Of a stretch of 64,000 nucleotides of DNA, positions 1-64,000 are shown piece after piece (the stretch's first letter is position 1; every line of letters starts with the position of its first letter). Under the pieces are notes generated by a model. That model was not told the DNA's origin, did no database searches, and saw only the letters and a program-made list of their open reading frames with translations. Location of the stretch: positions 248,001-312,000 of the forward strand of contig NZ_WJIE01000001.1 of NCBI RefSeq assembly GCF_009649845.1, given 5' to 3'. This DNA comes from Polyangium spumosum (lineage in GTDB: Bacteria > Myxococcota_A > Polyangia > Polyangiales > Polyangiaceae). A program made the position numbers and the translations under genes.

Positions 1-227
1 CGGACAGCGGCAAGGTCGCGCGCCTGTTCATGAACCTCCTGCTCATCCGCTCGGGCCTGCCGCCGTCGATCATCCACTCGACCGAGCGGCAGCGGTACTA
101 CGAGGCCCTCAAGGGCTCGGCCACGACCGTGCTCCAGATGGTGCAGGAGGCGGTCGAGAACGCCCTCTCCAGCGTGGAGAAGCTCCTCGACGAGTACGAG
201 ACCCGAAAGCGCGCTTTCGTGAGCTGA
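1..227 (+). CDS. Fic-family protein, C-terminal end (5' truncated by window)
   Basis: Only the last ~75 codons are in the window, read in the frame that starts at base 3 and ends with TGA at 225-227. The first residues, DSGKVARLFMNLLLIRSGLPP, resemble the end of the Fic signature (GNGRxxRL followed by a hydrophobic helix and a Gly-Tyr/Leu-Pro-Pro turn), and the following ERQRYYEAL segment matches the helix that comes next in Fic domains. Fic enzymes usually transfer AMP or another nucleotide moiety to target proteins. In this copy the usual Asn of GNGR appears to be Ser and the Arg to be Lys, so activity is uncertain. The catalytic His would lie upstream of the window and cannot be checked. 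The call rests on this short match only. Confidence 0.6.
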   Translation, partial: DSGKVARLFMNLLLIRSGLPPSIIHSTERQRYYEALKGSATTVLQMVQEAVENALSSVEKLLDEYETRKRAFVS

Positions 228-347
228 TCCGGAGACAAACGCGGCCCCTTTTCAGGAAGGGTTCCAGAAGGTAAAACCATCGCCCCGAAGGTGACGCTCT
301 CTCGAGCGTGATCCCGGGGCGATGGCCATTTCACCGGGACCTCTGCC

Positions 348-1157
348 ATGACCGCGACGAACCAGGCCCGAGCGCGCGCGCAGGACACCTTCAGGCGTCT
401 GCGCCTGATCCACACCGACGCACACTGCGAGCTCGACCATGTGAACCCGTTCCAGCTCCTCGTCGCCACCGTGCTCAGCGCGCAGACGACGGACGTGCTC
501 GTCAATCAGATCACGCCGAAGCTGTTCGCCCGCTGGCCCGACGCGAGATCACTCGCGGCGGCGCCGGTCGCCGAGGTCTCGGCGGTGCTGCGCGAGCGGC
601 TCGGGATGTTCAACCAGAAGGGGAAAAACATCGTCGGGCTCGCGAAGAAGCTCGCGGAGAAGCACGGCGGCGAGGTGCCGCGGACACTCGCCGAGCTCGT
701 GGAGCTGCCCGGCGTGGGGCGAAAAACGGCGAACGTGGTGCTCGGCGTCGCGTTTGGCAGGCCCGAGGGCGTCGTCGTGGACACGCACGTGCAGCGGCTC
801 GCGCAGCGGCTCGGCTGGACCACGGAGACGAAGCCCGAGAAGATCGAGCCGGCGCTCTGCGCGCTCTTCCCGCCCGAAGACTGGAACATGGTGTCGCTCG
901 TCTTGATCTTTCACGGGCGAAGGGTGTGCTTCGCGAAGAAGCCCGCGTGCGCCGCGTGCGGGGTGAACGACGCCTGTCCGAGCGCGTTCGCCGCGGAGAA
1001 CGTGGGGCGCAAGCCGCCGAAGAAGCGGCCGGCCGTGGTCATCGAGGCGCCGAAGAAGAAGGCGACGGCGAAGAAGGTCGCGACGAAGAAGGCGGCCACG
1101 AAGAAGGCGGCCACGAAGAAGGCCGCGGCGAAAGGGAAGGGGAGCCGGAAGGGTTAA
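348..1157 (+). CDS. nth: Endonuclease III (DNA glycosylase/AP lyase) with Lys/Ala-rich tail
   Basis: Base-excision repair glycosylase that removes oxidised pyrimidines and cleaves the abasic site. The 269-residue protein has the helix-hairpin-helix LPGVGRKTA at about 120-128 with catalytic Lys126, the catalytic Asp145 in VVVDTH, and the four cysteines of the [4Fe-4S] loop at 194, 201, 204 and 210 with the family spacing C-x6-C-x2-C-x5-C. The enzyme is normally about 210-220 residues. Here residues 222-269 form an added basic tail rich in KKAATKKAA repeats, like histone H1 or bacterial histone-like tails, which probably adds non-specific DNA binding. The start is ATG at 348 with only a weak ribosome site. 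The stop overlaps the stop of the convergent meaB gene by three to four bases. Confidence 0.96.
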   Translation: MTATNQARARAQDTFRRLRLIHTDAHCELDHVNPFQLLVATVLSAQTTDVLVNQITPKLFARWPDARSLAAAPVAEVSAVLRERLGMFNQKGKNIVGLAKKLAEKHGGEVPRTLAELVELPGVGRKTANVVLGVAFGRPEGVVVDTHVQRLAQRLGWTTETKPEKIEPALCALFPPEDWNMVSLVLIFHGRRVCFAKKPACAACGVNDACPSAFAAENVGRKPPKKRPAVVIEAPKKKATAKKVATKKAATKKAATKKAAAKGKGSRKG

Positions 1158-2170
1158 CGGCCGCGGAAGGCCGTGACGAGCCGCTCGGCCGCCGTGTACG
1201 GATCGGTCTGCCGATGCGCCACGGCCTGCGCGGCCTCGTCGAGCGCGCCGCCGAGCTCGGCCATGGCCGCTTCGAGCAGCGCCTCGCGGAGCTGCGTGCG
1301 CATCGCCTCGCGCAGCCGCTCGAACCGCCGCGCCGCGCCGGCCTCCGTGCCCGTGAGCCACGCGTGATGCGCTTCGAGCTGCGTCACGAGCGCGGCCACG
1401 CCTTCGTCTCGCGTCGACACGGTGCGCGTCACGGGCGGGATCCACTTGTTCGCGTCGTGCCGCACCACCTGTTTCTGGATGTCGAGCGCGCCGGCCGCGT
1501 GTCCTCGGCTGTGCACGCCTGCCTTCACGACCTCACCACCGAGCGCGATCATCAGCTCGAGGTCTCGCACCGCGGCGTCTGCGCCCTCGCGATCCGCCTT
1601 GTTCACGGCGAAGACGTCTGCGCATTCGAGCAGGCCTGCCTTGATGGCCTGCACGTCGTCGCCGAGGCCCGGGGCCATCACCACGAGCGTCGTGTCCGCG
1701 GTGCGCGTGATCTCGAGCTCGTCCTGCCCGACGCCCACGGTCTCGACGAGGATCACGTCCGCGCCCCACGCGTCGAGCACGCGGATCACGTCCGCGGCAG
1801 AGCGAGACAAACCGCCGAGCGCGCCGCGCGTCGCGAGCGAGCGGATGAACACGTCGGGATCGCTGAAATGTGCCTGCATCCGGATGCGATCGCCGAGGAT
1901 CGCGCCGCCGGAGAAGGGGCTCGTCGGATCGATCGCAACGACGGCGACGCGCTTGCCTTGCTTGCGCAAGACCGCGATGAGCCGATCCGTCAGCGTGCTC
2001 TTTCCCGCGCCGGGGTTGCCCGTGACGCCGATGGTCCAAGCGCGGCCCGTGTGCGGGAAGAGATCCTTCAGGATCGTGAGGTAGTCGCCGGCGCGATCGT
2101 CGGCCAGACGGCAGGCCCGGGCCGTGCCCCGCATGTCCCGGGCGAGCACCTTCTCGGCGAGCGGATGCAC
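1154..2170 (-). CDS. meaB: MeaB/ArgK-family G3E GTPase, methylmalonyl-CoA mutase chaperone
   Basis: Probable GTPase that protects and reloads adenosylcobalamin on methylmalonyl-CoA mutase or a related acyl-CoA mutase. The 338-residue protein carries the P-loop GNPGAGKST at 51-59, a DPTSPFSGGAILGDR stretch typical of MeaB, the ETVGVGQDE switch region and an NKAD base-recognition motif near residue 208. Length fits the family. The start is GTG at 2170, 13 bases after the stop of the upstream oxidoreductase gene, so the two are probably one transcript. No mutase gene lies in the window, so the client protein must be encoded elsewhere. Confidence 0.93.
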   Translation of the reverse strand: MHPLAEKVLARDMRGTARACRLADDRAGDYLTILKDLFPHTGRAWTIGVTGNPGAGKSTLTDRLIAVLRKQGKRVAVVAIDPTSPFSGGAILGDRIRMQAHFSDPDVFIRSLATRGALGGLSRSAADVIRVLDAWGADVILVETVGVGQDELEITRTADTTLVVMAPGLGDDVQAIKAGLLECADVFAVNKADREGADAAVRDLELMIALGGEVVKAGVHSRGHAAGALDIQKQVVRHDANKWIPPVTRTVSTRDEGVAALVTQLEAHHAWLTGTEAGAARRFERLREAMRTQLREALLEAAMAELGGALDEAAQAVAHRQTDPYTAAERLVTAFRGR

Positions 2171-2183
2171 GGCGTGTCCGCTC

Positions 2184-5100
2184 CTAGACCCGCCGGAGAT
2201 CGGGCTTCTTCGCGAGAATCCGATCGAGCCACATGTTCGTGATCTTCTCCTGCGCGCTGTTCGCGCGGAGGCGCGCCGAGAGGTTCTTGAAGTCGACGCG
2301 ATCGATGGGTTGGTCCTGGTTGTAGCAGGTGAAGACGAACTGCTCCTTGCCCGTCTCCGGATCCACCCAGCGCTGCAGGCACTGCGCGCAGACCTCTTTC
2401 ATCATGCACTGCATCGGCGAGTTGATGCTCACGATGCCCACGTGCTTCGGGTTCAGGTGCCGCGCGAGCACGCCGTGCCGCGCCTCGCGCACCGCGTTCA
2501 TCATGCGATCGGAGCCGATGGCGATGATGCGGCTCACCTGCGCGAGCTTGAACATCTCGCCGCCGAGCGCGCCCTCGGCGTAGGCCTTCATCGCCTGCAC
2601 GATGTTGCCGCGGAAGTGCCGATCCACGGGCCTGCGCGGGGCGATCTCCGCGCCGGCGTCCGTGCACCACACGACCTGATCCGTCGCGGCCTCGATCTCC
2701 TCCTGCTTGAAGAGATCCTCGCCGTTCTTGTAGCCCGCGAAGTACACGACGTTCGCGCCGCACGCCTTGAGCGCCTTCGCGATGGAGAAGAGCACCGCAT
2801 TGCCGAGGCCGCCGCCCGCGAGCAGCACGGTCTCGCCCGTGGGGATCTCGGTCGGCGTGCCGGTCGGGCCCATGACGACGACCTCCTCGCCCACGCGGAG
2901 CGAAGAGAGCAGGCGCGTCGAGGTGCCCATCTCCAGCGCGACGAGCGAGAGCAGGCCCTTCTCCTTGTCGACCCACGCGCCCGTGAGCGCGATGCCCTCC
3001 ATCGCGAGGCGCGTGTCGTCGACGACCTTCGAGGAGGCCTCGTAGTTCTGCAGCCGATAGAACTGGCCCGGCTCGAACTTCCGCGCCGCGGCGGGCGCGC
3101 GCACGACCACGTCGATGATCGTCGGCGTCAAGCGCTCGACCTTCACCACCACGGCCTTGAGGTCGTCGTCGAGCGACGCGAAGAGCGCGCGCCGCCGCTC
3201 GTCGCGCGTGGCCTGCGGCTCCTCGGCGAGGCGCTCGATGTCCTTCGCGAAGAGCGAGACCACGTGCGGGTAGGCGTCCTTCGCGCTCGCCATCGCCTTG
3301 ACCACGCTGCCGGCGTAGTGCGGGTGGTTGTCGCCGTAGAAGCTCACCGCGTGCGCGCCGTCGCTGTAGCTCGTGAAGAAGCCCTCGCGCGGATCCGCGA
3401 CGGCCTCGACCTTCAGCTTGCCCGACTCGTCGACGAACGCCTTGTGCGGCTGGAAGTACTGCTTCTTCTTGTCGAAGGCGAAGGTGCCGGGTTTTTCCTT
3501 CTCGTACATCACGTTCGGGCTCGTGCCCGCCGCGACACACACGCTGCGCGCCGCGAGCTCCACCATCTCGCCGCTCGCCGTCCACTTGCCGGCCTCGTCG
3601 ACCTTCTGGCGCTCGAAGATCATGGCGCGCACGTGGCCGCGCTCGTCGAGGACCGCCTCGACCGGCGCCATGTTCTCGATGTACCGCACGCCCTCCTCGA
3701 GCGACTTCGCCACCTCTTCGTGGTTCAAGCGGTAGGCCGGCGAGTCGATCACGCGCTTGCGGTACACGAGCGAGACGCCGCCCCACGCGTCGAGCAGCTT
3801 CTGCAGGTTCGGCGCGCGCCCCTCGCGCTCGGCCTTCTCGCGCTCCTCGCGGATCTGCGCCGCGTGCGCGCGTTGCTCCAGGACGAACTCGCGCTCCTCC
3901 TCGTCGAAGGACGCCATCACCGCGGCCTCGCCGCGCTCGGCGATGAGCTTCGTGATACGCGTGTCGGTCTTCTCCGCCTGGATCATGTAGTAGGCGATGA
4001 GCTCGGTCGCGGTGTCGATCGCCGTGAGGCCGCCGCCGATCACGATCGCCGGCAGGCGCACCTGCAGGTTCGCCAGCGACGAGCGCTTGTAAGCGCCCGT
4101 GAGCTGCAGGGCCATGAGGAAGTCGCTCGCCTTGCGGATACCACGCGCGACGTTGTTCTTGAGCGGGATGATCGTCGGCCGCCCCGCGCCCGCTGCGATC
4201 GCGACGTGGTCGAAGCCGAGTTTCCACGCGTCGTCGAGATCGAGCGTGCCGCCGAACCGCACGCCGCCGTAGGCGCGGAAGTTCTGGTGCCGCGCGAGCG
4301 TGACGTAGAGGACCGTGAGGAAGTTCTTGTCCCAGCGAACCGTGATGCCGTACTCGCTCACGCCGCCGAACCCGAGCAGGATGCGCTCGTCGAGCTCCGT
4401 GTAGAGTCTTTTGTAGTCCTTCACGGGCCGCGGCGGCCGCGTCGCGTCACCCGTGAGCTCGACCGGGAGCGGCTCGATCTTGAGCCCGTCGACGGCCGCG
4501 ACGGCAAATCCTTCGAGCGCCAGGTGGTGCGAGAGCGTGTACCCCGCGGGCCCGAGGCCCACGACGAGCACGTTCTTGCCGATGTACGGGCGCGGGTGCG
4601 GCCGCTTCACGTTGAGCGGGTTCCAGCGCGAGAGCAGGCCGTAGATCTCGAAGCCCCAGGGCAAACCGAGCACGTCCGTGAGCACGCTCGTCTCGATCTG
4701 CGGGATGTTGACCGGCTCCTGCTTCTGGTAGACGCACGCCTTCATGCAGTCGTTGCAGATGCGGTGACCGGTGCCGGGCAGCATCGGGTTGTCGATGCAG
4801 ACGAGCGCGAGCGAGGCGATCGAGTCGCCCGCCCGACGCATCACGTGCATCTCGCTGATCTTCTCGTGCAGCGGGCAGCCGTTCAGCGCCACGCCGATCG
4901 GGTTCGGCTTGATCGCGCCGGTCTTGTTGTCGCGCAGGCCCTTCGAGCACGAGTCCTTGTCGCGGTCGTGGCAGTAGAGGCAGTAGTCGACCTCGCTCTC
5001 GACCTCGCGCGCGGTGCCGCGCCGATCGGTGAGCGCGAAGCCGTCGCGATGGCGGCGCTCGTGCTCGGGGCCGACGAAGAGCTCGGGCAGCTTCTCGTCG

Positions 5101-5966
5101 GCGCGGCGGAGCTGGACGAGCTGGTTGTGATCGAGGTTGTGCGGCGCCTTGAGCGAGGACCAGCGCCGCGCCGGGTCGTGATGATCGGCGCGCCGCGCCG
5201 CGAGCCAAGCCTCCACCGCGTCGAGCGCAAACGCGACGACGACGCCGTCCTCCGCGTCGGTGGGCGCATCCCCCGCGACGGAAACGGCCGCCGCGGCGAC
5301 CTGCGAGAGCATCGGATCCGCGACGATCGCGGCCCGCACCTTCGCCGCCTTCTCGTGCAGCTCCGGCGTCCACGAGGCGCCGCCGGACTTCGCCGCCTTG
5401 CGCGCGACCTCGTCGATCTCGACGAGCGCGATCGTCGCCCGCGCGACCGCGAGCTCCTCCGCCTCGGAGCCACACTCGAGCCGGCTCGACTCCGCGCCGA
5501 CCGCGGCGAGCGCGCGCCGCGCCGCGTGCGCAGCCTCGACGGCCGTGCCTTTCCACGCCTTGCCCGCGCCGGGCTTGAAGAGGCGCTTCTTCGCGAAATC
5601 CTTCTTGAAGGCCCAGAGCGGCGAGCGCTCCTCGGCGCCCGCGGCGAGGGCCTCCACTTCACGCTCCACGCCGAAGAGGCGCGCGACGAACCGCGACAGG
5701 TGCGGCGCGCCGGCGAGCAAGGCCTCCGAGATCTCCTCGGCGCTCATGCCGCTCCCCTGGCACGCGCGGTAGCTCGAGAACCGCGCGTACCCCGTGGGAT
5801 CCGCGGCCTCGAAGTACGCGTAAAACCGCCCCGTGAGCTCGGCCAACCGGCCGGCGTCGAAGAGATCGGCGTACTCGAACCCTGGCTCGCCGAGGGCGAG
5901 GTCGGAGGGCTCGGAGGTGGCGTTCACCCAGGAGGAGAAGTCGACTTGCAGACCGTCTTGCATCAC
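2184..5966 (-). CDS. Large fused FAD/NAD(P)H oxidoreductase (NfnAB/GltD-PyrK-like)
   Basis: A 1260-residue fusion. Residues ~1-330 are not recognised. Cysteine clusters near 325-340 (CLYCHDRDKDSC) and 400-410 (CNDCMKAC) suggest iron-sulphur binding as in the N-terminal part of GltD/NfnB proteins. A first dinucleotide fold, VVGLGPAGYTLSHHLA near 465, and a second, VIGGGLTAIDTATEL near 640, form a GltD-like pyridine-nucleotide oxidoreductase. The last ~300 residues form a ferredoxin-reductase/PyrK-like module (FxPGQFYRLQ, then GGGLGNAVLF) ending in a CMMKEVCAQC cluster. By family knowledge such pairs move electrons between NAD(P)H and ferredoxin or a dehydrogenase, in the cytoplasm. A substrate cannot be assigned. 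Start GTG at 5966 or the next ATG at 5963, preceded by AGGA. meaB follows 13 bases after the stop. Confidence 0.82.
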   Translation of the reverse strand: MMQDGLQVDFSSWVNATSEPSDLALGEPGFEYADLFDAGRLAELTGRFYAYFEAADPTGYARFSSYRACQGSGMSAEEISEALLAGAPHLSRFVARLFGVEREVEALAAGAEERSPLWAFKKDFAKKRLFKPGAGKAWKGTAVEAAHAARRALAAVGAESSRLECGSEAEELAVARATIALVEIDEVARKAAKSGGASWTPELHEKAAKVRAAIVADPMLSQVAAAAVSVAGDAPTDAEDGVVVAFALDAVEAWLAARRADHHDPARRWSSLKAPHNLDHNQLVQLRRADEKLPELFVGPEHERRHRDGFALTDRRGTAREVESEVDYCLYCHDRDKDSCSKGLRDNKTGAIKPNPIGVALNGCPLHEKISEMHVMRRAGDSIASLALVCIDNPMLPGTGHRICNDCMKACVYQKQEPVNIPQIETSVLTDVLGLPWGFEIYGLLSRWNPLNVKRPHPRPYIGKNVLVVGLGPAGYTLSHHLALEGFAVAAVDGLKIEPLPVELTGDATRPPRPVKDYKRLYTELDERILLGFGGVSEYGITVRWDKNFLTVLYVTLARHQNFRAYGGVRFGGTLDLDDAWKLGFDHVAIAAGAGRPTIIPLKNNVARGIRKASDFLMALQLTGAYKRSSLANLQVRLPAIVIGGGLTAIDTATELIAYYMIQAEKTDTRITKLIAERGEAAVMASFDEEEREFVLEQRAHAAQIREEREKAEREGRAPNLQKLLDAWGGVSLVYRKRVIDSPAYRLNHEEVAKSLEEGVRYIENMAPVEAVLDERGHVRAMIFERQKVDEAGKWTASGEMVELAARSVCVAAGTSPNVMYEKEKPGTFAFDKKKQYFQPHKAFVDESGKLKVEAVADPREGFFTSYSDGAHAVSFYGDNHPHYAGSVVKAMASAKDAYPHVVSLFAKDIERLAEEPQATRDERRRALFASLDDDLKAVVVKVERLTPTIIDVVVRAPAAARKFEPGQFYRLQNYEASSKVVDDTRLAMEGIALTGAWVDKEKGLLSLVALEMGTSTRLLSSLRVGEEVVVMGPTGTPTEIPTGETVLLAGGGLGNAVLFSIAKALKACGANVVYFAGYKNGEDLFKQEEIEAATDQVVWCTDAGAEIAPRRPVDRHFRGNIVQAMKAYAEGALGGEMFKLAQVSRIIAIGSDRMMNAVREARHGVLARHLNPKHVGIVSINSPMQCMMKEVCAQCLQRWVDPETGKEQFVFTCYNQDQPIDRVDFKNLSARLRANSAQEKITNMWLDRILAKKPDLRRV

Positions 5967-6089
5967 CAGCGTTCCTGTCGTGACTGCTGTCTTTAGCGAT
6001 GAAATATGGGGAAGCCACCCCGGCGAATGAAGGGGACGCGTGGAGATTCGCTCACGCCTGTCCGGCCCGTTCGCCTTATTCGGGGCCTC

Positions 6090-7427
6090 CTAGAACCGTA
6101 GTCGTTCGATCGTGCGGGTAGACATCTTGCCGGCGACCACGTCCGGATCCCGGAGGAGAGCCTGGTGCAGCGGGATGTTCGTGCGGATGCCGCCGATGAT
6201 GAACTCGTCGAGCGCAGCGCGCATGCGAGCGATCGCTTCCGCGCGCGTGGCGCCGTGCGTGATCACCTTCGCGAGCATGGGGTCGTAGCTGTTCGGCACG
6301 CGGAAGCCGCCGTAGACGCCCGAGTCGACGCGCACGCCGCCGCCGCCGGGCGGCAGGTACTCGGTGATGAGGCCGGGCCAGGGGACGAACGTGCGCGGAT
6401 CTTCCGCGTTGATCCGGCATTCCATGGCGTGCCCGCGCAGGCCGAGCGCGCGCCCGCTCGGGAGCGTGAGCGCCTCCCCCGCGGCGGCGCGGATCTGGTT
6501 CTCCACGAGATCGATGCCCGTCACCATCTCCGTGACCGGATGCTCGACCTGCACGCGGGTGTTCATCTCCATGAAGTAGAGATGGCCCTGCTCATCCATC
6601 AGGAACTCGAGCGTCCCGAGCGAGGTGTAACCCGTCTCGACGAGCGCGCGGGTGCAGGCCGCGGAGAGCTCGGCGCGTTTGTCCGGGGTCATGGCCGGGC
6701 TCGGCGCCTCCTCGATGACCTTCTGGTGCCGCCGCTGCAGGGAGCACTCGCGCTCGCCGAACGTGAAGATGTGGCCGTGGTTGTCGCCGAGCACCTGCAG
6801 CTCGATGTGCCGCGGCTCCTCGACGAACTTCTCGAGGTAGACGTCCGGGTTCTTGAAGCCCGCCTGCGCCTCGCTCGTCGCCGTCTCGAACGCGCGCCGG
6901 ATCTCGCTGTCGTCACGCACGACCCGCATGCCGCGACCGCCGCCGCCGCCCGCGGCCTTGAGGATCACGGGGTAGCCGATCTGCGCGGCCTGCACCGCGG
7001 CGTCCTCGGCGTCACGCAGCACGGTCGTGCCCGGGAGGAGCGGCAGGCCGAACCGCTTCGCAGCTTCCCGCGCGCGGACCTTGTCGCCCCAGAGGCGCAT
7101 CGCCGCGGGCGTGGGGCCGATGAAGGTCAGGCCGCAGCGCCGGCAGAGCTCGGCGAACTCGGCGTTCTCCGAGAGGAACCCGTAGCCCGGGTGGACCGCC
7201 TCGGCGCCCGTGATCTCGGCCGCGGCGATGATCTGCGGGATGTTGAGGTAGCTGCGCCGCGGATCGGCCGGACCCACGCACACGGCCTCGTCGGCGAAGC
7301 GCACGTGCGGCGCGCTCGCGTCGACGTCCGAGTGGATGGCAACCGTACGGATGCCGAGGGTGCGGCACGCCCGCACGACGCGCATCGCGATCTCGCCGCG
7401 GTTGGCGATGAGGATCTTGCCGAACAA
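6090..7427 (-). CDS. accC: Acetyl-CoA carboxylase, biotin carboxylase subunit
   Basis: Carboxylates biotin on AccB with ATP and bicarbonate, the first half of the reaction that makes malonyl-CoA. The 445-residue protein starts with the family-typical FGKILIANRGEIAMRV, has the ATP-grasp glycine loop KAAGGGGGRGM near 160-170, the HIELQVLGD stretch, and the ExNxRxQVEHPVTE active-site segment near 287-300. Length is normal. The start is a TTG at 7427, preceded by GAGGT eight bases upstream; it lies 27 bases after the accB stop, so accB and accC are cotranscribed. Confidence 0.97.
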   Translation of the reverse strand: MFGKILIANRGEIAMRVVRACRTLGIRTVAIHSDVDASAPHVRFADEAVCVGPADPRRSYLNIPQIIAAAEITGAEAVHPGYGFLSENAEFAELCRRCGLTFIGPTPAAMRLWGDKVRAREAAKRFGLPLLPGTTVLRDAEDAAVQAAQIGYPVILKAAGGGGGRGMRVVRDDSEIRRAFETATSEAQAGFKNPDVYLEKFVEEPRHIELQVLGDNHGHIFTFGERECSLQRRHQKVIEEAPSPAMTPDKRAELSAACTRALVETGYTSLGTLEFLMDEQGHLYFMEMNTRVQVEHPVTEMVTGIDLVENQIRAAAGEALTLPSGRALGLRGHAMECRINAEDPRTFVPWPGLITEYLPPGGGGVRVDSGVYGGFRVPNSYDPMLAKVITHGATRAEAIARMRAALDEFIIGGIRTNIPLHQALLRDPDVVAGKMSTRTIERLRF

Positions 7428-7454
7428 GGCGCTTACCTCTCTGCCGCGGCGGCC

Positions 7455-7910
<456 letters not shown>

Positions 7911-8020
7911 GCCGATCCCGTTCCCGCGCATGAGGCGGCCCTTCGTCCGAGAAGCAGCCGCCCGAGCCGGGGTGTTTTCTAGCGGAAGACCGCCAAAAAG
8001 GAAGGAGATTCGAGGGCAAG

Positions 8021-8042
8021 GGACGTCACGGGCGTGACGTCC
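8021..8042. promoter_or_regulatory. Perfect 10-bp inverted repeat between aroQ and accB
   Basis: GGACGTCACG, two bases, then CGTGACGTCC. It begins five bases beyond the aroQ stop and about 110 bases upstream of accB. The two-base spacer and the lack of a T-run argue against a simple intrinsic terminator. A dimeric regulator operator controlling accBC is possible, but this is inference from symmetry alone. Confidence 0.45.
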
Positions 8043-8046
8043 TACG

Positions 8047-8514
8047 TCAGCGGCCTCGGTGCTGCAGGTGATACACGAGCCCCAGCAAACCGAGGACGTA
8101 CGACGCAGGGCCGAAGCCCGCGACCGTGCCGAGACACGCGCCGGCCGTGATCGAGTGGTGACGGAATGGCTCGCGCGCCGCGGTGTTCGTGATGTGCACC
8201 TCGACCACGGGTAGGCCACTCGCGCGGATGGCGTCGTGCAGCACGACCGAGGTGTGGGTGAGGCCGGCCCCGTTCATGACGATGCCGTCGAAGCCCTCGT
8301 CTGCGGCGCGGCCGATCGCGGTCACGAGCTCGCCTTCGTGGTTCGACTGAAGGAAGGCGACGTCGACACCCTCGCTCCGCGCGACCTCCTCGACGGCTTT
8401 GTGGATGTCGTCGAGGGTGGTCGTTCCGTAGATGGAAGGCTCGCGCTTGCCGAGCCGGTCGAGGTTCGGCCCCGAGACCACGAGGACCCGCTTGCGCGCT
8501 TCGCCGGCGCTCAC
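8047..8514 (-). CDS. aroQ: Type II 3-dehydroquinate dehydratase
   Basis: Third step of the shikimate pathway: trans-dehydration of 3-dehydroquinate. The 155-residue protein has the signature [21 protein letters not shown] near the start (the family Tyr follows at the SIYG position), QSNHEGEL near 60, [16 protein letters not shown] near 85 and [18 protein letters not shown] near 110, so all known active-site segments are present. I chose the GTG at 8514, because it overlaps the TGA of the upstream roadblock gene in a GTGA junction and gives the normal family length. This implies translational coupling to that gene. Confidence 0.95.
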
Positions 8515-8867
8515 ATGTCCTTGAGCAGCACGGGCGCCTTGACGCGGAGCATGTACCTCGCTTTGCCGACGTTGCCGTCCGGCCGCACGGAGACCGCGAC
8601 GAAGTGCCGCTCGTTCAGCACGCGGATCACCGTCGTGACCTTCGCCGCCTGGATCGCGATCTCGGCGGTGTCGCCGGCCTCGAGCATCTGGGCCGCGCGC
8701 TGGATCGACTTGATGACGACGCTGAACTCCGCGCCGATCGTGTTGATGTCGAAGGGGGCGTCGGGCTTCGAGTAGCTGTCGACCGGGATGCCCTCGAAAT
8801 CCATGAGGAGGCTGGCGATGCCACCCTCGGTGCCTTCGACGACCTCCTTGAGGACGCTCTGGAACAT
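8511..8867 (-). CDS. Roadblock/LC7-domain protein (MglB-like)
   Basis: A 118-residue single-domain protein beginning MFQSVLKEVVEGTEGGIASLLMDFEGIPVDSYSKP. This pattern of an amphipathic helix followed by a strand with a GIPVDS turn, and the later AEFSVVIKSIQRAAQMLEAGD helix, matches roadblock/LC7 proteins such as MglB, the GTPase-activating partner of the polarity GTPase MglA. No MglA-type GTPase lies nearby, so the partner is unknown. It is the first gene of the run that continues through aroQ, accB and accC, with a four-base overlap into aroQ. Confidence 0.82.
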   Translation of the reverse strand: MFQSVLKEVVEGTEGGIASLLMDFEGIPVDSYSKPDAPFDINTIGAEFSVVIKSIQRAAQMLEAGDTAEIAIQAAKVTTVIRVLNERHFVAVSVRPDGNVGKARYMLRVKAPVLLKDM

Positions 8868-9245
8868 GGGCTGAAACCTTAGCGAAACCAGAGGCGGACG
8901 GGAAAAAGAAAGGGGAGGTTCGTTCGAAGACCCGCGGATTTGCGGTGAGCCCCCCCCGGCCCCCCGTCCGTCCGGCCGCTCTTTTCGTCTTCCGGTCGTC
9001 TCTGGAGTCTGGGGGGAGCCACTTTTGCCTCTTGCATCCCGATGCCAACCGGGCCATTCCCGCACCTACGGGCCCGCCCCAACCGGCGCTTGACCCTCGT
9101 CCCGCCGAGCGGCTAACGTGCGTCGCGGCTACGTGCCCATCGCGCCCTTGCGATGGCACCTGGTTTGTCCACACGTCTCCGAACGACCGAACGAGAAGGA
9201 CGGCCCAAAGAAATGCGCGCACGAGCCGGGGATCCCCCCCGCACG
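8868..9245. other. Divergent intergenic region; weak promoter candidate
   Basis: 378 bases without a recognisable gene between the minus-strand roadblock gene and the plus-strand aconitase-like gene. It should hold both promoters. The only site I can point to is TTGACC at 9090-9095 with TAACGT 18 bases later, reading plus, about 125 bases before the chosen start at 9246. No strong hairpin or repeat was seen. In-frame start alternatives for the downstream gene lie at 9153 and 9213. Confidence 0.3.
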
Positions 9246-11066
9246 ATGCCCCAGAAGATCCTCGCGGGACGCGCCGCCGATCCGCAGCTCCGAGGCGATC
9301 TGGTCCAGGTCAAGGTCGACCAGATCATCCTCTCGCGATCGCCCGGCAGGGCCCTCGGCGAGGCGCTCTCGGCTGGGATGAAGAAGACCCCGGTCGAGAT
9401 GGCCGTGGCCTACGACGGTACGTGCGTGACCGACGCGCGCGCGCTCGCCGACGTGGCCGCGGGCGCGCCTCAGGCCGTCTCGCCGGAGTTCCCCGCGTAC
9501 AACGTGCCCATCGCGCGCGGCGGCATCGGCTTCCCCGCGCCCGTGCACCTCGAGCGCTTCGCCGCGCCGGCGAGGCTCGCGCTCACGGACGACGCGCGCC
9601 TCGCGCCGGTCGGCGGGGTCGGGATGCTGACGCTCGTGGTCTCGCCGAGCCAGCTCGGTCAGGCCCTCGCGACCGGCTCGACCTGGGTGCGCCCGCCGCG
9701 CAGCGTGCAGATCCACCTCTCGGGCCGCGTGCGCCCGTTCGTCTGCGCGCGCGACGTCGCGCTCGAGCTCTTGCGCCGGGGCATCGACGAGGTCGTGCGG
9801 CGCATCGAGTCGGAGCACCACGCGCCGGTCGTGCTGGAGTTCGCGGGCCCGAGCGCGCGGCTGCTCTCGGTCGCGGAGCGCGCGGTGCTCTGCGGCATCG
9901 CGCCGCAGGTCGGCGCGGCTGCGGCCCTGTTCGTGAGTGACGAGAAGACCGAGGTCTTCCTGCGGGATCAGCGCCGCTCCAAGGCGCACCGCGCCCTCGT
10001 CCCGGATCCGGGCGCGCCGTGCGAGGAGGTCGTCTCCATCGATCTCAGCACGGTCGATCCGCTGCTCATGGACGAGGCGGGCGTCGTGCGTCCCGTGCGG
10101 GATCTCGCGGGCAAACCCGTGGGTCAGGTCGTGCTCGGCGGCGACTCGGGCGTGACCCTGCGCGACATGCTCGCGGCTGCGATGCTGCTCAAGTCGAAGC
10201 GCGTCCCGTCGCGCCTCGACCTGCTCGTGGCGCCGCCTTCGCGGCAGGTGCTCGAGGTCCTCGCGCAGTCGGGCGCGCTCGTGGATCTCGTGGCCACGGG
10301 GGCTCGTATCATCGAGCCTGATCGGCGCGTCACGACGTGTGAGCTTTATCCGCCGCCCGCGGGGACGATCTCGCTGCGCACGGCGGAGCCGGCTCCGCGT
10401 GTGCCGGGTGTGCCTTCGTTCGTCGTGGCCTCGGCCGAGACGCTCGCGTATGCGGTGGCCACGGGGACCGTGGGGGATCCGCGATCGTTCAAGCGCCCGG
10501 TGCGCGTGACCGTGCCGCGCGCGTTGCCCACGGACGACGTGCTCGTGCTCCGCGACAAGAAGGGCGAGGGCGCGGCGGCGGGCAAGTCGCCTGCGTTGCC
10601 GCCGGCTGCGTCGTGGAAGGGGCCGCTCGTCCTCGATCTGGTCGAGGGTGCGTCGCGCTCGGGCTCCAACGGCAAAGTCGCGGAGGTCTCTCCTGGGGGT
10701 GCGCCCGTCGCGGGTGGCGTCGTGGTCGTGCTGCGCTCGCTCGACGAGGTGCGGGCCGTCGTGGAAAAGACGATCGACCTGCCTTCGCTCCGCGCCGTCG
10801 TCGCTCCCTTCGTGCCGAGCACTGCGGTCGCCGCGCTCGCGAGTGAAGGCATCGCGACGTTCGAGGTGCCGCCAGCTTCGCTCGAGGGCTTGAAGGGACA
10901 AAAAAGCCTCTCCTTGCCTGAGCCTGCGGCCTGGGGTGACAAGGTCGGCGTGATCGTTGGAGAACAAACGATCGAGCTGACCTGGCTCGCGCTCGGCGCC
11001 GAGCGGACGTGGACGCACGCGGGCACCTCACGCTCGCCTGGCTCTTCCAAGGCCTCCAAATCCTGA
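9246..11066 (+). CDS. Aconitase-family protein lacking the iron-sulphur ligands (probable pseudoenzyme)
   Basis: A 606-residue protein whose whole length follows the aconitase/isopropylmalate dehydratase plan: KILAG near the N-terminus, VKVD, GVGMLTLVV...ALATGSTW (residues ~120-155), a VRPFVCARDV stretch, VLEFAGPSARLLSVAERAVLCGIAPQVGA (~197-225), DLSTVDPLL, then GGDSGVTLRDMLAAA (298-312) and a swivel-domain-like tail. In active family members that last site reads GSCTNGR, with the Cys binding the [4Fe-4S] cluster. Here the Cys is Asp300 and the Asn and Arg are Gly and Thr. The downstream CxxC is also absent, as is the usual GTDSHT. Dehydratase activity is therefore unlikely. I chose ATG 9246 because the family begins near the KILA segment. 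The ORF is intact, so a retained non-catalytic role is probable. Confidence 0.72.
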   Translation: MPQKILAGRAADPQLRGDLVQVKVDQIILSRSPGRALGEALSAGMKKTPVEMAVAYDGTCVTDARALADVAAGAPQAVSPEFPAYNVPIARGGIGFPAPVHLERFAAPARLALTDDARLAPVGGVGMLTLVVSPSQLGQALATGSTWVRPPRSVQIHLSGRVRPFVCARDVALELLRRGIDEVVRRIESEHHAPVVLEFAGPSARLLSVAERAVLCGIAPQVGAAAALFVSDEKTEVFLRDQRRSKAHRALVPDPGAPCEEVVSIDLSTVDPLLMDEAGVVRPVRDLAGKPVGQVVLGGDSGVTLRDMLAAAMLLKSKRVPSRLDLLVAPPSRQVLEVLAQSGALVDLVATGARIIEPDRRVTTCELYPPPAGTISLRTAEPAPRVPGVPSFVVASAETLAYAVATGTVGDPRSFKRPVRVTVPRALPTDDVLVLRDKKGEGAAAGKSPALPPAASWKGPLVLDLVEGASRSGSNGKVAEVSPGGAPVAGGVVVVLRSLDEVRAVVEKTIDLPSLRAVVAPFVPSTAVAALASEGIATFEVPPASLEGLKGQKSLSLPEPAAWGDKVGVIVGEQTIELTWLALGAERTWTHAGTSRSPGSSKASKS

Positions 11067-11078
11067 TCGCTCCCCGCT

Positions 11079-11185
11079 GGATGAACTGCGCGCTGCGCAG
11101 TTCATCCACCATCGGTCCAGGCCGTGCCTGGTCCGGGGTGGAGGGGGCGGACAGCCCCCTCCTGGGGTCCGGGGTGAAACCCCGG
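11079..11185. terminator. Three successive hairpins between convergent genes
   Basis: Perfect stems at 11079-11091/11095-11107 (13 bp, 3-base loop, arm GGATGAACTGCGC), 11140-11148/11154-11162 (9 bp) and 11169-11175/11179-11185 (7 bp). They fill the 130 bases between two convergent genes and probably stop transcription from both sides. No T-run follows, so they may instead be a copy of a dispersed palindromic element. Confidence 0.6.
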
Positions 11186-11196
11186 CGGCGCTCCGC

Positions 11197-13305
11197 TCAC
11201 GGACTCGACAGCGGCTTCTCCAGCTTGATCGAGGCGAGGATGTCGCGCAGGCGCACGGACTGCTCGTTCACCTCGATCTCGAGGATCGTCAGGCGCTTCG
11301 TGATCTCGCCGAGGCGGGACGAGGCCTTGCCGAGACGCTCCGTGAAGTCCTGACGCATCTTCTCGGTGTTCTGCCGCGACACCGTGTCGCGCGGGTCGTC
11401 CTTGATCTTCTCGATCGCCTTGAGGTTTCGCCGGACTTGCTCGCTCTCGCGCTCGAGCGTCGCCTGCTCCGACTGGAGCTTGTTCCGCTCGTCGAGCGCC
11501 GTGCGCAGGCGCCCGCGCGCGTCCCACGCCTTCTTCAGCTCTGCCACCACGAGTTTGTCGGCGCGCGCGTCGTTCATGTAGGCCTTCACCGCGTCGTCTG
11601 CGAGCGGCGAGAGCGCGTCGATCTGGCGCGTGAAGCTGCGGCGCTCCTCCACGTCGAGCACGTTCGTCGCGCGCTTCGGCGTCGTCTGCGGGACGAGCGC
11701 GCTGCCCGTGCCCACGTTGTCCTCGGTGCCTTTGGGCGGGTTTTCGAGCCGCGTGCCGGGGATGCGCGAGTGCTTGACGAGTGTCTTTGCGTCGAAGTCC
11801 GTGCCGTTCTTGATCGTGTACTTCGTGTGGTAGACCCAGTCGCGCTCGATGTAGAGCTGGCCGCCGTCGATCTTCGCGAGGCGCGCGCTGAGCTCGTCCT
11901 CCTTGCGGTCCGTGGTCACGGCGAGGCCTCGCTCGAGGGCGAAGGGCACCGTGGCGACGGCGCCGGGTGGCAGCGGATCGACCATGCCTTGCCCGAGGAA
12001 GGCGCCGTCGTCGAAGACCGCGATCGGGCCTTTTTCGAGCAGGCCCTTCGTGTTGTTGGTGAAGCGCGCGACGCGGAACGGATGCGAGAACGAGTCACGC
12101 ACGCCGCCGTCCGGCGAGAAGAGGAAGATCGCCTCGCCGGGCACGCGTTGCGCGAGCAGGAGGACCATCGTCGCGCTCTTGTTCGGGATGTCGACGGGGA
12201 AGGGGAGATCGTAACGCGTGGTGCCGCCTTCCACCGCGACGGCCGCCAGCGCGTTCACGTTGCGCGGGTTCGACGGTGTCACCGGGCGCGGCATCTCCGT
12301 CGGATACGGCGCGGGCGCGGCGGAGCCGGCTGGAACTCCGCCGCCGTAGTTCGCGCCCATGCGGCCCTTCTTCGCGGGCGCCGAGCGCGTCGCCGTCGAT
12401 CGTGTCGCGCCCGTCGTCGGCGCGCGGTCGTACTCCGCGAAGGCCTCGTCCTTCGCGGACTCGGCCTCCGCGAGCAGATCATCGAGGCGCTCGCCGCCCT
12501 CTTCCTGCGGCGCGGCCATCGGAGGCGGCGGCGGGGCCGCCGGCGCCATCGTGGGCAGGCTCGTCTCGCCGACGGGCACCGACGCGATCACCTCGCCTTG
12601 ATCCGTCACCACCGGGCGCGGCGGCACGACGGGTTTGTCCAGGGTCGCCTGGAACGCGAGCGGCGCGCCTGCGACGAGCGAGAGCCGCACGCCGTTCCAG
12701 TCCTCGCCGGACTGGTTCTGCACGATGCCCCAGGCCTGCAGATCCGCCTTCGTTTCGCCGGCGCTGCCGGCCTTCGCGATCACCAGGCGGTACGAGGGCC
12801 GCCAGACCGGCGTCTCCGCGACGTATCCGACCACGAGATCGTGCTCCTCGCCGTCGAGCGTGAGCCGCACCGTCTCGCGATCGTCTGCCTTCTTCTTTTT
12901 CTTCTTCGGCGGAGGTGGCGGCATCGGCATGCCGATCCGGTGCTCGGCGATGGGCTCGGCCTCGCCGTCCTCGCCGTCCTCTTCGTCGTCTTCGGCGTCC
13001 TTGTCCTTGTCCAGCTCGACCGGGAACGACGCGCTGCGCACGCTGCTCCCGCCTTGCTCCATCACCGCGAGCGTGGCGAGGAAGTCGCCGATGCGCTCCG
13101 TGCGGACCTTGAACGCGACCTCGGGCTCGTCCACGTGCCCTGCGCGCTCGTAGTAGCCGACGCCGTTGCGGTAGATGATCACGCGGCGGAGCGCGAGTCC
13201 GCTCGCGACGTCCGGCCCACGCGCGCAACCCGCGAGGGGGAGCGCCGAGGTCAGAAGGAGAAGTCCACCCACCGTGCCCAGTCGAAAGCGAGAAAAGCGG
13301 CTCAT
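11197..13305 (-). CDS. DUF4139-type lipoprotein (mucoidy-inhibitor MuiA-like)
   Basis: A 702-residue envelope protein. It starts MSRFSRFRLG, then a hydrophobic segment ending in the lipobox LPLAGC, so it is probably a lipoprotein. The body has the pattern of DUF4139/DUF4140 proteins: an N-terminal strand-rich part with ALRRVIIYRNGVGYYER, a middle VVGYVAETPVWRPSYRLVI segment, and a C-terminal coiled coil (residues ~600-700, EQATLERESEQVRRNLKAIEK). Low-complexity inserts include a Lys run (PPPKKKKKK near 150) and Ala/Pro-rich stretches. The biochemical role of this family is not established. Start ATG 13305, divergent from the sulfatase gene 94 bases away. Confidence 0.75.
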   Translation of the reverse strand: MSRFSRFRLGTVGGLLLLTSALPLAGCARGPDVASGLALRRVIIYRNGVGYYERAGHVDEPEVAFKVRTERIGDFLATLAVMEQGGSSVRSASFPVELDKDKDAEDDEEDGEDGEAEPIAEHRIGMPMPPPPPKKKKKKADDRETVRLTLDGEEHDLVVGYVAETPVWRPSYRLVIAKAGSAGETKADLQAWGIVQNQSGEDWNGVRLSLVAGAPLAFQATLDKPVVPPRPVVTDQGEVIASVPVGETSLPTMAPAAPPPPPMAAPQEEGGERLDDLLAEAESAKDEAFAEYDRAPTTGATRSTATRSAPAKKGRMGANYGGGVPAGSAAPAPYPTEMPRPVTPSNPRNVNALAAVAVEGGTTRYDLPFPVDIPNKSATMVLLLAQRVPGEAIFLFSPDGGVRDSFSHPFRVARFTNNTKGLLEKGPIAVFDDGAFLGQGMVDPLPPGAVATVPFALERGLAVTTDRKEDELSARLAKIDGGQLYIERDWVYHTKYTIKNGTDFDAKTLVKHSRIPGTRLENPPKGTEDNVGTGSALVPQTTPKRATNVLDVEERRSFTRQIDALSPLADDAVKAYMNDARADKLVVAELKKAWDARGRLRTALDERNKLQSEQATLERESEQVRRNLKAIEKIKDDPRDTVSRQNTEKMRQDFTERLGKASSRLGEITKRLTILEIEVNEQSVRLRDILASIKLEKPLSSP

Positions 13306-13399
13306 TCGTTGCCTCGAACGCGCGAGGATACGCCGCCTTACAGCAAAATGTGCGGTTTTCGCGGCCGTCCGGCACGAACGGGGGTAGAACCCCGGCGCC

Positions 13400-14803
13400 A
13401 TGCCCTCTGCTCTGCGTCGTACCGCGCTCCTGGCCCTGCTCGGGGCCTCCGCTGCCTGCACCCAGAACGGCGAATCCCAGCCTCCGAAGCCTGCTTCCAC
13501 GCCTGCGGCCGAGGCCACGAGTGCTGCTGCGCCTGTGGCCTCGAGCGCGCCCGCGACGAGCGCGGCCGCCGCGGCTCCGACCGCCTCCGAGGCCGCCAAG
13601 GCCGGGGCGCCCGAGGCGAAGGGCCTGCCCAAGGACCTCAACGTCCTCGTGGTCACGGTCGACAGCTTGCGGGCCGACATGCCCTGGCTCGGCTATCCGC
13701 GCGACATCGCGCCGGTGCTCACGAAGTTCGCGAAGAGCGCGGTCTCGTACTCGCGCTTCTACGCCGTCTCCTCGTACACCGCGATGAGCCTCGGCGGCTT
13801 CCTCGCGGGCCGGTATCCGAGCGAGCTCGAGCGGAGCGGCTACTTCTTCGGCAACTACCCCGACAGCGTGCTCATGTTCCCGGAGCTCTTGCAGAAGGCC
13901 GGCGTGCGCACGTTGACCGCCCACGCGCACTTCTATTTCGACCAGAAGGCCGGCTTCCGACAGGGTTTTGATGTCTACGAGATCATCCCGGGCCTCTCGG
14001 TCGACAACACCACGGACAAGAACGTCACGAGCCCGCAGCACGTCGATCTCGCGAAGAAGATCCTCTCGGAGAAGGCGAACACGGGCGGCCGCTTCTTCGC
14101 CTGGTTCCACTTCCTCGACCCGCACGATCAGTACATGCCGCACGACGGCATCGGCCCGTACGGCAAGTCGACGCGGGACAAGTACGACGCGGAGGTCACG
14201 TTCACCGACGGGCACCTCGGCAAGCTCTTCGAGTTCGTCGAGTCGCAGGAGTGGGGCAAGCGCACGGCGATCATCATCTCGAGTGATCACGGCGAGGGGT
14301 TCGGCGAGCACGGCCTGTACCGCCACGGCTTCGAGCTCTGGGACAACCTCACGCACGTGCCGCTCATGATCCGCGCGCCGGGCATCACGCCGCGCCAGAT
14401 CGACGAGCCGCGCAGCGGGGTCGATCTCGCGCCGACGATCCTCGAGATGTTCGGTCAGCCCAAGGATCCGGCCATGCAGGGCACGAGCCTCGTGCCCGAG
14501 CTCTACGGCGCGGAGCCCGAGAAGCGCGACGTGATCATGGATCTGCCGCGCACGAGTGACAACGACCGCCGCCGCGCGTTCGTCCGCGGGGACTGGAAGC
14601 TCATCGCCGAGGGCGACGACTCCGGTTACCGCTTCTTCAACCTGAAGGACGACCCCGCCGAGAAGGTGGACCTCAAGAAAAAAAACGCGGACGAGTTCGA
14701 GAAGATCAAAGCCGCGTACAAGGAAAAGAGCGGCACGATCAAGGACGTTTGTCCGAAGATGCGCGAGAAGCTCAAGGGCAGGAACAAGAAGAAGCCCTGC
14801 TGA
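13400..14803 (+). CDS. Sulfatase/alkaline-phosphatase-fold lipoprotein without the formylglycine Cys
   Basis: A 467-residue secreted protein with lipobox Cys20 (LLGASAAC) and an Ala/Pro-rich linker to about residue 75. NVLVVTVDSLRAD near 82-94 gives the first metal-binding Asp, and SDHGEGFGEHG near 293-303 plus the C-terminal RGDWKLI complete the sulfatase superfamily pattern. Where sulfatases have C/S-x-P-x-R the sequence reads SYTAM (125-129), so no Cys for formylglycine formation and no Pro or Arg. Thr127 sits near the nucleophile position, as in LtaS or phosphoethanolamine-transferase members, so a transferase or phosphodiesterase role is as likely as sulfate ester hydrolysis. The next gene begins ten bases downstream. 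Confidence 0.8.
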   Translation: MPSALRRTALLALLGASAACTQNGESQPPKPASTPAAEATSAAAPVASSAPATSAAAAAPTASEAAKAGAPEAKGLPKDLNVLVVTVDSLRADMPWLGYPRDIAPVLTKFAKSAVSYSRFYAVSSYTAMSLGGFLAGRYPSELERSGYFFGNYPDSVLMFPELLQKAGVRTLTAHAHFYFDQKAGFRQGFDVYEIIPGLSVDNTTDKNVTSPQHVDLAKKILSEKANTGGRFFAWFHFLDPHDQYMPHDGIGPYGKSTRDKYDAEVTFTDGHLGKLFEFVESQEWGKRTAIIISSDHGEGFGEHGLYRHGFELWDNLTHVPLMIRAPGITPRQIDEPRSGVDLAPTILEMFGQPKDPAMQGTSLVPELYGAEPEKRDVIMDLPRTSDNDRRRAFVRGDWKLIAEGDDSGYRFFNLKDDPAEKVDLKKKNADEFEKIKAAYKEKSGTIKDVCPKMREKLKGRNKKKPC

Positions 14804-14813
14804 GGAGGCGGCC

Positions 14814-15326
14814 TTGGACAAACTCACGCGAGGCGCCTCGGGGCTGCGCCACCTCCGGTGGGCGCGGGAGATTTACGCGACGCTCGCCGCGCACGTGGAG
14901 CGGACCGGGCTCCCGGGCGAGAAGAAGGAGGCGCTGAAGAAGGAGCTCGTGCGGCTCGACGCGAGCATCCAGGAGCTCTCCAGCGCCGTGAAGGCGTATC
15001 GCGATTTCCTGGAGCGCGAGCGCGTGCGGTACCGCGGCGCGATCCGCGCGGCGACGTTCCAGCAACACGCCTCCGACGGCGATCGCCTCGGGGAGGCGAG
15101 GGCCGCGATGGAACGCGAGTCGCTGCCGCGCCAGCGCACGCTGAAGGCCGCGCTCGAGCTCGCCATCGGCGATCTGCGGGCCCACCTCTGCGAGATGGAC
15201 ACGCGGATCGCAGGCGTCATGAACGAGGCCTTCGTCGACAACCTCTACCCGCCGCTCACGAAGGACCGCTCCCGCGTCGCCGACGACGCGGACGACGACG
15301 ACGACGCGACCGATCGCGACGATTGA
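14814..15326 (+). CDS. Uncharacterised helical protein with acidic tail
   Basis: 170 residues, start TTG at 14814 behind a strong GAGGAGG ribosome site only ten bases after the sulfatase-fold gene, so it is probably cotranscribed. It is mostly charged and helical, with heptad-like stretches from about 30 to 140 (KKEALKKELVRLDASIQEL), then ends in a run of Asp residues (DDADDDDDATDRDD). No signal peptide or membrane segment is visible. I do not recognise a family. The tail-to-tail gap to the downstream helicase gene is one base. Confidence 0.7.
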   Translation: MDKLTRGASGLRHLRWAREIYATLAAHVERTGLPGEKKEALKKELVRLDASIQELSSAVKAYRDFLERERVRYRGAIRAATFQQHASDGDRLGEARAAMERESLPRQRTLKAALELAIGDLRAHLCEMDTRIAGVMNEAFVDNLYPPLTKDRSRVADDADDDDDATDRDD

Positions 15327-15327
15327 C

Positions 15328-17676
15328 TCAGTGGAAGATCGAGGCGAGCAGCCCGAGCGCCGCCTTCTTTCGGATCCCGTCTCCGCTCGTCGCGCCCACG
15401 CACATCGGACAGCCCGCCTGGCACGTGCAACGTGAGACGAGCTGCCGCGTCCGCGCCACGAGCTCGTGCGCCGACTCGTAGATCCGCTCCGCCAAACCCA
15501 CGCCGCCGGGCACGTTGTCGAAGAGGAAGATCGTCGGATCGAACCCCGCGTGCGGCCCGCCCGACGCCTGCGGCGGCTGGTTCTCGTCGTCGCCGCCGTC
15601 GCCGAGCGTCTGCCCGAGATCCCGCGGATCACACATCAAGGCGAGCGTCGAGACCGTCTCCAGCGCGACCGCGATCCCGCGCATCCCCTCGATCGCCGCG
15701 GCGCGACCGAGCCCGAGCTCCATGCAGACCTCTTCGGGCACCGTCAGCCAGAAGCTCGTCGTGTGCATCTGCATGTCCGGCAGCCGCACGTCGCCGTAGC
15801 CCGTGTTCTCGTGCGTGTGGAACTTGATCTTCTTGTACCCGACGATCTTCTCCACGACGCTCACCTCGCCCCAGCCGCTCGTGGCCCGGCCGAGCGCCGC
15901 GCGCGCGCTCTCCTCGATGACGGCCACCTTTCGCTTTGTCATCGCCGTCGTGAAGTAGTCGGGCTCGACCTTCGTGACGAACGCCTTGTGGTTCTCGTAG
16001 TCGAGCTTCTCCACCTGGTACTGCTCGCCGTCGTGCTGGTAGATCGCCTGCTCGTGCAGCATCGTGTGTGTCGAGCGGAAGTCGAGCTCGGCGAGGACCT
16101 TGCCCTGGGCGCGATCGATGATCACGAAGTTGTCCCAGCCCACGGTCCGTAGGCTCACGTGGTTCGCCGGGTACGCGTCCGTCGACCAGTGGAACCGATC
16201 GTCGGACTCGTGCACCACGCCGTGCCCCGCGAGGAAACGCAGCGCCGCCTCCGTGTTCTCGGGGTCCATGCCGCGGTAGTCCTCGCCGCGCAAAAACGGC
16301 ATCTCGAAGGCCGCGCACTTGAGGTGCTGGATCAGGATCTCGGTGTTCTCCGGATCGATCCGCGCCTGCTCGATCTCCCCGCGCAGGAGGTACTCGGGGT
16401 TCGTCGCGAGGTACTGATCGAGCGCCGTCGAGTTCGCGACCATCACTGCGATGCTCGTGCCGCCTCGACGCCCCGCGCGGCCGAAGCGTTGCCACGTCGC
16501 CGCGATGCTGCCCGGGTAACCCGCGCAGACGACCGCGTCGAGCTCGCCGATGTCGATGCCGAGCTCGAGCGCGTTCGTGGCCACGACGCAGAGGATCTCT
16601 CCCTCCCGCAAGCCGTGCTCCACGCGCCGCCGCGTCTCCGGCAGGTAACCGCCGCGGTACGCCATGATCGCGTCGGGACCGACCTCGTCGCCCACGCGAT
16701 CGCGCAGGTACTTCAGCATGATCTCGACCGAGTTGCGCGACTGGCCGAACACGATCGTCGGCACCCGCGCCCGGATGAGAGCCACCGCCAGGTGCACCGA
16801 CGCCTTCAGCGTGCTCGCCCGCACGCCGAGCTCGGCGTTCACCACGGGCGGGTTGTAGACGAAGAGCCGCCGCGCCCCCCGCGGCGCGCCCGACTCGCCG
16901 AGCACGCAGATCCGATCCTCCGGCACCCCGAGCAGGCGCGACGCGTGCTCGCCCGGGTTGCCGATCGTCGCCGTCGCACACAAAAACACGGGATCCGAGC
17001 CGTGGAACTGGGCCACGCGCCGCACGCGCGCGAGCACGTGCGCCACGTGCGAGCCGAAGACCCCGCGGTAGGTGTGCAGCTCGTCGAGCACCACGTACTT
17101 GAGCCGCTGGAACGTGCGCGCCCAGTGCGCGTGGTGCGGCAAGATCCCCGCGTGTAACATGTCGGGGTTCGTCATCACGATCGGGCTCCGCTCCCGCGCC
17201 GCCCGCCGCGCGTCGCCCGGCGTGTCCCCGTCGTAGACGATCGCCGGGATCGAGAGCCCCGCGTCGCGGATGAGCTTCTGCACCCCGGCCTCCTGATCCC
17301 GGGAGAGCGCCTTCGTCGGGTAGAGGTAGATCGCGCTCGCGTCGGGATCGGCCATCAGCGCCGAGAGCACGGGCAGGTGGAAGCACATGCTCTTGCCGCT
17401 CGCGGTCGGCGTGGCGACGACCACGTGCTTGCCGCTCTGCGCCGCCCGGAGCGCCTCCGCCTGGTGCGCGTAGAGCTTCGTGATCCCGCGGGAGGCGAGG
17501 GCCCGGCGCAGCGCGTCGGGCAGGCTGGCGGGGATCTCGCGGTAGTCGCCCTCGGACGCGGGCAGGGCCCGATCGGCGGTGAGGCAAGGGCGCACGTACC
17601 CCGAGGCGAGCCAGCCTTCGATCACGGCATCGACGCCCACGGGCTGCTTCCACGGCGGCAGCGGCATGGCGCGCAT
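15328..17676 (-). CDS. DEAD/DEAH-box helicase with DUF1998-type zinc site (MrfA/YprA-like)
   Basis: Superfamily 2 DNA helicase of 782 residues. Motif I reads TPTASGKS (~90), motif II DELH (~197), a SAT-like motif appears as CATAT (~234), and motif VI is QRFGRAGRRGG (~415). The C-terminal third ends with the four-cysteine group CTCQAGCPMC, the zinc site typical of DUF1998. This layout is that of Bacillus MrfA (YprA) and yeast Hrq1-like helicases, which act in repair of crosslink or mitomycin damage. The role here is inferred from that likeness. Start ATG 17676; an ATG three codons in is also possible. Confidence 0.9.
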   Translation of the reverse strand: MRAMPLPPWKQPVGVDAVIEGWLASGYVRPCLTADRALPASEGDYREIPASLPDALRRALASRGITKLYAHQAEALRAAQSGKHVVVATPTASGKSMCFHLPVLSALMADPDASAIYLYPTKALSRDQEAGVQKLIRDAGLSIPAIVYDGDTPGDARRAARERSPIVMTNPDMLHAGILPHHAHWARTFQRLKYVVLDELHTYRGVFGSHVAHVLARVRRVAQFHGSDPVFLCATATIGNPGEHASRLLGVPEDRICVLGESGAPRGARRLFVYNPPVVNAELGVRASTLKASVHLAVALIRARVPTIVFGQSRNSVEIMLKYLRDRVGDEVGPDAIMAYRGGYLPETRRRVEHGLREGEILCVVATNALELGIDIGELDAVVCAGYPGSIAATWQRFGRAGRRGGTSIAVMVANSTALDQYLATNPEYLLRGEIEQARIDPENTEILIQHLKCAAFEMPFLRGEDYRGMDPENTEAALRFLAGHGVVHESDDRFHWSTDAYPANHVSLRTVGWDNFVIIDRAQGKVLAELDFRSTHTMLHEQAIYQHDGEQYQVEKLDYENHKAFVTKVEPDYFTTAMTKRKVAVIEESARAALGRATSGWGEVSVVEKIVGYKKIKFHTHENTGYGDVRLPDMQMHTTSFWLTVPEEVCMELGLGRAAAIEGMRGIAVALETVSTLALMCDPRDLGQTLGDGGDDENQPPQASGGPHAGFDPTIFLFDNVPGGVGLAERIYESAHELVARTRQLVSRCTCQAGCPMCVGATSGDGIRKKAALGLLASIFH

Positions 17677-17780
17677 ACTAAACGGATGTATCGCGGTGCG
17701 CTACCACGCCCCGGGGAACAAGGGGCCCCCCTGGGCGGCTTTGCAGGTCCGTGGCGCATCGCGTACAACCGTCCGACTCC

Positions 17781-18419
17781 ATGACCGGCACCGGCGAAGA
17801 CCCCGAGGAAAAGCGCGCGGAGGCGCCTCCGAACGACGCCTACCGGCCTTCCATGCTTTTCCTCACCGTGGTCACGGTCGTGTCCGCCGCGGCCGATCTC
17901 GCCTCGAAGGGCTGGGCGAAGGCCGCGCTCTCCGGGGAGAAGGGGCGCACGCGCAGCATCGAGGTGATCAAGGATCACTTCGACTTCATCTACACGCTCA
18001 ACCCGGGCGGAGCCTGGAGCTTCCTCCGCAGCCTGCCCGAGAACCTGCGCCGCCCTTTTTTCCTCTTCGTCTCCTCGGCCGCGATCGTCTTCATCGTCTC
18101 GGTCTACCGCCGCATCCACCGCGATCAGTGGGCGATGCGCTGGGGCCTGCCGCTCGCGCTCGGCGGCGCGGTCGGCAACCTCGTCGATCGCATCCGTTAC
18201 GGCTCGGTCATCGACTTCATCGACTTCTACGTCATCCGCAACGGCCGCGAGATGCACTGGCCGACGTTCAACGTCGCAGACATCGCCATCGTCGCCGGCG
18301 TCGCGCTCATGGCCCTCGACACGTTCCTCTCGCGCAAGACACACGGCGGATCGGGCGAGCTGGCCGCGCCGGCCGAGCCCTCTCCGCCCGCGGCGACCGC
18401 GCCTCCCGAAGAGGCGTGA
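17781..18419 (+). CDS. lspA: Signal peptidase II, first of two tandem copies
   Basis: Inner-membrane aspartic protease that removes the signal peptide from diacylglyceryl-prolipoproteins. The 212-residue protein has four hydrophobic segments, the LNPGGAWSF loop and the two catalytic aspartates in NLVDRIRYGSVIDFID and FNVADIAIVAG. It is longer than the usual ~160 residues owing to a charged N-terminal extension and an Ala/Pro-rich C-terminal tail. I chose ATG 17781; a GTG at 17751 would add ten residues. The ribosome site is weak. It is followed 91 bases later by a second lspA and then lgt. Confidence 0.93.
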   Translation: MTGTGEDPEEKRAEAPPNDAYRPSMLFLTVVTVVSAAADLASKGWAKAALSGEKGRTRSIEVIKDHFDFIYTLNPGGAWSFLRSLPENLRRPFFLFVSSAAIVFIVSVYRRIHRDQWAMRWGLPLALGGAVGNLVDRIRYGSVIDFIDFYVIRNGREMHWPTFNVADIAIVAGVALMALDTFLSRKTHGGSGELAAPAEPSPPAATAPPEEA

Positions 18420-18510
18420 GCGCATTCGACACTGGACAGCCGACACGCCTCGCGGTACCGCCGAACACGCGAGATTCGGCGCTCCCCCGGGGCGCACCAT
18501 CACGAAGACC

Positions 18511-19206
18511 ATGACGGAAGAGAAATCCGAGGAGCTAGAGGCCGCCGGGGCGACGGGCGAGGGCGCGAAAGAGCCAAACGCGGAGCCCGCGGAGAAGGGC
18601 GGCGGCGAGGCGCTGCAGGCCTCGAAGGCCGCTCCTCATCGCTCCTCGTACGTCTTCCTCGCCGTGATCGCGACCGTCACGCTCGCGCTCGATCTCGGCA
18701 GCAAGTGGTGGGCGGTCGAGAACCTCGACAAGCCGTTCGCCCGCGTCGAGCTCATCAAGGGTTACCTCGCGCTCGCGCTCGCGCACAACCGCGGCGGCGC
18801 CTGGGGCCTCTTGCAGAACGAGAGCGAGAACGTGCGCAGGCCGTTCTTCGTGATCGTCTCGATCGTCGCGGTCGCCTTCATCGTCTCGCTCTACCGCAAG
18901 CTCACCCCGAGCCAGACGGCGCTCAAGTGGGGCCTGCCCCTCGTGCTCGGCGGCGCGCTCGGCAACCTCGTCGATCGCATCCGTTACGGGCACGTCATCG
19001 ACTTCATCGACATGTACATCGGCAACGGCACGGGGCTCGACAAGCTGGTCGAGAAGATCTCGGGGCCGATGCGCGAGTACCACTGGCCCACGTACAACAT
19101 CGCCGACATCGCGATCGTAGCCGGCGTGATCCTGATGGGCGTCGACATGTTCACGGCGCGCAAGAAGGACGAGCCGCCGAAGAAGGCCGAAGAAACCTCT
19201 CCCTGA
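18511..19206 (+). CDS. lspA: Signal peptidase II, second tandem copy
   Basis: Paralogue of the preceding gene, 231 residues, with the same core: AHNRGGAWGLL, NLVDRIRYGHVIDFID and YNIADIAIVAGV, so both catalytic Asp residues are kept. It differs by a Glu/Gly/Ala-rich N-terminal extension of about 40 residues and by an insertion of about 20 residues (around IGNGTGLDKLVEKISGP) just before the second catalytic motif, which should lie on the periplasmic side. That insertion may change substrate choice. The stop is six bases before lgt, and the two share a transcript by spacing. Confidence 0.93.
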   Translation: MTEEKSEELEAAGATGEGAKEPNAEPAEKGGGEALQASKAAPHRSSYVFLAVIATVTLALDLGSKWWAVENLDKPFARVELIKGYLALALAHNRGGAWGLLQNESENVRRPFFVIVSIVAVAFIVSLYRKLTPSQTALKWGLPLVLGGALGNLVDRIRYGHVIDFIDMYIGNGTGLDKLVEKISGPMREYHWPTYNIADIAIVAGVILMGVDMFTARKKDEPPKKAEETSP

Positions 19207-19212
19207 GGAGTC

Positions 19213-20235
19213 ATGCGACCCGAGCTCTTCCGCGTCTTCTACCTCGACATCGGGTTCCCGGCCTATTTCGGCCTGCTGCTCGCGGGCTTCCTGTTCGCCA
19301 CGGCGATCGGCTCCATGTGGGCCCGGCGCATCGGGCAGGACCCGGACGTCGTCGTCGATCTCGGCCTCGCGTGCTTGCTCATGGGCGTCGTCGGCGGGCG
19401 CCTGCTCCACGTGATCGCGGACGGCTACTTCTGGGACTACGTGCACCTCTGCACGGATCCTTCGAAGGTCGACTGGCCCTACACCGAGGCCCAGTGCAAC
19501 CAGCTCGTCCCGCGTGGATCGGGCGTGAACCTCTTCGGCTGGTATCCGTTCGGCGAGGAGGTGCGGGCGGCGCGCGGGGTCTGGGACGCTTCGCGCGGGG
19601 TCTGTCATCCGCCGGCGCAAGATTGCTTCGCGTGGGCGAAGTTCTGGCAGGGCGGGCTCGCGTATTACGGCGGGTTCATCGGCTCGTCGCTGATGGCGGT
19701 GTACCTGCTCAAGCGTGACCGTTTTCCCTTCTGGAAAGCCGCGGACATGGCCGGGTTCGCCGTGCCGCTCGGGCTCGGCTTCGGGCGCATGGGTTGCCTG
19801 CTCGCGGGTTGTTGCTTCGGCGTGCGCACGGACGGCCCGCTCGGGCTCGCGTTCCCGCCGAACAGCCCGGCGAGTGAGGCGCAGTGGAAGCTCCACGAGC
19901 TGCCCGGCCTGAACCACGTCTCGCACCCCGTGCATCCGACGCAGATTTACGAGTCGGCCGTCTCGTTCGCGATCGCGGCCTTCTGCCTGCTCTACGTGCA
20001 CGGCCGCAAGCGCTACGACGGCCAGGTCTTCGTCGCCTTCCTCGGCCTCTACGCCATCGGCCGCTTCCTGCTCGAGTTCTTGCGCGCCGACGATCGCGGC
20101 GCCCTGCTCGGCCTCTCCACCTCCCAGCTCATCGGCCTGCTGATCTGCGGGCTCGCCTTCGCCCTGCACAAGCAGCGCCTCCGCGCCTCCGCCGCGCCTC
20201 CGCGCCCCCCGACCGTCAAGACGGCGGCGGCCTGA
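19213..20235 (+). CDS. lgt: Prolipoprotein diacylglyceryl transferase
   Basis: Transfers diacylglycerol from phosphatidylglycerol to the lipobox Cys, the step before LspA. The 340-residue protein has about seven membrane segments, the family Arg motif as GFGRMGCLLAGCCFG near 193-207, and HPTQIYES near 245 (His and Tyr conserved), plus LLEFLRADDRG near 285. The Cys-rich form of the signature is an uncommon variant. A soluble insertion of about 90 residues lies between helices around residues 75-165. Start ATG 19213 with GAGGAG seven bases upstream. With the two lspA genes it makes a lipoprotein-maturation cluster, which fits the many lipoproteins in this window. Confidence 0.95.
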   Translation: MRPELFRVFYLDIGFPAYFGLLLAGFLFATAIGSMWARRIGQDPDVVVDLGLACLLMGVVGGRLLHVIADGYFWDYVHLCTDPSKVDWPYTEAQCNQLVPRGSGVNLFGWYPFGEEVRAARGVWDASRGVCHPPAQDCFAWAKFWQGGLAYYGGFIGSSLMAVYLLKRDRFPFWKAADMAGFAVPLGLGFGRMGCLLAGCCFGVRTDGPLGLAFPPNSPASEAQWKLHELPGLNHVSHPVHPTQIYESAVSFAIAAFCLLYVHGRKRYDGQVFVAFLGLYAIGRFLLEFLRADDRGALLGLSTSQLIGLLICGLAFALHKQRLRASAAPPRPPTVKTAAA

Positions 20236-20240
20236 GAGAG

Positions 20241-20355
20241 GGTGTTCCACAGGCGTCGCGAGCGGCGCGAGGCTAGGGAGGACGAGCGAGGCGTACTTTG
20301 TACGGTGAGCGAGTCCGACCGACGCATCGCGCCGCGCAGCAGCCTGTGGAATACC
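20241..20355. repeat. Long imperfect palindrome downstream of lgt
   Basis: About 115 bases symmetric around 20298. Outer arms GGTGTTCCACAGGC (20241-20254) and GCCTGTGGAATACC (20342-20355) match at 13 of 14 positions. Inner arms are GCGGCGCGA (20262-20270) and TCGCGCCGC (20327-20335), with CGTAC-TTT-GTACG at the apex (20292-20304). It begins six bases after the lgt stop and could be a terminator, a structured RNA or a copy of a palindromic mobile repeat. Confidence 0.65.
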
Positions 20356-20425
20356 CTCGGAGCGTCCCGCCTGGATCCCGAGCGAGGCCTTTTGCAGCGC
20401 TCGGGAAGCGGCATATCCTGGCGAC

Positions 20426-21253
20426 ATGATGTCGCTCTCTTCGCTTCGTTTTTCCGCGCTCCTGAGCCTCGTCTTCGCCGCGGCGGCGTGTAGCTCCGCC
20501 GATACCGACCTCGACCCGCGCCCGCCTTGCACCGGCGAGGGCTGCGTCAACCCGTCCGGAGGAGGCACCAACACCGGCGGCGGCGGTGGCGCGGGCGGGC
20601 AGGGCGGACAAGGCGGCGAGCTCTCGAGCGACGTCACCGGCAACGTCGGCGTGCTCAACGAGGCGTCGTTCACGGTGATCGGCCCCTACGCCGGCGCCGC
20701 CACGATCTTCGCCACCTCGAGCAGCGGCCAGCTCCTCGAGGCGCCTTACAGCGACACGATCACGAGCTTCACGCTGCCGTCCGTGGTGAGCGGGACGCCG
20801 TGGATCTTCGTGCGTGACGAGACCGTCGGAGGCACGGGCATCCTCTCCACGCACTCGGCCGTGCAGGTGCCCCGCCTCGGCTCCGTGACCTTGCCCGTCG
20901 TCGATCGCAACGTGCTCCAGTCGATCGCGTCGACCTTGCCCGCGCCCCTCGTCATCGACTCGTCGCGCGCGCAGCTCATCATCAAGATCACGCGGGGCGG
21001 CCTGCCGCTCTCCGGGGTCACGCTCACGACGCCGCTGCCTGGCGCGGAGATCGTCTACGACACGGGCGTCGGGCTCTACTCGAACCAGATCACGCAGACG
21101 GGGCCGGCCGGCGTGATCCTCGCCCTCAACGTCGTCGCCCCCGATGTCGCCGAGATCCGGACGTTCACGCTCACGGACGCGGCGCAGATCGGGTTCGTGG
21201 TCGAGCTCCCGATCCAGGCGGGTGCAGCGACGGTCGCAGGCTTCGCGTTCTAG
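20426..21253 (+). CDS. Uncharacterised secreted lipoprotein with Gly-rich linker
   Basis: 275 residues. A signal peptide ends in the lipobox FAAAAC with the modified Cys near residue 22, followed by a Pro/Gly-rich linker (GGGTNTGGGGGAGGQGGQGG) to about residue 70, which is typical of myxobacterial surface lipoproteins. The remaining ~200 residues look like a beta-rich domain with alternating hydrophobic strands and no recognised motif; two segments resemble carboxypeptidase-regulatory-like folds (GLPLSGVTLTTPLPGAEIVYDTGVG). Role unknown, and only an extracellular or periplasmic location can be inferred. It follows the palindrome after lgt and probably has its own promoter. Confidence 0.75.
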   Translation: MMSLSSLRFSALLSLVFAAAACSSADTDLDPRPPCTGEGCVNPSGGGTNTGGGGGAGGQGGQGGELSSDVTGNVGVLNEASFTVIGPYAGAATIFATSSSGQLLEAPYSDTITSFTLPSVVSGTPWIFVRDETVGGTGILSTHSAVQVPRLGSVTLPVVDRNVLQSIASTLPAPLVIDSSRAQLIIKITRGGLPLSGVTLTTPLPGAEIVYDTGVGLYSNQITQTGPAGVILALNVVAPDVAEIRTFTLTDAAQIGFVVELPIQAGAATVAGFAF

Positions 21254-21298
21254 GCGTCCTTGACGGGATCGGAGCCATCCTCGAAAGTACGCGCCCCC

Positions 21299-21979
21299 AT
21301 GAAGACATCGAAGGGCAAGGCGCGGCCGGACGAGGGCGTCTCTCGGGAAGAAGCGCCTGCGCGGTCCGCCGAGGAGGCGCCCGACCAGGGCTCCGCGCCT
21401 CTGCCCGCAGACACCACGAGCGACATCGCGCCCGTGGTCAGCGGCAACCTGAAGCGCCTGCGCACCGAGCGTGGACTCTCGCTGGAGAAGCTCGCGCGCG
21501 CCTCGGGCGTCAGCCGCGCGATGCTCGGGCAGATCGAGCTCGGCCAGAGCACGCCGACCATCAGCGTGCTCTGGAAGATCGCGCGCGCGCTCGACGTGCC
21601 CTTCTCGGCGCTCATCAACCCCGAGTCCGGCCCCGGCGCGATGGTCCTGCCCGCCGCGCGCGCCCGCGTCCTGCGCAGCGCCTCCGGCACCTTCCAGTCT
21701 CGCGCCCTCTTCCCGATGGATCGCCCGCGCAGCGTGGAGTTCTACGAGTTACGCCTCTCGCCCCACGCCGAGGAGCAGGCCGATCCACACCCGCCCGGCA
21801 CGATGGAGAACCTCGTGGTGAACACGGGCCGATGCGAGGTCACGATCGGCCCGGAGAAACGTTTGCTCGAGACGGGTGACGCCATCGTCTTCGAGGCCGA
21901 CGTCCCGCACGTCTACCGCAACCCGGACGCGAGCGAGACGATCATGTACCTCGTGATGACGTACGCGCAGCGCCTCTAG
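21299..21979 (+). CDS. XRE-type HTH regulator with C-terminal cupin
   Basis: 226 residues. After a charged N-terminal extension, an XRE/Cro helix-turn-helix occupies about residues 50-105 ([37 protein letters not shown]), followed by a cupin_2 domain (about 140-226) with [11 protein letters not shown] and the [17 protein letters not shown] strand. This architecture is shared with PuuR/SutR-like regulators, where the cupin senses a small ligand. ATG 21299 is chosen; an in-frame TTG at 21260 directly after the previous stop would add 13 residues. The last four bases overlap the convergent folD stop. No target can be named. Confidence 0.9.
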
Positions 21980-22830
21980 GCCTTCCGCGCCCACGCGGCG
22001 CGCGCCGTATTCTGCAGCAAACACGCGATCGTCATCGGACCGACCCCGCCGGGCACCGGCGTGATGAACGAGGCGCGCGCGCGTGCGCTCTCCGTGTCCA
22101 CGTCGCCGCAGAGCTTCCCCGCCTCGTCGCGGTTCATGCCCACGTCGATCACGACGGCGCCTTCCTTGATCCAGTCGCCCTTCACCATCTTCGCGCGGCC
22201 CACGGCGACGACGAGCACGTCGGCCTCGCGGCAGACGGCGGGCAGATCCTTCGTCCGCGAGTGCGCCATCGTCACGGTCGCGTTCGCCCCGAGCAGCAGC
22301 ATCGCCATCGGCTTGCCCACGATGTTGCTCCGGCCGACCACGACCGCGCGCGCGCCTTCGAGCGAGCGGCCCGTCTCCGCGATGAGCCGCATGCAGCCCG
22401 TGGGCGTACACGGGACCAGCGACGACTTGCCCGTCGCCAGGCGCCCTGCGTTGATCGGGTGGAAGCCGTCCACGTCCTTGGCCGGCGAGACCGCGTCGAT
22501 CACGCGATCTTCGCGGATGTGCTTCGGCAACGGGAGCTGCACGAGGATGCCGTCGACCGTCTCGTCTGCGTTCAGGGCGGCGATCCGATCGAGCAGCTCG
22601 GCCTCGCTCGTCTCGACGGGCAGCCGGTGGAGCCGCCCGCGCATGCCGACCTCGTTCGAGGCTTTTTCCTTGTTGCGCGTGTAGACCACGCTCGCGGGAT
22701 CTTCGCCCACGAGGATCACGTCGAGGCCGGGGGGACGACCGTGCTGGGCGACGAAGCGCGCGACGTCTTCGCGCACCTCGTCGCGCACCTTTTGCGCCAG
22801 GGCTTTCCCGTCGAGGAGGGCTGCAACCAT
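21976..22830 (-). CDS. folD: Methylenetetrahydrofolate dehydrogenase/cyclohydrolase
   Basis: Bifunctional enzyme of one-carbon metabolism that interconverts 5,10-methylene-, methenyl- and 10-formyl-tetrahydrofolate. The 284-residue protein has the YTRNKEKA segment with catalytic Tyr and Lys near 50-57, [13 protein letters not shown] near 93-105, [10 protein letters not shown] near 120 and the nucleotide-binding [16 protein letters not shown] near 164-180. Length and motifs are normal. Start ATG 22830, 27 bases after the trxC stop. It is the last gene of a minus-strand run with trxC. Confidence 0.97.
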
Positions 22831-22857
22831 GGGCCGGAGTCTAGGGCGCTTTCGTGA

Positions 22858-23313
22858 CTAGGCCACGTGTGCGCGCCGAGGATCGGCCCCGGCTGCGCGG
22901 TCGATCCAGGCGACGAGCTGCGCGGCGCTGACGAGCCCGGCCTGCGAGACGACCACCTCGCCCCCCTGGAGCACCACGAAATGTGGGATCCCGCGGACGC
23001 CGAAGCGGCTCGCCAGCTCCGGGTGTGCGTCCGTGTTGACCTTGAGCACGACCGCCTTGCCGGCGCGTTGCGCGGCGGCGCGCGCGACCTCGGGCGTGGC
23101 CATGCGACAAGGGCCGCACCAGGGGGCCCAGAAATCCACGAGGACCGGCACCTTCGTGGTGCGTACGATCTCCCCGAACTCCCGCGCGTCGACCTCGAGC
23201 GCCTCGGCGAGCGGCGGGAGCGTGGCCTTGCAGGCGCCGCAACGACCGGTGTCGCTCAGGCGCTCGGGCGGGATGCGGTTTCGGGTCTGGCAAGAGGGAC
23301 AAGTGCGGATCAC
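22858..23313 (-). CDS. trxC: Thioredoxin-2 type protein with N-terminal zinc ribbon
   Basis: 151-residue disulphide reductase. The N-terminal ~30 residues hold two CxxC pairs (CPSC at 5-8 and CGAC near 25-28) that bind zinc in TrxC, followed by a thioredoxin fold with VDFWAPWCGPCRM near residue 65 and the cis-Pro segment RGIPHFVVL, where the common Thr is His. TrxC acts in the cytoplasm, usually under oxidative stress. The start is ATG 23313. folD follows 27 bases downstream, and the upstream gene ends 77 bases before. Confidence 0.94.
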   Translation of the reverse strand: MIRTCPSCQTRNRIPPERLSDTGRCGACKATLPPLAEALEVDAREFGEIVRTTKVPVLVDFWAPWCGPCRMATPEVARAAAQRAGKAVVLKVNTDAHPELASRFGVRGIPHFVVLQGGEVVVSQAGLVSAAQLVAWIDRAAGADPRRAHVA

Positions 23314-23390
23314 GGGGAACCTCGGCGTCGAGCGGGCGGGCGCGCATCAACAGCACGCTCGTCGAGGGCGGTATGCGAAGGACGTGCCGC

Positions 23391-24290
23391 CTAGCAATAT
23401 TCGGCGATGATGTCCCAGCAGGCGTGCGCGAACTCCCGGTAAAGGGAGCGATCGAGCTCGCGGGGTGGCTCGTTCATCACGCCGTGGCTCTCGGAGAAGA
23501 GCGAGCCCAGGGCGCCTTCGATCTCGTTGGCCGTCTCGACCCAGAGGAACTCCTCGATCGCGTGGCAGATCTGGTCGCGGATCAGCGTCGGGACCTCGCG
23601 GAGCTCGACTTTGCCTTGCATGCGGCGCGAGACCATCGACGCGATACGCTCGGCGTGCTCGGGCCAGCCGCGCAGCGCCTTGTGGAACGTCGAGCCGACG
23701 AGGCGCAAAATCTGCTGGGCCAGGCGCCGGACGCGCGGCCTTTGCACCCGCTCCTCGTGCTCGGCGACCATCGCGAGGTAGTCGTCCGTGAGCAGCCGCT
23801 TCAGGTCCTCGGAGAGCATGCTCTGCGACTCCTGCGTCAGCTTGAGCTCCACGATCTGCGCGAGGAAGACGTCCCGCAGCATGGAGAGGCGCGAGATGAT
23901 CGTGCCTTCGGGCGTCGTGTCGAGGATCAGCGCGAGGGGATCGATGAGGTGCCGACCGAAGGTCGTGAGCACGTGGTCGAGGATGCGCTTCTGGTGTTGC
24001 TCGCGGGCGAGGACGGAGAGCGCGCGCGTGAGGATCTGTCGGTTCGGCGCGTCGACGAGCACGTCCCCGGCGGCGGAGCCGTAGTCGTACATGCGGAGCG
24101 ACGTGAGCATCTCGCGGAAGGCCTCGATGTTCTCGGCCGTCCCGCCCTCCTCGCCGTAGACGCGGATGACGAGGCCCGAGCCGGCCTGAGCGAGGAACAG
24201 GCGCTGGATCTCCTGCTCCACGTCCTGCTCGCTGATCAGGCCCGGCGGCGGGGGCGTAGACGGCTGCGGCATGAGGTCTTTTTCCTTCAC
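23391..24290 (-). CDS. Unrecognised helical protein (299 aa)
   Basis: Cytoplasmic-looking protein, no signal peptide or membrane helix. After a Pro-rich start (MPQPSTPPPPG) it is predominantly helical, with many charged repeats such as VAEHEERVQRPRVRRLAQQILRLV around 175-195. A more conserved-looking segment is VIRVYGEEGGTAENIEAFREMLTSLRMYDYG near 43-72. I do not recognise any family. It is the third of three closely spaced minus-strand genes of unknown role (24820-25350, 24320-24802 and this one, gaps 17 and 29 bases), so they probably work together. Confidence 0.7.
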   Translation of the reverse strand: MKEKDLMPQPSTPPPPGLISEQDVEQEIQRLFLAQAGSGLVIRVYGEEGGTAENIEAFREMLTSLRMYDYGSAAGDVLVDAPNRQILTRALSVLAREQHQKRILDHVLTTFGRHLIDPLALILDTTPEGTIISRLSMLRDVFLAQIVELKLTQESQSMLSEDLKRLLTDDYLAMVAEHEERVQRPRVRRLAQQILRLVGSTFHKALRGWPEHAERIASMVSRRMQGKVELREVPTLIRDQICHAIEEFLWVETANEIEGALGSLFSESHGVMNEPPRELDRSLYREFAHACWDIIAEYC

Positions 24291-24319
24291 GAAACGGGTT
24301 TACGGCCTCTGGCGACCTA

Positions 24320-24802
24320 TCACGGCACGAGGAGCCGCTGCGCGAAATCGCGCAACGTCGTGGGCAGTTGCCGATCCTCGGCCACGCGGCGGAGATCGTC
24401 TTGCACGTCGCGTAGCTCCGACGGCCGGAGCCACGCGAGCGCCAGGCGGGTCGTGTAGTGCATGTTCTTCGCGAGCACCGCGCGCACGATGCCGGACACG
24501 GGAAAAGCGAAGCTCACCTCGACCGCGGAGAGCCCCAGCGCGCGCGCGGCGTCCTCGAGCGTGTCATCGAAGAGGCTACGTTTCCACTCCAGGACCTCGT
24601 GGAAAACATGCGCATCTTCCGCCGTGTACACCACGATCGTGTCGCCCTCGGCCCTCGCGAGCACGAAGCGCCCCTCGCCGTCGAGCCCCACGCGGGCGCC
24701 CGAGTCGAGCGTCACGAGCGGAAAAAATCGAGCCGTCCCGATCGTCTCGCCCTTGCCTTCCTCGACGAGCGCGCGGAGCCGCGCGACGATGGATCCGTCC
24801 AT
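24320..24802 (-). CDS. Unrecognised protein (160 aa), middle gene of an orphan three-gene run
   Basis: 160 residues. The first ~75 residues look like alternating strands (GTARFFPLVTLDSGARVGLDGEGRFVL), the rest helical, with DDTLEDAARALGLSAVEVSFAFPVSGIVRAVLAKNMHY in the centre. No signal peptide, no membrane segment and no catalytic motif that I recognise. Start ATG 24802, 17 bases after the upstream gene's stop and 29 bases before the next start, which argues for one transcript and a joint role. Confidence 0.66.
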   Translation of the reverse strand: MDGSIVARLRALVEEGKGETIGTARFFPLVTLDSGARVGLDGEGRFVLARAEGDTIVVYTAEDAHVFHEVLEWKRSLFDDTLEDAARALGLSAVEVSFAFPVSGIVRAVLAKNMHYTTRLALAWLRPSELRDVQDDLRRVAEDRQLPTTLRDFAQRLLVP

Positions 24803-24819
24803 CGCCCGATTCTCTCACA

Positions 24820-25350
24820 TCAGGGCAGATCGATCATCCGGTAGTGATGCCGGTAATCGAAGAGTGGTGAGCTCGCGTGGACGGAGAGGCGCAGGAGCTC
24901 GGCGACACGTGGCTCGTGCGAGATGAACAGGACGAAATCCTGATGCACCTCGGGGAAGAGCTCGAAGAGGGTCGTGCGCTGGACCTGGGCGAGGGTGGAT
25001 GGTTTGGGGCGGTGTTTCGTGGGGTCGGCGCGGAAGCGCCTGGAGAAGAAGGGGCGGTCGTCGTTCTTCACGCAGCGCAGGATCCGCTCGAGCTCCTGGG
25101 GTCCGACACGATCGGGGACGAGGCCGCAGAGGGTGATGCCCGGGGCCAAACGCGCCTCGTCGAGCTCTTCGAGTTCGGTCGAGATACAGGTCTCGGCGGC
25201 GAGCCCGGCGGCTTTCATGCGGGAGAGCTCGGCGCTCAAGGCGGCCTTGTACATCGCGGGAGACGTGTGCTCCTGCGACGCGGGGACATACCCGAAAATG
25301 AGCCCACCACGCATGGACCCGCGGATCAGGTCCTCCATCCGGTACGCCAT
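24820..25350 (-). CDS. Unrecognised protein (176 aa), first gene of an orphan three-gene run
   Basis: 176 residues beginning MAYRMEDLIRGSMRGGLIFGYV; an ATG at codon 5 is an alternative start. It contains a segment rich in Arg/Pro/Lys (FSRRFRADPTKHRPKPSTLAQVQR near 100-122) and ends in a His/Tyr-rich stretch (SSPLFDYRHHYRMIDLP). It has no transmembrane or secretion signal and no family that I recognise. It leads the three-gene run that continues on the minus strand, and its start lies about 500 bases from the nuclease-STAND gene, across the repeat array. Confidence 0.66.
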   Translation of the reverse strand: MAYRMEDLIRGSMRGGLIFGYVPASQEHTSPAMYKAALSAELSRMKAAGLAAETCISTELEELDEARLAPGITLCGLVPDRVGPQELERILRCVKNDDRPFFSRRFRADPTKHRPKPSTLAQVQRTTLFELFPEVHQDFVLFISHEPRVAELLRLSVHASSPLFDYRHHYRMIDLP

Positions 25351-25534
25351 GCCCCCCCTCCGACGTGACGCGCTGACCCGGGAATTTGTACTGCCGGGGA
25401 GCGGAGTGGCAACCCGGGCAAGCGCGTCGCGAGAGAGGGGAGGGGAGGGAGCGACCGGGGCGTTTGGCGGGGGAGAGGCGGGTGGGGCGGGGCGGACGGG
25501 AGGGTTCGTGCGGGGTGGAATGGGGTGGGGCGTC

Positions 25535-25787
25535 GTCGACGATCAGGTTCTGCGGGCGGAAGGGGGGCGCGAGGCGTCGACGATCGGGTTTTGTGATGGG
25601 GAGGGTGGACGTGGGCCGTCGACGATCGAGTTTTGTGATGGCGGAAGGGGGGCGTGAAGCGTCGACGATCGGGTTTTGTGACGGCGGAAGGGGGGCGTGA
25701 GGCGTCGACGATCGGGTTTTGCGCGCGGAGGGGAGGCGGGGGCGGGGAGCGGGGGCGGGTTGTGATGGCGGAAGGGGGCGTTGACGG
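25535..25787. repeat. Tandem array of 41-43-base direct repeats (family shared with 49757-50054)
   Basis: Units begin with GTCGACGATC at 25535, 25576, 25618, 25661 and 25704, with spacings of 41, 42, 43 and 43 bases; a partial unit follows at 25759-25787. The best-kept core is CGGGTTTTGTGACGG followed by a purine-rich GGAAGGGGGGCGTGA tract. The whole stretch 25351-25848 has no plausible gene. There is no CRISPR character: units abut and no unique spacers separate them. The last unit runs into the promoter candidate of the nuclease-STAND gene. Confidence 0.85.
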
Positions 25788-25808
25788 GGGACGGGGAATC
25801 CCTTGCAT
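25781..25808 (+). promoter_or_regulatory. Weak promoter candidate for the nuclease-STAND gene
   Basis: TTGACG at 25781-25786, 16 bases, then TTGCAT at 25803-25808, roughly 40 bases before the chosen ATG at 25849. The -35 match is good and the -10 match poor, and the site partly overlaps the last repeat unit, so repeats and expression could be linked. Low confidence. Confidence 0.28.
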
Positions 25809-25848
25809 CCTTCCTGCCGCAGGCCTCATCTTGGGGCCGGGACCGGCG

Positions 25849-28800
25849 ATGGAGTGGGCAGATTTCCAGCATCATGGCGAGAGCCCGGACGCGGCCTTCG
25901 AGGCGTTCACGGGGCTGCTCTTCGAGCGCTTCTGCCGCCGCGAGTACGGATCGCGCCTACGTGGAGTCCGCTTCCCCGAAGGAGCCGGGGGGGATGGCGG
26001 GGTCGAGGCGTATGCGGTCCTGACGTCGGGGGACGAGGTCGGGCTTCAGGCGAAGTGGTTTCGGGAGGCCTTCGGAGCGAACCAAATCAAGCAAATTGAC
26101 GAGTCGTTCCGCACGGCCCTCTCCGTGCACCCGCGCCTCACGCGATATCTCGTCGCGATCCCGCGAAAACTCGGGGACGACCGGACCAAGAAAAAGCCCG
26201 GCGCCCGCAAGGAGACGTCGCAACGCGAGCGCTGGGACGCTTGGGTCGCGGAAGTTCAAGCCCAACCCGACACCGCGCACGTCGCCGTCGAGCTCTGGGA
26301 CGAGGCCCAGCTCGAAAAGCTCCTCGCCGAGCCCGAAAACGAAGGCCTGCACGCCTACTGGTTCTCGCGAAGCGTCTTTACGCTCGACGACCTGAAGAAC
26401 CGATTCGAGCGCCACAAAGACGGGTGGCTCCACGAGCGGTACGTGCCCGACGTCCATGCGACGAGTGAGCTGGAACGCGACCTCGCCCTGCGACTCGGCG
26501 AGCCGCGGGCGCGCGCGGAGATCCTCGGATGGGTCCGCGACGTGAAGAGCATCCTCGAAGCGGCCCGCGACGCGGTGGCGCGCCTCCCTCGTTACCCGGC
26601 CTTCGTGGCGCACGTTCCTGGTGCGGAGGCATTACAAAGGGATGCGCTCGCGGACCTCCGCGCGGCCACCGACGCCGCGCAGGCATTGGCGGAGGGGCTG
26701 CAAAAGGGCGAGCGTTGTCCGGGAGACATCCCCCAGCAGGCGGAGCACGGGCGCTCCGCGCGGCTGCTGCATCGGACGCTCGACGAGCTGAAGAGCAGGC
26801 GAACGCTCCACGGCGTGGAGGAGATCCGCGCGCGGCTCGGCGAATGCTTCACGGGGATGTATCCCGCGTGGGAGCGGCTACGCGAGTATTGGGAGCTCCA
26901 CTGGCTCGCTCCGACGACCAAGATCGCAGCCTATACCGGGCGTCCGGGCGTCGGGAAAACGTATGGCCTCGCGAGCAAGGTCGAGGCGCGGCTCGAGGCG
27001 GGTCTGCCGGCGGCGCTGCTGCGCGCGAAGGAATGCCCGGTCCAAGGTGGCCTCCCGGCCATGCTCCGGTGGGCCTTCGAGGCGCCCGAGATGAGCAGCA
27101 AGCGGATCCTGAACGCGCTCGAAGCGACGGCGGCCCTCGCGGATGTCCGGCGGCAACAAAACGCCGCGCAGGAGAAGCTCCCGGAGGGCGTCGAGAACGA
27201 GCCCACGTGTTTTTTGCTCGCGATCGACGGGCTGGAGGAGTCGGGGCAGCCGACGCGGTGGGCGGAGCTACTCGGAGAGCTCGCGTCGGAGCTCGCGCGG
27301 CATCCGAGGATCCGCGTCGCGGTCAGTTTGAGGACGAGCGCGCGAGAGATCCTCACGAAGACGAGGAAATCGGCGTTCGTCGAGCTCCCCTTGCCCGAGG
27401 ACGGCGAGGTGCAGGGGCTCGTGCAGACGTATTGCGACCATTACAGGATCCCGCGCCCCGAGCGTCGCCTCCGCTGGGCCATCCGGGATCCGCTGAGCCT
27501 TCGCCTGTTCTGCGAGCTGTCTCGCGACGGCGGATGGTCGCCGAGCCGAAAAAACGTCGCTTTGCCCAACCTGTTCAAGGCGAAGCTCCTGCGGGTCGAG
27601 GCGGCCGTCTGCGAACAAGAGGGGATCGGCCTGGAGGAGAGGCCGCTCCAGACGCTCCTGGGCATCATCGCGAAGACCTACGTGAACGCGAGCCCTCCGA
27701 GGTATGACGAGGCGATCGAGGCTGCGCGTGCGTCGGTGAAGGACCGTGTGTCGTCTGCGTCGTGGAGCCGGATCTTCGAGCGTGCGAAGAACGAAGGTCT
27801 CCTCCTGACGACAGAGCCCCCGGAGTCCGAGAGCTTGCTGGAGCGACCGGCCATCCATGTCGAGCCGGCCAACGAGCCACTCCTGGATTACCTGCTCGCC
27901 GCGGCGGCGCAGGCCGAGATCCGGAAGGTGCTCCCGGCGGGCGGCGCGGCGGCAGTCTTGCAGCGTCTCGCGCCGCGACCGGACGCGATCACCCAGGTCG
28001 CGGTGCTGCTGGCCGGTGAGGGTGTCGATCTTCGGCGGCCGGATCTGTGGCCGCCTGCGTGGGGTCCGGAGCAGATCGAGACCTCGGTGCTGCGAGCCAT
28101 TGCCTCGATGGACGACGGTGCTGCGAACGCGTATCGAGAATGGGTCCGTGAGCGGCTCGTCGGGAGTTTGCCGTCCTGCAGGCGCGTGCTCGCCGAGCTC
28201 TGCATCCCCGTGGCGCGCGACGAGGCCCACCCGCTGGGTCCGCTTTTCGTGCACGAGGCGCTCCTGCCGTTCAAGCCGGCGAAGCGGGATCTTTTCTGGT
28301 CGGGCCCACCGGACCTCGTGGGCGAGGGGGAGCCCTGGGCCGGCCCCGGGGTGGAAGCGCTGGAGCGCGTGAAGCTCGTCGAGGACGACACGGCCGAGGG
28401 GCCGCCGTTGCTGCTCGGCTGGGCGCTCACGTCGGTCGACAATCGATGGCGGCGGCGGCTCCGGGCGGAGCTCGCGCGATGGGGGGCGAAGCGGATCGAC
28501 GAGCTGATCCGCTGGCTCGAGCTGGTCTTTCAGACGAACGATCCGCAGATGGCGGAGGACGCGGCCATGGTCGCGTTCGGCGCGGCTTGCCTGGCGGGGA
28601 CGGATGCGCGGCTGGCGCAGCTTTCGGCGTGGGTCGACGTGAACTTGCTGGCGCCGGATGCGCCGCGGAGGCGCGAGGACATCGTGGTGCTGCACGCGGC
28701 GCGGGGGGTCGTGGAGCGGGCGAACGTGATGGGGGTGCCGGTCCCAGCAGAGATGCTGGAGCATGCGCGGAAGCTTTATTCGACGAAGGATGAGCTTCTG

Positions 28801-30621
28801 GAGATGGATGCGGAAGCGGCGCGGGAGGCGGATGACCGGTGGGGGATAACGCCGATCACGGGGGATCTTGCGTGGTATGTGGTGCCGGGGGCGATCCGGC
28901 CGTTCTTTCCTCGGATCGACTCGTGGGGGAAGACGCTCGATCCACGCGCCGAACGGCTCCTGGAAGCGCACGCAGAACGGGCAGGACTCGATTCGCTGAG
29001 CCCCCAGAAATTCGCATTCGGCGCCTTGGCCGCCCAGTTGCACGCGATCGGGTGGAACGAGGCCCTGGCCGAGATGAGCGCAGCAATCGCTTCGCGACAT
29101 GAGCAAGAAACCCATGGCGCCAGGAGCCCGGTGACTGCGGTCGACGAGAAGTATGTATGGACCGGCTGTCATGCTCTCCAAGCGTATCTCGCGGGACGTG
29201 TTCCCATCCAGGATTATGCAGGCGCAGGTACCCTGGAGTTGTTCGAGCCTCCCGTCGACCCGGTGCTCGTCGCTCGGCTGCCCCCCAACCCTGTATCCGA
29301 TATGTCGCTCGTCGCGACGTCGGTTGATGATGACTGGACATCTTGGCCCGATGACGGACTCACGCCGCGGCTCGACCTCGATGCCACCGAACAACTGAAG
29401 CGTGCAGTCGAATGGGTCCAGCGCGCACCGGAGCCCAATCTATGCCCCTGGCTCATCCTCTCGGGCAGCGCAGGTCCCGAGCGTGCGGATGATTCGGAAT
29501 GGCTCATGCTGTATTGCTCTGTGAATGCCCGCGAGGGGGACAGCCAGGGCGAATCGATACTCCGCGTGAGCTCGGCGAGCGTGGAAGAAGGCGACGCGGA
29601 AAGATTACGGTCGGGCGGAGGATTCCGCCGTGCTTACCGGCGCGGAAGCCACCCAAGAGAGCTGAGTGAATTCGGCGAATCGATTCAATGCAGCATATAT
29701 GCCGACCCATCGGAGGTCGTCTGGGCGCCGTGGGCCAGGGCGCTGTATGGTGTAGAGCGAGTCGAGCCGGAGGAAGACTTCGATGATTCGGCGACGATCG
29801 AGCTTCTGGCGACGAAGGCGGGCTTGACCTGGGAGGCAGATGGAGGGGAAAGCAACGCCTGGTTGCCCGCGCACTGGCTGCGCAGCGCTCTCGGGATCGT
29901 CGATGTCGAACGCCGAGGTACTCAAGGTAGAGAGTGGCGTTTCAAGGATCGCGCCGGGAACGTGCATGCGATCCATGTGCAGGGGTACTGGGACGATAGA
30001 CGTTTGGAAGCGCTGGTCATCCGGCGGGCCTCCCTCGAACAGGCGCTCGCCGGTACGGGGCGAACTATCGTTTGGCCCATCTGGTTATTCCGCAACCCGC
30101 GCCCATCCCTTATCGGGCGCGATCACCGTTTCGACTTCCCATGGGCTCGCCGCCACTCCGAATTCGTCGCGTTCATGCAACACGAGGGCGTGGATGTCCG
30201 TCTGTTTCATACGGAAATCGAAATTCATGAGGACGAGCGCCCCCAAGAACCCGAACCCCCCACCCCCAAACCCGCCTCCAGCGTCGTTCAAGTCGGCCCC
30301 ACGAACCCCGATCTCGCCGTGCCGCTCGCAAGCGAGCTCGACGACGACGACGCCACCCCCTACTTCCTCTGGGACGACCCCATGACCGTCGCCGAGTTCC
30401 GGCGCCGCCTCCGGGAAGCGTCGGCGCCCGAGCGGGATCGCCTCCTCGGGCTCTTGCTACGGGAAGCGCGCGACCCCGACGTCTGGCGGTTCACGACGCC
30501 GGAAGAGGTGGACGCGCGGTTCGATTCGATCGCCAAGCACCTCGGCCGCAGGAAGGCGTTCTGGGTGTTCTTGCTCGATGCATGGCGCAAGGAGGGGCTT
30601 CTTGGTCAAAAGTCAGCTTAG
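25849..30621 (+). CDS. Avs-like protein: PD-(D/E)XK nuclease + STAND NTPase + C-terminal AbiEii-partner-like domain
   Basis: 1590 residues, a candidate anti-phage sensor and effector in one chain. Residues ~12-160 look like an Mrr/Cap4-type nuclease: GAGGDGGVEAY (46-55, Asp49) and GLQAK (65-69, Lys69), followed by the helix QIDESFRTALSVHPRLTRYLVAIP as in nuclease-bearing antiviral STAND proteins. A P-loop GRPGVGKT is at 364-371, with Walker B CFLLAIDGLEE (454-464) and an Arg-bearing sensor strand VAVSLRTS near 490-497. The following ~1000 residues should contain the winged-helix and ligand-sensing part; no repeats were recognised. The last ~90 residues (from PYFLWDDPMT near 1503) resemble the small protein encoded before AbiEii toxins. 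Base composition is lower in GC over about 28950-30240. The ORF has no frameshift. ATG 25849 was chosen as it precedes the nuclease core; earlier in-frame sequence is repeat DNA. It overlaps the next gene by 20 bases. Confidence 0.8.
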   Translation: MEWADFQHHGESPDAAFEAFTGLLFERFCRREYGSRLRGVRFPEGAGGDGGVEAYAVLTSGDEVGLQAKWFREAFGANQIKQIDESFRTALSVHPRLTRYLVAIPRKLGDDRTKKKPGARKETSQRERWDAWVAEVQAQPDTAHVAVELWDEAQLEKLLAEPENEGLHAYWFSRSVFTLDDLKNRFERHKDGWLHERYVPDVHATSELERDLALRLGEPRARAEILGWVRDVKSILEAARDAVARLPRYPAFVAHVPGAEALQRDALADLRAATDAAQALAEGLQKGERCPGDIPQQAEHGRSARLLHRTLDELKSRRTLHGVEEIRARLGECFTGMYPAWERLREYWELHWLAPTTKIAAYTGRPGVGKTYGLASKVEARLEAGLPAALLRAKECPVQGGLPAMLRWAFEAPEMSSKRILNALEATAALADVRRQQNAAQEKLPEGVENEPTCFLLAIDGLEESGQPTRWAELLGELASELARHPRIRVAVSLRTSAREILTKTRKSAFVELPLPEDGEVQGLVQTYCDHYRIPRPERRLRWAIRDPLSLRLFCELSRDGGWSPSRKNVALPNLFKAKLLRVEAAVCEQEGIGLEERPLQTLLGIIAKTYVNASPPRYDEAIEAARASVKDRVSSASWSRIFERAKNEGLLLTTEPPESESLLERPAIHVEPANEPLLDYLLAAAAQAEIRKVLPAGGAAAVLQRLAPRPDAITQVAVLLAGEGVDLRRPDLWPPAWGPEQIETSVLRAIASMDDGAANAYREWVRERLVGSLPSCRRVLAELCIPVARDEAHPLGPLFVHEALLPFKPAKRDLFWSGPPDLVGEGEPWAGPGVEALERVKLVEDDTAEGPPLLLGWALTSVDNRWRRRLRAELARWGAKRIDELIRWLELVFQTNDPQMAEDAAMVAFGAACLAGTDARLAQLSAWVDVNLLAPDAPRRREDIVVLHAARGVVERANVMGVPVPAEMLEHARKLYSTKDELLEMDAEAAREADDRWGITPITGDLAWYVVPGAIRPFFPRIDSWGKTLDPRAERLLEAHAERAGLDSLSPQKFAFGALAAQLHAIGWNEALAEMSAAIASRHEQETHGARSPVTAVDEKYVWTGCHALQAYLAGRVPIQDYAGAGTLELFEPPVDPVLVARLPPNPVSDMSLVATSVDDDWTSWPDDGLTPRLDLDATEQLKRAVEWVQRAPEPNLCPWLILSGSAGPERADDSEWLMLYCSVNAREGDSQGESILRVSSASVEEGDAERLRSGGGFRRAYRRGSHPRELSEFGESIQCSIYADPSEVVWAPWARALYGVERVEPEEDFDDSATIELLATKAGLTWEADGGESNAWLPAHWLRSALGIVDVERRGTQGREWRFKDRAGNVHAIHVQGYWDDRRLEALVIRRASLEQALAGTGRTIVWPIWLFRNPRPSLIGRDHRFDFPWARRHSEFVAFMQHEGVDVRLFHTEIEIHEDERPQEPEPPTPKPASSVVQVGPTNPDLAVPLASELDDDDATPYFLWDDPMTVAEFRRRLREASAPERDRLLGLLLREARDPDVWRFTTPEEVDARFDSIAKHLGRRKAFWVFLLDAWRKEGLLGQKSA

Positions 30622-31264
30622 CCCGCTGCAAGAGGAGATCCTGCAGGCGTTCTTCAAGCGGGACGATCGGTTCTTCCTGTCCGGCGGCGCAGCGCTCGCG
30701 GGGTTTCATCTCGGGCACCGGCGGACCGCGGATCTCGACATCTTCACGATCGTCACGACCTCGAACATCCTCGACGAGGCCGACGCCGCCCTGCGAGCCG
30801 TCGCGCGGGACCTGAGCGCCACCGTCGAGAACGAGCAAACCACGCCCGAGTTCCGCAGGCGACTCGTCCGCAGAGGCGCCGATCGCGTCAAGGTCGACCT
30901 CGTCGTCGAGCGTGTCCCCCAGATCTTCCCGGCGAAGCTCCGCAAAGGCGACGTGCTCGTCGACCCGCCCGAGGAGATCCTCGCGAACAAGCTGTGCACG
31001 CTCCTGTCGCGCTCGGAGATCCGTGATCTCGTCGACGTGTACGCGCTGGAACGAGCCGGGTACTCCATCGAGAGCGCCTTGCCGCACGCGATCCGCAAGG
31101 AGGGAGGGCTCACGCCGGCGAACCTGGCTTGGGTTCTGTCGGACATTCAAATCGGAGATGACGCGTCGCTGCCGGGAGGCGTAGCGGTGACGGAGCTGCG
31201 AGCGTTCATCGAGAGCCTCATCTCGCGGCTCACGCGGCTCGCGCACCCCGAAGCGCCAACCTGA
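30602..31264 (+). CDS. AbiEii/AbiGii-family nucleotidyltransferase toxin-like protein
   Basis: 220 residues. SGGAALAGFHLGHRRTADLDIF (about 27-48) contains the GG-x-AL and R-x-T-x-DLD motifs of AbiEii-type nucleotidyltransferases, in which the Asp pair binds metal. A later DPPEEILANKLCTLLSRSEIRDLVDVYAL (about 115-145) is also typical of the family. By family knowledge AbiE toxins block growth or phage spread through nucleotide transfer to RNA, and are kept in check by a small partner. I chose the TTG at 30602, six bases after AAGGAGG, giving an overlap of 20 bases with the preceding gene. An upstream ATG at 30578 lies inside that gene's coding sequence. No AbiEi-type antitoxin gene is separately present; the last part of the preceding protein may take its place. 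Confidence 0.85.
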   Translation: MVKSQLSPLQEEILQAFFKRDDRFFLSGGAALAGFHLGHRRTADLDIFTIVTTSNILDEADAALRAVARDLSATVENEQTTPEFRRRLVRRGADRVKVDLVVERVPQIFPAKLRKGDVLVDPPEEILANKLCTLLSRSEIRDLVDVYALERAGYSIESALPHAIRKEGGLTPANLAWVLSDIQIGDDASLPGGVAVTELRAFIESLISRLTRLAHPEAPT

Positions 31265-31341
31265 GCGCGCCCCCCTCTTCCATCCGCCCCCAACACACAA
31301 CACTTGCCCCCCCCCGCCCGCCTCCCGTACGCTCCCCTCCC

Positions 31342-32232
31342 ATGGCCGCCCCCAACATCGACCCCACTTCCGCCATCCTCGCGCAGGGTGAAGAGCTCCT
31401 CCGTAACGAGGCCCGCATCCTCGTCCACCCCCTGACCGCCGCCTTTGCCCCCGACTTCACGGCGCTCTTCGAGCAGGAATGGGTCCCCCTCCAGGCGCAA
31501 GAGATCCAGCTCCTCCGCGCCGTCATCCACGCCGATGCCCGCGTCTGGTTTGCGGACATGCGCCTCGATGTTTTCGTGGACCGCCTCCACGCCGCCCTCT
31601 TCCTCGCCGTCAACAAGGACACCAACGACGCGCGGTATACGGCCATCTTCGCCAAGCGCCCCTCCGAGCTCAAGCGCCCCGTCCTCGGCGGCCAGCTCGC
31701 CGTCATGCTCAAATGGCCCGAGATCCTCTCCGGCGCGGCCTATCAAGGGTTCTCCGACGTCGTCGCCTTGCTCCCGGAGCTCCAGACGCACCTCACCTTC
31801 GCGCAGGACGCGGAGACGGCGCGTAATGCGGCCGTCGAGGCCAGCAAGAATTTCCGCACCCTCGGCGAGCGCAAGGCCTTCACCGACAAGTTCAATGCCC
31901 TCCGCAAGGCCACCCTCGGCAAGCTGCTCGAGATGCCTCACAAGCTCACGGCCGAGGCGCTCCCCAATGATTTCGCCGACTGGTTCTTCCCCCCGCGCCG
32001 CCGCAACGACGAGCTGAGCGTCAAGGAGCTCGCCGAGCGCACCGCCTCCCTGGAGACCGAGCTCGGCGCCCTCCGCCAGCAGCACCAGGCCGCCCTCGAC
32101 AAGGAGCAGGCCGAGGCCGCGAAGAAGCAATCGAGGGAGGAGAAACGCGCCGAGCTGGAGGCCGCGCGCAAGGACGCCGCGGAGAGGGCGAAACGCGTGA
32201 AGGAGCTGGAAGCCGAGCTCGAAAAGGGGTGA
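31342..32232 (+). CDS. Uncharacterised protein with C-terminal coiled coil
   Basis: 296 residues, start ATG 31342, 77 bases after the toxin-like gene in the same direction. Residues ~1-215 are helical with no recognised family (for example AAPNIDPTSAILAQGEELLRNEARIL). From ~230 to the end there is a strong charged coiled coil (ELAERTASLETELGALRQQHQ, then REEKRAELEAARKDAAERAKRVKELEAELEKG). No signal peptide is seen. It may belong to the same transcript as the two genes before it, but nothing proves a joint role. Its stop overlaps a possible GTG of the next gene. Confidence 0.65.
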   Translation: MAAPNIDPTSAILAQGEELLRNEARILVHPLTAAFAPDFTALFEQEWVPLQAQEIQLLRAVIHADARVWFADMRLDVFVDRLHAALFLAVNKDTNDARYTAIFAKRPSELKRPVLGGQLAVMLKWPEILSGAAYQGFSDVVALLPELQTHLTFAQDAETARNAAVEASKNFRTLGERKAFTDKFNALRKATLGKLLEMPHKLTAEALPNDFADWFFPPRRRNDELSVKELAERTASLETELGALRQQHQAALDKEQAEAAKKQSREEKRAELEAARKDAAERAKRVKELEAELEKG

Positions 32233-32306
32233 CAGGAACGGAGACCGCCCCCCGACCGGACCAGCTCCGCGAAACGCGCTTCCCCCCCGCCCGGACTTGT
32301 CGAACA

Positions 32307-34991
32307 ATGTCCGCGATGAAGCCGCGCGTCAGGCGAGCGCTTTTGGTCTCCGGGGCCCTGCTCGGCGTGGCAGGCGTGCTCGGCGCGCTCGCCTCGCCCT
32401 CGATGCGCGCCTCGATCTCCGCGGGGTACCGCGCCTTCCGCGATCCCACCCTCCTCGAAAGGCCCGCCGCCGAGGACCCCGCCGCGCCGATCTCCCGGCG
32501 CGCGCCGGGCGAGGAGGAGAGCAGGCTGCTCGACGCGGCCATCGCCAAGGATTTCGAGAAGGCCACCGAGGGCGACCTCGACGACCCCGAGGGCGCCGCG
32601 CTCGCCACGCTCGTGATGCCGGATCTGCGCGTCCCCGTCACCCGGAGGACCATGCGCTTCGTCCGGTTCTTTGCGAAGACCGAGGGCGGCCGCGCGATCT
32701 TCGGCGACCGGTATCAGCGCAGCGGTCGGTACCGCCCGATGATCGAGCACACCCTGCGCGAGGCGGGTTTGCCCGAGGATCTCGTGTGGCTCGCGGCGGT
32801 CGAGAGTGGCTTCGATCCCCGCGCCGTCTCGCCCGCGGGCGCGGCCGGGCTCTTTCAGTTCATGCCCGAGACGGGCGCGCTCTACGGCCTCGATCAATCG
32901 CAGTGGGTCGACGAACGCAGGAGCCTGCGGCGCTCCACGGTCGCCGCCGTCGCGCACCTGCGTGACCTCTACGAGCGCTTCGGACGCTGGGATCTCGCGC
33001 TCGCCGCGTACAACGCGGGGATCGAGGCCGTGCTGCGTGGCATGGCGAAGGTCGCCGAGACGCGCCCGCCCGGCGCCCCGCAGACGCCCATCGGCTTCGC
33101 CGAGCTCGCGCAGCAGAAGCTCTTGCCCGAGGAGACGGCGAACTACGTGCCGCAGATCGTGGCCTTCGCGATCGTCGCGAGCAACCGCGCGCGCTTCGGG
33201 CTCGACGGGGTCTCCGCCGATCCCTCGCTCGAGATGGGCGAGATCGCCGTGCCCGAAGGCACACGCCTGCGCACGATCGCGCGCTCCGCCGGCATCCCCA
33301 CGCGCCTCTTGCGCGAGTACAACCCCGAGCTCTTGCGGGATCGGACCCCGCCCTTCGGCGGCGACTACATCATCCACCTGCCCGCCGAGCGCGTGCAGCA
33401 GACACTCGCGGCGTTCCCGGCCTACCTCGAGCACGAGCGCGTCGACGATCCAGGCGCCGATCCGGTCGTCGAGACCGCGACGGCCATGCGAGCGCCGCAG
33501 GTCCCGGGCTTCGACGACGCCGAGGAGGACGACGCGCCGCTGCCGCCGCGGCCCTCGCCGATCGGCAGGAATCGCCTGCCCGATTTCGTCCTTCCAGGCC
33601 AGGGCCCGGCCGCGCTCTCCATGTCGAGCCTCGGCCCGATGGGCGCGAAGCTGCCGTACGTCTCGATCGGCGGCGGCGTCGGCTGGCAGCCGAACCGCCC
33701 GGACGATCCGCTCGCGGTCTTCGCCACCGAGGAGCGCCGCGCGCAAGCGGCGCACGCGAAGGGGCTCGGCGGCGCGGCCCTCGAGAAGCAGCTCGGCTTC
33801 ATCCCGCCCGCCGCGCGCCTCGAGCCGCCGCCGGACAACTTCCAGCGGTTCGTGCTGCCAAGCGGCGTGGCGATGCGCGTGCGCGAGGACGCCGCGGCTC
33901 CGCGCGTGGCGATCACGATCCGCATCGCGCCGGACGAAGGGAAGTTCGCAGGCACGCGTGAACCCGCGGGCGAAGCGGGCGCGGGCGAGACGCGGCACAC
34001 GATCACCGTGGGGAAGCGGGATCTCGATCTCGGCCTGGAGCTCGCGGCGGGTCGCTTGCGGCTCCTGCTCGGCGAGACGTCGGGCGCGCAGCTCGCGAGC
34101 TTGCGGCGCTTCTCGGCGCTGCCGCGGCGCCGCGCGCTCGAGTCGATGGCGTACGGTCCGGCGTGGCTCGCGCTCGGCGACGCGCTCTTCCCGGCGGGAC
34201 ATCCGCTCGAAGGGCACGTGCTCGGCGCTCGTGAAGACGCGGCCGTGGCGCGGGATCTGCTGCTCGCGGAGTCGATGGCCGCCGAGCGCACGCCGACGCG
34301 CGCGTCGGTGACGGTGATCGGCGACGTGAGCCGCTCGCGGGTCGAGGATCTCGCGAAGCGGATCTTCGCGACGATGCCCGCGCCGGCGGACACGCGGCCG
34401 ATCGGCCCGCACCCGCGCGAGGAGCGGCTGACCGTGGAGCAAAACGTCCCCGCGGCGCGTGCGCTCTACGGCTGGATCGCGCCGGGCGAAGAGGACGTGC
34501 GGGATCACGCGGCGATGCGCGTGGCGATGTGGATCCTTTCGAGCACCAAAGGTGGTCGGCTCGATCGCGCGCTCGTGGAGAAGGGGTACGCCGCGGAGGT
34601 GCGCGCGATGCTCGACGCGGGCAGCCGCGCGAGCGTGGCCGTGGTGGAGATCGTGCCCGCGGTGCCGCACGATCTCGCGGCGGTGGAGCCGCAGCTCGAC
34701 GCGGAGATCGACGCGTTCGTGCAGGGAGGGCCGACGGGCGTGGAGATCGCGTACGCGGTCGCGCACCTGAAGGCGGGGCTGAAGAAGGAGATCGCGAGCC
34801 AGCGCGGGCCGGTGGTGCAGAACGCGCCGAAGTTCGCGAACAGCGCGCGGATCCGCGAGGCGCTCGCGCCCGGCGCCGCGGAGGCGCTGATCGAGGAGCT
34901 CGACAAGATGAGCGTGCAGACGATGAAGACGGTGCTGCGAAGGACGCTCGCGCGCGGGCACCGGGTGGTGGTGACGACGGCGCCGAGGTGA
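32307..34991 (+). CDS. Lytic transglycosylase (SLT) fused to a degenerate M16-type peptidase region
   Basis: 894 residues from ATG 32307, with a hydrophobic N-terminal anchor (RRALLVSGALLGVAGVLGAL). Residues ~145-320 form an MltD-like SLT domain: VESGFDPRAVSPAGAAGLFQFMP with catalytic Glu166, the AAYNAG motif and the NYVPQIVAFAIVASN helix. A LysM-like segment follows (EGTRLRTIARSAGIPTRLLREYNPELL). The last ~370 residues read like M16 peptidases (VLPSGVAMRVREDAAAPRVAITIRI, and a C-terminal half with GGRLDRALVEKGYAAEVRA), but the HxxEH zinc site and the ~60 residues after it are missing. The wall-cleaving domain is probably active; the M16-like part probably binds rather than cuts. A GTG at 32229 is an alternative start. 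Confidence 0.82.
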   Translation: MSAMKPRVRRALLVSGALLGVAGVLGALASPSMRASISAGYRAFRDPTLLERPAAEDPAAPISRRAPGEEESRLLDAAIAKDFEKATEGDLDDPEGAALATLVMPDLRVPVTRRTMRFVRFFAKTEGGRAIFGDRYQRSGRYRPMIEHTLREAGLPEDLVWLAAVESGFDPRAVSPAGAAGLFQFMPETGALYGLDQSQWVDERRSLRRSTVAAVAHLRDLYERFGRWDLALAAYNAGIEAVLRGMAKVAETRPPGAPQTPIGFAELAQQKLLPEETANYVPQIVAFAIVASNRARFGLDGVSADPSLEMGEIAVPEGTRLRTIARSAGIPTRLLREYNPELLRDRTPPFGGDYIIHLPAERVQQTLAAFPAYLEHERVDDPGADPVVETATAMRAPQVPGFDDAEEDDAPLPPRPSPIGRNRLPDFVLPGQGPAALSMSSLGPMGAKLPYVSIGGGVGWQPNRPDDPLAVFATEERRAQAAHAKGLGGAALEKQLGFIPPAARLEPPPDNFQRFVLPSGVAMRVREDAAAPRVAITIRIAPDEGKFAGTREPAGEAGAGETRHTITVGKRDLDLGLELAAGRLRLLLGETSGAQLASLRRFSALPRRRALESMAYGPAWLALGDALFPAGHPLEGHVLGAREDAAVARDLLLAESMAAERTPTRASVTVIGDVSRSRVEDLAKRIFATMPAPADTRPIGPHPREERLTVEQNVPAARALYGWIAPGEEDVRDHAAMRVAMWILSSTKGGRLDRALVEKGYAAEVRAMLDAGSRASVAVVEIVPAVPHDLAAVEPQLDAEIDAFVQGGPTGVEIAYAVAHLKAGLKKEIASQRGPVVQNAPKFANSARIREALAPGAAEALIEELDKMSVQTMKTVLRRTLARGHRVVVTTAPR

Positions 34992-34998
34992 GGCGGGG

Positions 34999-36549
34999 TC
35001 AGGGTTTGGTGCTCGCCGCCGTATTCTCCGGCGGCATCTCGAACGTCTCGATCACCTTCTCGAGCTCGTCCTTCACGCTGGGGAACACCTCGGCCCGCGC
35101 GAACGCGATCACCTGGAACCCCCGGTCGCCGCGCGCGAAGAGCCCGTAATAATACACGAGCTTCATGCCCTCCGTGTCGGCGCGGGCGTGCAAGAGGCGC
35201 GCGTTCTTCGGGTCCGTGCGCAAGGGCTCGCGCGACTCGATCGTCCCACCCATGCGCTCCTTGATCGTGCTCGCCACCGCGTCCGTGTACTTCTCGAGAT
35301 CCACCACCGCGCCCGGCGCGTGCTCGGCCACCACGAAGACGTGCGCGTCCTTGTCCGGACGAACGATCCACCGATCCGCGAGCGGGTTGTCCTTCTTCGC
35401 GGCCTCGTCCTTGCGAAGCGCCCAGCGCTCGCTCGGGGGCAGCAGCGTGTAGTTCGTCGACACGCCCGTGAGCCTGCCGGCCGGCAGCGGCTCGGCGTCC
35501 GCGGGCAGGCCCGGCACCTCGTCGGTCGGCAGCTCGAACGACTCCACGAACGCGCGTAGCTCGGGCTCGGCCTGGGGGAACGACTTCTTCGGCGCGAACG
35601 CGAGGATCTGGTAGCCGCGCTCGTACGTCGCCACGACGCCCGTCAAGGTCTCGACCTCCATCCCGCTCGTCGTCGATCGCGTGTGCACGAGGCGCCCGTT
35701 CTCCGGGTGCGTGCGCAGCGGCTCGCGGCCCACGAGCTCGAAGGCCGTGGCGCTGGTCTTGCCGTTCTCGATCACCGCGTCGGCGAGGGCGTCGGGCAGC
35801 ACCAGCATGCCGGGCACCTTCTCGGCGATGACCATCACGTGCGCGTCGAGATCGGGCCGCGTGATCCAGCGATCCGCGAGCGGGTTGTCCTTCTTCGCCG
35901 ACTCGGGCTTGCGCATGCGCCAGCGATCCGAGGGCGCGCGGAGCTGGTAATGGGACGCGTCGCCCGTCACCACGCCCGCCGGCTCCGACTCGATGTCGCC
36001 CCGGGCCGTCCACACGAGCGCGGCGATCGGGTTCGTGCCCGTCAGCGTCGCGGACAGGCCGAGCACGTTGATGAGCGCGTAGACGCCGAAGAGCACGCCG
36101 CCCACGGCCACGCGAGGTTTGCCCGCGTCCCCGACGAGCAAGAGCAACAGCGAGCCGCTCACGACGACCTGCATCACGGCGAGGAACGGATCCTTGAACG
36201 CGAGCACGGCCGTCAGCACGATGAGCCCGAACACGACACGCACGATCGCCCACGGCAAGAACTTGCGATTCCTGGCGAGCAAAGAGATCCCGATCGCGAC
36301 GTCGATGATCGCAGGGAGAAACGTCCGGCCGGGGGAGGTGAGGGGCGTCGGATCCGGGTCGGGCGGCAGGACGGCCGCCTCGATCAAGACGAGCACGGCG
36401 TTCACGATGAGCAGGCCGCCGGCGATACGCTGGCCCGTCGTCACCACGTCCGGCGACCGCAGGACGGGCGGCGCGGGCAGCGGCGCCGTGGGGGGTGCAT
36501 ACGCGTTCGTCTCGGGGGGCTTCGGCGCGTCGGAGGCCGGGTTTGTCAT
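34999..36549 (-). CDS. Membrane protein with duplicated soluble domain
   Basis: 516 residues. After a Pro-rich cytoplasmic start, four hydrophobic helices fall between residues ~40 and 160 (e.g. VMQVVVSGSLLLLLVG). Two copies of a ~140-residue domain follow, beginning at SHYQLRAPSDRWRMRK (~195) and TNYTLLPPSERWALRK (~365), each with the same KKDNPLADRW segment. They resemble the small PsbP/DUF1795-type domain, though I am not sure. No catalytic motif is visible. The gene is convergent with the transglycosylase fusion, with seven bases between stops. Start ATG 36549. Confidence 0.7.
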   Translation of the reverse strand: MTNPASDAPKPPETNAYAPPTAPLPAPPVLRSPDVVTTGQRIAGGLLIVNAVLVLIEAAVLPPDPDPTPLTSPGRTFLPAIIDVAIGISLLARNRKFLPWAIVRVVFGLIVLTAVLAFKDPFLAVMQVVVSGSLLLLLVGDAGKPRVAVGGVLFGVYALINVLGLSATLTGTNPIAALVWTARGDIESEPAGVVTGDASHYQLRAPSDRWRMRKPESAKKDNPLADRWITRPDLDAHVMVIAEKVPGMLVLPDALADAVIENGKTSATAFELVGREPLRTHPENGRLVHTRSTTSGMEVETLTGVVATYERGYQILAFAPKKSFPQAEPELRAFVESFELPTDEVPGLPADAEPLPAGRLTGVSTNYTLLPPSERWALRKDEAAKKDNPLADRWIVRPDKDAHVFVVAEHAPGAVVDLEKYTDAVASTIKERMGGTIESREPLRTDPKNARLLHARADTEGMKLVYYYGLFARGDRGFQVIAFARAEVFPSVKDELEKVIETFEMPPENTAASTKP

Positions 36550-36604
36550 GGCGGGTGTGATGGTACGCCCGGTCCGGCCCGCCCGTCGATGGGGGATGGG
36601 CGCG

Positions 36605-38332
36605 TCAATCGCGGCAGCGTGGTTTTTCTGCCCAGCGAAGGACCTCGCGCTCGGCCACGGGCAAAAACCGGATCTTGCGGCCGCCGCCGCGGTCGGCGAC
36701 GACGATCTCGACGGGTTCGTCCGCGTCGCCGTCGCGCTCGGCCGGCACCTTGGACGAAAGCACGAACGCCCCCTCCTCGAGGCCCGCGCGCGCGGCCGCC
36801 GAGCCGGGGACGAGGCCGCGGATCATGGCGGGCGTCTTTTGCAGGCTCGCCTCGTCGAAGCCGAGCTCGTGGACCTTCGACTTCGTACGAGCTCGGTGGA
36901 AGCAGGGGCCGAAGGCGTCGCCGTCCAGCGTGATCTCGCCGTGCCCGCGCACCATGACCCAGTCGAGCTCCTCGCCGCGGGCGGGGCCGAGCTCGCGCGC
37001 GATGAGCTCCCCCAGGGCCGCGACGGGCAGGTCGACCTTGTTCTCGGCGGCGGCGCGATCGACGAGCGCGCGCACGAGATCGTCGAGTGATTTTTTCCCG
37101 CGCGAGGCCTTCCGCAAGGCCGCGTCGAGGGCCGCGGCGTAACGCGCGCCGCGCTGGTAGTCCTGCCGCGAGCGGGCGTGCGCCGGAAGCGCGCCGGCCG
37201 TGTTCACCAGCGTGCGCTCGAGGTCCGCGGCGAAATCGCGCGGGCCGATGAGCTTCTCGGCGAGCGCGATCTTGCGGGCGTAATGAACGGAGAACCCCTC
37301 GGAGAACCAGACCTGCTCGCGGCCGCCTTCGACGAGGCGGACGGCGCCGCCGATCCAGCGGTGGGCGAGCTCGTGGGCCGCGGCGATGGTGACGGCCGCG
37401 TCGAAGGGTCGGTCCTCGCCGATCCAGAGCCCGAACGAGCGGCCGAGCAACGCGCCGTCGTGCCCCTTTCCGAGGCCGGGCTCGGCGACGAGGAGGTACG
37501 AAAAATCGCCACGTGTCGCCGGGCCGGATCGAGGCGCGCCGCCGAAGAGGCGCTCGAGCGCGGCATGGGCGCGCGTGATGGTCGCGTGCGTGGCCTCGGC
37601 GTCGAACGCGGGGCGGCCGAGCAAGACGAGCCGATGCTCCTCGGCCGAACCAAACGTCCGGAGCCTGCCCGCGAGGTAGACGGCGTTCGCGAGCTCGGCC
37701 GGCGTCGCGCGGGCCTCGACGTCGTCGCCGACGCCGAACGAGCTCGCCCCCGAGGCGCCGGGCGCGAGGGCGCCGGGGCGGATCTGGACGTGCACGGGGA
37801 GCGGCTCGTTCGCGCGGGGCAGGAGCAGGAAGGTGTGGCCGACGCCGGAGAGGCGCTCGCGATCGAGGTGCAAGGCGAAACGCGCGACGTCCCTGGGCGC
37901 GGAGGCGACGCGGTAGGTGATCGCGAGGTGGGAGGTCGGGGCGCGGCCGAGGACGAGGATACGCTCGGGGCCTTGGTCCGCGCTCTCCTGCGTGGCAATC
38001 ACGCCCTCGCCGTCGCGGACGCGCACGCCGCGCAGCGCGGCCATTCCATCGATGCCGGCCCAGGCGCGGCTGATGGAGAGCTCCTTCGCGCGCGCGGCCT
38101 CCGGGCCGACGAGGTGAATTTCGACGTCGACCACGCCCCGATCAGGCCGCGGCGTGAGGCGCACGGTGAGGCCATCGGCGAGCGCGGGCAGGGGAGGGAG
38201 CGGCTCGGCGGGGCGCGCGGCGGCGGGATCTGCGGGCGCGGAGGAAGAGTCGCGGCAGGCGGGGAGCGCCATGGCGGCGAGGAGGACGGGAGGAAAAATG
38301 TTTTTCCAGGTGAAACGCACGGCCTTCCCCAA
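36605..38332 (-). CDS. M61-type gluzincin peptidase lipoprotein with C-terminal PDZ
   Basis: 575 residues. A signal peptide ends in the lipobox ALPAC with Cys26. After a beta-rich N-terminal domain, the peptidase active site HELAH is at 320-324 with third zinc ligand Glu345 in SEGFSVHY, the arrangement of gluzincins such as M61 (glycyl aminopeptidase). A PDZ-like domain fills about 495-560 (GLVPGSAAARAGLEEGAFVL). It should act in the periplasm or on the cell surface as an aminopeptidase; substrate unknown. Start ATG 38332, divergent from the DUF4091 gene 123 bases away. Confidence 0.85.
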   Translation of the reverse strand: MGKAVRFTWKNIFPPVLLAAMALPACRDSSSAPADPAAARPAEPLPPLPALADGLTVRLTPRPDRGVVDVEIHLVGPEAARAKELSISRAWAGIDGMAALRGVRVRDGEGVIATQESADQGPERILVLGRAPTSHLAITYRVASAPRDVARFALHLDRERLSGVGHTFLLLPRANEPLPVHVQIRPGALAPGASGASSFGVGDDVEARATPAELANAVYLAGRLRTFGSAEEHRLVLLGRPAFDAEATHATITRAHAALERLFGGAPRSGPATRGDFSYLLVAEPGLGKGHDGALLGRSFGLWIGEDRPFDAAVTIAAAHELAHRWIGGAVRLVEGGREQVWFSEGFSVHYARKIALAEKLIGPRDFAADLERTLVNTAGALPAHARSRQDYQRGARYAAALDAALRKASRGKKSLDDLVRALVDRAAAENKVDLPVAALGELIARELGPARGEELDWVMVRGHGEITLDGDAFGPCFHRARTKSKVHELGFDEASLQKTPAMIRGLVPGSAAARAGLEEGAFVLSSKVPAERDGDADEPVEIVVADRGGGRKIRFLPVAEREVLRWAEKPRCRD

Positions 38333-38399
38333 CAGCGCGGAGCGGGCAGGGTGATAGCAGAGCCGGGCGGAGGGCGGAACGCGTCTCGGCGCCGCGATC

Positions 38400-38430
38400 G
38401 CCGATCCCTCGCGTTTTCCCGCGGATCGGC
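38400..38430. promoter_or_regulatory. 8-bp inverted repeat in a divergent promoter region
   Basis: GCCGATCC (38400-38407) and GGATCGGC (38423-38430), perfect arms with a 15-base spacer, 26 bases upstream of the DUF4091 start and in the 123 bases shared with the divergent M61 gene. The symmetry suits an operator or a leader hairpin; no regulator is suggested by the neighbours. Confidence 0.35.
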
Positions 38431-38455
38431 CGTACCATCGGGCGCGGAGGTCCCG

Positions 38456-40747
38456 ATGCCCCGGCTTCGCTTCGCCCCGCTCTCGCTCGTGCTCCTCGCT
38501 TGTGGCTCCCAGGGCGCCCCGCCCGGCAATGGCAAACCACCACTCCCGCCTTGCACCGATTGCACGCCTTCCGGTGATCGCGCCTTCGTCCTGCCTTCGC
38601 CCGCGGGCGCGACGCTCTGGACCGCCACGCCCATGGACAAGGTCCTTCGCGAGGCCACGCCGCCCTCGCGGATGGGGGACGGCATCCGCATCTCAGCCGC
38701 CAAGAACGAGCTCGAGCCCTTCCAGATCGTCGTCCGCCCCGACGCGGCCGGGCCCGTCTCATTCAGCCTCAGCCCCCTCACCGGCCCCGGCACCCTCGAC
38801 GACGTCCGCATTCACCGCGTCGGGTACGTCCGCATCACGGAGCCCTCCGATCCTTCGTCGATCGTGAGCCCCTATGTGCCCGATCCGCTCCATCCGACGA
38901 GCTTCGGCGCCTCGCACGAGCTCGCCGCGGGCGAGAACCAGCCTTTCTGGATCACCGTCCGTGTCCCGCCCGGCGCGGCCGCGGGGGAGTACACCGCGAC
39001 CCTCACCGTCACGACGTCCGGCGGCACGGAGGTGATCCCCGTCTCGCTCCACGTCTACGATTTCGAGCTCCCCCAGAAGCTCGGCTTCGACGGCAACTGG
39101 AACACGAGCTTCCAGGCCCTCGGCGGCGGCGAGAGCCTGGAGAAGGTCCGCGAACTGAAGGACTTCTTCCACGAGCACCGCCTCGTCCCCGGCGGCGTCG
39201 CCTGGCCGGCCGGGCTCAATTACAATGGCGGCATCAACTACGATTGTGCGTCGGGCTCGTTCGTGGAGGAGAACAATCCTTACGACTTCTCCCAGCTCGG
39301 CCCCGAATACATCGACGGCGTGGGGTGGAACGGGGTCGGCTTCCCCTCGTTCCAGATCATGCAGTTCGTCGACAACTCGACCCCGCGGCCGCAGACGTTC
39401 TGCGGCGTCGATCGCGGTAGCGACCCCTTCGGCACGCCCGAGTACAACGCCGCGTGGCAGGAGCTGCTCGCCGCGATCGACGCCTACCTCGTGGCGAAGG
39501 GCTGGCAGGACAAGGGTTATTATTACGTGCAGAACGAGCCCCAGGGGCCGGAGGACTACGACGTCGCCGCGTTCCTCGCGAAGCTCGCCAAGGAGGCCGC
39601 GCCGAACCTGCGCATCGCGGTCAGCGAGGAGCCGAAGCCCGAGATCGCCGAGCACGCCTCGATCGGCTCCGGCCATTACGATCTCTGGTGGGCCGACCTC
39701 TCGCATTTCGATCCCAAGTACGCCGAGGTCCGCCAGGCGCTCGGCGAGGACGTGTGGTGGTATTTCCTCTACGGCGACCTCCCGCCGCATTTCAACCCCA
39801 TCACGATCGATCACCCCGGCATCGAGACGCGTATCGCCTTCTGGGCCGCGTGGAAGTACCGGATCCGCGGCTTCGCTTATTACTCCGTCACGGGCTGGGG
39901 GAGCGATCCCTACGAGGATCCGCGGCCCCAAGGCACGAACCAGAACGGCGACGGCTTTCTGCTGTATCCGCCCGAGGACGGCGCGATCGTGAGCAGCATC
40001 CGCTGGGAGCTGCTCCGCGAGGGCGCCGAGGACTTCGAATACCTCCTGCGCGCGGCCGGCGGCACGATCCCCCAGACGCCCGCGCAGGCCGCGGGTTGTG
40101 ACCTCTCGGCCGCGAGCGCGGTCTCCTCGCCGACCTCGTTCACGCGGGACGCATCCGCGCTCGCCCACCTGCGCGACGAGCTCGGCCTCTACCTCGAAGG
40201 CAAGGTCAACGGCTGCCCGACGCTCGTCTCCGCGCCCGAAGGCGCCCACCCGCGCGCCGCGTATCACATCAACTTCCAGGACCCGAACGGCGAGCCGTCC
40301 GCGAATCCGCTGGTTCTGGACGGCCACGAATGGATCAAGATCGGCTGGGAGGGTTATGACGCGAAGAAGGGGTACGGCTGGTCGGGCCCCCACATCGGCG
40401 ATCCGGGGATCATGTTGTACAAATACCTCGCGGACGCCCCGGTCTCCGAGCTCCAGAAGAGCGTGATCTACAACGATTACGGGCGCACCGACACCTTCAA
40501 CTGGGACATCGAGCAGGGTCAGTACGAAATCACGGTCTCCATCGGCTGGCACGATCGGACCTACGAGCAGCACCGCGTCCTCGTCGAGGGGCAGCCGCTC
40601 TTCGACTCCGTGGCCACGACGCCGGCCGAGCCCTACCGTGTCGCGTCGGTCGTCGTCGACGTGAATGACGGCAACGTCACGATGGAGGTCGGGCAGCAGG
40701 ACCAATACACGATGCTGAACTGGATGCGCATCGTGCCCGTCCCTTGA
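38456..40747 (+). CDS. Secreted DUF4091/GH123-like glycosidase-fold lipoprotein
   Basis: 763 residues. The lipobox LVLLAC ends the signal peptide near residue 14, followed by a short Pro-rich linker. Residues ~95-210 form a beta-sandwich (VRPDAAGPVSFSLSPL, VRVPPGAAAGEYTATLTV), then a barrel-like region with YYVQNEPQGPEDYD near 357 and PWKYRIRGFAYY-like features, as in DUF4091 proteins related to GH123. The final ~165 residues resemble a malectin-like carbohydrate-binding module (INFQDPNGEPSAN near 603 to EVGQQDQYTMLNWMRIV at the end). The role is probably degradation or binding of an external glycan. Start ATG 38456 with GGAGG five bases upstream. It is followed by another large secreted lipoprotein. 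Confidence 0.82.
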   Translation: MPRLRFAPLSLVLLACGSQGAPPGNGKPPLPPCTDCTPSGDRAFVLPSPAGATLWTATPMDKVLREATPPSRMGDGIRISAAKNELEPFQIVVRPDAAGPVSFSLSPLTGPGTLDDVRIHRVGYVRITEPSDPSSIVSPYVPDPLHPTSFGASHELAAGENQPFWITVRVPPGAAAGEYTATLTVTTSGGTEVIPVSLHVYDFELPQKLGFDGNWNTSFQALGGGESLEKVRELKDFFHEHRLVPGGVAWPAGLNYNGGINYDCASGSFVEENNPYDFSQLGPEYIDGVGWNGVGFPSFQIMQFVDNSTPRPQTFCGVDRGSDPFGTPEYNAAWQELLAAIDAYLVAKGWQDKGYYYVQNEPQGPEDYDVAAFLAKLAKEAAPNLRIAVSEEPKPEIAEHASIGSGHYDLWWADLSHFDPKYAEVRQALGEDVWWYFLYGDLPPHFNPITIDHPGIETRIAFWAAWKYRIRGFAYYSVTGWGSDPYEDPRPQGTNQNGDGFLLYPPEDGAIVSSIRWELLREGAEDFEYLLRAAGGTIPQTPAQAAGCDLSAASAVSSPTSFTRDASALAHLRDELGLYLEGKVNGCPTLVSAPEGAHPRAAYHINFQDPNGEPSANPLVLDGHEWIKIGWEGYDAKKGYGWSGPHIGDPGIMLYKYLADAPVSELQKSVIYNDYGRTDTFNWDIEQGQYEITVSIGWHDRTYEQHRVLVEGQPLFDSVATTPAEPYRVASVVVDVNDGNVTMEVGQQDQYTMLNWMRIVPVP

Positions 40748-40822
40748 GACGCAGCCGCATAACGCGTTACGCGGCCTCTTCCTCGTTTCCGGCGACTCCG
40801 CGATTTGTTACCGTCGCCGGTC

Positions 40823-43800
40823 ATGCGACGATCGACCTCCAGTTTCGTGACGGCGCTCCCGGTGCTCGCCGCCCTCGCCGCCGGGTGCGGCAGCAGCGGC
40901 GGGGACCCGACCTCCTCGGGAAACCCACCCACCGGCAGCGGCGGCGCGGGCGGGGCCGGCGGCCAGGGCGGCGACGGCGGCGAAGGCGGAATCATCCTCG
41001 CCGGCTCGGGTGGCGCCGGCGGCGGCGGCGGCCAGGGCGGCGGCGTGGACCTGTGCGTCGGCATCCAGTGCCCGGACGATCAGCGCTGCGAGGTGCTGCC
41101 GGATGGAAAACCCGGCTGCGTGAACAACGAGTGCGGCATGCTGAATTGCCTGCCCACCGAGGTCTGCGAGGTGACGCCCGGCGGCGGCGCCTACTGCAAG
41201 GACATCGCCTGCGCGCAGGACGTCGAATGCCCGCAAAACCAGTATTGTAATGGCACGATCTGCGTGGACGACGCCTGCGTCCCCGGCACGACGAGCTGCG
41301 TGGGCGACGAGCTTCAGGCCTGCGACGCGAATGGCAGCGGGGTGTCGGCGCAGTTCACCTGCGGCAGCACCTCGTATTACACGAGCATCTGCACGGACGA
41401 CGGCATGGGCGACGCGGCGTGCCCCTGCGAGGACGACTGGGATTGCCCGGCGGACACGGCCTGCGAGGCCGGCGAATGTGTCGGTACGGGCAAACCCGCG
41501 ACCTGCACGCTGCCGCCCGTGCCCTTCGCGGAGGTCCTGCCGAAGAAGGAGATCCAGTGGGGCGGGACCGGCGTCGTGCCGAACAACGTCGCGGTGAACG
41601 CGCCGTTCGCGGGATCGGCCCAGGTGAGCATGACGCCCGTCGTCGTGAACCTCGATGACGACAATGGCGACGGCCTCATCAACGAGCTCGATTTCCCGGA
41701 GATCGTGTTCACCACCTACCACGGGACCTCGGCCACGGCGCACGGCGTGGTCCGCGCGATCCACGGCGGCGGGCCGAACAAGGGCAAAGACTATTTCGCG
41801 AACGCGGGGACGAACGTCTGGCACGAGGGCGAGCCGCTGAACAAGGCGTGGCTGAACACGGACGGGATCGCGAACTCGACCGCCTCCATCGCGGCCGGTG
41901 ACCTCGACGGCGACGGCGTACCCGAGATCGTGGTGCCTTACGAGGTCGTCGCGGGTGTGTCGACCGGCGGCCTCGTCATCCTCGACAACAAGGGCGACAT
42001 CATCACGCAGACGGCGGTCAATACGTGGCCCTCGGCGGGGCACAACGTCCCGGCCGTGGCGATCGCGAACGTCGACGGCAAGGGGTACGCGGAGATCGTC
42101 GTCGGCAAACACGTGTTCACGGTCGACAAGGACCCGATGACGAACGAGCTCGTCTTCGTCGACAAGTTCTCCGGGCAGATCACGGTCAATGGCAACAACG
42201 GGCAAGGGCCCATCGGCTGCATCGCGAACCTCGTCGGGGACAACAAGCAAGAAATCGTGGTGGGCACGACGGTGTACAGGTTCCCCACGCCGCCCGCGGG
42301 CGTGGGGAAACGCGCCGATTGCGCGGCGGGCGACACGAGCGCATTTTGCCTCGGCCAGCTCGAGGTCGTCTGGGACGCGCAGGTGGTGAACGGGGCCGTG
42401 GCCGTGCCGAACCTGCAACGCGAGGGTTTCTGCGCCGTGGCCGATATCCTCGGCGCGGACGAGGCCGCGCCGCCGGGGCCGGACAACCCGCCCGACGGCA
42501 AGGCCGAGGTCATCCTGATCTCGCGCGGATATCTGGCGATCTACAACGGCGAGACCGGCGCGCAGCGCCGCTTCACGAACCTCGGCGCGGGCGACAACGG
42601 CGGCGCGCCGAACGTCGACGATTTCGACGGCGACGGCTTCCCGGAGATCGGCACCGCGTTCGGCTTGCGGTACATGATGATCGACCTGCAGGCGACGTCG
42701 GCGAGCTGCCCGGCCTGGCCAAACGCCTTCGACGACGCGATCGCCGGCGACAACGGAAACCCCGCCCGCGACCCCGGCGGCGCGTGTACGACCGACGCCG
42801 AATGTCAGGCGGGCGCCGTTTGCAACACGGCGAAGGGCTCGTGCGTGTGCCTGCACAACGGCTGGATGCGCGTCACGGAGGACAACTCGAGCCGCGTCAC
42901 GGCGTCGAGCGTCTTCGACTTCAACGGCGACGGCGCGGCCGAGACCATCTACAACGACGAGTGCTGGTTCCGCATTTACGACGGCGCGACGTCGGCGGTG
43001 CTCTTCAAGGAGCACTCCCCGAGCCGCACGCGCACGGAGAACCCGGTCATCGCGGACGTGGACAACGACGGCAACGCCGAGATCGTGTTCGCCTCGAACA
43101 ACGACACGAGCTCGTGCTCGGCGGGCTACAATTATCCGAATGGCATCGCCGTCTGGGGCGACAGCAGCGACACGTGGGTGCCGGCGCGGCGCATCTGGAA
43201 CCAGCACGCCTATCACGTGACGAACGTGCTGGAGAGCGGGGCGATCCCGCCGCTCGAGCCGGAGAGCTGGAAGCTCTACAATGGCCGCCGGTACAACACG
43301 TACCGCTCGAACCCGCGCTCGTCCGGCGTCGCGCCGGATCTCCGGGTCCCGGGCATGCAGATGTCGTCGCCGGACGCGGCGTGCGGGCAGCTCTCGACGA
43401 AGCTCGACATCACGGTGGAGATCCGCAACGACGGCGACGTGCGCGTGGGCCCGGGCGTGGTCGTCGCATTCTACGGCGAATGGATGGGCGGGGCGCCGAG
43501 CGAGCCGCTCTACGCGGACGCCGCGCAGACGCCGCTCACCGCGGTGCTCGGGACGAGCCTGGAGCCGGGGCAATCGATCCTGGTGACGGTGAACTACGAC
43601 GCGACGAACAATTCGCCCGGCACGTTGCCGGAGAAGGTGCGCGTCGTGGTGGACGACACGAACCAGGAGCGTGAATGCGTCGAGGACAACAACACGCTCG
43701 AGGCCGCGGTGGAGCCGGGGCAGGTGCAGCCGGATCTGCGCATCGACGTCGGGGCGGCGTCCGAGGGCACGTGCCCGGCGCCGACGGTCTCGGCGACGCT

Positions 43801-44074
43801 GTACAACGACGGATCGGCGCCGGCGAGCGACATCCTCGTGCGATTCTACGCGGGTGATCCCAACCAGGGCGGCACGCCCGTCCACGAGGAGACGATCGCG
43901 GGGCCGCTGGATCCGGGGCAAAGCGTCATGTTGAGCCCGAAGATGTCGAACTTCCCGCCGGGGCTCCTGGTGCTCATCTACGCCGTGGTGGATCCGCAGA
44001 ACACGGTGCTCGAGTGCAACGACGGAAACAACAAGGATGAGGCGAACGGGAAGGTGGTTTGCGGGATCAATTGA
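40823..44074 (+). CDS. Large secreted lipoprotein with FG-GAP/VCBS-like repeats and CARDB domains
   Basis: 1083 residues. Lipobox AALAAGC, then Gly-rich linkers (GGAGGAGGQGGDGGEGG) and a Cys-rich region (~80-235) with many short disulphide-type motifs such as CPDDQRC. The middle (about 260-810) carries repeated DLDGDGVPEI and DFDGDGFPEIG-type motifs, the calcium-binding strands of FG-GAP/VCBS repeats that build a beta-propeller. The last ~220 residues form two CARDB-like beta-sandwiches (DITVEIRNDGDVRVGPG and VSATLYNDGSAPASDIL). It is probably a surface adhesion or binding protein. An in-frame TTG at 40805 is an alternative start. The convergent TIM44-like gene ends four bases away. Confidence 0.82.
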   Translation: MRRSTSSFVTALPVLAALAAGCGSSGGDPTSSGNPPTGSGGAGGAGGQGGDGGEGGIILAGSGGAGGGGGQGGGVDLCVGIQCPDDQRCEVLPDGKPGCVNNECGMLNCLPTEVCEVTPGGGAYCKDIACAQDVECPQNQYCNGTICVDDACVPGTTSCVGDELQACDANGSGVSAQFTCGSTSYYTSICTDDGMGDAACPCEDDWDCPADTACEAGECVGTGKPATCTLPPVPFAEVLPKKEIQWGGTGVVPNNVAVNAPFAGSAQVSMTPVVVNLDDDNGDGLINELDFPEIVFTTYHGTSATAHGVVRAIHGGGPNKGKDYFANAGTNVWHEGEPLNKAWLNTDGIANSTASIAAGDLDGDGVPEIVVPYEVVAGVSTGGLVILDNKGDIITQTAVNTWPSAGHNVPAVAIANVDGKGYAEIVVGKHVFTVDKDPMTNELVFVDKFSGQITVNGNNGQGPIGCIANLVGDNKQEIVVGTTVYRFPTPPAGVGKRADCAAGDTSAFCLGQLEVVWDAQVVNGAVAVPNLQREGFCAVADILGADEAAPPGPDNPPDGKAEVILISRGYLAIYNGETGAQRRFTNLGAGDNGGAPNVDDFDGDGFPEIGTAFGLRYMMIDLQATSASCPAWPNAFDDAIAGDNGNPARDPGGACTTDAECQAGAVCNTAKGSCVCLHNGWMRVTEDNSSRVTASSVFDFNGDGAAETIYNDECWFRIYDGATSAVLFKEHSPSRTRTENPVIADVDNDGNAEIVFASNNDTSSCSAGYNYPNGIAVWGDSSDTWVPARRIWNQHAYHVTNVLESGAIPPLEPESWKLYNGRRYNTYRSNPRSSGVAPDLRVPGMQMSSPDAACGQLSTKLDITVEIRNDGDVRVGPGVVVAFYGEWMGGAPSEPLYADAAQTPLTAVLGTSLEPGQSILVTVNYDATNNSPGTLPEKVRVVVDDTNQERECVEDNNTLEAAVEPGQVQPDLRIDVGAASEGTCPAPTVSATLYNDGSAPASDILVRFYAGDPNQGGTPVHEETIAGPLDPGQSVMLSPKMSNFPPGLLVLIYAVVDPQNTVLECNDGNNKDEANGKVVCGIN

Positions 44075-44077
44075 TCC

Positions 44078-45730
44078 TCAGCCCCTGTACGCCTCGTCCT
44101 GCTCGATACGCGAGAGCACCCAGTCGAACTCGCCCGCCGTGATGTGCACGTTGCAATGGCCGCAGGCGCCGCTCATGTTGATCTCGGCGTTCGGGGCGCC
44201 GCAGCTCGGGCAGACGGGATCGACACGAGGGGCGCCGCGCCGCTCGGCGCCGCGGATGAGCGTCCAGTATTCGCTGTAAGCGCGCTCCTTCGTCCTGCTG
44301 CCCGACACGACCTCGCCGTCCTCGTCGACCGTGTAATCGCGGCACGAGGCGAAGACACGCACGGTGACGGCGTCGTAATACGTGTCGGAGAGGACGCGCG
44401 CGAGGTCGAGCGAGACGATCCGCGCGTCCTCCGTGACGTTGCGCAGGCCCTGCTTCTTGTAGGTCTCGATCCAGTACCGCTGCGCCTGGAAGAGGTTGTC
44501 CGAGAGGTACGGGCGGACGAGCTCGAGGTTTTGGCTCGACCAGCCCTCGTGGAACACTCGAAAGATGGCGTCCACGCGGGCCTTCCAGGACGACCAGCCG
44601 AGCTCTGGGTCCTTCTTCGTGAGCGCGGACCATTTCGCTTGCACGTCGGACGCGACGACGGTCGGAGCGTCCGTGCCCACCTCCTCGGTCGTGCCCGTGA
44701 GCAAGGGGCCGCGGGGCTCGCGGCCCTCGACGTCAATCGCAATCACGGTCCAGTCGAGCGCGCCGGCGGAGGCGACGGCGCCGCAATACCGGCATTTCGC
44801 GCCGATGGCCTTGCCCTGCGGCGCGCCGCAGCTCGGGCAGCCGAACACCCGCGTCTTCTCGGGCGGCCGCGATTGCACGTGCGGGTCGCGGACGAGGGTC
44901 CATCGCTCGTACACCCAGAAGCTCTGCTCGTGGCCGTCGGCGGAGACCTCCGTGTAGTTCACCTCGAAGGCGACCTCGAGCTCGATCCGGCGCGTGGGTT
45001 TGCTCTGCGCGACGATCGACCCGAAATGTATCGCGCCGATGACGACGTCCCGTACCTCCGCCGCGGGGTAAGGCGAATACGCGACGATCGCGCCCTCCGC
45101 GAGGTAAGCGCCGAGGGCATCGAGCGTGCCCTTGCCTCGCGCGGCCTGGACCTCGGTGTAGAGCGCATACAGAAAGTCTTCGAAGAGGACACGCGAGAAA
45201 TGGCGATCCTCGCTGCCGAGCGCGGCGAGCGCGGCCTCGATGGTGCGGTGGGGCCTGCGCAGCCGTTTCTCTTTTTCTGCTTTCTTCCGAGCGCGCTCGC
45301 GGCGGCGGATCGCCTGCATACGCGCCTCGTGGGCGTCCGTCTGGCTCGACTCCCAGCCCTCGTGCGCCTCGCGATATTTCCGGAAGATTTGCCCGGCGGC
45401 GAAAAAGACGACGCCCATGCCGAGCACGACGAGCGCAAAAGGCCCCGAAAACCCGGGCGACTCACCGCCGTAATACGAGGTCCCGGACGACGACGAGGAC
45501 GACGAGGAGCGGCTCCCGGACGAGCCCCCCCACGGCGACGAGGACGAGGACGAGGAGCGGCTCGACGAGGACGAGGAGCGGCTCGACGACGACGACGACG
45601 ACGAGCCGCTCCCGCCGCCGAACGTATGACCGCCGCCGGGGCGCGCGCCCGCGTCCTCGGCGAGGAAGGGTGCCGCGAGGCCGAGCCCGGCCGCGAGGGC
45701 GAGGGCGGCGAAGCGCTTCGTTCGCCTCAT
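44078..45730 (-). CDS. TIM44-like protein with Ser-rich N-terminus and two zinc ribbons
   Basis: 550 residues. A signal-like N-terminus (ALALAAGLGLAAPFLA) is followed by a run of Ser, Gly and Arg (SSSSSRSSSSSS, to ~75) and a membrane helix (FALVVLGMGVVFFAAGQIF, ~95-113). The C-terminal part contains two TIM44/Tim44-like folds of about 170 residues, each followed by a CPSCGAP...CxxC zinc ribbon (~300 and ~507). TIM44-like bacterial proteins bind membranes or preproteins; the actual role is unknown. The ATG at 45730 overlaps the stop of the upstream TPM-domain gene (ATGA junction), so the two are translated together. Confidence 0.75.
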   Translation of the reverse strand: MRRTKRFAALALAAGLGLAAPFLAEDAGARPGGGHTFGGGSGSSSSSSSSRSSSSSSRSSSSSSSPWGGSSGSRSSSSSSSSGTSYYGGESPGFSGPFALVVLGMGVVFFAAGQIFRKYREAHEGWESSQTDAHEARMQAIRRRERARKKAEKEKRLRRPHRTIEAALAALGSEDRHFSRVLFEDFLYALYTEVQAARGKGTLDALGAYLAEGAIVAYSPYPAAEVRDVVIGAIHFGSIVAQSKPTRRIELEVAFEVNYTEVSADGHEQSFWVYERWTLVRDPHVQSRPPEKTRVFGCPSCGAPQGKAIGAKCRYCGAVASAGALDWTVIAIDVEGREPRGPLLTGTTEEVGTDAPTVVASDVQAKWSALTKKDPELGWSSWKARVDAIFRVFHEGWSSQNLELVRPYLSDNLFQAQRYWIETYKKQGLRNVTEDARIVSLDLARVLSDTYYDAVTVRVFASCRDYTVDEDGEVVSGSRTKERAYSEYWTLIRGAERRGAPRVDPVCPSCGAPNAEINMSGACGHCNVHITAGEFDWVLSRIEQDEAYRG

Positions 45731-46353
45731 GAATGCACCTCGTCCGCGAGCTCGTTTCTATCGTCCTCGGCGCGCGGGAGGGATCGCCCGAGCGCCTCGC
45801 CGAGCTCCCCGAGCGCCACGAGGAAGGCCGGGAGCCCGCCGGTCTTCTCCACCGATTCCTCGACGCGACGCCGCGCGGCGGCGAACGCTTCCCCGAGCGC
45901 CTCGAAATCGAGGCCGATGTCACCGACGAGCTCGACCTTTTGCTCGAAGACGGACACGTAAATCAAGAGCCCCGTGCGCCCGCGCGTGCGCGAGACGCCG
46001 CGCTCGACGAACGCCGCGCGGGCGGCGCAAAGGACGCTCTCCTCCATGAGCCGCCGCGAGGTGAGGGCGCGCCGGAGGGGCGGGAGGTTCGACGAGGCGA
46101 AGCCGCCGAGGACAAAAGCGAGGAGGACCTCGAAGGGCAAGAGGTGCTCGTCGAAGGGCGCGGGGTGAAAGAGGAAGACACAAACCACGACGATCACGAG
46201 GCCAAAACCCACGAACCCGTCGGTGTGCCGGTAGTGGCCGGAGACGGCGCGGACGACGACGACGACCTCGGCCGACGTCTTCGCCTCGAGGCCCCGAATG
46301 GCCCGCGTGACCTCGTCTTTGGCCTTGGAATCGAGCAAATCCCGAGCGCTCAT
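45727..46353 (-). CDS. TPM-domain (DUF477) membrane protein
   Basis: 208 residues from ATG 46353. It has the start of a TPM domain (EVTRAIRGLEAKTSAEVVVVV, with a YRHTDGFVGFG turn), one or two membrane helices at ~48-80, then a continuation of the TPM fold (CAARAAFVERGVSRTRGRTGLLIYVSVFEQKVELVGD). TPM-domain proteins occur as acidic phosphatase-like or membrane-stress factors; in bacteria the role is poorly known. The family often carries a Gly-rich tail, here replaced by the Ser-rich start of the coupled TIM44-like gene. It lies 17 bases after the ParA-like gene. Confidence 0.8.
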   Translation of the reverse strand: MSARDLLDSKAKDEVTRAIRGLEAKTSAEVVVVVRAVSGHYRHTDGFVGFGLVIVVVCVFLFHPAPFDEHLLPFEVLLAFVLGGFASSNLPPLRRALTSRRLMEESVLCAARAAFVERGVSRTRGRTGLLIYVSVFEQKVELVGDIGLDFEALGEAFAAARRRVEESVEKTGGLPAFLVALGELGEALGRSLPRAEDDRNELADEVHS

Positions 46354-46370
46354 CGTCGTCCGTCTGCTGG

Positions 46371-47372
46371 TCAAGAAACGGATATCCCTGCGCGTTCCGC
46401 GATTCGACGAGCAAGCCGCTCGAAATCACGAAAACATGCCTGCACCGCCGCTGCATGGCTGCCGATCGCTCCGTCGACGGCTCGCAACAGGAACATGGGC
46501 TTTCGGGCCTCCTGGGCCAACGACATCAGGCTCCGGTAATGGCGGATGGTGGCGAGCGGTTGCGTATCGGGGGACGGAGCTGGAGGCGACTCGCCGAGCA
46601 GGAGCTCGTGGTAGAGATCCGGAATCCGATCGATCCACCGCCGAGATGCCTTCACGGGGCGCTCTTCTCGAGCGGAATGCTGCATGATGACGTGGCCTAT
46701 CAGGCACATCTCCCCTCTCGGCAGAGAGATGTTGTGCGGCCGAGGCGCACGGGCGAGGCGCTCCTGCCAACCCGTGCGCCATCGGGGCAGCGCTCGACCC
46801 AGGTTACGCAATGCCTGGAGCGAGAGCACATCGGCGCCGAGCGGCACCACGATACAATCGGCCGCGAGGAGGACGGCTCGATTGAGCGCCCCGAAGTCGG
46901 GCCCCACGTCGATCAGCGCCACGTCCGCGGTCGACGAGAGGAGCTTCATGACCCTGTGGAACGAGCTCACGACCTGGAACGCGTCGCCCGCTACCGCTCG
47001 ATCGTCGGCAAGGCAGCCTTCCCACGCGCCCGCCAGCCGATCCTCGAGCATGCTCAGGCCAAGATCGCCGGGGATGAGCGAAAGAGAGCCCGGCGTCTCC
47101 GTCGCGACCGACTCCACGTGGGGACGTACGAGCTCGCCGGACCGATTCATGAGCGGCTGGACGGCCGCCAGCATGGTTCGACCGTTCCCGTGGTCCGTCC
47201 AGAGCTCTTCGCGTCGCTCGCGAGGCAGGAATGCGGCTGTCAGGTCCGACTGCGGATCCAGGTCCACGGCCAGAACGCTCCTGCCCAGCTCGTGGAACAT
47301 CCACGCGAGGTGGTACACGAGCGACGTCTTGCCGACGCCGCTCCTGTTGTTGAAGAACGCGATCGTCTTCAT
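46371..47372 (-). CDS. ParA/MinD-type ATPase (orphan, coupled to a Schlafen AlbA_2-type protein)
   Basis: 333 residues. The deviant Walker A is NNRSGVGKTSL (8-18), with Arg10 in place of the usual first Lys of KGGxGKT. A switch I-like VDLDPQSDLT is at 36-45, Walker B VALIDVGPDF near 150 and a IVVPLGADVLSLQAL segment near 170. No ParB partner or parS site is visible nearby, so it is not an ordinary partition protein. Its ATG at 47372 overlaps the stop of the upstream AlbA_2-type gene in an ATGA junction, so a joint function is likely. The three-domain ATPase may couple ATP binding to that protein's action. Confidence 0.82.
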   Translation of the reverse strand: MKTIAFFNNRSGVGKTSLVYHLAWMFHELGRSVLAVDLDPQSDLTAAFLPRERREELWTDHGNGRTMLAAVQPLMNRSGELVRPHVESVATETPGSLSLIPGDLGLSMLEDRLAGAWEGCLADDRAVAGDAFQVVSSFHRVMKLLSSTADVALIDVGPDFGALNRAVLLAADCIVVPLGADVLSLQALRNLGRALPRWRTGWQERLARAPRPHNISLPRGEMCLIGHVIMQHSAREERPVKASRRWIDRIPDLYHELLLGESPPAPSPDTQPLATIRHYRSLMSLAQEARKPMFLLRAVDGAIGSHAAAVQACFRDFERLARRIAERAGISVS

Positions 47373-48553
47373 GTCCGCCTCGGGACGGTCACGAGGAAGC
47401 GGTTGTAACCCGGCTCGAACACGGCCGGCGGAGATCCGTTTCGCGCGAGCTCGGCCTGGACGATGGCGATACCGCGGCCGAATCGATTGACGAACCCGAG
47501 GACCTTCGCGGACTCCGCGAGGACGGGGTTCCTGTACGAGGTCCCTCCGGGGAACTGATCGGGCGTGAGGTCGGGGTAGAGCCCTCCGGGGCTCAGGATC
47601 TCGATGCGATCCGAGAAATGGTTGACGCTCACGGGCGTGGACGATCCGTCGTAGTTCCGATGGATGACGGCATTCACGAGCAACTCGTGCATGGCGCGTC
47701 GAGGATAGTCGCAGATGGTTCGGTCACCGCCCTGCGGGAGCGCGACCGGCCTCGCGCCCTCGATGCTCGCCGCGAGATCGTCGAGGCCACGCAGCACCGA
47801 GAGGAGGTCGCCGGAGAACCGGCGCTCGCGCAGGACGTCCTCTGCCTGCGTCGGTCCGTCGTAATGGACGTACTGGACGTACGCTCCTGGGACGAAGAAG
47901 AGCGGATCCTTGGCGAAGAGGAGGACACCCGCGTTCGTGGGACAGGACTCGCGCGTGTCGAGGAATCGAAGCGCGGCGAGCTGCTGCTCGATGGACCGGT
48001 GGTTTTCCTCGATCACTTCGGGGGCCACCGCGTACGTCCGATAGGTGAGCGAGAACAGATCGAGCGATAAGTCTGCGAGCGAGGAGCCGCGGCAGGGGCG
48101 CGCGTCCCACGTGCGGGCGAGGAGGGCCCGTCGCTCCGAAAGGACCCGCTCATCCTGCTCGCTGGCCACGCCTTTTCGGGGCCCGATCCGTATCCAGACG
48201 AGCCCCTTGTAACGAACGGGCGGCAAATCGGAAGGGAGCACCTCCACGACCGCCATTTCCCCACCGGCGAGCGACCACTTCTGAACGTTGATGGATGGTA
48301 TCGGCTGGATGTCGCCGTCCGATCGAAATGCAGCCAGCGATTGGAGGAGTTGATCTTTGATGACGAGTCCTGACGCCGATCCGTCGTCATTCGCCCCCAT
48401 GAACAGGTAGCCCGGCTTGCGGCTGTTCGGCAGATCGTTCGCGAAGGCGCAGATGGCCTGACCGATCTTCTCCGCGTCTTTCGCGGAGCGCGTGCGCTCC
48501 ACCCGATCGGACTCGACGTCCCGCAGCATCTCCTCGAGCTCTTCGCGTTCCAT
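47369..48553 (-). CDS. Schlafen AlbA_2-type / HATPase_c_4 protein
   Basis: 394 residues. The N-terminal ~130 residues have the AlbA_2 pattern (MEREELEEML, then DAEKIGQAICAFANDLPNSRKPGYLFMGANDDGSASGL and VVEVLPSDLPPVRYKGLVWIRIGPR). The C-terminal part has HELLVNAVIHRNYDG near 294, an HATPase_c_4-like N-box, and SPGGLYPDLTPDQF near 325. Proteins of this layout are called putative transcriptional regulators or ATP-binding proteins, and some are defence-associated; function is not settled. ATG 48553 with GGGAG upstream was chosen. An inverted repeat CGTTG-N4-CAACG lies at 48586-48599. It is the first gene of the AlbA_2-ParA pair. Confidence 0.84.
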   Translation of the reverse strand: MEREELEEMLRDVESDRVERTRSAKDAEKIGQAICAFANDLPNSRKPGYLFMGANDDGSASGLVIKDQLLQSLAAFRSDGDIQPIPSINVQKWSLAGGEMAVVEVLPSDLPPVRYKGLVWIRIGPRKGVASEQDERVLSERRALLARTWDARPCRGSSLADLSLDLFSLTYRTYAVAPEVIEENHRSIEQQLAALRFLDTRESCPTNAGVLLFAKDPLFFVPGAYVQYVHYDGPTQAEDVLRERRFSGDLLSVLRGLDDLAASIEGARPVALPQGGDRTICDYPRRAMHELLVNAVIHRNYDGSSTPVSVNHFSDRIEILSPGGLYPDLTPDQFPGGTSYRNPVLAESAKVLGFVNRFGRGIAIVQAELARNGSPPAVFEPGYNRFLVTVPRRT

Positions 48554-48585
48554 GGTCCGCACTCCCTTGTACACCCATCTCACCC

Positions 48586-48599
48586 CGTTGGCGACAACG
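48586..48599. promoter_or_regulatory. Small inverted repeat upstream of the AlbA_2/ParA pair
   Basis: CGTTG-GCGA-CAACG, 5-bp arms with a 4-base spacer, 33 bases upstream of the AlbA_2-type ATG and in the divergent region with trpS. It may be an operator for autoregulation; the length is short, so chance is a real alternative. Confidence 0.28.
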
Positions 48600-48667
48600 T
48601 GCGCACCACGCCCGATCATCCGCACGCAGCAGGGACGAACGTCGGCAAGGCGCCCGAGCCCGGGGGG

Positions 48668-48702
48668 TTGACGCGCGGGAGCTCTGGCGATAGAGCGCAC
48701 GC
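48668..48702 (+). promoter_or_regulatory. Promoter candidate placing trpS on a leaderless transcript
   Basis: TTGACG at 48668-48673, a 17-base spacer and TAGAGC at 48691-48696. Transcription would begin around 48702-48704, which is the GTG start codon of trpS (48703). No Shine-Dalgarno sequence precedes the GTG, in line with a leaderless mRNA. Confidence 0.45.
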
Positions 48703-49749
48703 GTGAGCGAGTCGACCCAGCAGCAACAGCCGCAGCCCAAGAAGCCAGTCATCCTGTCGGGGATCCAGCCGAGCGGACAGCTCGCGCTCGGCAACTACGT
48801 GGGCGCCTTGAAGAACTGGGTGGAGCTGCAGCACACGCACGACTGCATCTTCCTCGTGGTCGATCTGCACGCGCTGACGGTGACGCAGGTGCCCGCGGAG
48901 CTCCGGAGCCGGTGCCTGTCGTTCGCGGCGCAATACATTGCCTGCGGGATCGATCCGGAGACGTCGACGATCGTGCTCCAATCCCACGTGCCGCAGCACG
49001 CCGAGCTCGCGTGGGTCCTCGGCACGATGACGTACATGGGCGAGCTGTCGCGCATGACGCAATTCAAGGACAAGTCGGCGCGGCACGAGGAGAACATCAA
49101 TGCGGGTCTCTTCACGTACCCGGTGCTGATGGCGGCGGACATCCTGCTTTATCAGGCGAACCTGGTGCCGGTCGGGGCGGACCAGAAGCAGCACCTCGAG
49201 CTCACGCGGGACGTCGCGCAGCGCTTCAACCAGCGTTACTCGGAGACGTTCGTGATGCCGGAGCCCTTCATCCCGAAGATGGGGGCGCGGATCATGAGCC
49301 TGCAGGATCCGACGAAGAAGATGTCGAAGAGCGACGACAACCCGGACAATTACATCGCGGTGCTGGATACGCCGGACGTCATCCGCCGGAAGTTCAAGCG
49401 CGCGGTGACGGACTCGGAGACGGAGATCCGCTTCGATGTCGAGAAGAAGCCGGGGGTGTCGAACCTCTTGACCATTCACGCGGCGCTGACGAACCAGCCG
49501 GTGGAGGCGGTGGAGGCGCATTTCGCGGGGAAGGGCTACGGCGACCTGAAGAGCGAGGTCGCGGACGTGGTGGTGGCGACGCTCGAGCCGTTCCAGAAGC
49601 GGTATCAAGAGGTCATGTCCGACAAGGCGGGGCTCGAGCAGATCCTGGCGCGCGGCGCGGAGAAGGCGCGGGCGCGGGCGTGGAAGACGCTTTCGAAGGT
49701 GTACCGGAAGGTCGGGCTCGTGCCGGCGGTGGCGGTGGCGAAGGGGTAG
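48703..49749 (+). CDS. trpS: Tryptophanyl-tRNA synthetase
   Basis: Charges tRNA-Trp with tryptophan. The 348-residue class I enzyme has the HIGH-type region as [17 protein letters not shown] (residues ~22-38) and KMSKS as KKMSKSDDN near 206-214, with DLHALTVTQ and [12 protein letters not shown] between them. The N-terminal ~15 residues ([11 protein letters not shown]) are an extra Gln-rich stretch before the conserved start. The GTG at 48703 is used. The promoter candidate at 48668 and the lack of a ribosome site suggest leaderless translation. A tandem repeat array follows. Confidence 0.97.
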
Positions 49750-49756
49750 GGGGCCA

Positions 49757-50054
49757 CACCGGGCGGGGTGCAAACGGCGCTCGGCGTGGTCCGAGAGGTG
49801 TTTGCACGCGGTGCAAAGGGCGATCGGAGTGTGTGAGAGGCGTTTGCACGGCGTGCAGACGGGTCTCGTGACGCTACGAGAGGCGTTTGCACCGCGTGCA
49901 GAGGGGTCTCGTGACAGTACGAGAGGGGTTTGCACCGCGTGCAGACGGGTCTCGTGACGTCTGAAAGGCGTTTGCACGGCGTGCAGACGGGTCTTGTGAC
50001 GGTACGAGAGGCGTTTGCACCGCGTGCAGACGGGTCTTGGGGCGCTCGGGGTGG
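49757..50054. repeat. Tandem array of 42-43-base direct repeats (second array, related to 25535-25787)
   Basis: Units begin at GTTTGCAC: 49800, 49842, 49885, 49928, 49970 and 50013, spaced 42, 43, 43, 42 and 43 bases, with a degenerate unit before and a truncated one after. Each unit holds an inverted repeat TGCAC-CGC-GTGCA and, in several, CTCGT-N6-ACGAG. The core CGGGTYTTGTGACGG matches the core in the first array, so the two belong to one repeat family. The region 49750-50218 has no gene that I can support, and no unique spacers as in CRISPR. Confidence 0.85.
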
Positions 50055-50073
50055 CGGTTGCCTCACCCCCCAG

Positions 50074-50101
50074 CCCCCTCTCCACATTCGTGGAGAGGGG
50101 G
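50074..50101. terminator. 12-bp GC-rich hairpin after the trpS repeat array
   Basis: CCCCCTCTCCAC, four bases, then GTGGAGAGGGGG; perfect 12-bp arms with a 4-base loop. There is no T-run. It may end transcription coming from trpS or be part of the palindromic repeat content of this genome. Confidence 0.5.
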
Positions 50102-50218
50102 GGATCGGTGGAAGTGGGGCCGGGTTTCCTTTCTGTATCACGTTGGCGTGATCGAATCGGGGAACGGCGCGCTTGCCAGCGCCCTCGGGCAGGGTGGTAG
50201 GCTCTGCGCGGACTGACC

Positions 50219-50761
50219 ATGCCCCGCTTCCTCCTCGCGATCATCGGTGACGGCGCTGCTCTCCCTGGATCTCCCGCCTACGAGGCCGCCTACGAGGCCG
50301 GGCTCGCGGCCGTGGAGGTGGGCTTTCGGGTCCTGACGGGGGGGCTCGGAGGCGTCATGGAGGCCGCTTGCCGCGGGGCGCGGGCCTCGAGTCGGTACAA
50401 GGAGGGCGATACCGTCGGCCTCCTTCCAGGGCACGACCCACGCGCCGCCAATACCTACGTCGATATCGCGATCCCCACCGGGCTCGGACATTTGCGGAAT
50501 GCACTCGTCGCCCACGCCGACGCGGTCGTCGCCATCGGCGGCGGCGCAGGCACGCTCTCCGAAATGGCCATGGCCTGGATCCACGATCGAATCGTCGTCG
50601 GTCTCGAAATCGCCGGATGGAGCGGCGAGCTCGCCGGCGTCCGGATCGACGACAGACAACGATTCCCGGACGTACCCGATGATTACGTGATCCCCGCCAC
50701 CAGCGGCACGGACGCCATCCGCCAGGTCGTCACGGCCATGGCCGAACGAGCCAGCCGCTGA
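50219..50761 (+). CDS. LOG-family/TIGR00725-type putative nucleotide-binding protein
   Basis: 180 residues. FLLAIIGDGAALPGSPAYEAAYEAG starts the fold, with TGGLGGVMEAACRGA near 40-54 and GGGAGTLSEMAMAW near 100-113. These are the two glycine motifs of the LOG (lysine decarboxylase-like) superfamily. Related enzymes hydrolyse nucleoside 5'-monophosphates (release of cytokinin-type bases) and some bind nucleotides; a specific substrate is not clear here. Start ATG 50219 without a clear ribosome site. It is followed by a sensor kinase gene 76 bases downstream. Confidence 0.83.
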   Translation: MPRFLLAIIGDGAALPGSPAYEAAYEAGLAAVEVGFRVLTGGLGGVMEAACRGARASSRYKEGDTVGLLPGHDPRAANTYVDIAIPTGLGHLRNALVAHADAVVAIGGGAGTLSEMAMAWIHDRIVVGLEIAGWSGELAGVRIDDRQRFPDVPDDYVIPATSGTDAIRQVVTAMAERASR

Positions 50762-50837
50762 GCCGGGCAGAGCGTTCGCGCCATCGAGCGCGACACCCTC
50801 GACGAAACTGTGGCAGTATTGGGCGGGATTCCATCGC

Positions 50838-52607
50838 ATGAAGGCTTTGCTCGTCGCTTCTCCCAAGGCCGATCCACAACCGGTCGAGCGGTTGCTTCGT
50901 GATCAGTGCAGTGACGTGACCGTCTTGCCTGCCTTGGAGCTCGAGGCGGCTTCGAGCGCCGGCGTCGGCTTCGTCGTGCTCCTCTCGTCCGAGGACGAGC
51001 AGGACGTCGCCGCGAGCCTCGCGGCCTGTCGACTCCTGCGGAGCGCCCCGGACGGCGGGCCCGTCATCTTCGCGATGGCCACCACGCCCGAGCACGTCGA
51101 GGCGCTCTGCGACGAAGGCGTCGACGACTTCATGATCTGGCCGGCCATCGAGAGCCTCTTGACCTCACGCGTCGAGCTGCTCTTCCGGCGCGTCGCGCAG
51201 CGGAAGAAGGAGGCCGTCCGCGCAGGCATGCTCGGCGACGCGCTCCGGCACGCCGAGCGCAGCGAGCAGCGCTTCCGCCACCTCGCCGAGAGCTCCACCG
51301 AGATCCTCGCGCGTTTCTCGCCAGGCGGCGTCAGGCTCTACATCTCACCAGCATGTCGCACCGTGCTCGGCTACGAGCCCGACGAGCTGCTCGGATCGAG
51401 CATCCTCGACATCCTCCATCCCTCCGATGTCTCGAAGCTGCTCGAGGCGCTCGGCGCGCTCGACGCAGGCGCGCAGGTCGCAGGCGCGATCATCCGCCTG
51501 CAGCGCAAGGACGGCGAGTACGCGTGGCTCGAGACGATCAGCCGGCCCGTGCGTGATCCTCGCACCGACGTGATCGAGGAGCTCGTCACCGTCTCGCGAG
51601 ACATCACGGCGATGATCCACGCCGAGCACGAGAAGATCGAGGCCGAGGCGCGCCTCGCCGTGATCGACGCGATCCCGGATCCGCTCTCGGTCGAGGACGA
51701 CACGGGGCGGATCACGATCGCCAACCGCGCGTTTTGCACCCTCGTGGGCAAGCCACGCGAGGAGGTCCTCGGGCAGTCGGCCGACGCGCTCAAGCCAAAG
51801 CCGCTCGGCGGCAAGCCGGATCGATGGCCGCAGTCCGCAGACGAGCGGGAGGTCGCGCTGAGCACGCCCGACGGCGCGACGCACGTGCTCGTCGAGAAGC
51901 GAGCGCTGCTGCAGGTCCGCAAGGAGGAGCGGCTGCTCGTGTCGATCCTGCGCGACATGAGCGAGCAACGAAAGCGCGAGGCCGAGGCCCGGATCGCCAC
52001 CGCGGCCACGCTCGCCTCGGGCATCTCGCACGAGATCAACAACCCGCTCGCGTACGTGCTCAACAACCTGGGCTTCGTGTCCGAGTCGCTCGGAGCCACG
52101 AAGAGCCCGGAGGTGGCCAAGGCGCTCGACGAGGCCGTCGAAGGCGCGAAGCGGATCAAGGTGGTCGTGCGGGACCTGCGTATCCTCGGCGAGGTCTCAC
52201 GCGAGGCGCCTCCGACCACGAACGTGGCGCGCGCCGTCGAGGCGGCGCTGCTGCTCACGCGGGGCGCGATCGAGGCGCGCGCGCAGCTCTCGTCCGAGGT
52301 GGCCGATGTGCCGCCGGTCGCAGGGGAGCCGGCGCGGATCGCGCTGGCGATCGTGGGCCTCTTGCTCCGCACGACACGCGTGTTGCCCGAGGGGGATCCG
52401 AAGGCGAACGAGGTGCGCGTCGTGCTCGCGCCCGCGGAGGGCGGGTCGGTGGTCGTGGAGGTGCACGACACGGGGCGCGGCGTGTCGCACGGCGCGGATC
52501 TCTCGCTCTGGGAGAGCGTCGTGGCCAGCCACGGCGGGCGGATCGACGTGCAGAGCGCGCCGGGGCGAGGGAACCGGATCCGGTTGTTCTTGCCCGTCGC
52601 GTCCTGA
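50838..52607 (+). CDS. PAS-domain histidine kinase with pseudo-receiver and degenerate ATPase N-box
   Basis: 589 residues. Residues ~1-115 resemble a receiver domain (VTVLPALELEAA, VDDFMIWP) but the phosphoacceptor Asp region reads VVLLSSED, so it looks inactive. Two PAS domains follow (~135-255 and ~275-390), the first with FSPGGVRLYISPACRTVLGYEPDELLG. A HisKA region has SHEINNPLAYVLNN with phosphoacceptor His398. In the HATPase domain the G1 box is DTGRGV, but the N-box, normally with an Asn in NLLxNA, reads GLLLRTTRV, and the tail is GRGNRIRLFLPV. Kinase activity is therefore doubtful. No response regulator is adjacent. Confidence 0.88.
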   Translation: MKALLVASPKADPQPVERLLRDQCSDVTVLPALELEAASSAGVGFVVLLSSEDEQDVAASLAACRLLRSAPDGGPVIFAMATTPEHVEALCDEGVDDFMIWPAIESLLTSRVELLFRRVAQRKKEAVRAGMLGDALRHAERSEQRFRHLAESSTEILARFSPGGVRLYISPACRTVLGYEPDELLGSSILDILHPSDVSKLLEALGALDAGAQVAGAIIRLQRKDGEYAWLETISRPVRDPRTDVIEELVTVSRDITAMIHAEHEKIEAEARLAVIDAIPDPLSVEDDTGRITIANRAFCTLVGKPREEVLGQSADALKPKPLGGKPDRWPQSADEREVALSTPDGATHVLVEKRALLQVRKEERLLVSILRDMSEQRKREAEARIATAATLASGISHEINNPLAYVLNNLGFVSESLGATKSPEVAKALDEAVEGAKRIKVVVRDLRILGEVSREAPPTTNVARAVEAALLLTRGAIEARAQLSSEVADVPPVAGEPARIALAIVGLLLRTTRVLPEGDPKANEVRVVLAPAEGGSVVVEVHDTGRGVSHGADLSLWESVVASHGGRIDVQSAPGRGNRIRLFLPVAS

Positions 52608-52628
52608 TCGTCCGCCGACCGGGACACG

Positions 52629-53219
52629 TCAGAGGATCGTGCAGGCCTCGTCGAAGGCGAAGCGGGGGCTCCGCGGGAAGACCTTCGAGGCGTCGCCGTA
52701 GCCGAGGTTCACGAGGAAGTTCGAGGCGAAGCGGCCGTCGGGGAAGAACGCTCGGTCGAGTTTGTCGTTGTCGAAGCCCGACATGGGGCCGCAGTCGAGG
52801 CCGAGCGCGCGCGCGGCCATCATGAGGTAGGCGCCCTGGAGCGTGCCGTTGCGGAAGGCGGTCGTGTCGATCAGCGCCTGGTTGCCGACGAACCACGCGC
52901 GCGCGTCGGTGTGCGGGAAGAGCTTGGGCAGCTCGTCGTAGAAGCGGCGGTCGTGGGCGATGATCGCCGTGACCGGCGCGGTGCGGGTCTTGTCCTGGTT
53001 GCCGGCGGAGACGACGGCGAGCAGCCGCGCCTTCGCCTCGGGGCTCTTCACGAAGACGACACGCATGGGGGAGCAGTTGGCGCTCGTGGGCGCCATCTTC
53101 GCGAGGTCGTAGATCTCGCGGAGCACGTCGTCCTCGACCGGTCGCTCGAGCCAGACGTTGTGGGTGCGCGCAGCGCGGAACAGTTGATCGAGGGCCTCTT
53201 CGCCGAGCCGATTCGCCAT
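52629..53219 (-). CDS. RutE-like nitroreductase (malonic semialdehyde reductase family)
   Basis: 196-residue FMN-dependent oxidoreductase. [68 protein letters not shown] and [39 protein letters not shown] all match RutE and its near relatives, which reduce malonic semialdehyde in pyrimidine breakdown. No other rut genes lie nearby, so the physiological substrate could differ. Start ATG 53219. The next gene on the strand, the Ser/Thr kinase, ends 25 bases upstream. Confidence 0.9.
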
Positions 53220-53244
53220 GGAGCAGTCACCTCGCTGAGACGGT

Positions 53245-54726
<1,482 letters not shown>

Positions 54727-54761
54727 ACGAACGGGAACATCGGGGAGCCTAACGCGATAAG

Positions 54762-55331
54762 ATGCATCGTATGGTGAAAATGTGCCGTTCGGCTTCGTCT
54801 CACGGGTCCGTCTGGCCCATGGTCGCCGCGCTCGTCCTGGGCCTCTCGAGCGTCGGATGTTCGACAGTCGAGTACGCCGACAGCGTGAGCCAGGCAAATC
54901 CGCTGGACGCGGTGGAGAGTGATCTCGTCGGTCGGCTGAACGACCTGCGCGCAGACGCAGGCGTGCCAGCGCTGAAGGTCTGCGCGTCGCTGAACGTGTC
55001 GGCGTCGGGGCACAGCGACGACATGCGGGACAACGGTTACCTGAAGGAGGTCGGGCCGGACGGATCGACGACGGCGAGCCGCGCATGCGAGGCCGGGTTC
55101 TCCGCGGCATGCGAGGGGACGCTGGGGATGGCCGAGCTCCTGGCGAAAGGGTTCGCCGGCGGCGAGCAGACGCTCACGCAGTGGGCGATGGATCCGGGGA
55201 CAGAACCCGCGCTCGTGAACGCGCTGTTCGTGACGCTCGGCGTGGGTCGATCGATGGGCGGAGAGTCGGCGATCTGGACGCTGGATCTCGCAGCCGCGGA
55301 TGACCCGAGCTGCGAGAGTGCGGCGCCGTAG
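54762..55331 (+). CDS. CAP/SCP-domain secreted lipoprotein
   Basis: 189 residues. The signal peptide ends in the lipobox LSSVGC. The CAP (CRISP/antigen 5/PR-1) fold follows: DLVGRLNDLRADAGVPALKVC, SASGHSDDMRDNGYL with the conserved His and Asp/Glu-type residues, and a C-terminal hydrophobic core VNALFVTLGVGRSMGGESAIWTLD. CAP proteins are extracellular and often bind lipids. ATG 54762 is used; ATGs at 54771 and 54780 are also possible, and a TAAGAT box overlaps the first of these. Only 35 bases separate it from the divergent kinase gene. Confidence 0.82.
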   Translation: MHRMVKMCRSASSHGSVWPMVAALVLGLSSVGCSTVEYADSVSQANPLDAVESDLVGRLNDLRADAGVPALKVCASLNVSASGHSDDMRDNGYLKEVGPDGSTTASRACEAGFSAACEGTLGMAELLAKGFAGGEQTLTQWAMDPGTEPALVNALFVTLGVGRSMGGESAIWTLDLAAADDPSCESAAP

Positions 55332-55334
55332 CGG

Positions 55335-56897
55335 CTAGCTGCTCTTCAGATCGAGCGCCGCCTCGAGGATGGGGCGCGCGCCCTGGATCGCGGCGCGGTG
55401 GGAGTAAAACGCGAGGCCACGGCGCCCGCCGAGCTCCTCGCCGCCACCCGCGCGACCAGGGCCGCCGTGCACGCTCTGCGGGAGGACGGTGCCAGGGCCG
55501 GGCGTCTGATCGGCGATCTTCTCGCTGCCGAAGTAGAGGCGGCCGTGGTACGGGGACAAACCGAAGATCATGTCGGTGACGAAGGCCCGATCGTCGCTGT
55601 ACACGGAGCCGACGAGCATGCCGCCGCCACGACGAACGAGGTCCGTCGCGCGGGCCGAGGAGCCGTCGTAGGGGACGATCGTGGCGCAGGGGCCAAAGAC
55701 CTCGTGCTGGTGGACGTCACGCGCGGCGTCGGGGTCCTTGCAGTGGAGGAGCGTGGGCGGCACGAAGTAACCCTTGCCGTCCTGCGCGCCGACGCGCTGG
55801 AAGGCGCCGTCGCCGAGGACGATCGAGGCCTCGGCCGATAGCTTCTGGATGCCGGCGCGGATGTCGCGGAGCTGCGCGGCCGTGGCGAGCGGGCCGACGG
55901 TGACACCCTCGAGCGCAGGGTCGCCGACCTTGACGTCGCGGAGGAGGGCGACGAGCTCGTCCTTGATCTCGGCCTCGATCGCGGAGGGGACGAGGATGCG
56001 GCGAATGGCGGTGCACTTCTGCCCGGCCTTCTGCGTGATGTCGCGGCTGACCTCGCGGAGGAACATGCGGTACGTGTCGGAGCCCGAGGCGACGTCGGGC
56101 CCGAGGACGGCCGTGTTGAGGCTGTCGGCCTCGATGTTGAGGCGCACGGAGCCGTGGACGACGGCCGGCATGGCGCGGAGGCGCGCGCCGGTGTCGGCGG
56201 AGCCGGTGAAGGCGAGGACGTCCTGACCGCCGAGGTGATCGAGCATGTCGCCGGGCGCGCCGGCGATGAAGGAGAAGGCCCCCTCGGGGAGGATGTTCGC
56301 CTCGACGAAGAGGCGCGCGATCCGGGAGGCGAGGAGGGCGGTGCTCGTCGCGGGCTTGGAGACGACGGGCATGCCGGCGAGCAGGGCACACGCGAGCTTC
56401 TCGCCGAGGCCCCAGGCCGGGAAGTTGAAGGCGTTGATGTGGACGGCGACGCCCGCGCGGGGGACGAGGACGTGGTAGCCGAAGAAACGAGGGCTCCTGC
56501 CGAGCTTCTCGCCCTCACCGTCGACGAGGAAACGCGCGTCGCCGAGCTGCTTGCCGAGCTCGGCGTAATACGCGAGCGTGCCGGAGGCGCCGTCGATGTC
56601 GAACTTCGCGTCGCTGCGGGTGTTGCCGCCGTTCTGGATGGCGACGTCGATCAGGGCGTCGCGGTTCGCGTGGATGACGCGGGACAAGGCGAGGAGCAGC
56701 TCGCCGCGCTGCGCGAACGAGAGGGCGCGGAGCCGAGGGCCGCCGACGTCACGCGCGTGCGAGAGAGCTCGGGCGAAGTCGATCCCCTCGGTGCTCGCCT
56801 CCGCGATCGGCTCCTCGGTCGTCGGGTTGACGAGCGTGGCGGCCTTGCCGGAGCCGGAAACCCAGGCACCTGATACGTAGCTGGCGAGTCGTTCCAT
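55335..56897 (-). CDS. 3,4-dehydroadipyl-CoA semialdehyde dehydrogenase-like aldehyde dehydrogenase (BoxD/PaaZ-type)
   Basis: 520 residues from ATG 56897. Layout and motifs are those of the aldehyde dehydrogenase domain of PaaZ and of Box[14 protein letters not shown] start, [31 protein letters not shown] cofactor region, FTGSADTG near 238, NIEADSLN with catalytic Glu near 265, and GQKCTAIRR with catalytic Cys near 300. The C-terminal hydratase (MaoC) domain of PaaZ is absent. Aromatic ring-degradation CoA pathways are the likely context, but no neighbours confirm this. Length is typical of BoxD. Confidence 0.85.
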
Positions 56898-56950
56898 CGG
56901 TCCGCGCTCTATACCGCGGACACGCGTCTCGCGGAACCCGGGAGCGAGGA

Positions 56951-57922
56951 CTAGTCCATGAACTCGGGGTCGTCGCAGCGGGCCTGGCGCAGGGCGCGCT
57001 TGGTGACCGACTTGTTCGACTTGTCGCCCTTCTTCGTCTTGATCTCGACGCTCTCGGGTGTGTCCTTGAACCAGAACTCGATCTTCGTGGGCAGCTCCCA
57101 GAGGTTCTTCGTGGGATCGAGCGTCTTGAAGCGGTCCTTCTGGCCGAGGCCGATGTTGATGGTCTTGTACTCGTCCGTCTGGAGGACGAAACAAGTCTTG
57201 GAGTCGGCCGTACGACCCGGGGCGTACACGTAGCCGTTCGAGCCCGATTGGAACTCGAAGGTGAAGCTCTCGAGCACCTTGCCGCTCGCGTCCTTCGCCT
57301 CGAGCTTGTGCGAGCCGCTGGACACGTTCTTCGTGACCACGACCGAGGCGTTCTCCGTGGCCGCGTTTTTCAGGTCCTTGGCGAGCTCCTCACCGTCGAG
57401 CGTGACGGAGACGCCGTCCTGGCCCGTGACGTTGATGATGCGGACCGACGGGTGCGTGTGGCCCCACCACAGGAAGCCGACGACCCCGATGACTCCGAGA
57501 AGCCCCACGACGCCGATGGCCACGACCTTGAGGATGTTGAAGCCGGCCGCCTGGGCCTGCTGCTGCGGCATCGGCGCGCCCATGGGAAACCCCATCGGCG
57601 GCGCGCCCATCGGCATGCCAGGCTGCGGGCCGTATCCCATGCCGGGTTGACCACCATACCCCTGCTGCGGATCTCCGCCCATCGGAGGGCCGTACCCCGG
57701 CTGCGGAGCGCCGTACCCCGGCTGCTGCTGCTGCTGCGGAGGACCGTACCCCGGCTGCTGCTGCTGCTGCTGCGGAGGGCCGTACCCCTGCTGTTGCTGC
57801 TGCGGCTGCTGCGGCTGCGGAGGGCCGTACGCGCCTCCCTGCTGCGGATACGTTCCTTGCGGCGGGTAGCCGGGCGGACCTCCCGGGGGATACCCCCCGC
57901 CCGGGGGAGGCATGTTGGCCAT
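56951..57922 (-). CDS. Q/P/G-rich membrane protein with C-terminal PEGA-like domain
   Basis: 323 residues, start ATG 57922 with GGAGAAACCGCC upstream. The first ~135 residues are low complexity, built from [10 protein letters not shown] and PPGYPPQG units. One membrane helix lies near 155-172 ([26 protein letters not shown]), and the rest looks like a beta-rich domain with [17 protein letters not shown], reminiscent of PEGA-type domains. Probably membrane-anchored with an outer or inner face domain; function unknown. The repeated CAG/CCG-type codons may expand and contract by slippage. Confidence 0.72.
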
Positions 57923-58038
57923 GGCGGTTTCTCCTTCGATCGAGCGTCGGCGCGCCGCGTCAGGCAGCACGCATGCCGCGATGATAGGAGCGATCCGAAT
58001 CGGCTGTCTCGGTCAAAGAGGAAAACGAAGCGAGGTGG

Positions 58039-59520
58039 TCAGCCATCACAAACGGCCGACGCGAGGAGGGCCGCCATCCTCGCGCGGACGAGCTCGAGCT
58101 CCCGGACCGCGAGGTCGAGCTCGGCCTGGCGAAGGCGCTGCGCCGAGTCGACGAGCTCGAAGCTCGTGGCCGTGCCCGCCTCGTACGCGATCTGCGTGAG
58201 CCGCGCCGTCTCGCGCGCGAGATCCCGCGCCTTCTGCGAGATGACGAGGGCCTGGTCCGCGACCTCGACGCCCCGCATGGTCTGCTGCACGTCGAGCCGC
58301 GCCTGCCGCTCGGCCGCCTCGAGCCGCGCCTCCTGCTGCTGCACGGTCGCGCGCGCCGTCCGGACCTCGCCGTAGCGGCTGCCCTCGTAGAGGGGGATCG
58401 TGAGGACCGCGCCGATGGTCCACGTGTAGTTCTTGAGGTTGCCCTGGCCGAGGTTCATGGCCGTGAGCGTCGTGGTCGCGTCCGCCGTGGGCAGGAAGCC
58501 GAGCCGGGTCTCCCGGACCTGGCGCTTGGCCACCTCGAGCTGCTGGCGCGCCGCGACGACGTCGGGGCGATCCTCGGGTTTGCCCACGGAGCACGTGCTC
58601 TCGATGCTGTGTTTCATGTCATCGAGCGAGATCGTGGGCGGCAAGCCATAAGGGACGTTGTCGCCGAGCGCGAGGCCAAGCGCCTCACGCGCGCGCCGGA
58701 GCGCCTCGTCACTCTGGACGATCTGCGTGCGAGCGAGGTTCACGTCCTGCTCGGCGCGCACGACGTCGAGCTGCGTGCCCGTGCCGAGCCGCGCCCTGCG
58801 CTTGGTGAGCTCGAGGCGCTCGAGCGAGGTGCGGAGGCCGCTGCGGTTGATCTCACTCGTACGCTCGGTCGTGACGACATTGACGATCGCGCTCGCCAGG
58901 TTCGCGAGGAGCTGCCGTCGCCGATCCGAGGCGGTGGCGCGCGCCGCGTCGGCGTTCTTTTTGGCCGTGCCGATGGCGTACCAGTTGCGGAGCGAGAGGA
59001 GGGGGACACGCGCCGTGACGTCGCCGCGGAGGATGGGCGTGTAGGGCACGGGGATGTACTGCGCCGGCGTGTTGTCGATGATGCACGTGCCCGCCGTCCT
59101 CTCCGGGTTCGAAGGGAGCGCCGGGCCCACCGGGCAGAAGAGGTACCTGCCGTCGGACAGGATCATGTTGTGGTTGACGCTGCCCGTGGCGGTGACCGTG
59201 GGCAACGCGCGTCCGAGCGCCTGCGCGCTCAGCCCCTCCGCGCGAGCGACCTCCGCCTCCACGATGCGCAGATCCGGCGCGCGCGTCTCGACGAGCGTGA
59301 CCGCCTCGCGCCAGTTCGAAAGCGTCTTCGGCGCAGCAGGGACCGGCGCGAGCAGCGGATCGTCCACGGCGATCGTCGGAGGCGCCGCGGGCGCTTGCGG
59401 CGCAGCCGGGGCCGGGGCCGGCGGCGCCGGTTGCTGCGCCGCGAGCGGCGCCGACACGAACAAAGCAGAGGACAGGAGCGACGTGGCGAGGGAGGCTCGC
59501 ATCCAGCGAGGACGGCGCAT
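58039..59520 (-). CDS. TolC-family outer-membrane efflux protein
   Basis: 493 residues from ATG 59520, with a signal peptide (LLSSALFVSAPLAA) and a Pro/Ala-rich linker. Two long coiled-coil halves follow: the first with AVTLVETRAPDLRIVEAEVARAEG, the second with AARQQLEVAKRQVRETRLGFLPTADA and AARQARLDVQQTMRGVEVADQALVISQKARDLARETARLTQIAYEAGTATSFELVDSAQRLRQAELD. This two-fold repeat is the TolC trimeric channel design. It probably exports small molecules or proteins together with inner-membrane components not encoded here. Transcription ends near the Q-rich protein gene. Confidence 0.9.
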   Translation of the reverse strand: MRRPRWMRASLATSLLSSALFVSAPLAAQQPAPPAPAPAAPQAPAAPPTIAVDDPLLAPVPAAPKTLSNWREAVTLVETRAPDLRIVEAEVARAEGLSAQALGRALPTVTATGSVNHNMILSDGRYLFCPVGPALPSNPERTAGTCIIDNTPAQYIPVPYTPILRGDVTARVPLLSLRNWYAIGTAKKNADAARATASDRRRQLLANLASAIVNVVTTERTSEINRSGLRTSLERLELTKRRARLGTGTQLDVVRAEQDVNLARTQIVQSDEALRRAREALGLALGDNVPYGLPPTISLDDMKHSIESTCSVGKPEDRPDVVAARQQLEVAKRQVRETRLGFLPTADATTTLTAMNLGQGNLKNYTWTIGAVLTIPLYEGSRYGEVRTARATVQQQEARLEAAERQARLDVQQTMRGVEVADQALVISQKARDLARETARLTQIAYEAGTATSFELVDSAQRLRQAELDLAVRELELVRARMAALLASAVCDG

Positions 59521-59580
59521 GGCGCATCGATGTACCACCACGCGCGCGACGACAAGCGGGAAGCGAGATCCGAGCAGCAG

Positions 59581-60258
59581 TTAGTCGCGCGCGACAGGCC
59601 TCGGGCGGGCTCGCTGCTTCTTCGGTTTGCCGCGCCGCTCGCGGCCCGAGCCTTCCTCGCTCTCGGGCGCGCCCGCGTCGAGCCAGCGCCAGAGCGCCAT
59701 CTGATCGGCGGTGGCGCCACGCCGGATGGCGCGCTTGAGCACGCGCTTGGCGAGAACGAGCTTGCCCGAGCGCGCCAGGGCGTGCGCGTAACTCGCGGCG
59801 ATGTCCACCTCCTCGGGCTCCGCCTCGCTGGCCTTCGCGAGCAAGGGGAGCGCGTCGTGGGGCCTGTCCAAGGCGACGTCGTAGAGGTGGCCGAGGTTGT
59901 GCGCGTACCAGGGGTTGTCCGGCGAGAGCGCGAGGGCCCGCTCGTAGGCGCGCGCGGCATACCGGAAGTTGCGCAGGAGCGACTGCGCGAGGCCCATGAC
60001 GGCCCAGGCGCCATCGTCCCGGCCGTCGTGCGCGAGGACCTTGCGCGCGAAGAGCGCGGCGCGCCAAGGGTCGTGCTCGACGCCGAGCTCGGCGAGCTGG
60101 CGATGCGCCGCGACCCAAGGCTCGCTGCCCGGCTCGGCGATGCGAGTGATACGCGCGAGCAGAGGGAGGATGTCTTCGACGCCGAGGCCCGCGGCGATCG
60201 CGCCGTCGACCTCGCGCCGGAGCCTTCCGACCTCGTCCTCCCATCCACGCCGCGCCAT
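59581..60258 (-). CDS. TPR-repeat protein
   Basis: 225 residues from ATG 60258. Helical repeats of about 34 residues run from ~50 to 185 (AWAVMGLAQSLLRNFRYAARAYERALALSPDNPWYAHNLGHLYDVALDRPHDALPLLAKASEAEP). The end is basic (RERRGKPKKQRARPRPV), possibly for nucleic-acid or membrane contact. TPR proteins are protein-binding scaffolds; no partner is evident. An in-frame TTG two codons upstream is an alternative start. The neighbours are the TolC-like gene and a DEAD-box helicase gene. Confidence 0.82.
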   Translation of the reverse strand: MARRGWEDEVGRLRREVDGAIAAGLGVEDILPLLARITRIAEPGSEPWVAAHRQLAELGVEHDPWRAALFARKVLAHDGRDDGAWAVMGLAQSLLRNFRYAARAYERALALSPDNPWYAHNLGHLYDVALDRPHDALPLLAKASEAEPEEVDIAASYAHALARSGKLVLAKRVLKRAIRRGATADQMALWRWLDAGAPESEEGSGRERRGKPKKQRARPRPVARD

Positions 60259-60368
60259 ATCCAAGGGGATACGACCTTCGCGCGCGCTCCGCCAGCAGGG
60301 CTTTTGGTGAGCAAAACGCCGATGGCAGACGCCCCCCCGAGCGTCGACCGAGGGCGGAGAGCCCTCGC

Positions 60369-62594
60369 TCAGGGCTCGACGGCGCCGGCAGCGTCCGCGT
60401 CGATTTCGCCGCCCGCGCCGGTGCGCTCGCGCGCCGGCTCGGCGCTCACGGTGCGACCGGCAAGCGTCGCGCCCGACAAGCCCGCGACAGCACGCGCGAG
60501 CTCGGCGCGACGAACACTGACGAAGGCGTTGCGCTCGCGGACGCGGATCCGCTTGACATCGGCCTTGTCGAGGCCGATCTGGTCGAGCAGGAGCGCCTGG
60601 AGGTCGGCCGCGCGCACGCCGTCACGGCGGCCCACGCTGACGAAGACCTCGGCGTAGTCCCCGGACGAACCCTCCTGCGAACGACCCGGATCCGTGTCGT
60701 CGAGGCCCACCTCGCGCGGGACCTCACGCGCAGGCTCACGCGCGGTCGCGTGCGCCGCGTCGCCGAGGATCGGCTCGTCGTCGCCCTCCTCCTCCGGCGG
60801 CTGCCAGCTCGTGAAATCGGAGTGACGAACGGGCGCCGCCGCGCGCGTCTTCGGCGGCGGCAAGGGCTCGGCCGCGCTCACGGGCGTCGGCGCGACCTCC
60901 TCGCCCGCGCGCGCGCGGACGGGCCGCGGCATCTCGGGCCGACCCTCACGACGACCCCGCGGCCGACGCTCCCGCGGCTCGCGCTCCTCGCCGGCGGCGC
61001 GCTCCTCACGCTCCTCGCGACGAGGACGATCCTCGCGCTCCTCGCGACGAGGACGATCCTCACTCACGACGCGTGGCTCACGCTCGCGGCGCGGCCTCTC
61101 TTCACGCGGCTCGCGCGGCGCCTTGGCCTCGGCCTTCGCCGGAGCAGGCGCCGCCTCCTCGACGCGCTTCGGCGCAGGACCCGTGCGCCGCGCGGCCGCC
61201 GCTTCGTCACGCGCCGTGGGCCGCGCGCCCAGGTGATCCCGCAAGAGCCCCGCGAGGATCCGCTCGGAGGCGTCGTGCGAGAGGATGCGCCGCGCGAGGG
61301 AGAGATCGTCCGGGTGCGTCCCCTTCGGCGCGAACGCCTCGGCGAGCATGTTGACGAGATCGGCCTCGGCCCGCGTCTTGAGCTCGCCCTCGGTCGGGAT
61401 CTGCCGCTCGATCGGCTTGATCTTGTAGGTGAGCCGCATCAGGTAGAGGCCGCCGATGTCCTGCGGCGCGATGAGCGAGATCGCGGTGCCCGTTCGGCCC
61501 GCGCGTCCGGTGCGGCCCGTGCGGTGGACGTAGGACTCGGCGTCCTGCGGGAAGTCGTAGTTGATGACGTGCGTGAGCAGCGAGATGTCGATCCCGCGCG
61601 CGGCCACGTCGGTGGCGACGAGGAAGCGCAGCCGCCCCTCGCGCGTCGCGCTCATGACCCTCTCGCGATCCGCCTGCGCAAGCTCGCCGCTCAGCCAGTC
61701 GGCGTCGAAGCCCTGGCGTTGCAGCGCGCTCGCCACGCGCTCGGTCTCGTCGCGCGTGTTGCAGAAGATGACCGCGCTCTCCGGGTTCTCGACCTCGATC
61801 ACGCGGACGAGCGCGCCGAGTTTGTCGCCCGCGACCATGTACACGAAGTGATCGATGGAGAGCGCGCCGACGTGATCACCCGAGAGCGTGACGAACTCGG
61901 GGTTCTTGAGCTTGCTCTTCGCCATCCGCTCGATGTCGGGCGGCAAGGTGGCCGAGAAGAGGAGCGTCTGGCGGTTCTCGGGCAAACGCTCGAGGATCGC
62001 GCTGAGCTCGCGCTCGAAGCCCATCGAGAGCATCTCGTCACACTCGTCGAGCACGAGCAGGCGGATGCCCTTCGGATCGAGCGTGCCGCGGCGCAGGTGA
62101 TCGAGCACGCGACCGGGCGTGCCCACGATGACCTGCGCGCCCGCCGCGATCGCGTCGATCTGCCGCGGCATCGGCGCGCCGCCGTACACGGGCACGACAC
62201 GCACGCCCTTGCGCTTGCCGAGCCGCTCGATCTCGGCCGTCACCTGGAGCGCGAGCTCACGCGTGGGGCAAAGCGCCAAGACCTGCACGTGCGCGACCGA
62301 GCGCTTCACGAGGTGATCGACGATCGGGAGCCCGAAGGCCGCCGTCTTTCCGGTGCCGGTGCGCGCTTGCACCACGGCGTCGCGCCCGCGCGTCGCGGGC
62401 TCCCACACGGCGACCTGCACCGGCGTGGGGTTCATGTAGCCGATCTCGGCCAGCGTCTCGCGCAGCTCGCTCGAGAGGGGCAAGACCTCGAAGGTCGGCG
62501 CGGTCGCGGCCGCCTGGCCGGCCGTCGCTGCGGGATCACTCGTGCGAGCCTCGGAGGCGTTCGCGCCCTGGGAGGTGGGATTCTGGTCTGTCAT
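60369..62594 (-). CDS. DEAD-box RNA helicase (CsdA/DbpA-type tail)
   Basis: 741 residues. The core has the Q motif (PTPVQVAVW), ARTGTGKTAAFGLPI, PTRELALQ, GTPGRVLDHL, the motif II as DECD instead of DEAD, SATLPPDIERM, TDVAARGID and HRTGRTGRAGR. A long charged, Arg/Glu-rich low-complexity linker (~460-645) leads to a DbpA-type RNA-binding domain at the end (YAEVFVSVGRRDGVRAADLQALLL). The likely role is RNA remodelling, for example ribosome assembly or cold adaptation. Start ATG 62594. The following minus-strand gene is the membrane protein at 62613-63104 upstream in transcription. Confidence 0.94.
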   Translation of the reverse strand: MTDQNPTSQGANASEARTSDPAATAGQAAATAPTFEVLPLSSELRETLAEIGYMNPTPVQVAVWEPATRGRDAVVQARTGTGKTAAFGLPIVDHLVKRSVAHVQVLALCPTRELALQVTAEIERLGKRKGVRVVPVYGGAPMPRQIDAIAAGAQVIVGTPGRVLDHLRRGTLDPKGIRLLVLDECDEMLSMGFERELSAILERLPENRQTLLFSATLPPDIERMAKSKLKNPEFVTLSGDHVGALSIDHFVYMVAGDKLGALVRVIEVENPESAVIFCNTRDETERVASALQRQGFDADWLSGELAQADRERVMSATREGRLRFLVATDVAARGIDISLLTHVINYDFPQDAESYVHRTGRTGRAGRTGTAISLIAPQDIGGLYLMRLTYKIKPIERQIPTEGELKTRAEADLVNMLAEAFAPKGTHPDDLSLARRILSHDASERILAGLLRDHLGARPTARDEAAAARRTGPAPKRVEEAAPAPAKAEAKAPREPREERPRREREPRVVSEDRPRREEREDRPRREEREERAAGEEREPRERRPRGRREGRPEMPRPVRARAGEEVAPTPVSAAEPLPPPKTRAAAPVRHSDFTSWQPPEEEGDDEPILGDAAHATAREPAREVPREVGLDDTDPGRSQEGSSGDYAEVFVSVGRRDGVRAADLQALLLDQIGLDKADVKRIRVRERNAFVSVRRAELARAVAGLSGATLAGRTVSAEPARERTGAGGEIDADAAGAVEP

Positions 62595-62612
62595 TCGTCG
62601 CCGCTCTGGATA

Positions 62613-63104
62613 TCAGGGGCCCTTGGGGGGTGCGCTGGCTTTCGCGAGATCGGTGTTCACGATCTCCTGCACCTGGCGCCGCAGCGGGGCCAGGTCCGAA
62701 GCCTCCCGCCGCGCTGCATGTTCCTCCGCATAGCGGAGCCGCTCGATGGCGTCGAGAGCGCCCTTGTCCTTCGCCGACGCCTTGCAGGTGGTCGCGACGC
62801 CCTCGAAGTACTGCCACTCGGGCTCGAGCGCCGCCCGAAACCGCGCGATCGCCCCGTCCTCGCCGTCCGTGCCGGGCGCCGCCGCCCGGGCCCGATCGAC
62901 GGCCCCGATGAGCGCCCGGAGGCCCTCATGGCAAGCCCCGTACGGGGAAGGGGGGTGCTCCGTGAAGAACACCTGCACGGAGATCTGGATGGTGCCCGCG
63001 AGGCAGGTCGCGCCGATGATGCCGTAATAAATCGCCCCCGCGACCGTGCGGCCGCGCCTTCGGGCGGATACGGGCCTCTTCGGCCTCTCGGGAGCGGCAT
63101 CCAT
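62613..63104 (-). CDS. Small single-pass membrane protein of unknown function
   Basis: 163 residues from ATG 63104. A short basic N-terminus (MDAAPERPKRPVSARRRG) is followed by one membrane helix (TVAGAIYYGIIGATCLAGTIQISVQVFF), then a helical soluble region with Ala- and Arg-rich segments. No family is recognised. The topology looks N-in with a periplasmic C-terminal domain. It sits between the TPR/peptidase-like gene and the helicase gene on the same strand, spacings about 20 bases, so it is likely in an operon with them. Confidence 0.65.
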   Translation of the reverse strand: MDAAPERPKRPVSARRRGRTVAGAIYYGIIGATCLAGTIQISVQVFFTEHPPSPYGACHEGLRALIGAVDRARAAAPGTDGEDGAIARFRAALEPEWQYFEGVATTCKASAKDKGALDAIERLRYAEEHAARREASDLAPLRRQVQEIVNTDLAKASAPPKGP

Positions 63105-63124
63105 CGGCGAACGATCCGCGCCCG

Positions 63125-64000
63125 TCAGTTGAGCTCGCTCTCCGGGCGTTCGGCCTGCTCGGCCTCGAGGAAGGTCGCGGTGATCTCCCGCTCGAGCGCG
63201 AGGCTGATCTCCCGCTCGATGCCCTCGACGCTGCCAGCGAGCCTGGCCACGTTGATCGCATACACGAAGATCCGCGCGCAAGGCACATCCGCGCGCCCGC
63301 CACGAGAGAGGTCGTCCGACATGAGCCCATCCAGCAAGACGAGCGCTCGCGGGTCGACGCCCTCGGCCACGAGCTCCATGCCGGGGACGTCGGAGACGTA
63401 CACGTCGGCCGCATCGACGTACCGACGCAAGACCGGGTTCAGCCCGGCGATCGCCTTCTGCGCGATCCCGGCGAACGCCTCGCGCCCCGGCGCCCAGGGA
63501 GGCAGCCCCATCTCGATGTCGAGCTCACGCGCATGCAAGAAGGCCTGCGTCGCGCCCCGCATGTCGCCGCGTTCGTCGCGCACGAGCCCGAGGTAGTAGT
63601 ACGCCTCCACGTGCCGCGGATCCTTCATCGCCGCCTCTTCCACGAGCCGCGCGGCCCGCTCCGTCTGCCCGATCTCGTAAAGCGCGCGCCCGACGAGGAA
63701 GGTATGATTGGGGTTGTCGTACGGCCCGCTCGGAATCCGCTCGACGACACGAGCGGCCTCCTCCGTGTCCCCCTTCGCGAGGAGGGCATCGAACTTGAGG
63801 AGGAGGGCATCGATGATCTCCTCGTCGACCTCGGCGAGATCGAGGGCCTGGTCGCACATCTCGATCGCCTGGTCGTACTCGCCGAGCGGATGGATGTACA
63901 CCTCGGCCGCGTTGAGCATGGCCTCGAGGTAGGTGTCATCGAGGGCGATGGCCTGCCGATAATTCTCGATCGCCTCCTCGCCGTCGCCTTCGAGGGCCGC
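63125..64000 (-). CDS. TPR protein with degenerate zincin-like C-terminus (5' truncated by window)
   Basis: The gene runs in from the right edge; an in-frame reading continues upstream of the ATG at 63919, so that ATG need not be the true start. TPR repeats extend from the edge through EVYIHPLGEYDQAIEMCDQALDLAEVDEE and the ALYEIGQTERAARLVEEAAMKDPRHVEAYYYLGLVRDERGD region. The last ~100 residues (PCARIFVYAINVARLAG...EIREISLALEREITATF) look like the DUF1025/zincin family, where the expected HExxH reads REITA, so the metal site is lost. Probably a protein-binding scaffold. The stop is 20 bases before the membrane-protein gene downstream. Confidence 0.7.
   Translation of the reverse strand, partial: AALEGDGEEAIENYRQAIALDDTYLEAMLNAAEVYIHPLGEYDQAIEMCDQALDLAEVDEEIIDALLLKFDALLAKGDTEEAARVVERIPSGPYDNPNHTFLVGRALYEIGQTERAARLVEEAAMKDPRHVEAYYYLGLVRDERGDMRGATQAFLHARELDIEMGLPPWAPGREAFAGIAQKAIAGLNPVLRRYVDAADVYVSDVPGMELVAEGVDPRALVLLDGLMSDDLSRGGRADVPCARIFVYAINVARLAGSVEGIEREISLALEREITATFLEAEQAERPESELN

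Follow-up and report, generated by a model that had tools for sequence, protein, structure and literature searches.

The soil myxobacterium Polyangium spumosum encodes an aconitase look-alike that retains the aconitase fold, has lost the ligands of the iron-sulfur cluster together with the catalytic motifs, and shows roughly the same degree of conservation as the AcnA encoded alongside it. The gene is located on the forward strand at positions 9213..11066 of the window, i.e. the stretch of 64,000 nucleotides of the 10.76 Mb genome that was analysed, and comprises 617 codons followed by a stop codon. A sequence-only reading had described it as a full-length aconitase homologue without cluster or active-site residues; this observation was confirmed, and the case for it is now stronger than that reading had made it. 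The explanation favoured here, with a probability of roughly 55%, is that the protein is a repurposed aconitase-fold pseudoenzyme that binds or scaffolds without catalysing a reaction, with RNA or a ribonucleoprotein as the first and an acidic protein as the second putative partner.

The reading frame had been given as 9246-11066, and on re-examination the open frame proved to be real. The start codon most likely lies 33 bases further upstream at 9213, because the residues MRARAGDPPRT (9213..9245, forward strand) directly precede the methionine chosen before and because the pattern of this N-terminal tail is present in 51 of 52 aligned relatives. The tail has no counterpart in four aligned short aconitases. 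In relatives of the same genus (Polyangium or very near), the look-alike is 95-96% identical to the window protein. In one member (L056:7959-9683) a stretch including the GGD loop is missing from an otherwise open frame, possibly due to an assembly error.

The homology to aconitases was borne out by profile searches. The window protein matched PF00330 with an E-value of 1.2e-26 and a score of 94.2 bits (Pfam cut-off 28.7), no other Pfam family was matched at E-values up to 1, and no better match to another family was found in Pfam and NCBIfam. All 27 scanned relatives matched PF00330 at E-values up to 0.01, and all 27 also matched the models of the short monomeric aconitases (NF005558/TIGR01342). 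The latter are the best NCBIfam models for the window protein, which reaches about 180 bits and thus less than one third of the curated cut-offs of 612 and 719. Since the PF00330 cut-off is passed, annotators should be warned that the look-alike may be misnamed an aconitase. In a phmmer search against PDB sequences, residues 4-379 were aligned to the large subunit of isopropylmalate isomerase (E 1.1e-18), and a profile built from the look-alike family reaches pig aconitase.

Structure prediction was performed with AlphaFold, and the best model of the full protein has a mean pLDDT of 77.3 and a pTM of 0.81. Upon structural comparison (Foldseek was also run), this model was matched to pig aconitase 1b0j with a Z-score of 27.9 over 568 residues at 3.7 Å and to a LeuC-type large subunit with a Z-score of 32.9, while its residues 466-606 were matched to the LeuD small subunit with a Z-score of 10.2. 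The five models are spread from pLDDT 77.3 down to 46.8, and a job with the core only gave a poor model (pLDDT 55.9, pTM 0.55). Due to the fact that the best of five models was used and the others were weaker, the prediction backs the overall fold and not its finer features. The window protein has the aconitase fold, and the predicted match to all four domains rests on a fragile model.

For the analysis of motifs, 52 distinct relatives (window copy included) and six comparators from the aconitase family were aligned in 58 rows after near-identical and duplicate loci had been removed. The reference residues are those of pig aconitase (D165-S166-H167, Cys358, Cys421/Cys424), for some residues of which the roles are given in PMC8184944. 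At the position of GSCTN the window protein reads GGDSG (10137..10151, forward strand), so that the cluster ligand Cys358 is replaced by Asp300; aspartate is found here in 50 of the 52 sequences, one having a gap and one a glycine. The CxxC motif with Cys421/Cys424 is replaced by EPDRRVTT (10314..10337, forward strand), and cysteine occurs at the corresponding positions 360 and 363 in none of the 52. The loss of both motifs had thus been called correctly, and not a single sequence has a cysteine at any of the three cluster positions of catalytic aconitases and isopropylmalate isomerases. The GSDSHT position, containing D165-S166-H167 in pig aconitase, was likewise reported as lost; it reads LTDDAR (9582..9599, forward strand) in the window protein, with Arg118 in place of the histidine, and TD(D/E)xR across the family, with one acid retained and arginine for histidine in 51/52. 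Additionally, RNF.GR and GSSREH are absent from the look-alike in the alignment against short aconitases of other myxobacteria, so that of the D-S-H, RNF.GR and GSSREH elements of catalytic family members it has none complete. The residue corresponding to Asp165 is still acidic, and that corresponding to Glu262 (residue 198) is still glutamate in 52/52. As controls, eight of eight short aconitases carry both GSDSHT and GSSREH, and six of them the RNF.GR pattern. Judged from these lost residues, the look-alike is very likely not an aconitase-type hydratase. As a separate observation, two short aconitases from other genomes of the order (L071:2285-4321 and L072:6640-8610) read GSSAN for GSCTN, with serine replacing the first cluster cysteine, and keep CxxC, GSDSHT and GSSREH.

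The assumption that the frame is maintained by selection was well supported by dN/dS values calculated according to Nei-Gojobori for 11 hand-chosen pairs of closest relatives. The values were 0.017-0.086 for the core (residues 1-445 of 617) and 0.043-0.193 for the whole protein, and 82 positions within residues 1-436 are invariant among the 52 members. AcnA from the same genomes was used as matched control; 20 sequences were fetched and 19 were comparable, genome G018 being left out as its look-alike has a deletion. With respect to similarity to the window copy, the look-alike core scored higher than AcnA in 14 of the 19 genomes, equal in two and lower in three (G024, G029, G056). The AcnA motifs GTDSHT, TSCTN and GCTTC are intact in 21/21 genomes, window genome included, and therefore a motif-intact AcnA coexists with the look-alike in these genomes. 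The look-alike is about as conserved as AcnA, that is, like a real enzyme despite its lost residues, and therefore it probably has some binding job in the cell. Of the earlier proposal of a regulatory or structural pseudoenzyme, the part that stands is a pseudoenzyme under selection.

The gene was found in 94 of 108 Polyangiaceae genomes (E 1e-60) and in 54 of the 61 with a completeness of 90% or more and a contamination of 5% or less. The 14 genomes without a match, some of which are incomplete, indicate that the look-alike is not needed throughout the lineage. At the same threshold, 98 of 183 genomes of the order carry it, the additional four all belonging to a second family (f8). There is one copy per genome, listed in G018 and G422 as two pieces of one gene. 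A sample of 377 genomes from the phylum yielded 37 that reached an E-value of 1e-46, namely 31 Polyangiaceae, two of family f8 and four others; these four are short aconitases with GSDSHT, GSCTN, CxxC and GSSREH in 4/4 and the RNF.GR pattern in 2/4. Beyond the phylum, a single protein was used in one pattern scan, which reaches close relatives only. The look-alikes form one clade: in a tree of 28 rows, a branch of length 2.4 and support 100/100 sets 19 of them apart. Three f8 rows are nested among the Polyangiaceae rows, which allows for a transfer into f8; for this tree the tool warns of long branches.

In order to locate the conservation without bias, mean entropy was scanned in sliding windows of 11 residues. 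The most conserved stretches of the look-alike core are LRDQRRSKAHR with 0.03 bits (9960..9992, forward strand; 52 sequences), the N-terminal tail MRARAGDPPRT with 0.07 bits (52 sequences) and GDPRSFKRPVR with 0.15 bits, followed at 0.28 bits by VHLERFAAPAR, ALVDLVATGAR and EFAGPSARLLS. The top three are all rich in arginine and lysine and are located outside the old active site. In the same scan of AcnA, GYGCTTCIGNS ranked first (0.00), and windows with TSCTN (0.03), RNFEGR (0.05) and GTDSHT (0.15) were among the top six. The loops of the former pocket have a mean entropy of 1.05 bits and the remaining positions of residues 1-437 one of 0.92 bits (p 0.73 in a circular-shift test), so that conservation centred on the pocket was not found, although single loops are well kept.

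The charge of the protein has been reversed. The look-alike core has a median pI of 8.98 (range 7.03-9.98) and a net charge of +4 (n=52), versus a median pI of 5.72 and a net charge of -7 for AcnA (n=21) and a pI of 5.1-5.9 for four short aconitases; for both charge and entropy, the 21 AcnA controls consisted of 20 PF00330 stretches and, for the window genome, the whole 1020-codon frame. It is chiefly this shift from acidic to basic, together with the conserved arginines and lysines, that led us to propose a polyanion as partner. High GC content favours arginine and counts against the charge argument, although the AcnA proteins encoded in these genomes are acidic. The core ends in a conserved basic tail (DPRSFKRPVRVTVPRALPTDDVLVLR; 10476..10553, forward strand). 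When further copies of this tail were searched for in the own genome, all matches apart from the gene itself had E-values above 2.

Downstream of the core lies a degenerate swivel domain with the fold of LeuD or aconitase domain 4 (10608..11045, forward strand). It has lost GSSREH and is poorly conserved, with a mean entropy of 1.97 bits versus 0.87 bits for the core (48 rows reaching the swivel). In eight relatives from six genera (G024, G439, G440, G029, G035, G441, G413, G411) it is absent; these proteins of 434-504 residues end within the basic tail or shortly after it, with a stop codon at or just past PTDDV. G429, in which the frame runs off the contig, was not counted, and in G029 and G411 just 308 and 642 bases remain on the fetched contig. 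Three swivel-less members of genus g20 come from single-contig genomes. The genera g31 and g264 also contain full-length members, which suggests repeated loss of the swivel unless draft assemblies mislead. The swivel domain is dispensable. According to PMC7181819, domain 4 of IRP1 covers the cluster located in the core and matters for RNA binding. The absence of the swivel in eight relatives speaks against the classical reaction as well as against an exact IRP1-type clamp.

The strongest competitor, although unlikely, is a neofunctionalised enzyme, in which the cleft would have been rebuilt with T114, D115, R118, D300, R306, E357, D359 and Y368, perhaps with one divalent metal, for a new reaction. 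Each of these eight cleft residues is conserved in 50-52 of the 52 sequences and the loops TDDPR (0.49 bits) and GGDSG (0.55 bits) are well kept; the conservation of T114, D115, R118, D300, E357 and D359 would also agree with a site rebuilt for catalysis or ligand binding and counts against the favoured explanation. Moreover, the superfamily tolerates changed cluster types and ligands, as described for aconitase X in PMC8184944. However, taken together, the cleft shows no more conservation than other parts of the protein, its loops around Q72 (1.32 bits), D100/H101 (1.22 bits) and R447/R452 (1.77 bits) are variable, GSSREH and RNF.GR are gone, and eight members have dispensed with the domain that closes the cleft.

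Conserved neighbours had been suggested as a further check, and their analysis gave a divided answer. The look-alike gene is arranged head-to-head with a gene on the reverse strand (8511..8867) for an MglC homologue of 118 aa, with a gap of 345 bp to the start at 9213. Pfam gave no match for this homologue at E 0.01, but it matches Myxococcus MglC (PDB 7ct3), a cell-polarity protein, with an E-value of 3e-21. The head-to-head arrangement holds in 34/34 loci with a called mglC, with gaps of 118-603 bp; eight of 42 loci are without an mglC call, three of them from f8. By eye, the link was seen in 31 of 32 gene-carrying genomes of the family, the remaining one being split between contigs. Further reverse-strand genes in the window encode an accC-like biotin carboxylase (6090..7427) and a MeaB-like GTPase (1154-2170), and an open frame with an accB-like biotinyl carrier domain lies at 7455..8219 on the same strand. 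Beyond mglC, the called clusters comprise type II dehydroquinase in 20, the biotin carrier in 29 and biotin carboxylase in 30 of the 42 loci.

In family f8 (L064, L073, L132, L074) the look-alike gene and mglC are unlinked. Here, genes for an ABC-F-like ATPase and a glutaredoxin-domain protein adjoin the look-alike gene in three of four loci, the fourth being near a contig end, and rpsB-tsf-pyrB lies beside it in three of the four loci (the names rpsB and pyrB were given by eye). The inconstant neighbourhood provides leads towards polarity, carboxylation and translation, but no function was assigned from it; a function derived from the mglC linkage was set aside as this linkage is constant in Polyangiaceae yet fails in f8. 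A search of positions 8400-11300 against Rfam gave no family at threshold.

Distinctly unlikely in the light of these data is an allosteric or scaffolding partner of a complex, whether with AcnA, a carboxylase, a methylmalonyl-CoA enzyme or the neighbouring MglC polarity module. The invariable head-to-head position of mglC at called loci would agree with such a role, as would the presence of MeaB-cluster genes at 15, methylmalonyl-CoA mutase-cluster genes at 10 and glyoxalase-family genes at eight of the 42 loci, and AcnA is encoded in the same genome. On the other hand, 57 of 59 relatives carry an mglC-like gene whether or not they have the look-alike, including four of five genomes of the family that lack a look-alike match, it is unlinked in f8, and the neighbours other than mglC-aroQ-accB-accC differ between clades.

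An Fe-S protein whose cluster is held by shifted cysteines, similar to aconitase X, is very improbable. Cysteines are common elsewhere in the family, i.e. C60 in 48, C167 in 49 and C259 in 45 of the 52 sequences, and aconitase X holds its clusters by differently placed cysteines, as stated in PMC8184944. When cysteines at shifted positions were looked for, no set of three proved to be universal: C60, C167 and C259 occur together in 43/52, two of them in five members, one in three and none in one, and therefore too few members have all three for an obligate cluster. Position 98, which is equivalent to His147 and is cysteine in aconitase X, is A, G, P, S or V in 52/52 and never cysteine. A decaying pseudogene, chance frame or annotation artefact, for which the lost catalytic residues and the poorly conserved swivel might be cited, can practically be discounted given dN/dS values far below 1, the 82 invariant positions and the presence in 94/108 genomes.

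The look-alike is thus likely to be a binding protein, and RNA or a ribonucleoprotein is a first guess at its partner made from charge and motifs. In the repurposing that we favour, the parent would most likely have been a short monomeric aconitase, which would have lost both its [4Fe-4S] cluster and its machinery for the hydratase reaction before the gene became fixed in Polyangiaceae, presumably with no catalysis whatever remaining. The basic segments of domains 1-3, namely the N-terminal tail, the LRDQRRSKAHR loop and the DPRxFKRPVRVTVPRxLPTDDV tail, may form one surface and dock onto a conserved polyanionic partner, and the swivel domain would be a losable remnant. The comparison with RNA-binding aconitases of eukaryotes drawn in the sequence-only reading gains from the charge reversal and the basic, near-invariant motifs, and loses from a swivel that is less conserved and missing in eight relatives. 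IRP-type RNA binding is hinted at indirectly by the basic pI and the basic conserved motifs. A tentative and rather doubtful extension of this reading is that a bacterial counterpart of the IRPs evolved independently, as a cluster-free and iron-insensitive protein present across the lineage, which would bind RNA or the translation apparatus via new basic motifs of domains 1-3 and without need of the swivel.

Several known systems can be compared with the look-alike. Among the papers listed for inactive or pseudoenzyme aconitases, for myxobacterial aconitase and for ybhJ, none describes such a bacterial family in its title or in the opening of its abstract. LeuC keeps its cluster and pairs with LeuD. 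The large subunits LeuC and HacA consist of domains 1-3 only, as do the eight swivel-less relatives, and the window model matches them with Z-scores of 31-33, but the look-alike is without the cluster cysteines. The short monomeric aconitases (NF005558/TIGR01342), the best NCBIfam match, share its domain order with a C-terminal swivel, and differ from it by their score (about 180 bits for the look-alike versus 612/719) and by their cluster cysteines, D-S-H and GSSREH. Aconitase X is likewise a divergent branch of the superfamily with altered cluster ligands, according to PMC8184944, but no such profile was among the Pfam matches at E-values up to 1, the structural Z-score is about 14, and its cysteine at the His147-equivalent position is lacking in the look-alike. 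IRP1 and IRP2 share the aconitase fold with the look-alike, which by its sequence lacks the cluster ligands, and the window model matches 2b3x with a Z-score of 21.9 and the RNA-bound structure 3snp with 17.1. They differ from it in that its swivel is absent in eight relatives and its sequence is nearer to the short bacterial aconitases than to the AcnA/IRP1-type models. IRPs bind RNA without their cluster, and aconitase is the textbook example of an enzyme with a second role in RNA binding, which in IRP1 depends on one protein that gains and loses its cluster. The look-alike thereby provides a test case for non-catalytic uses of the aconitase fold: in addition to a normal AcnA, this bacterial lineage retains a distinct form that is permanently without a cluster, and conserves it about as strongly.
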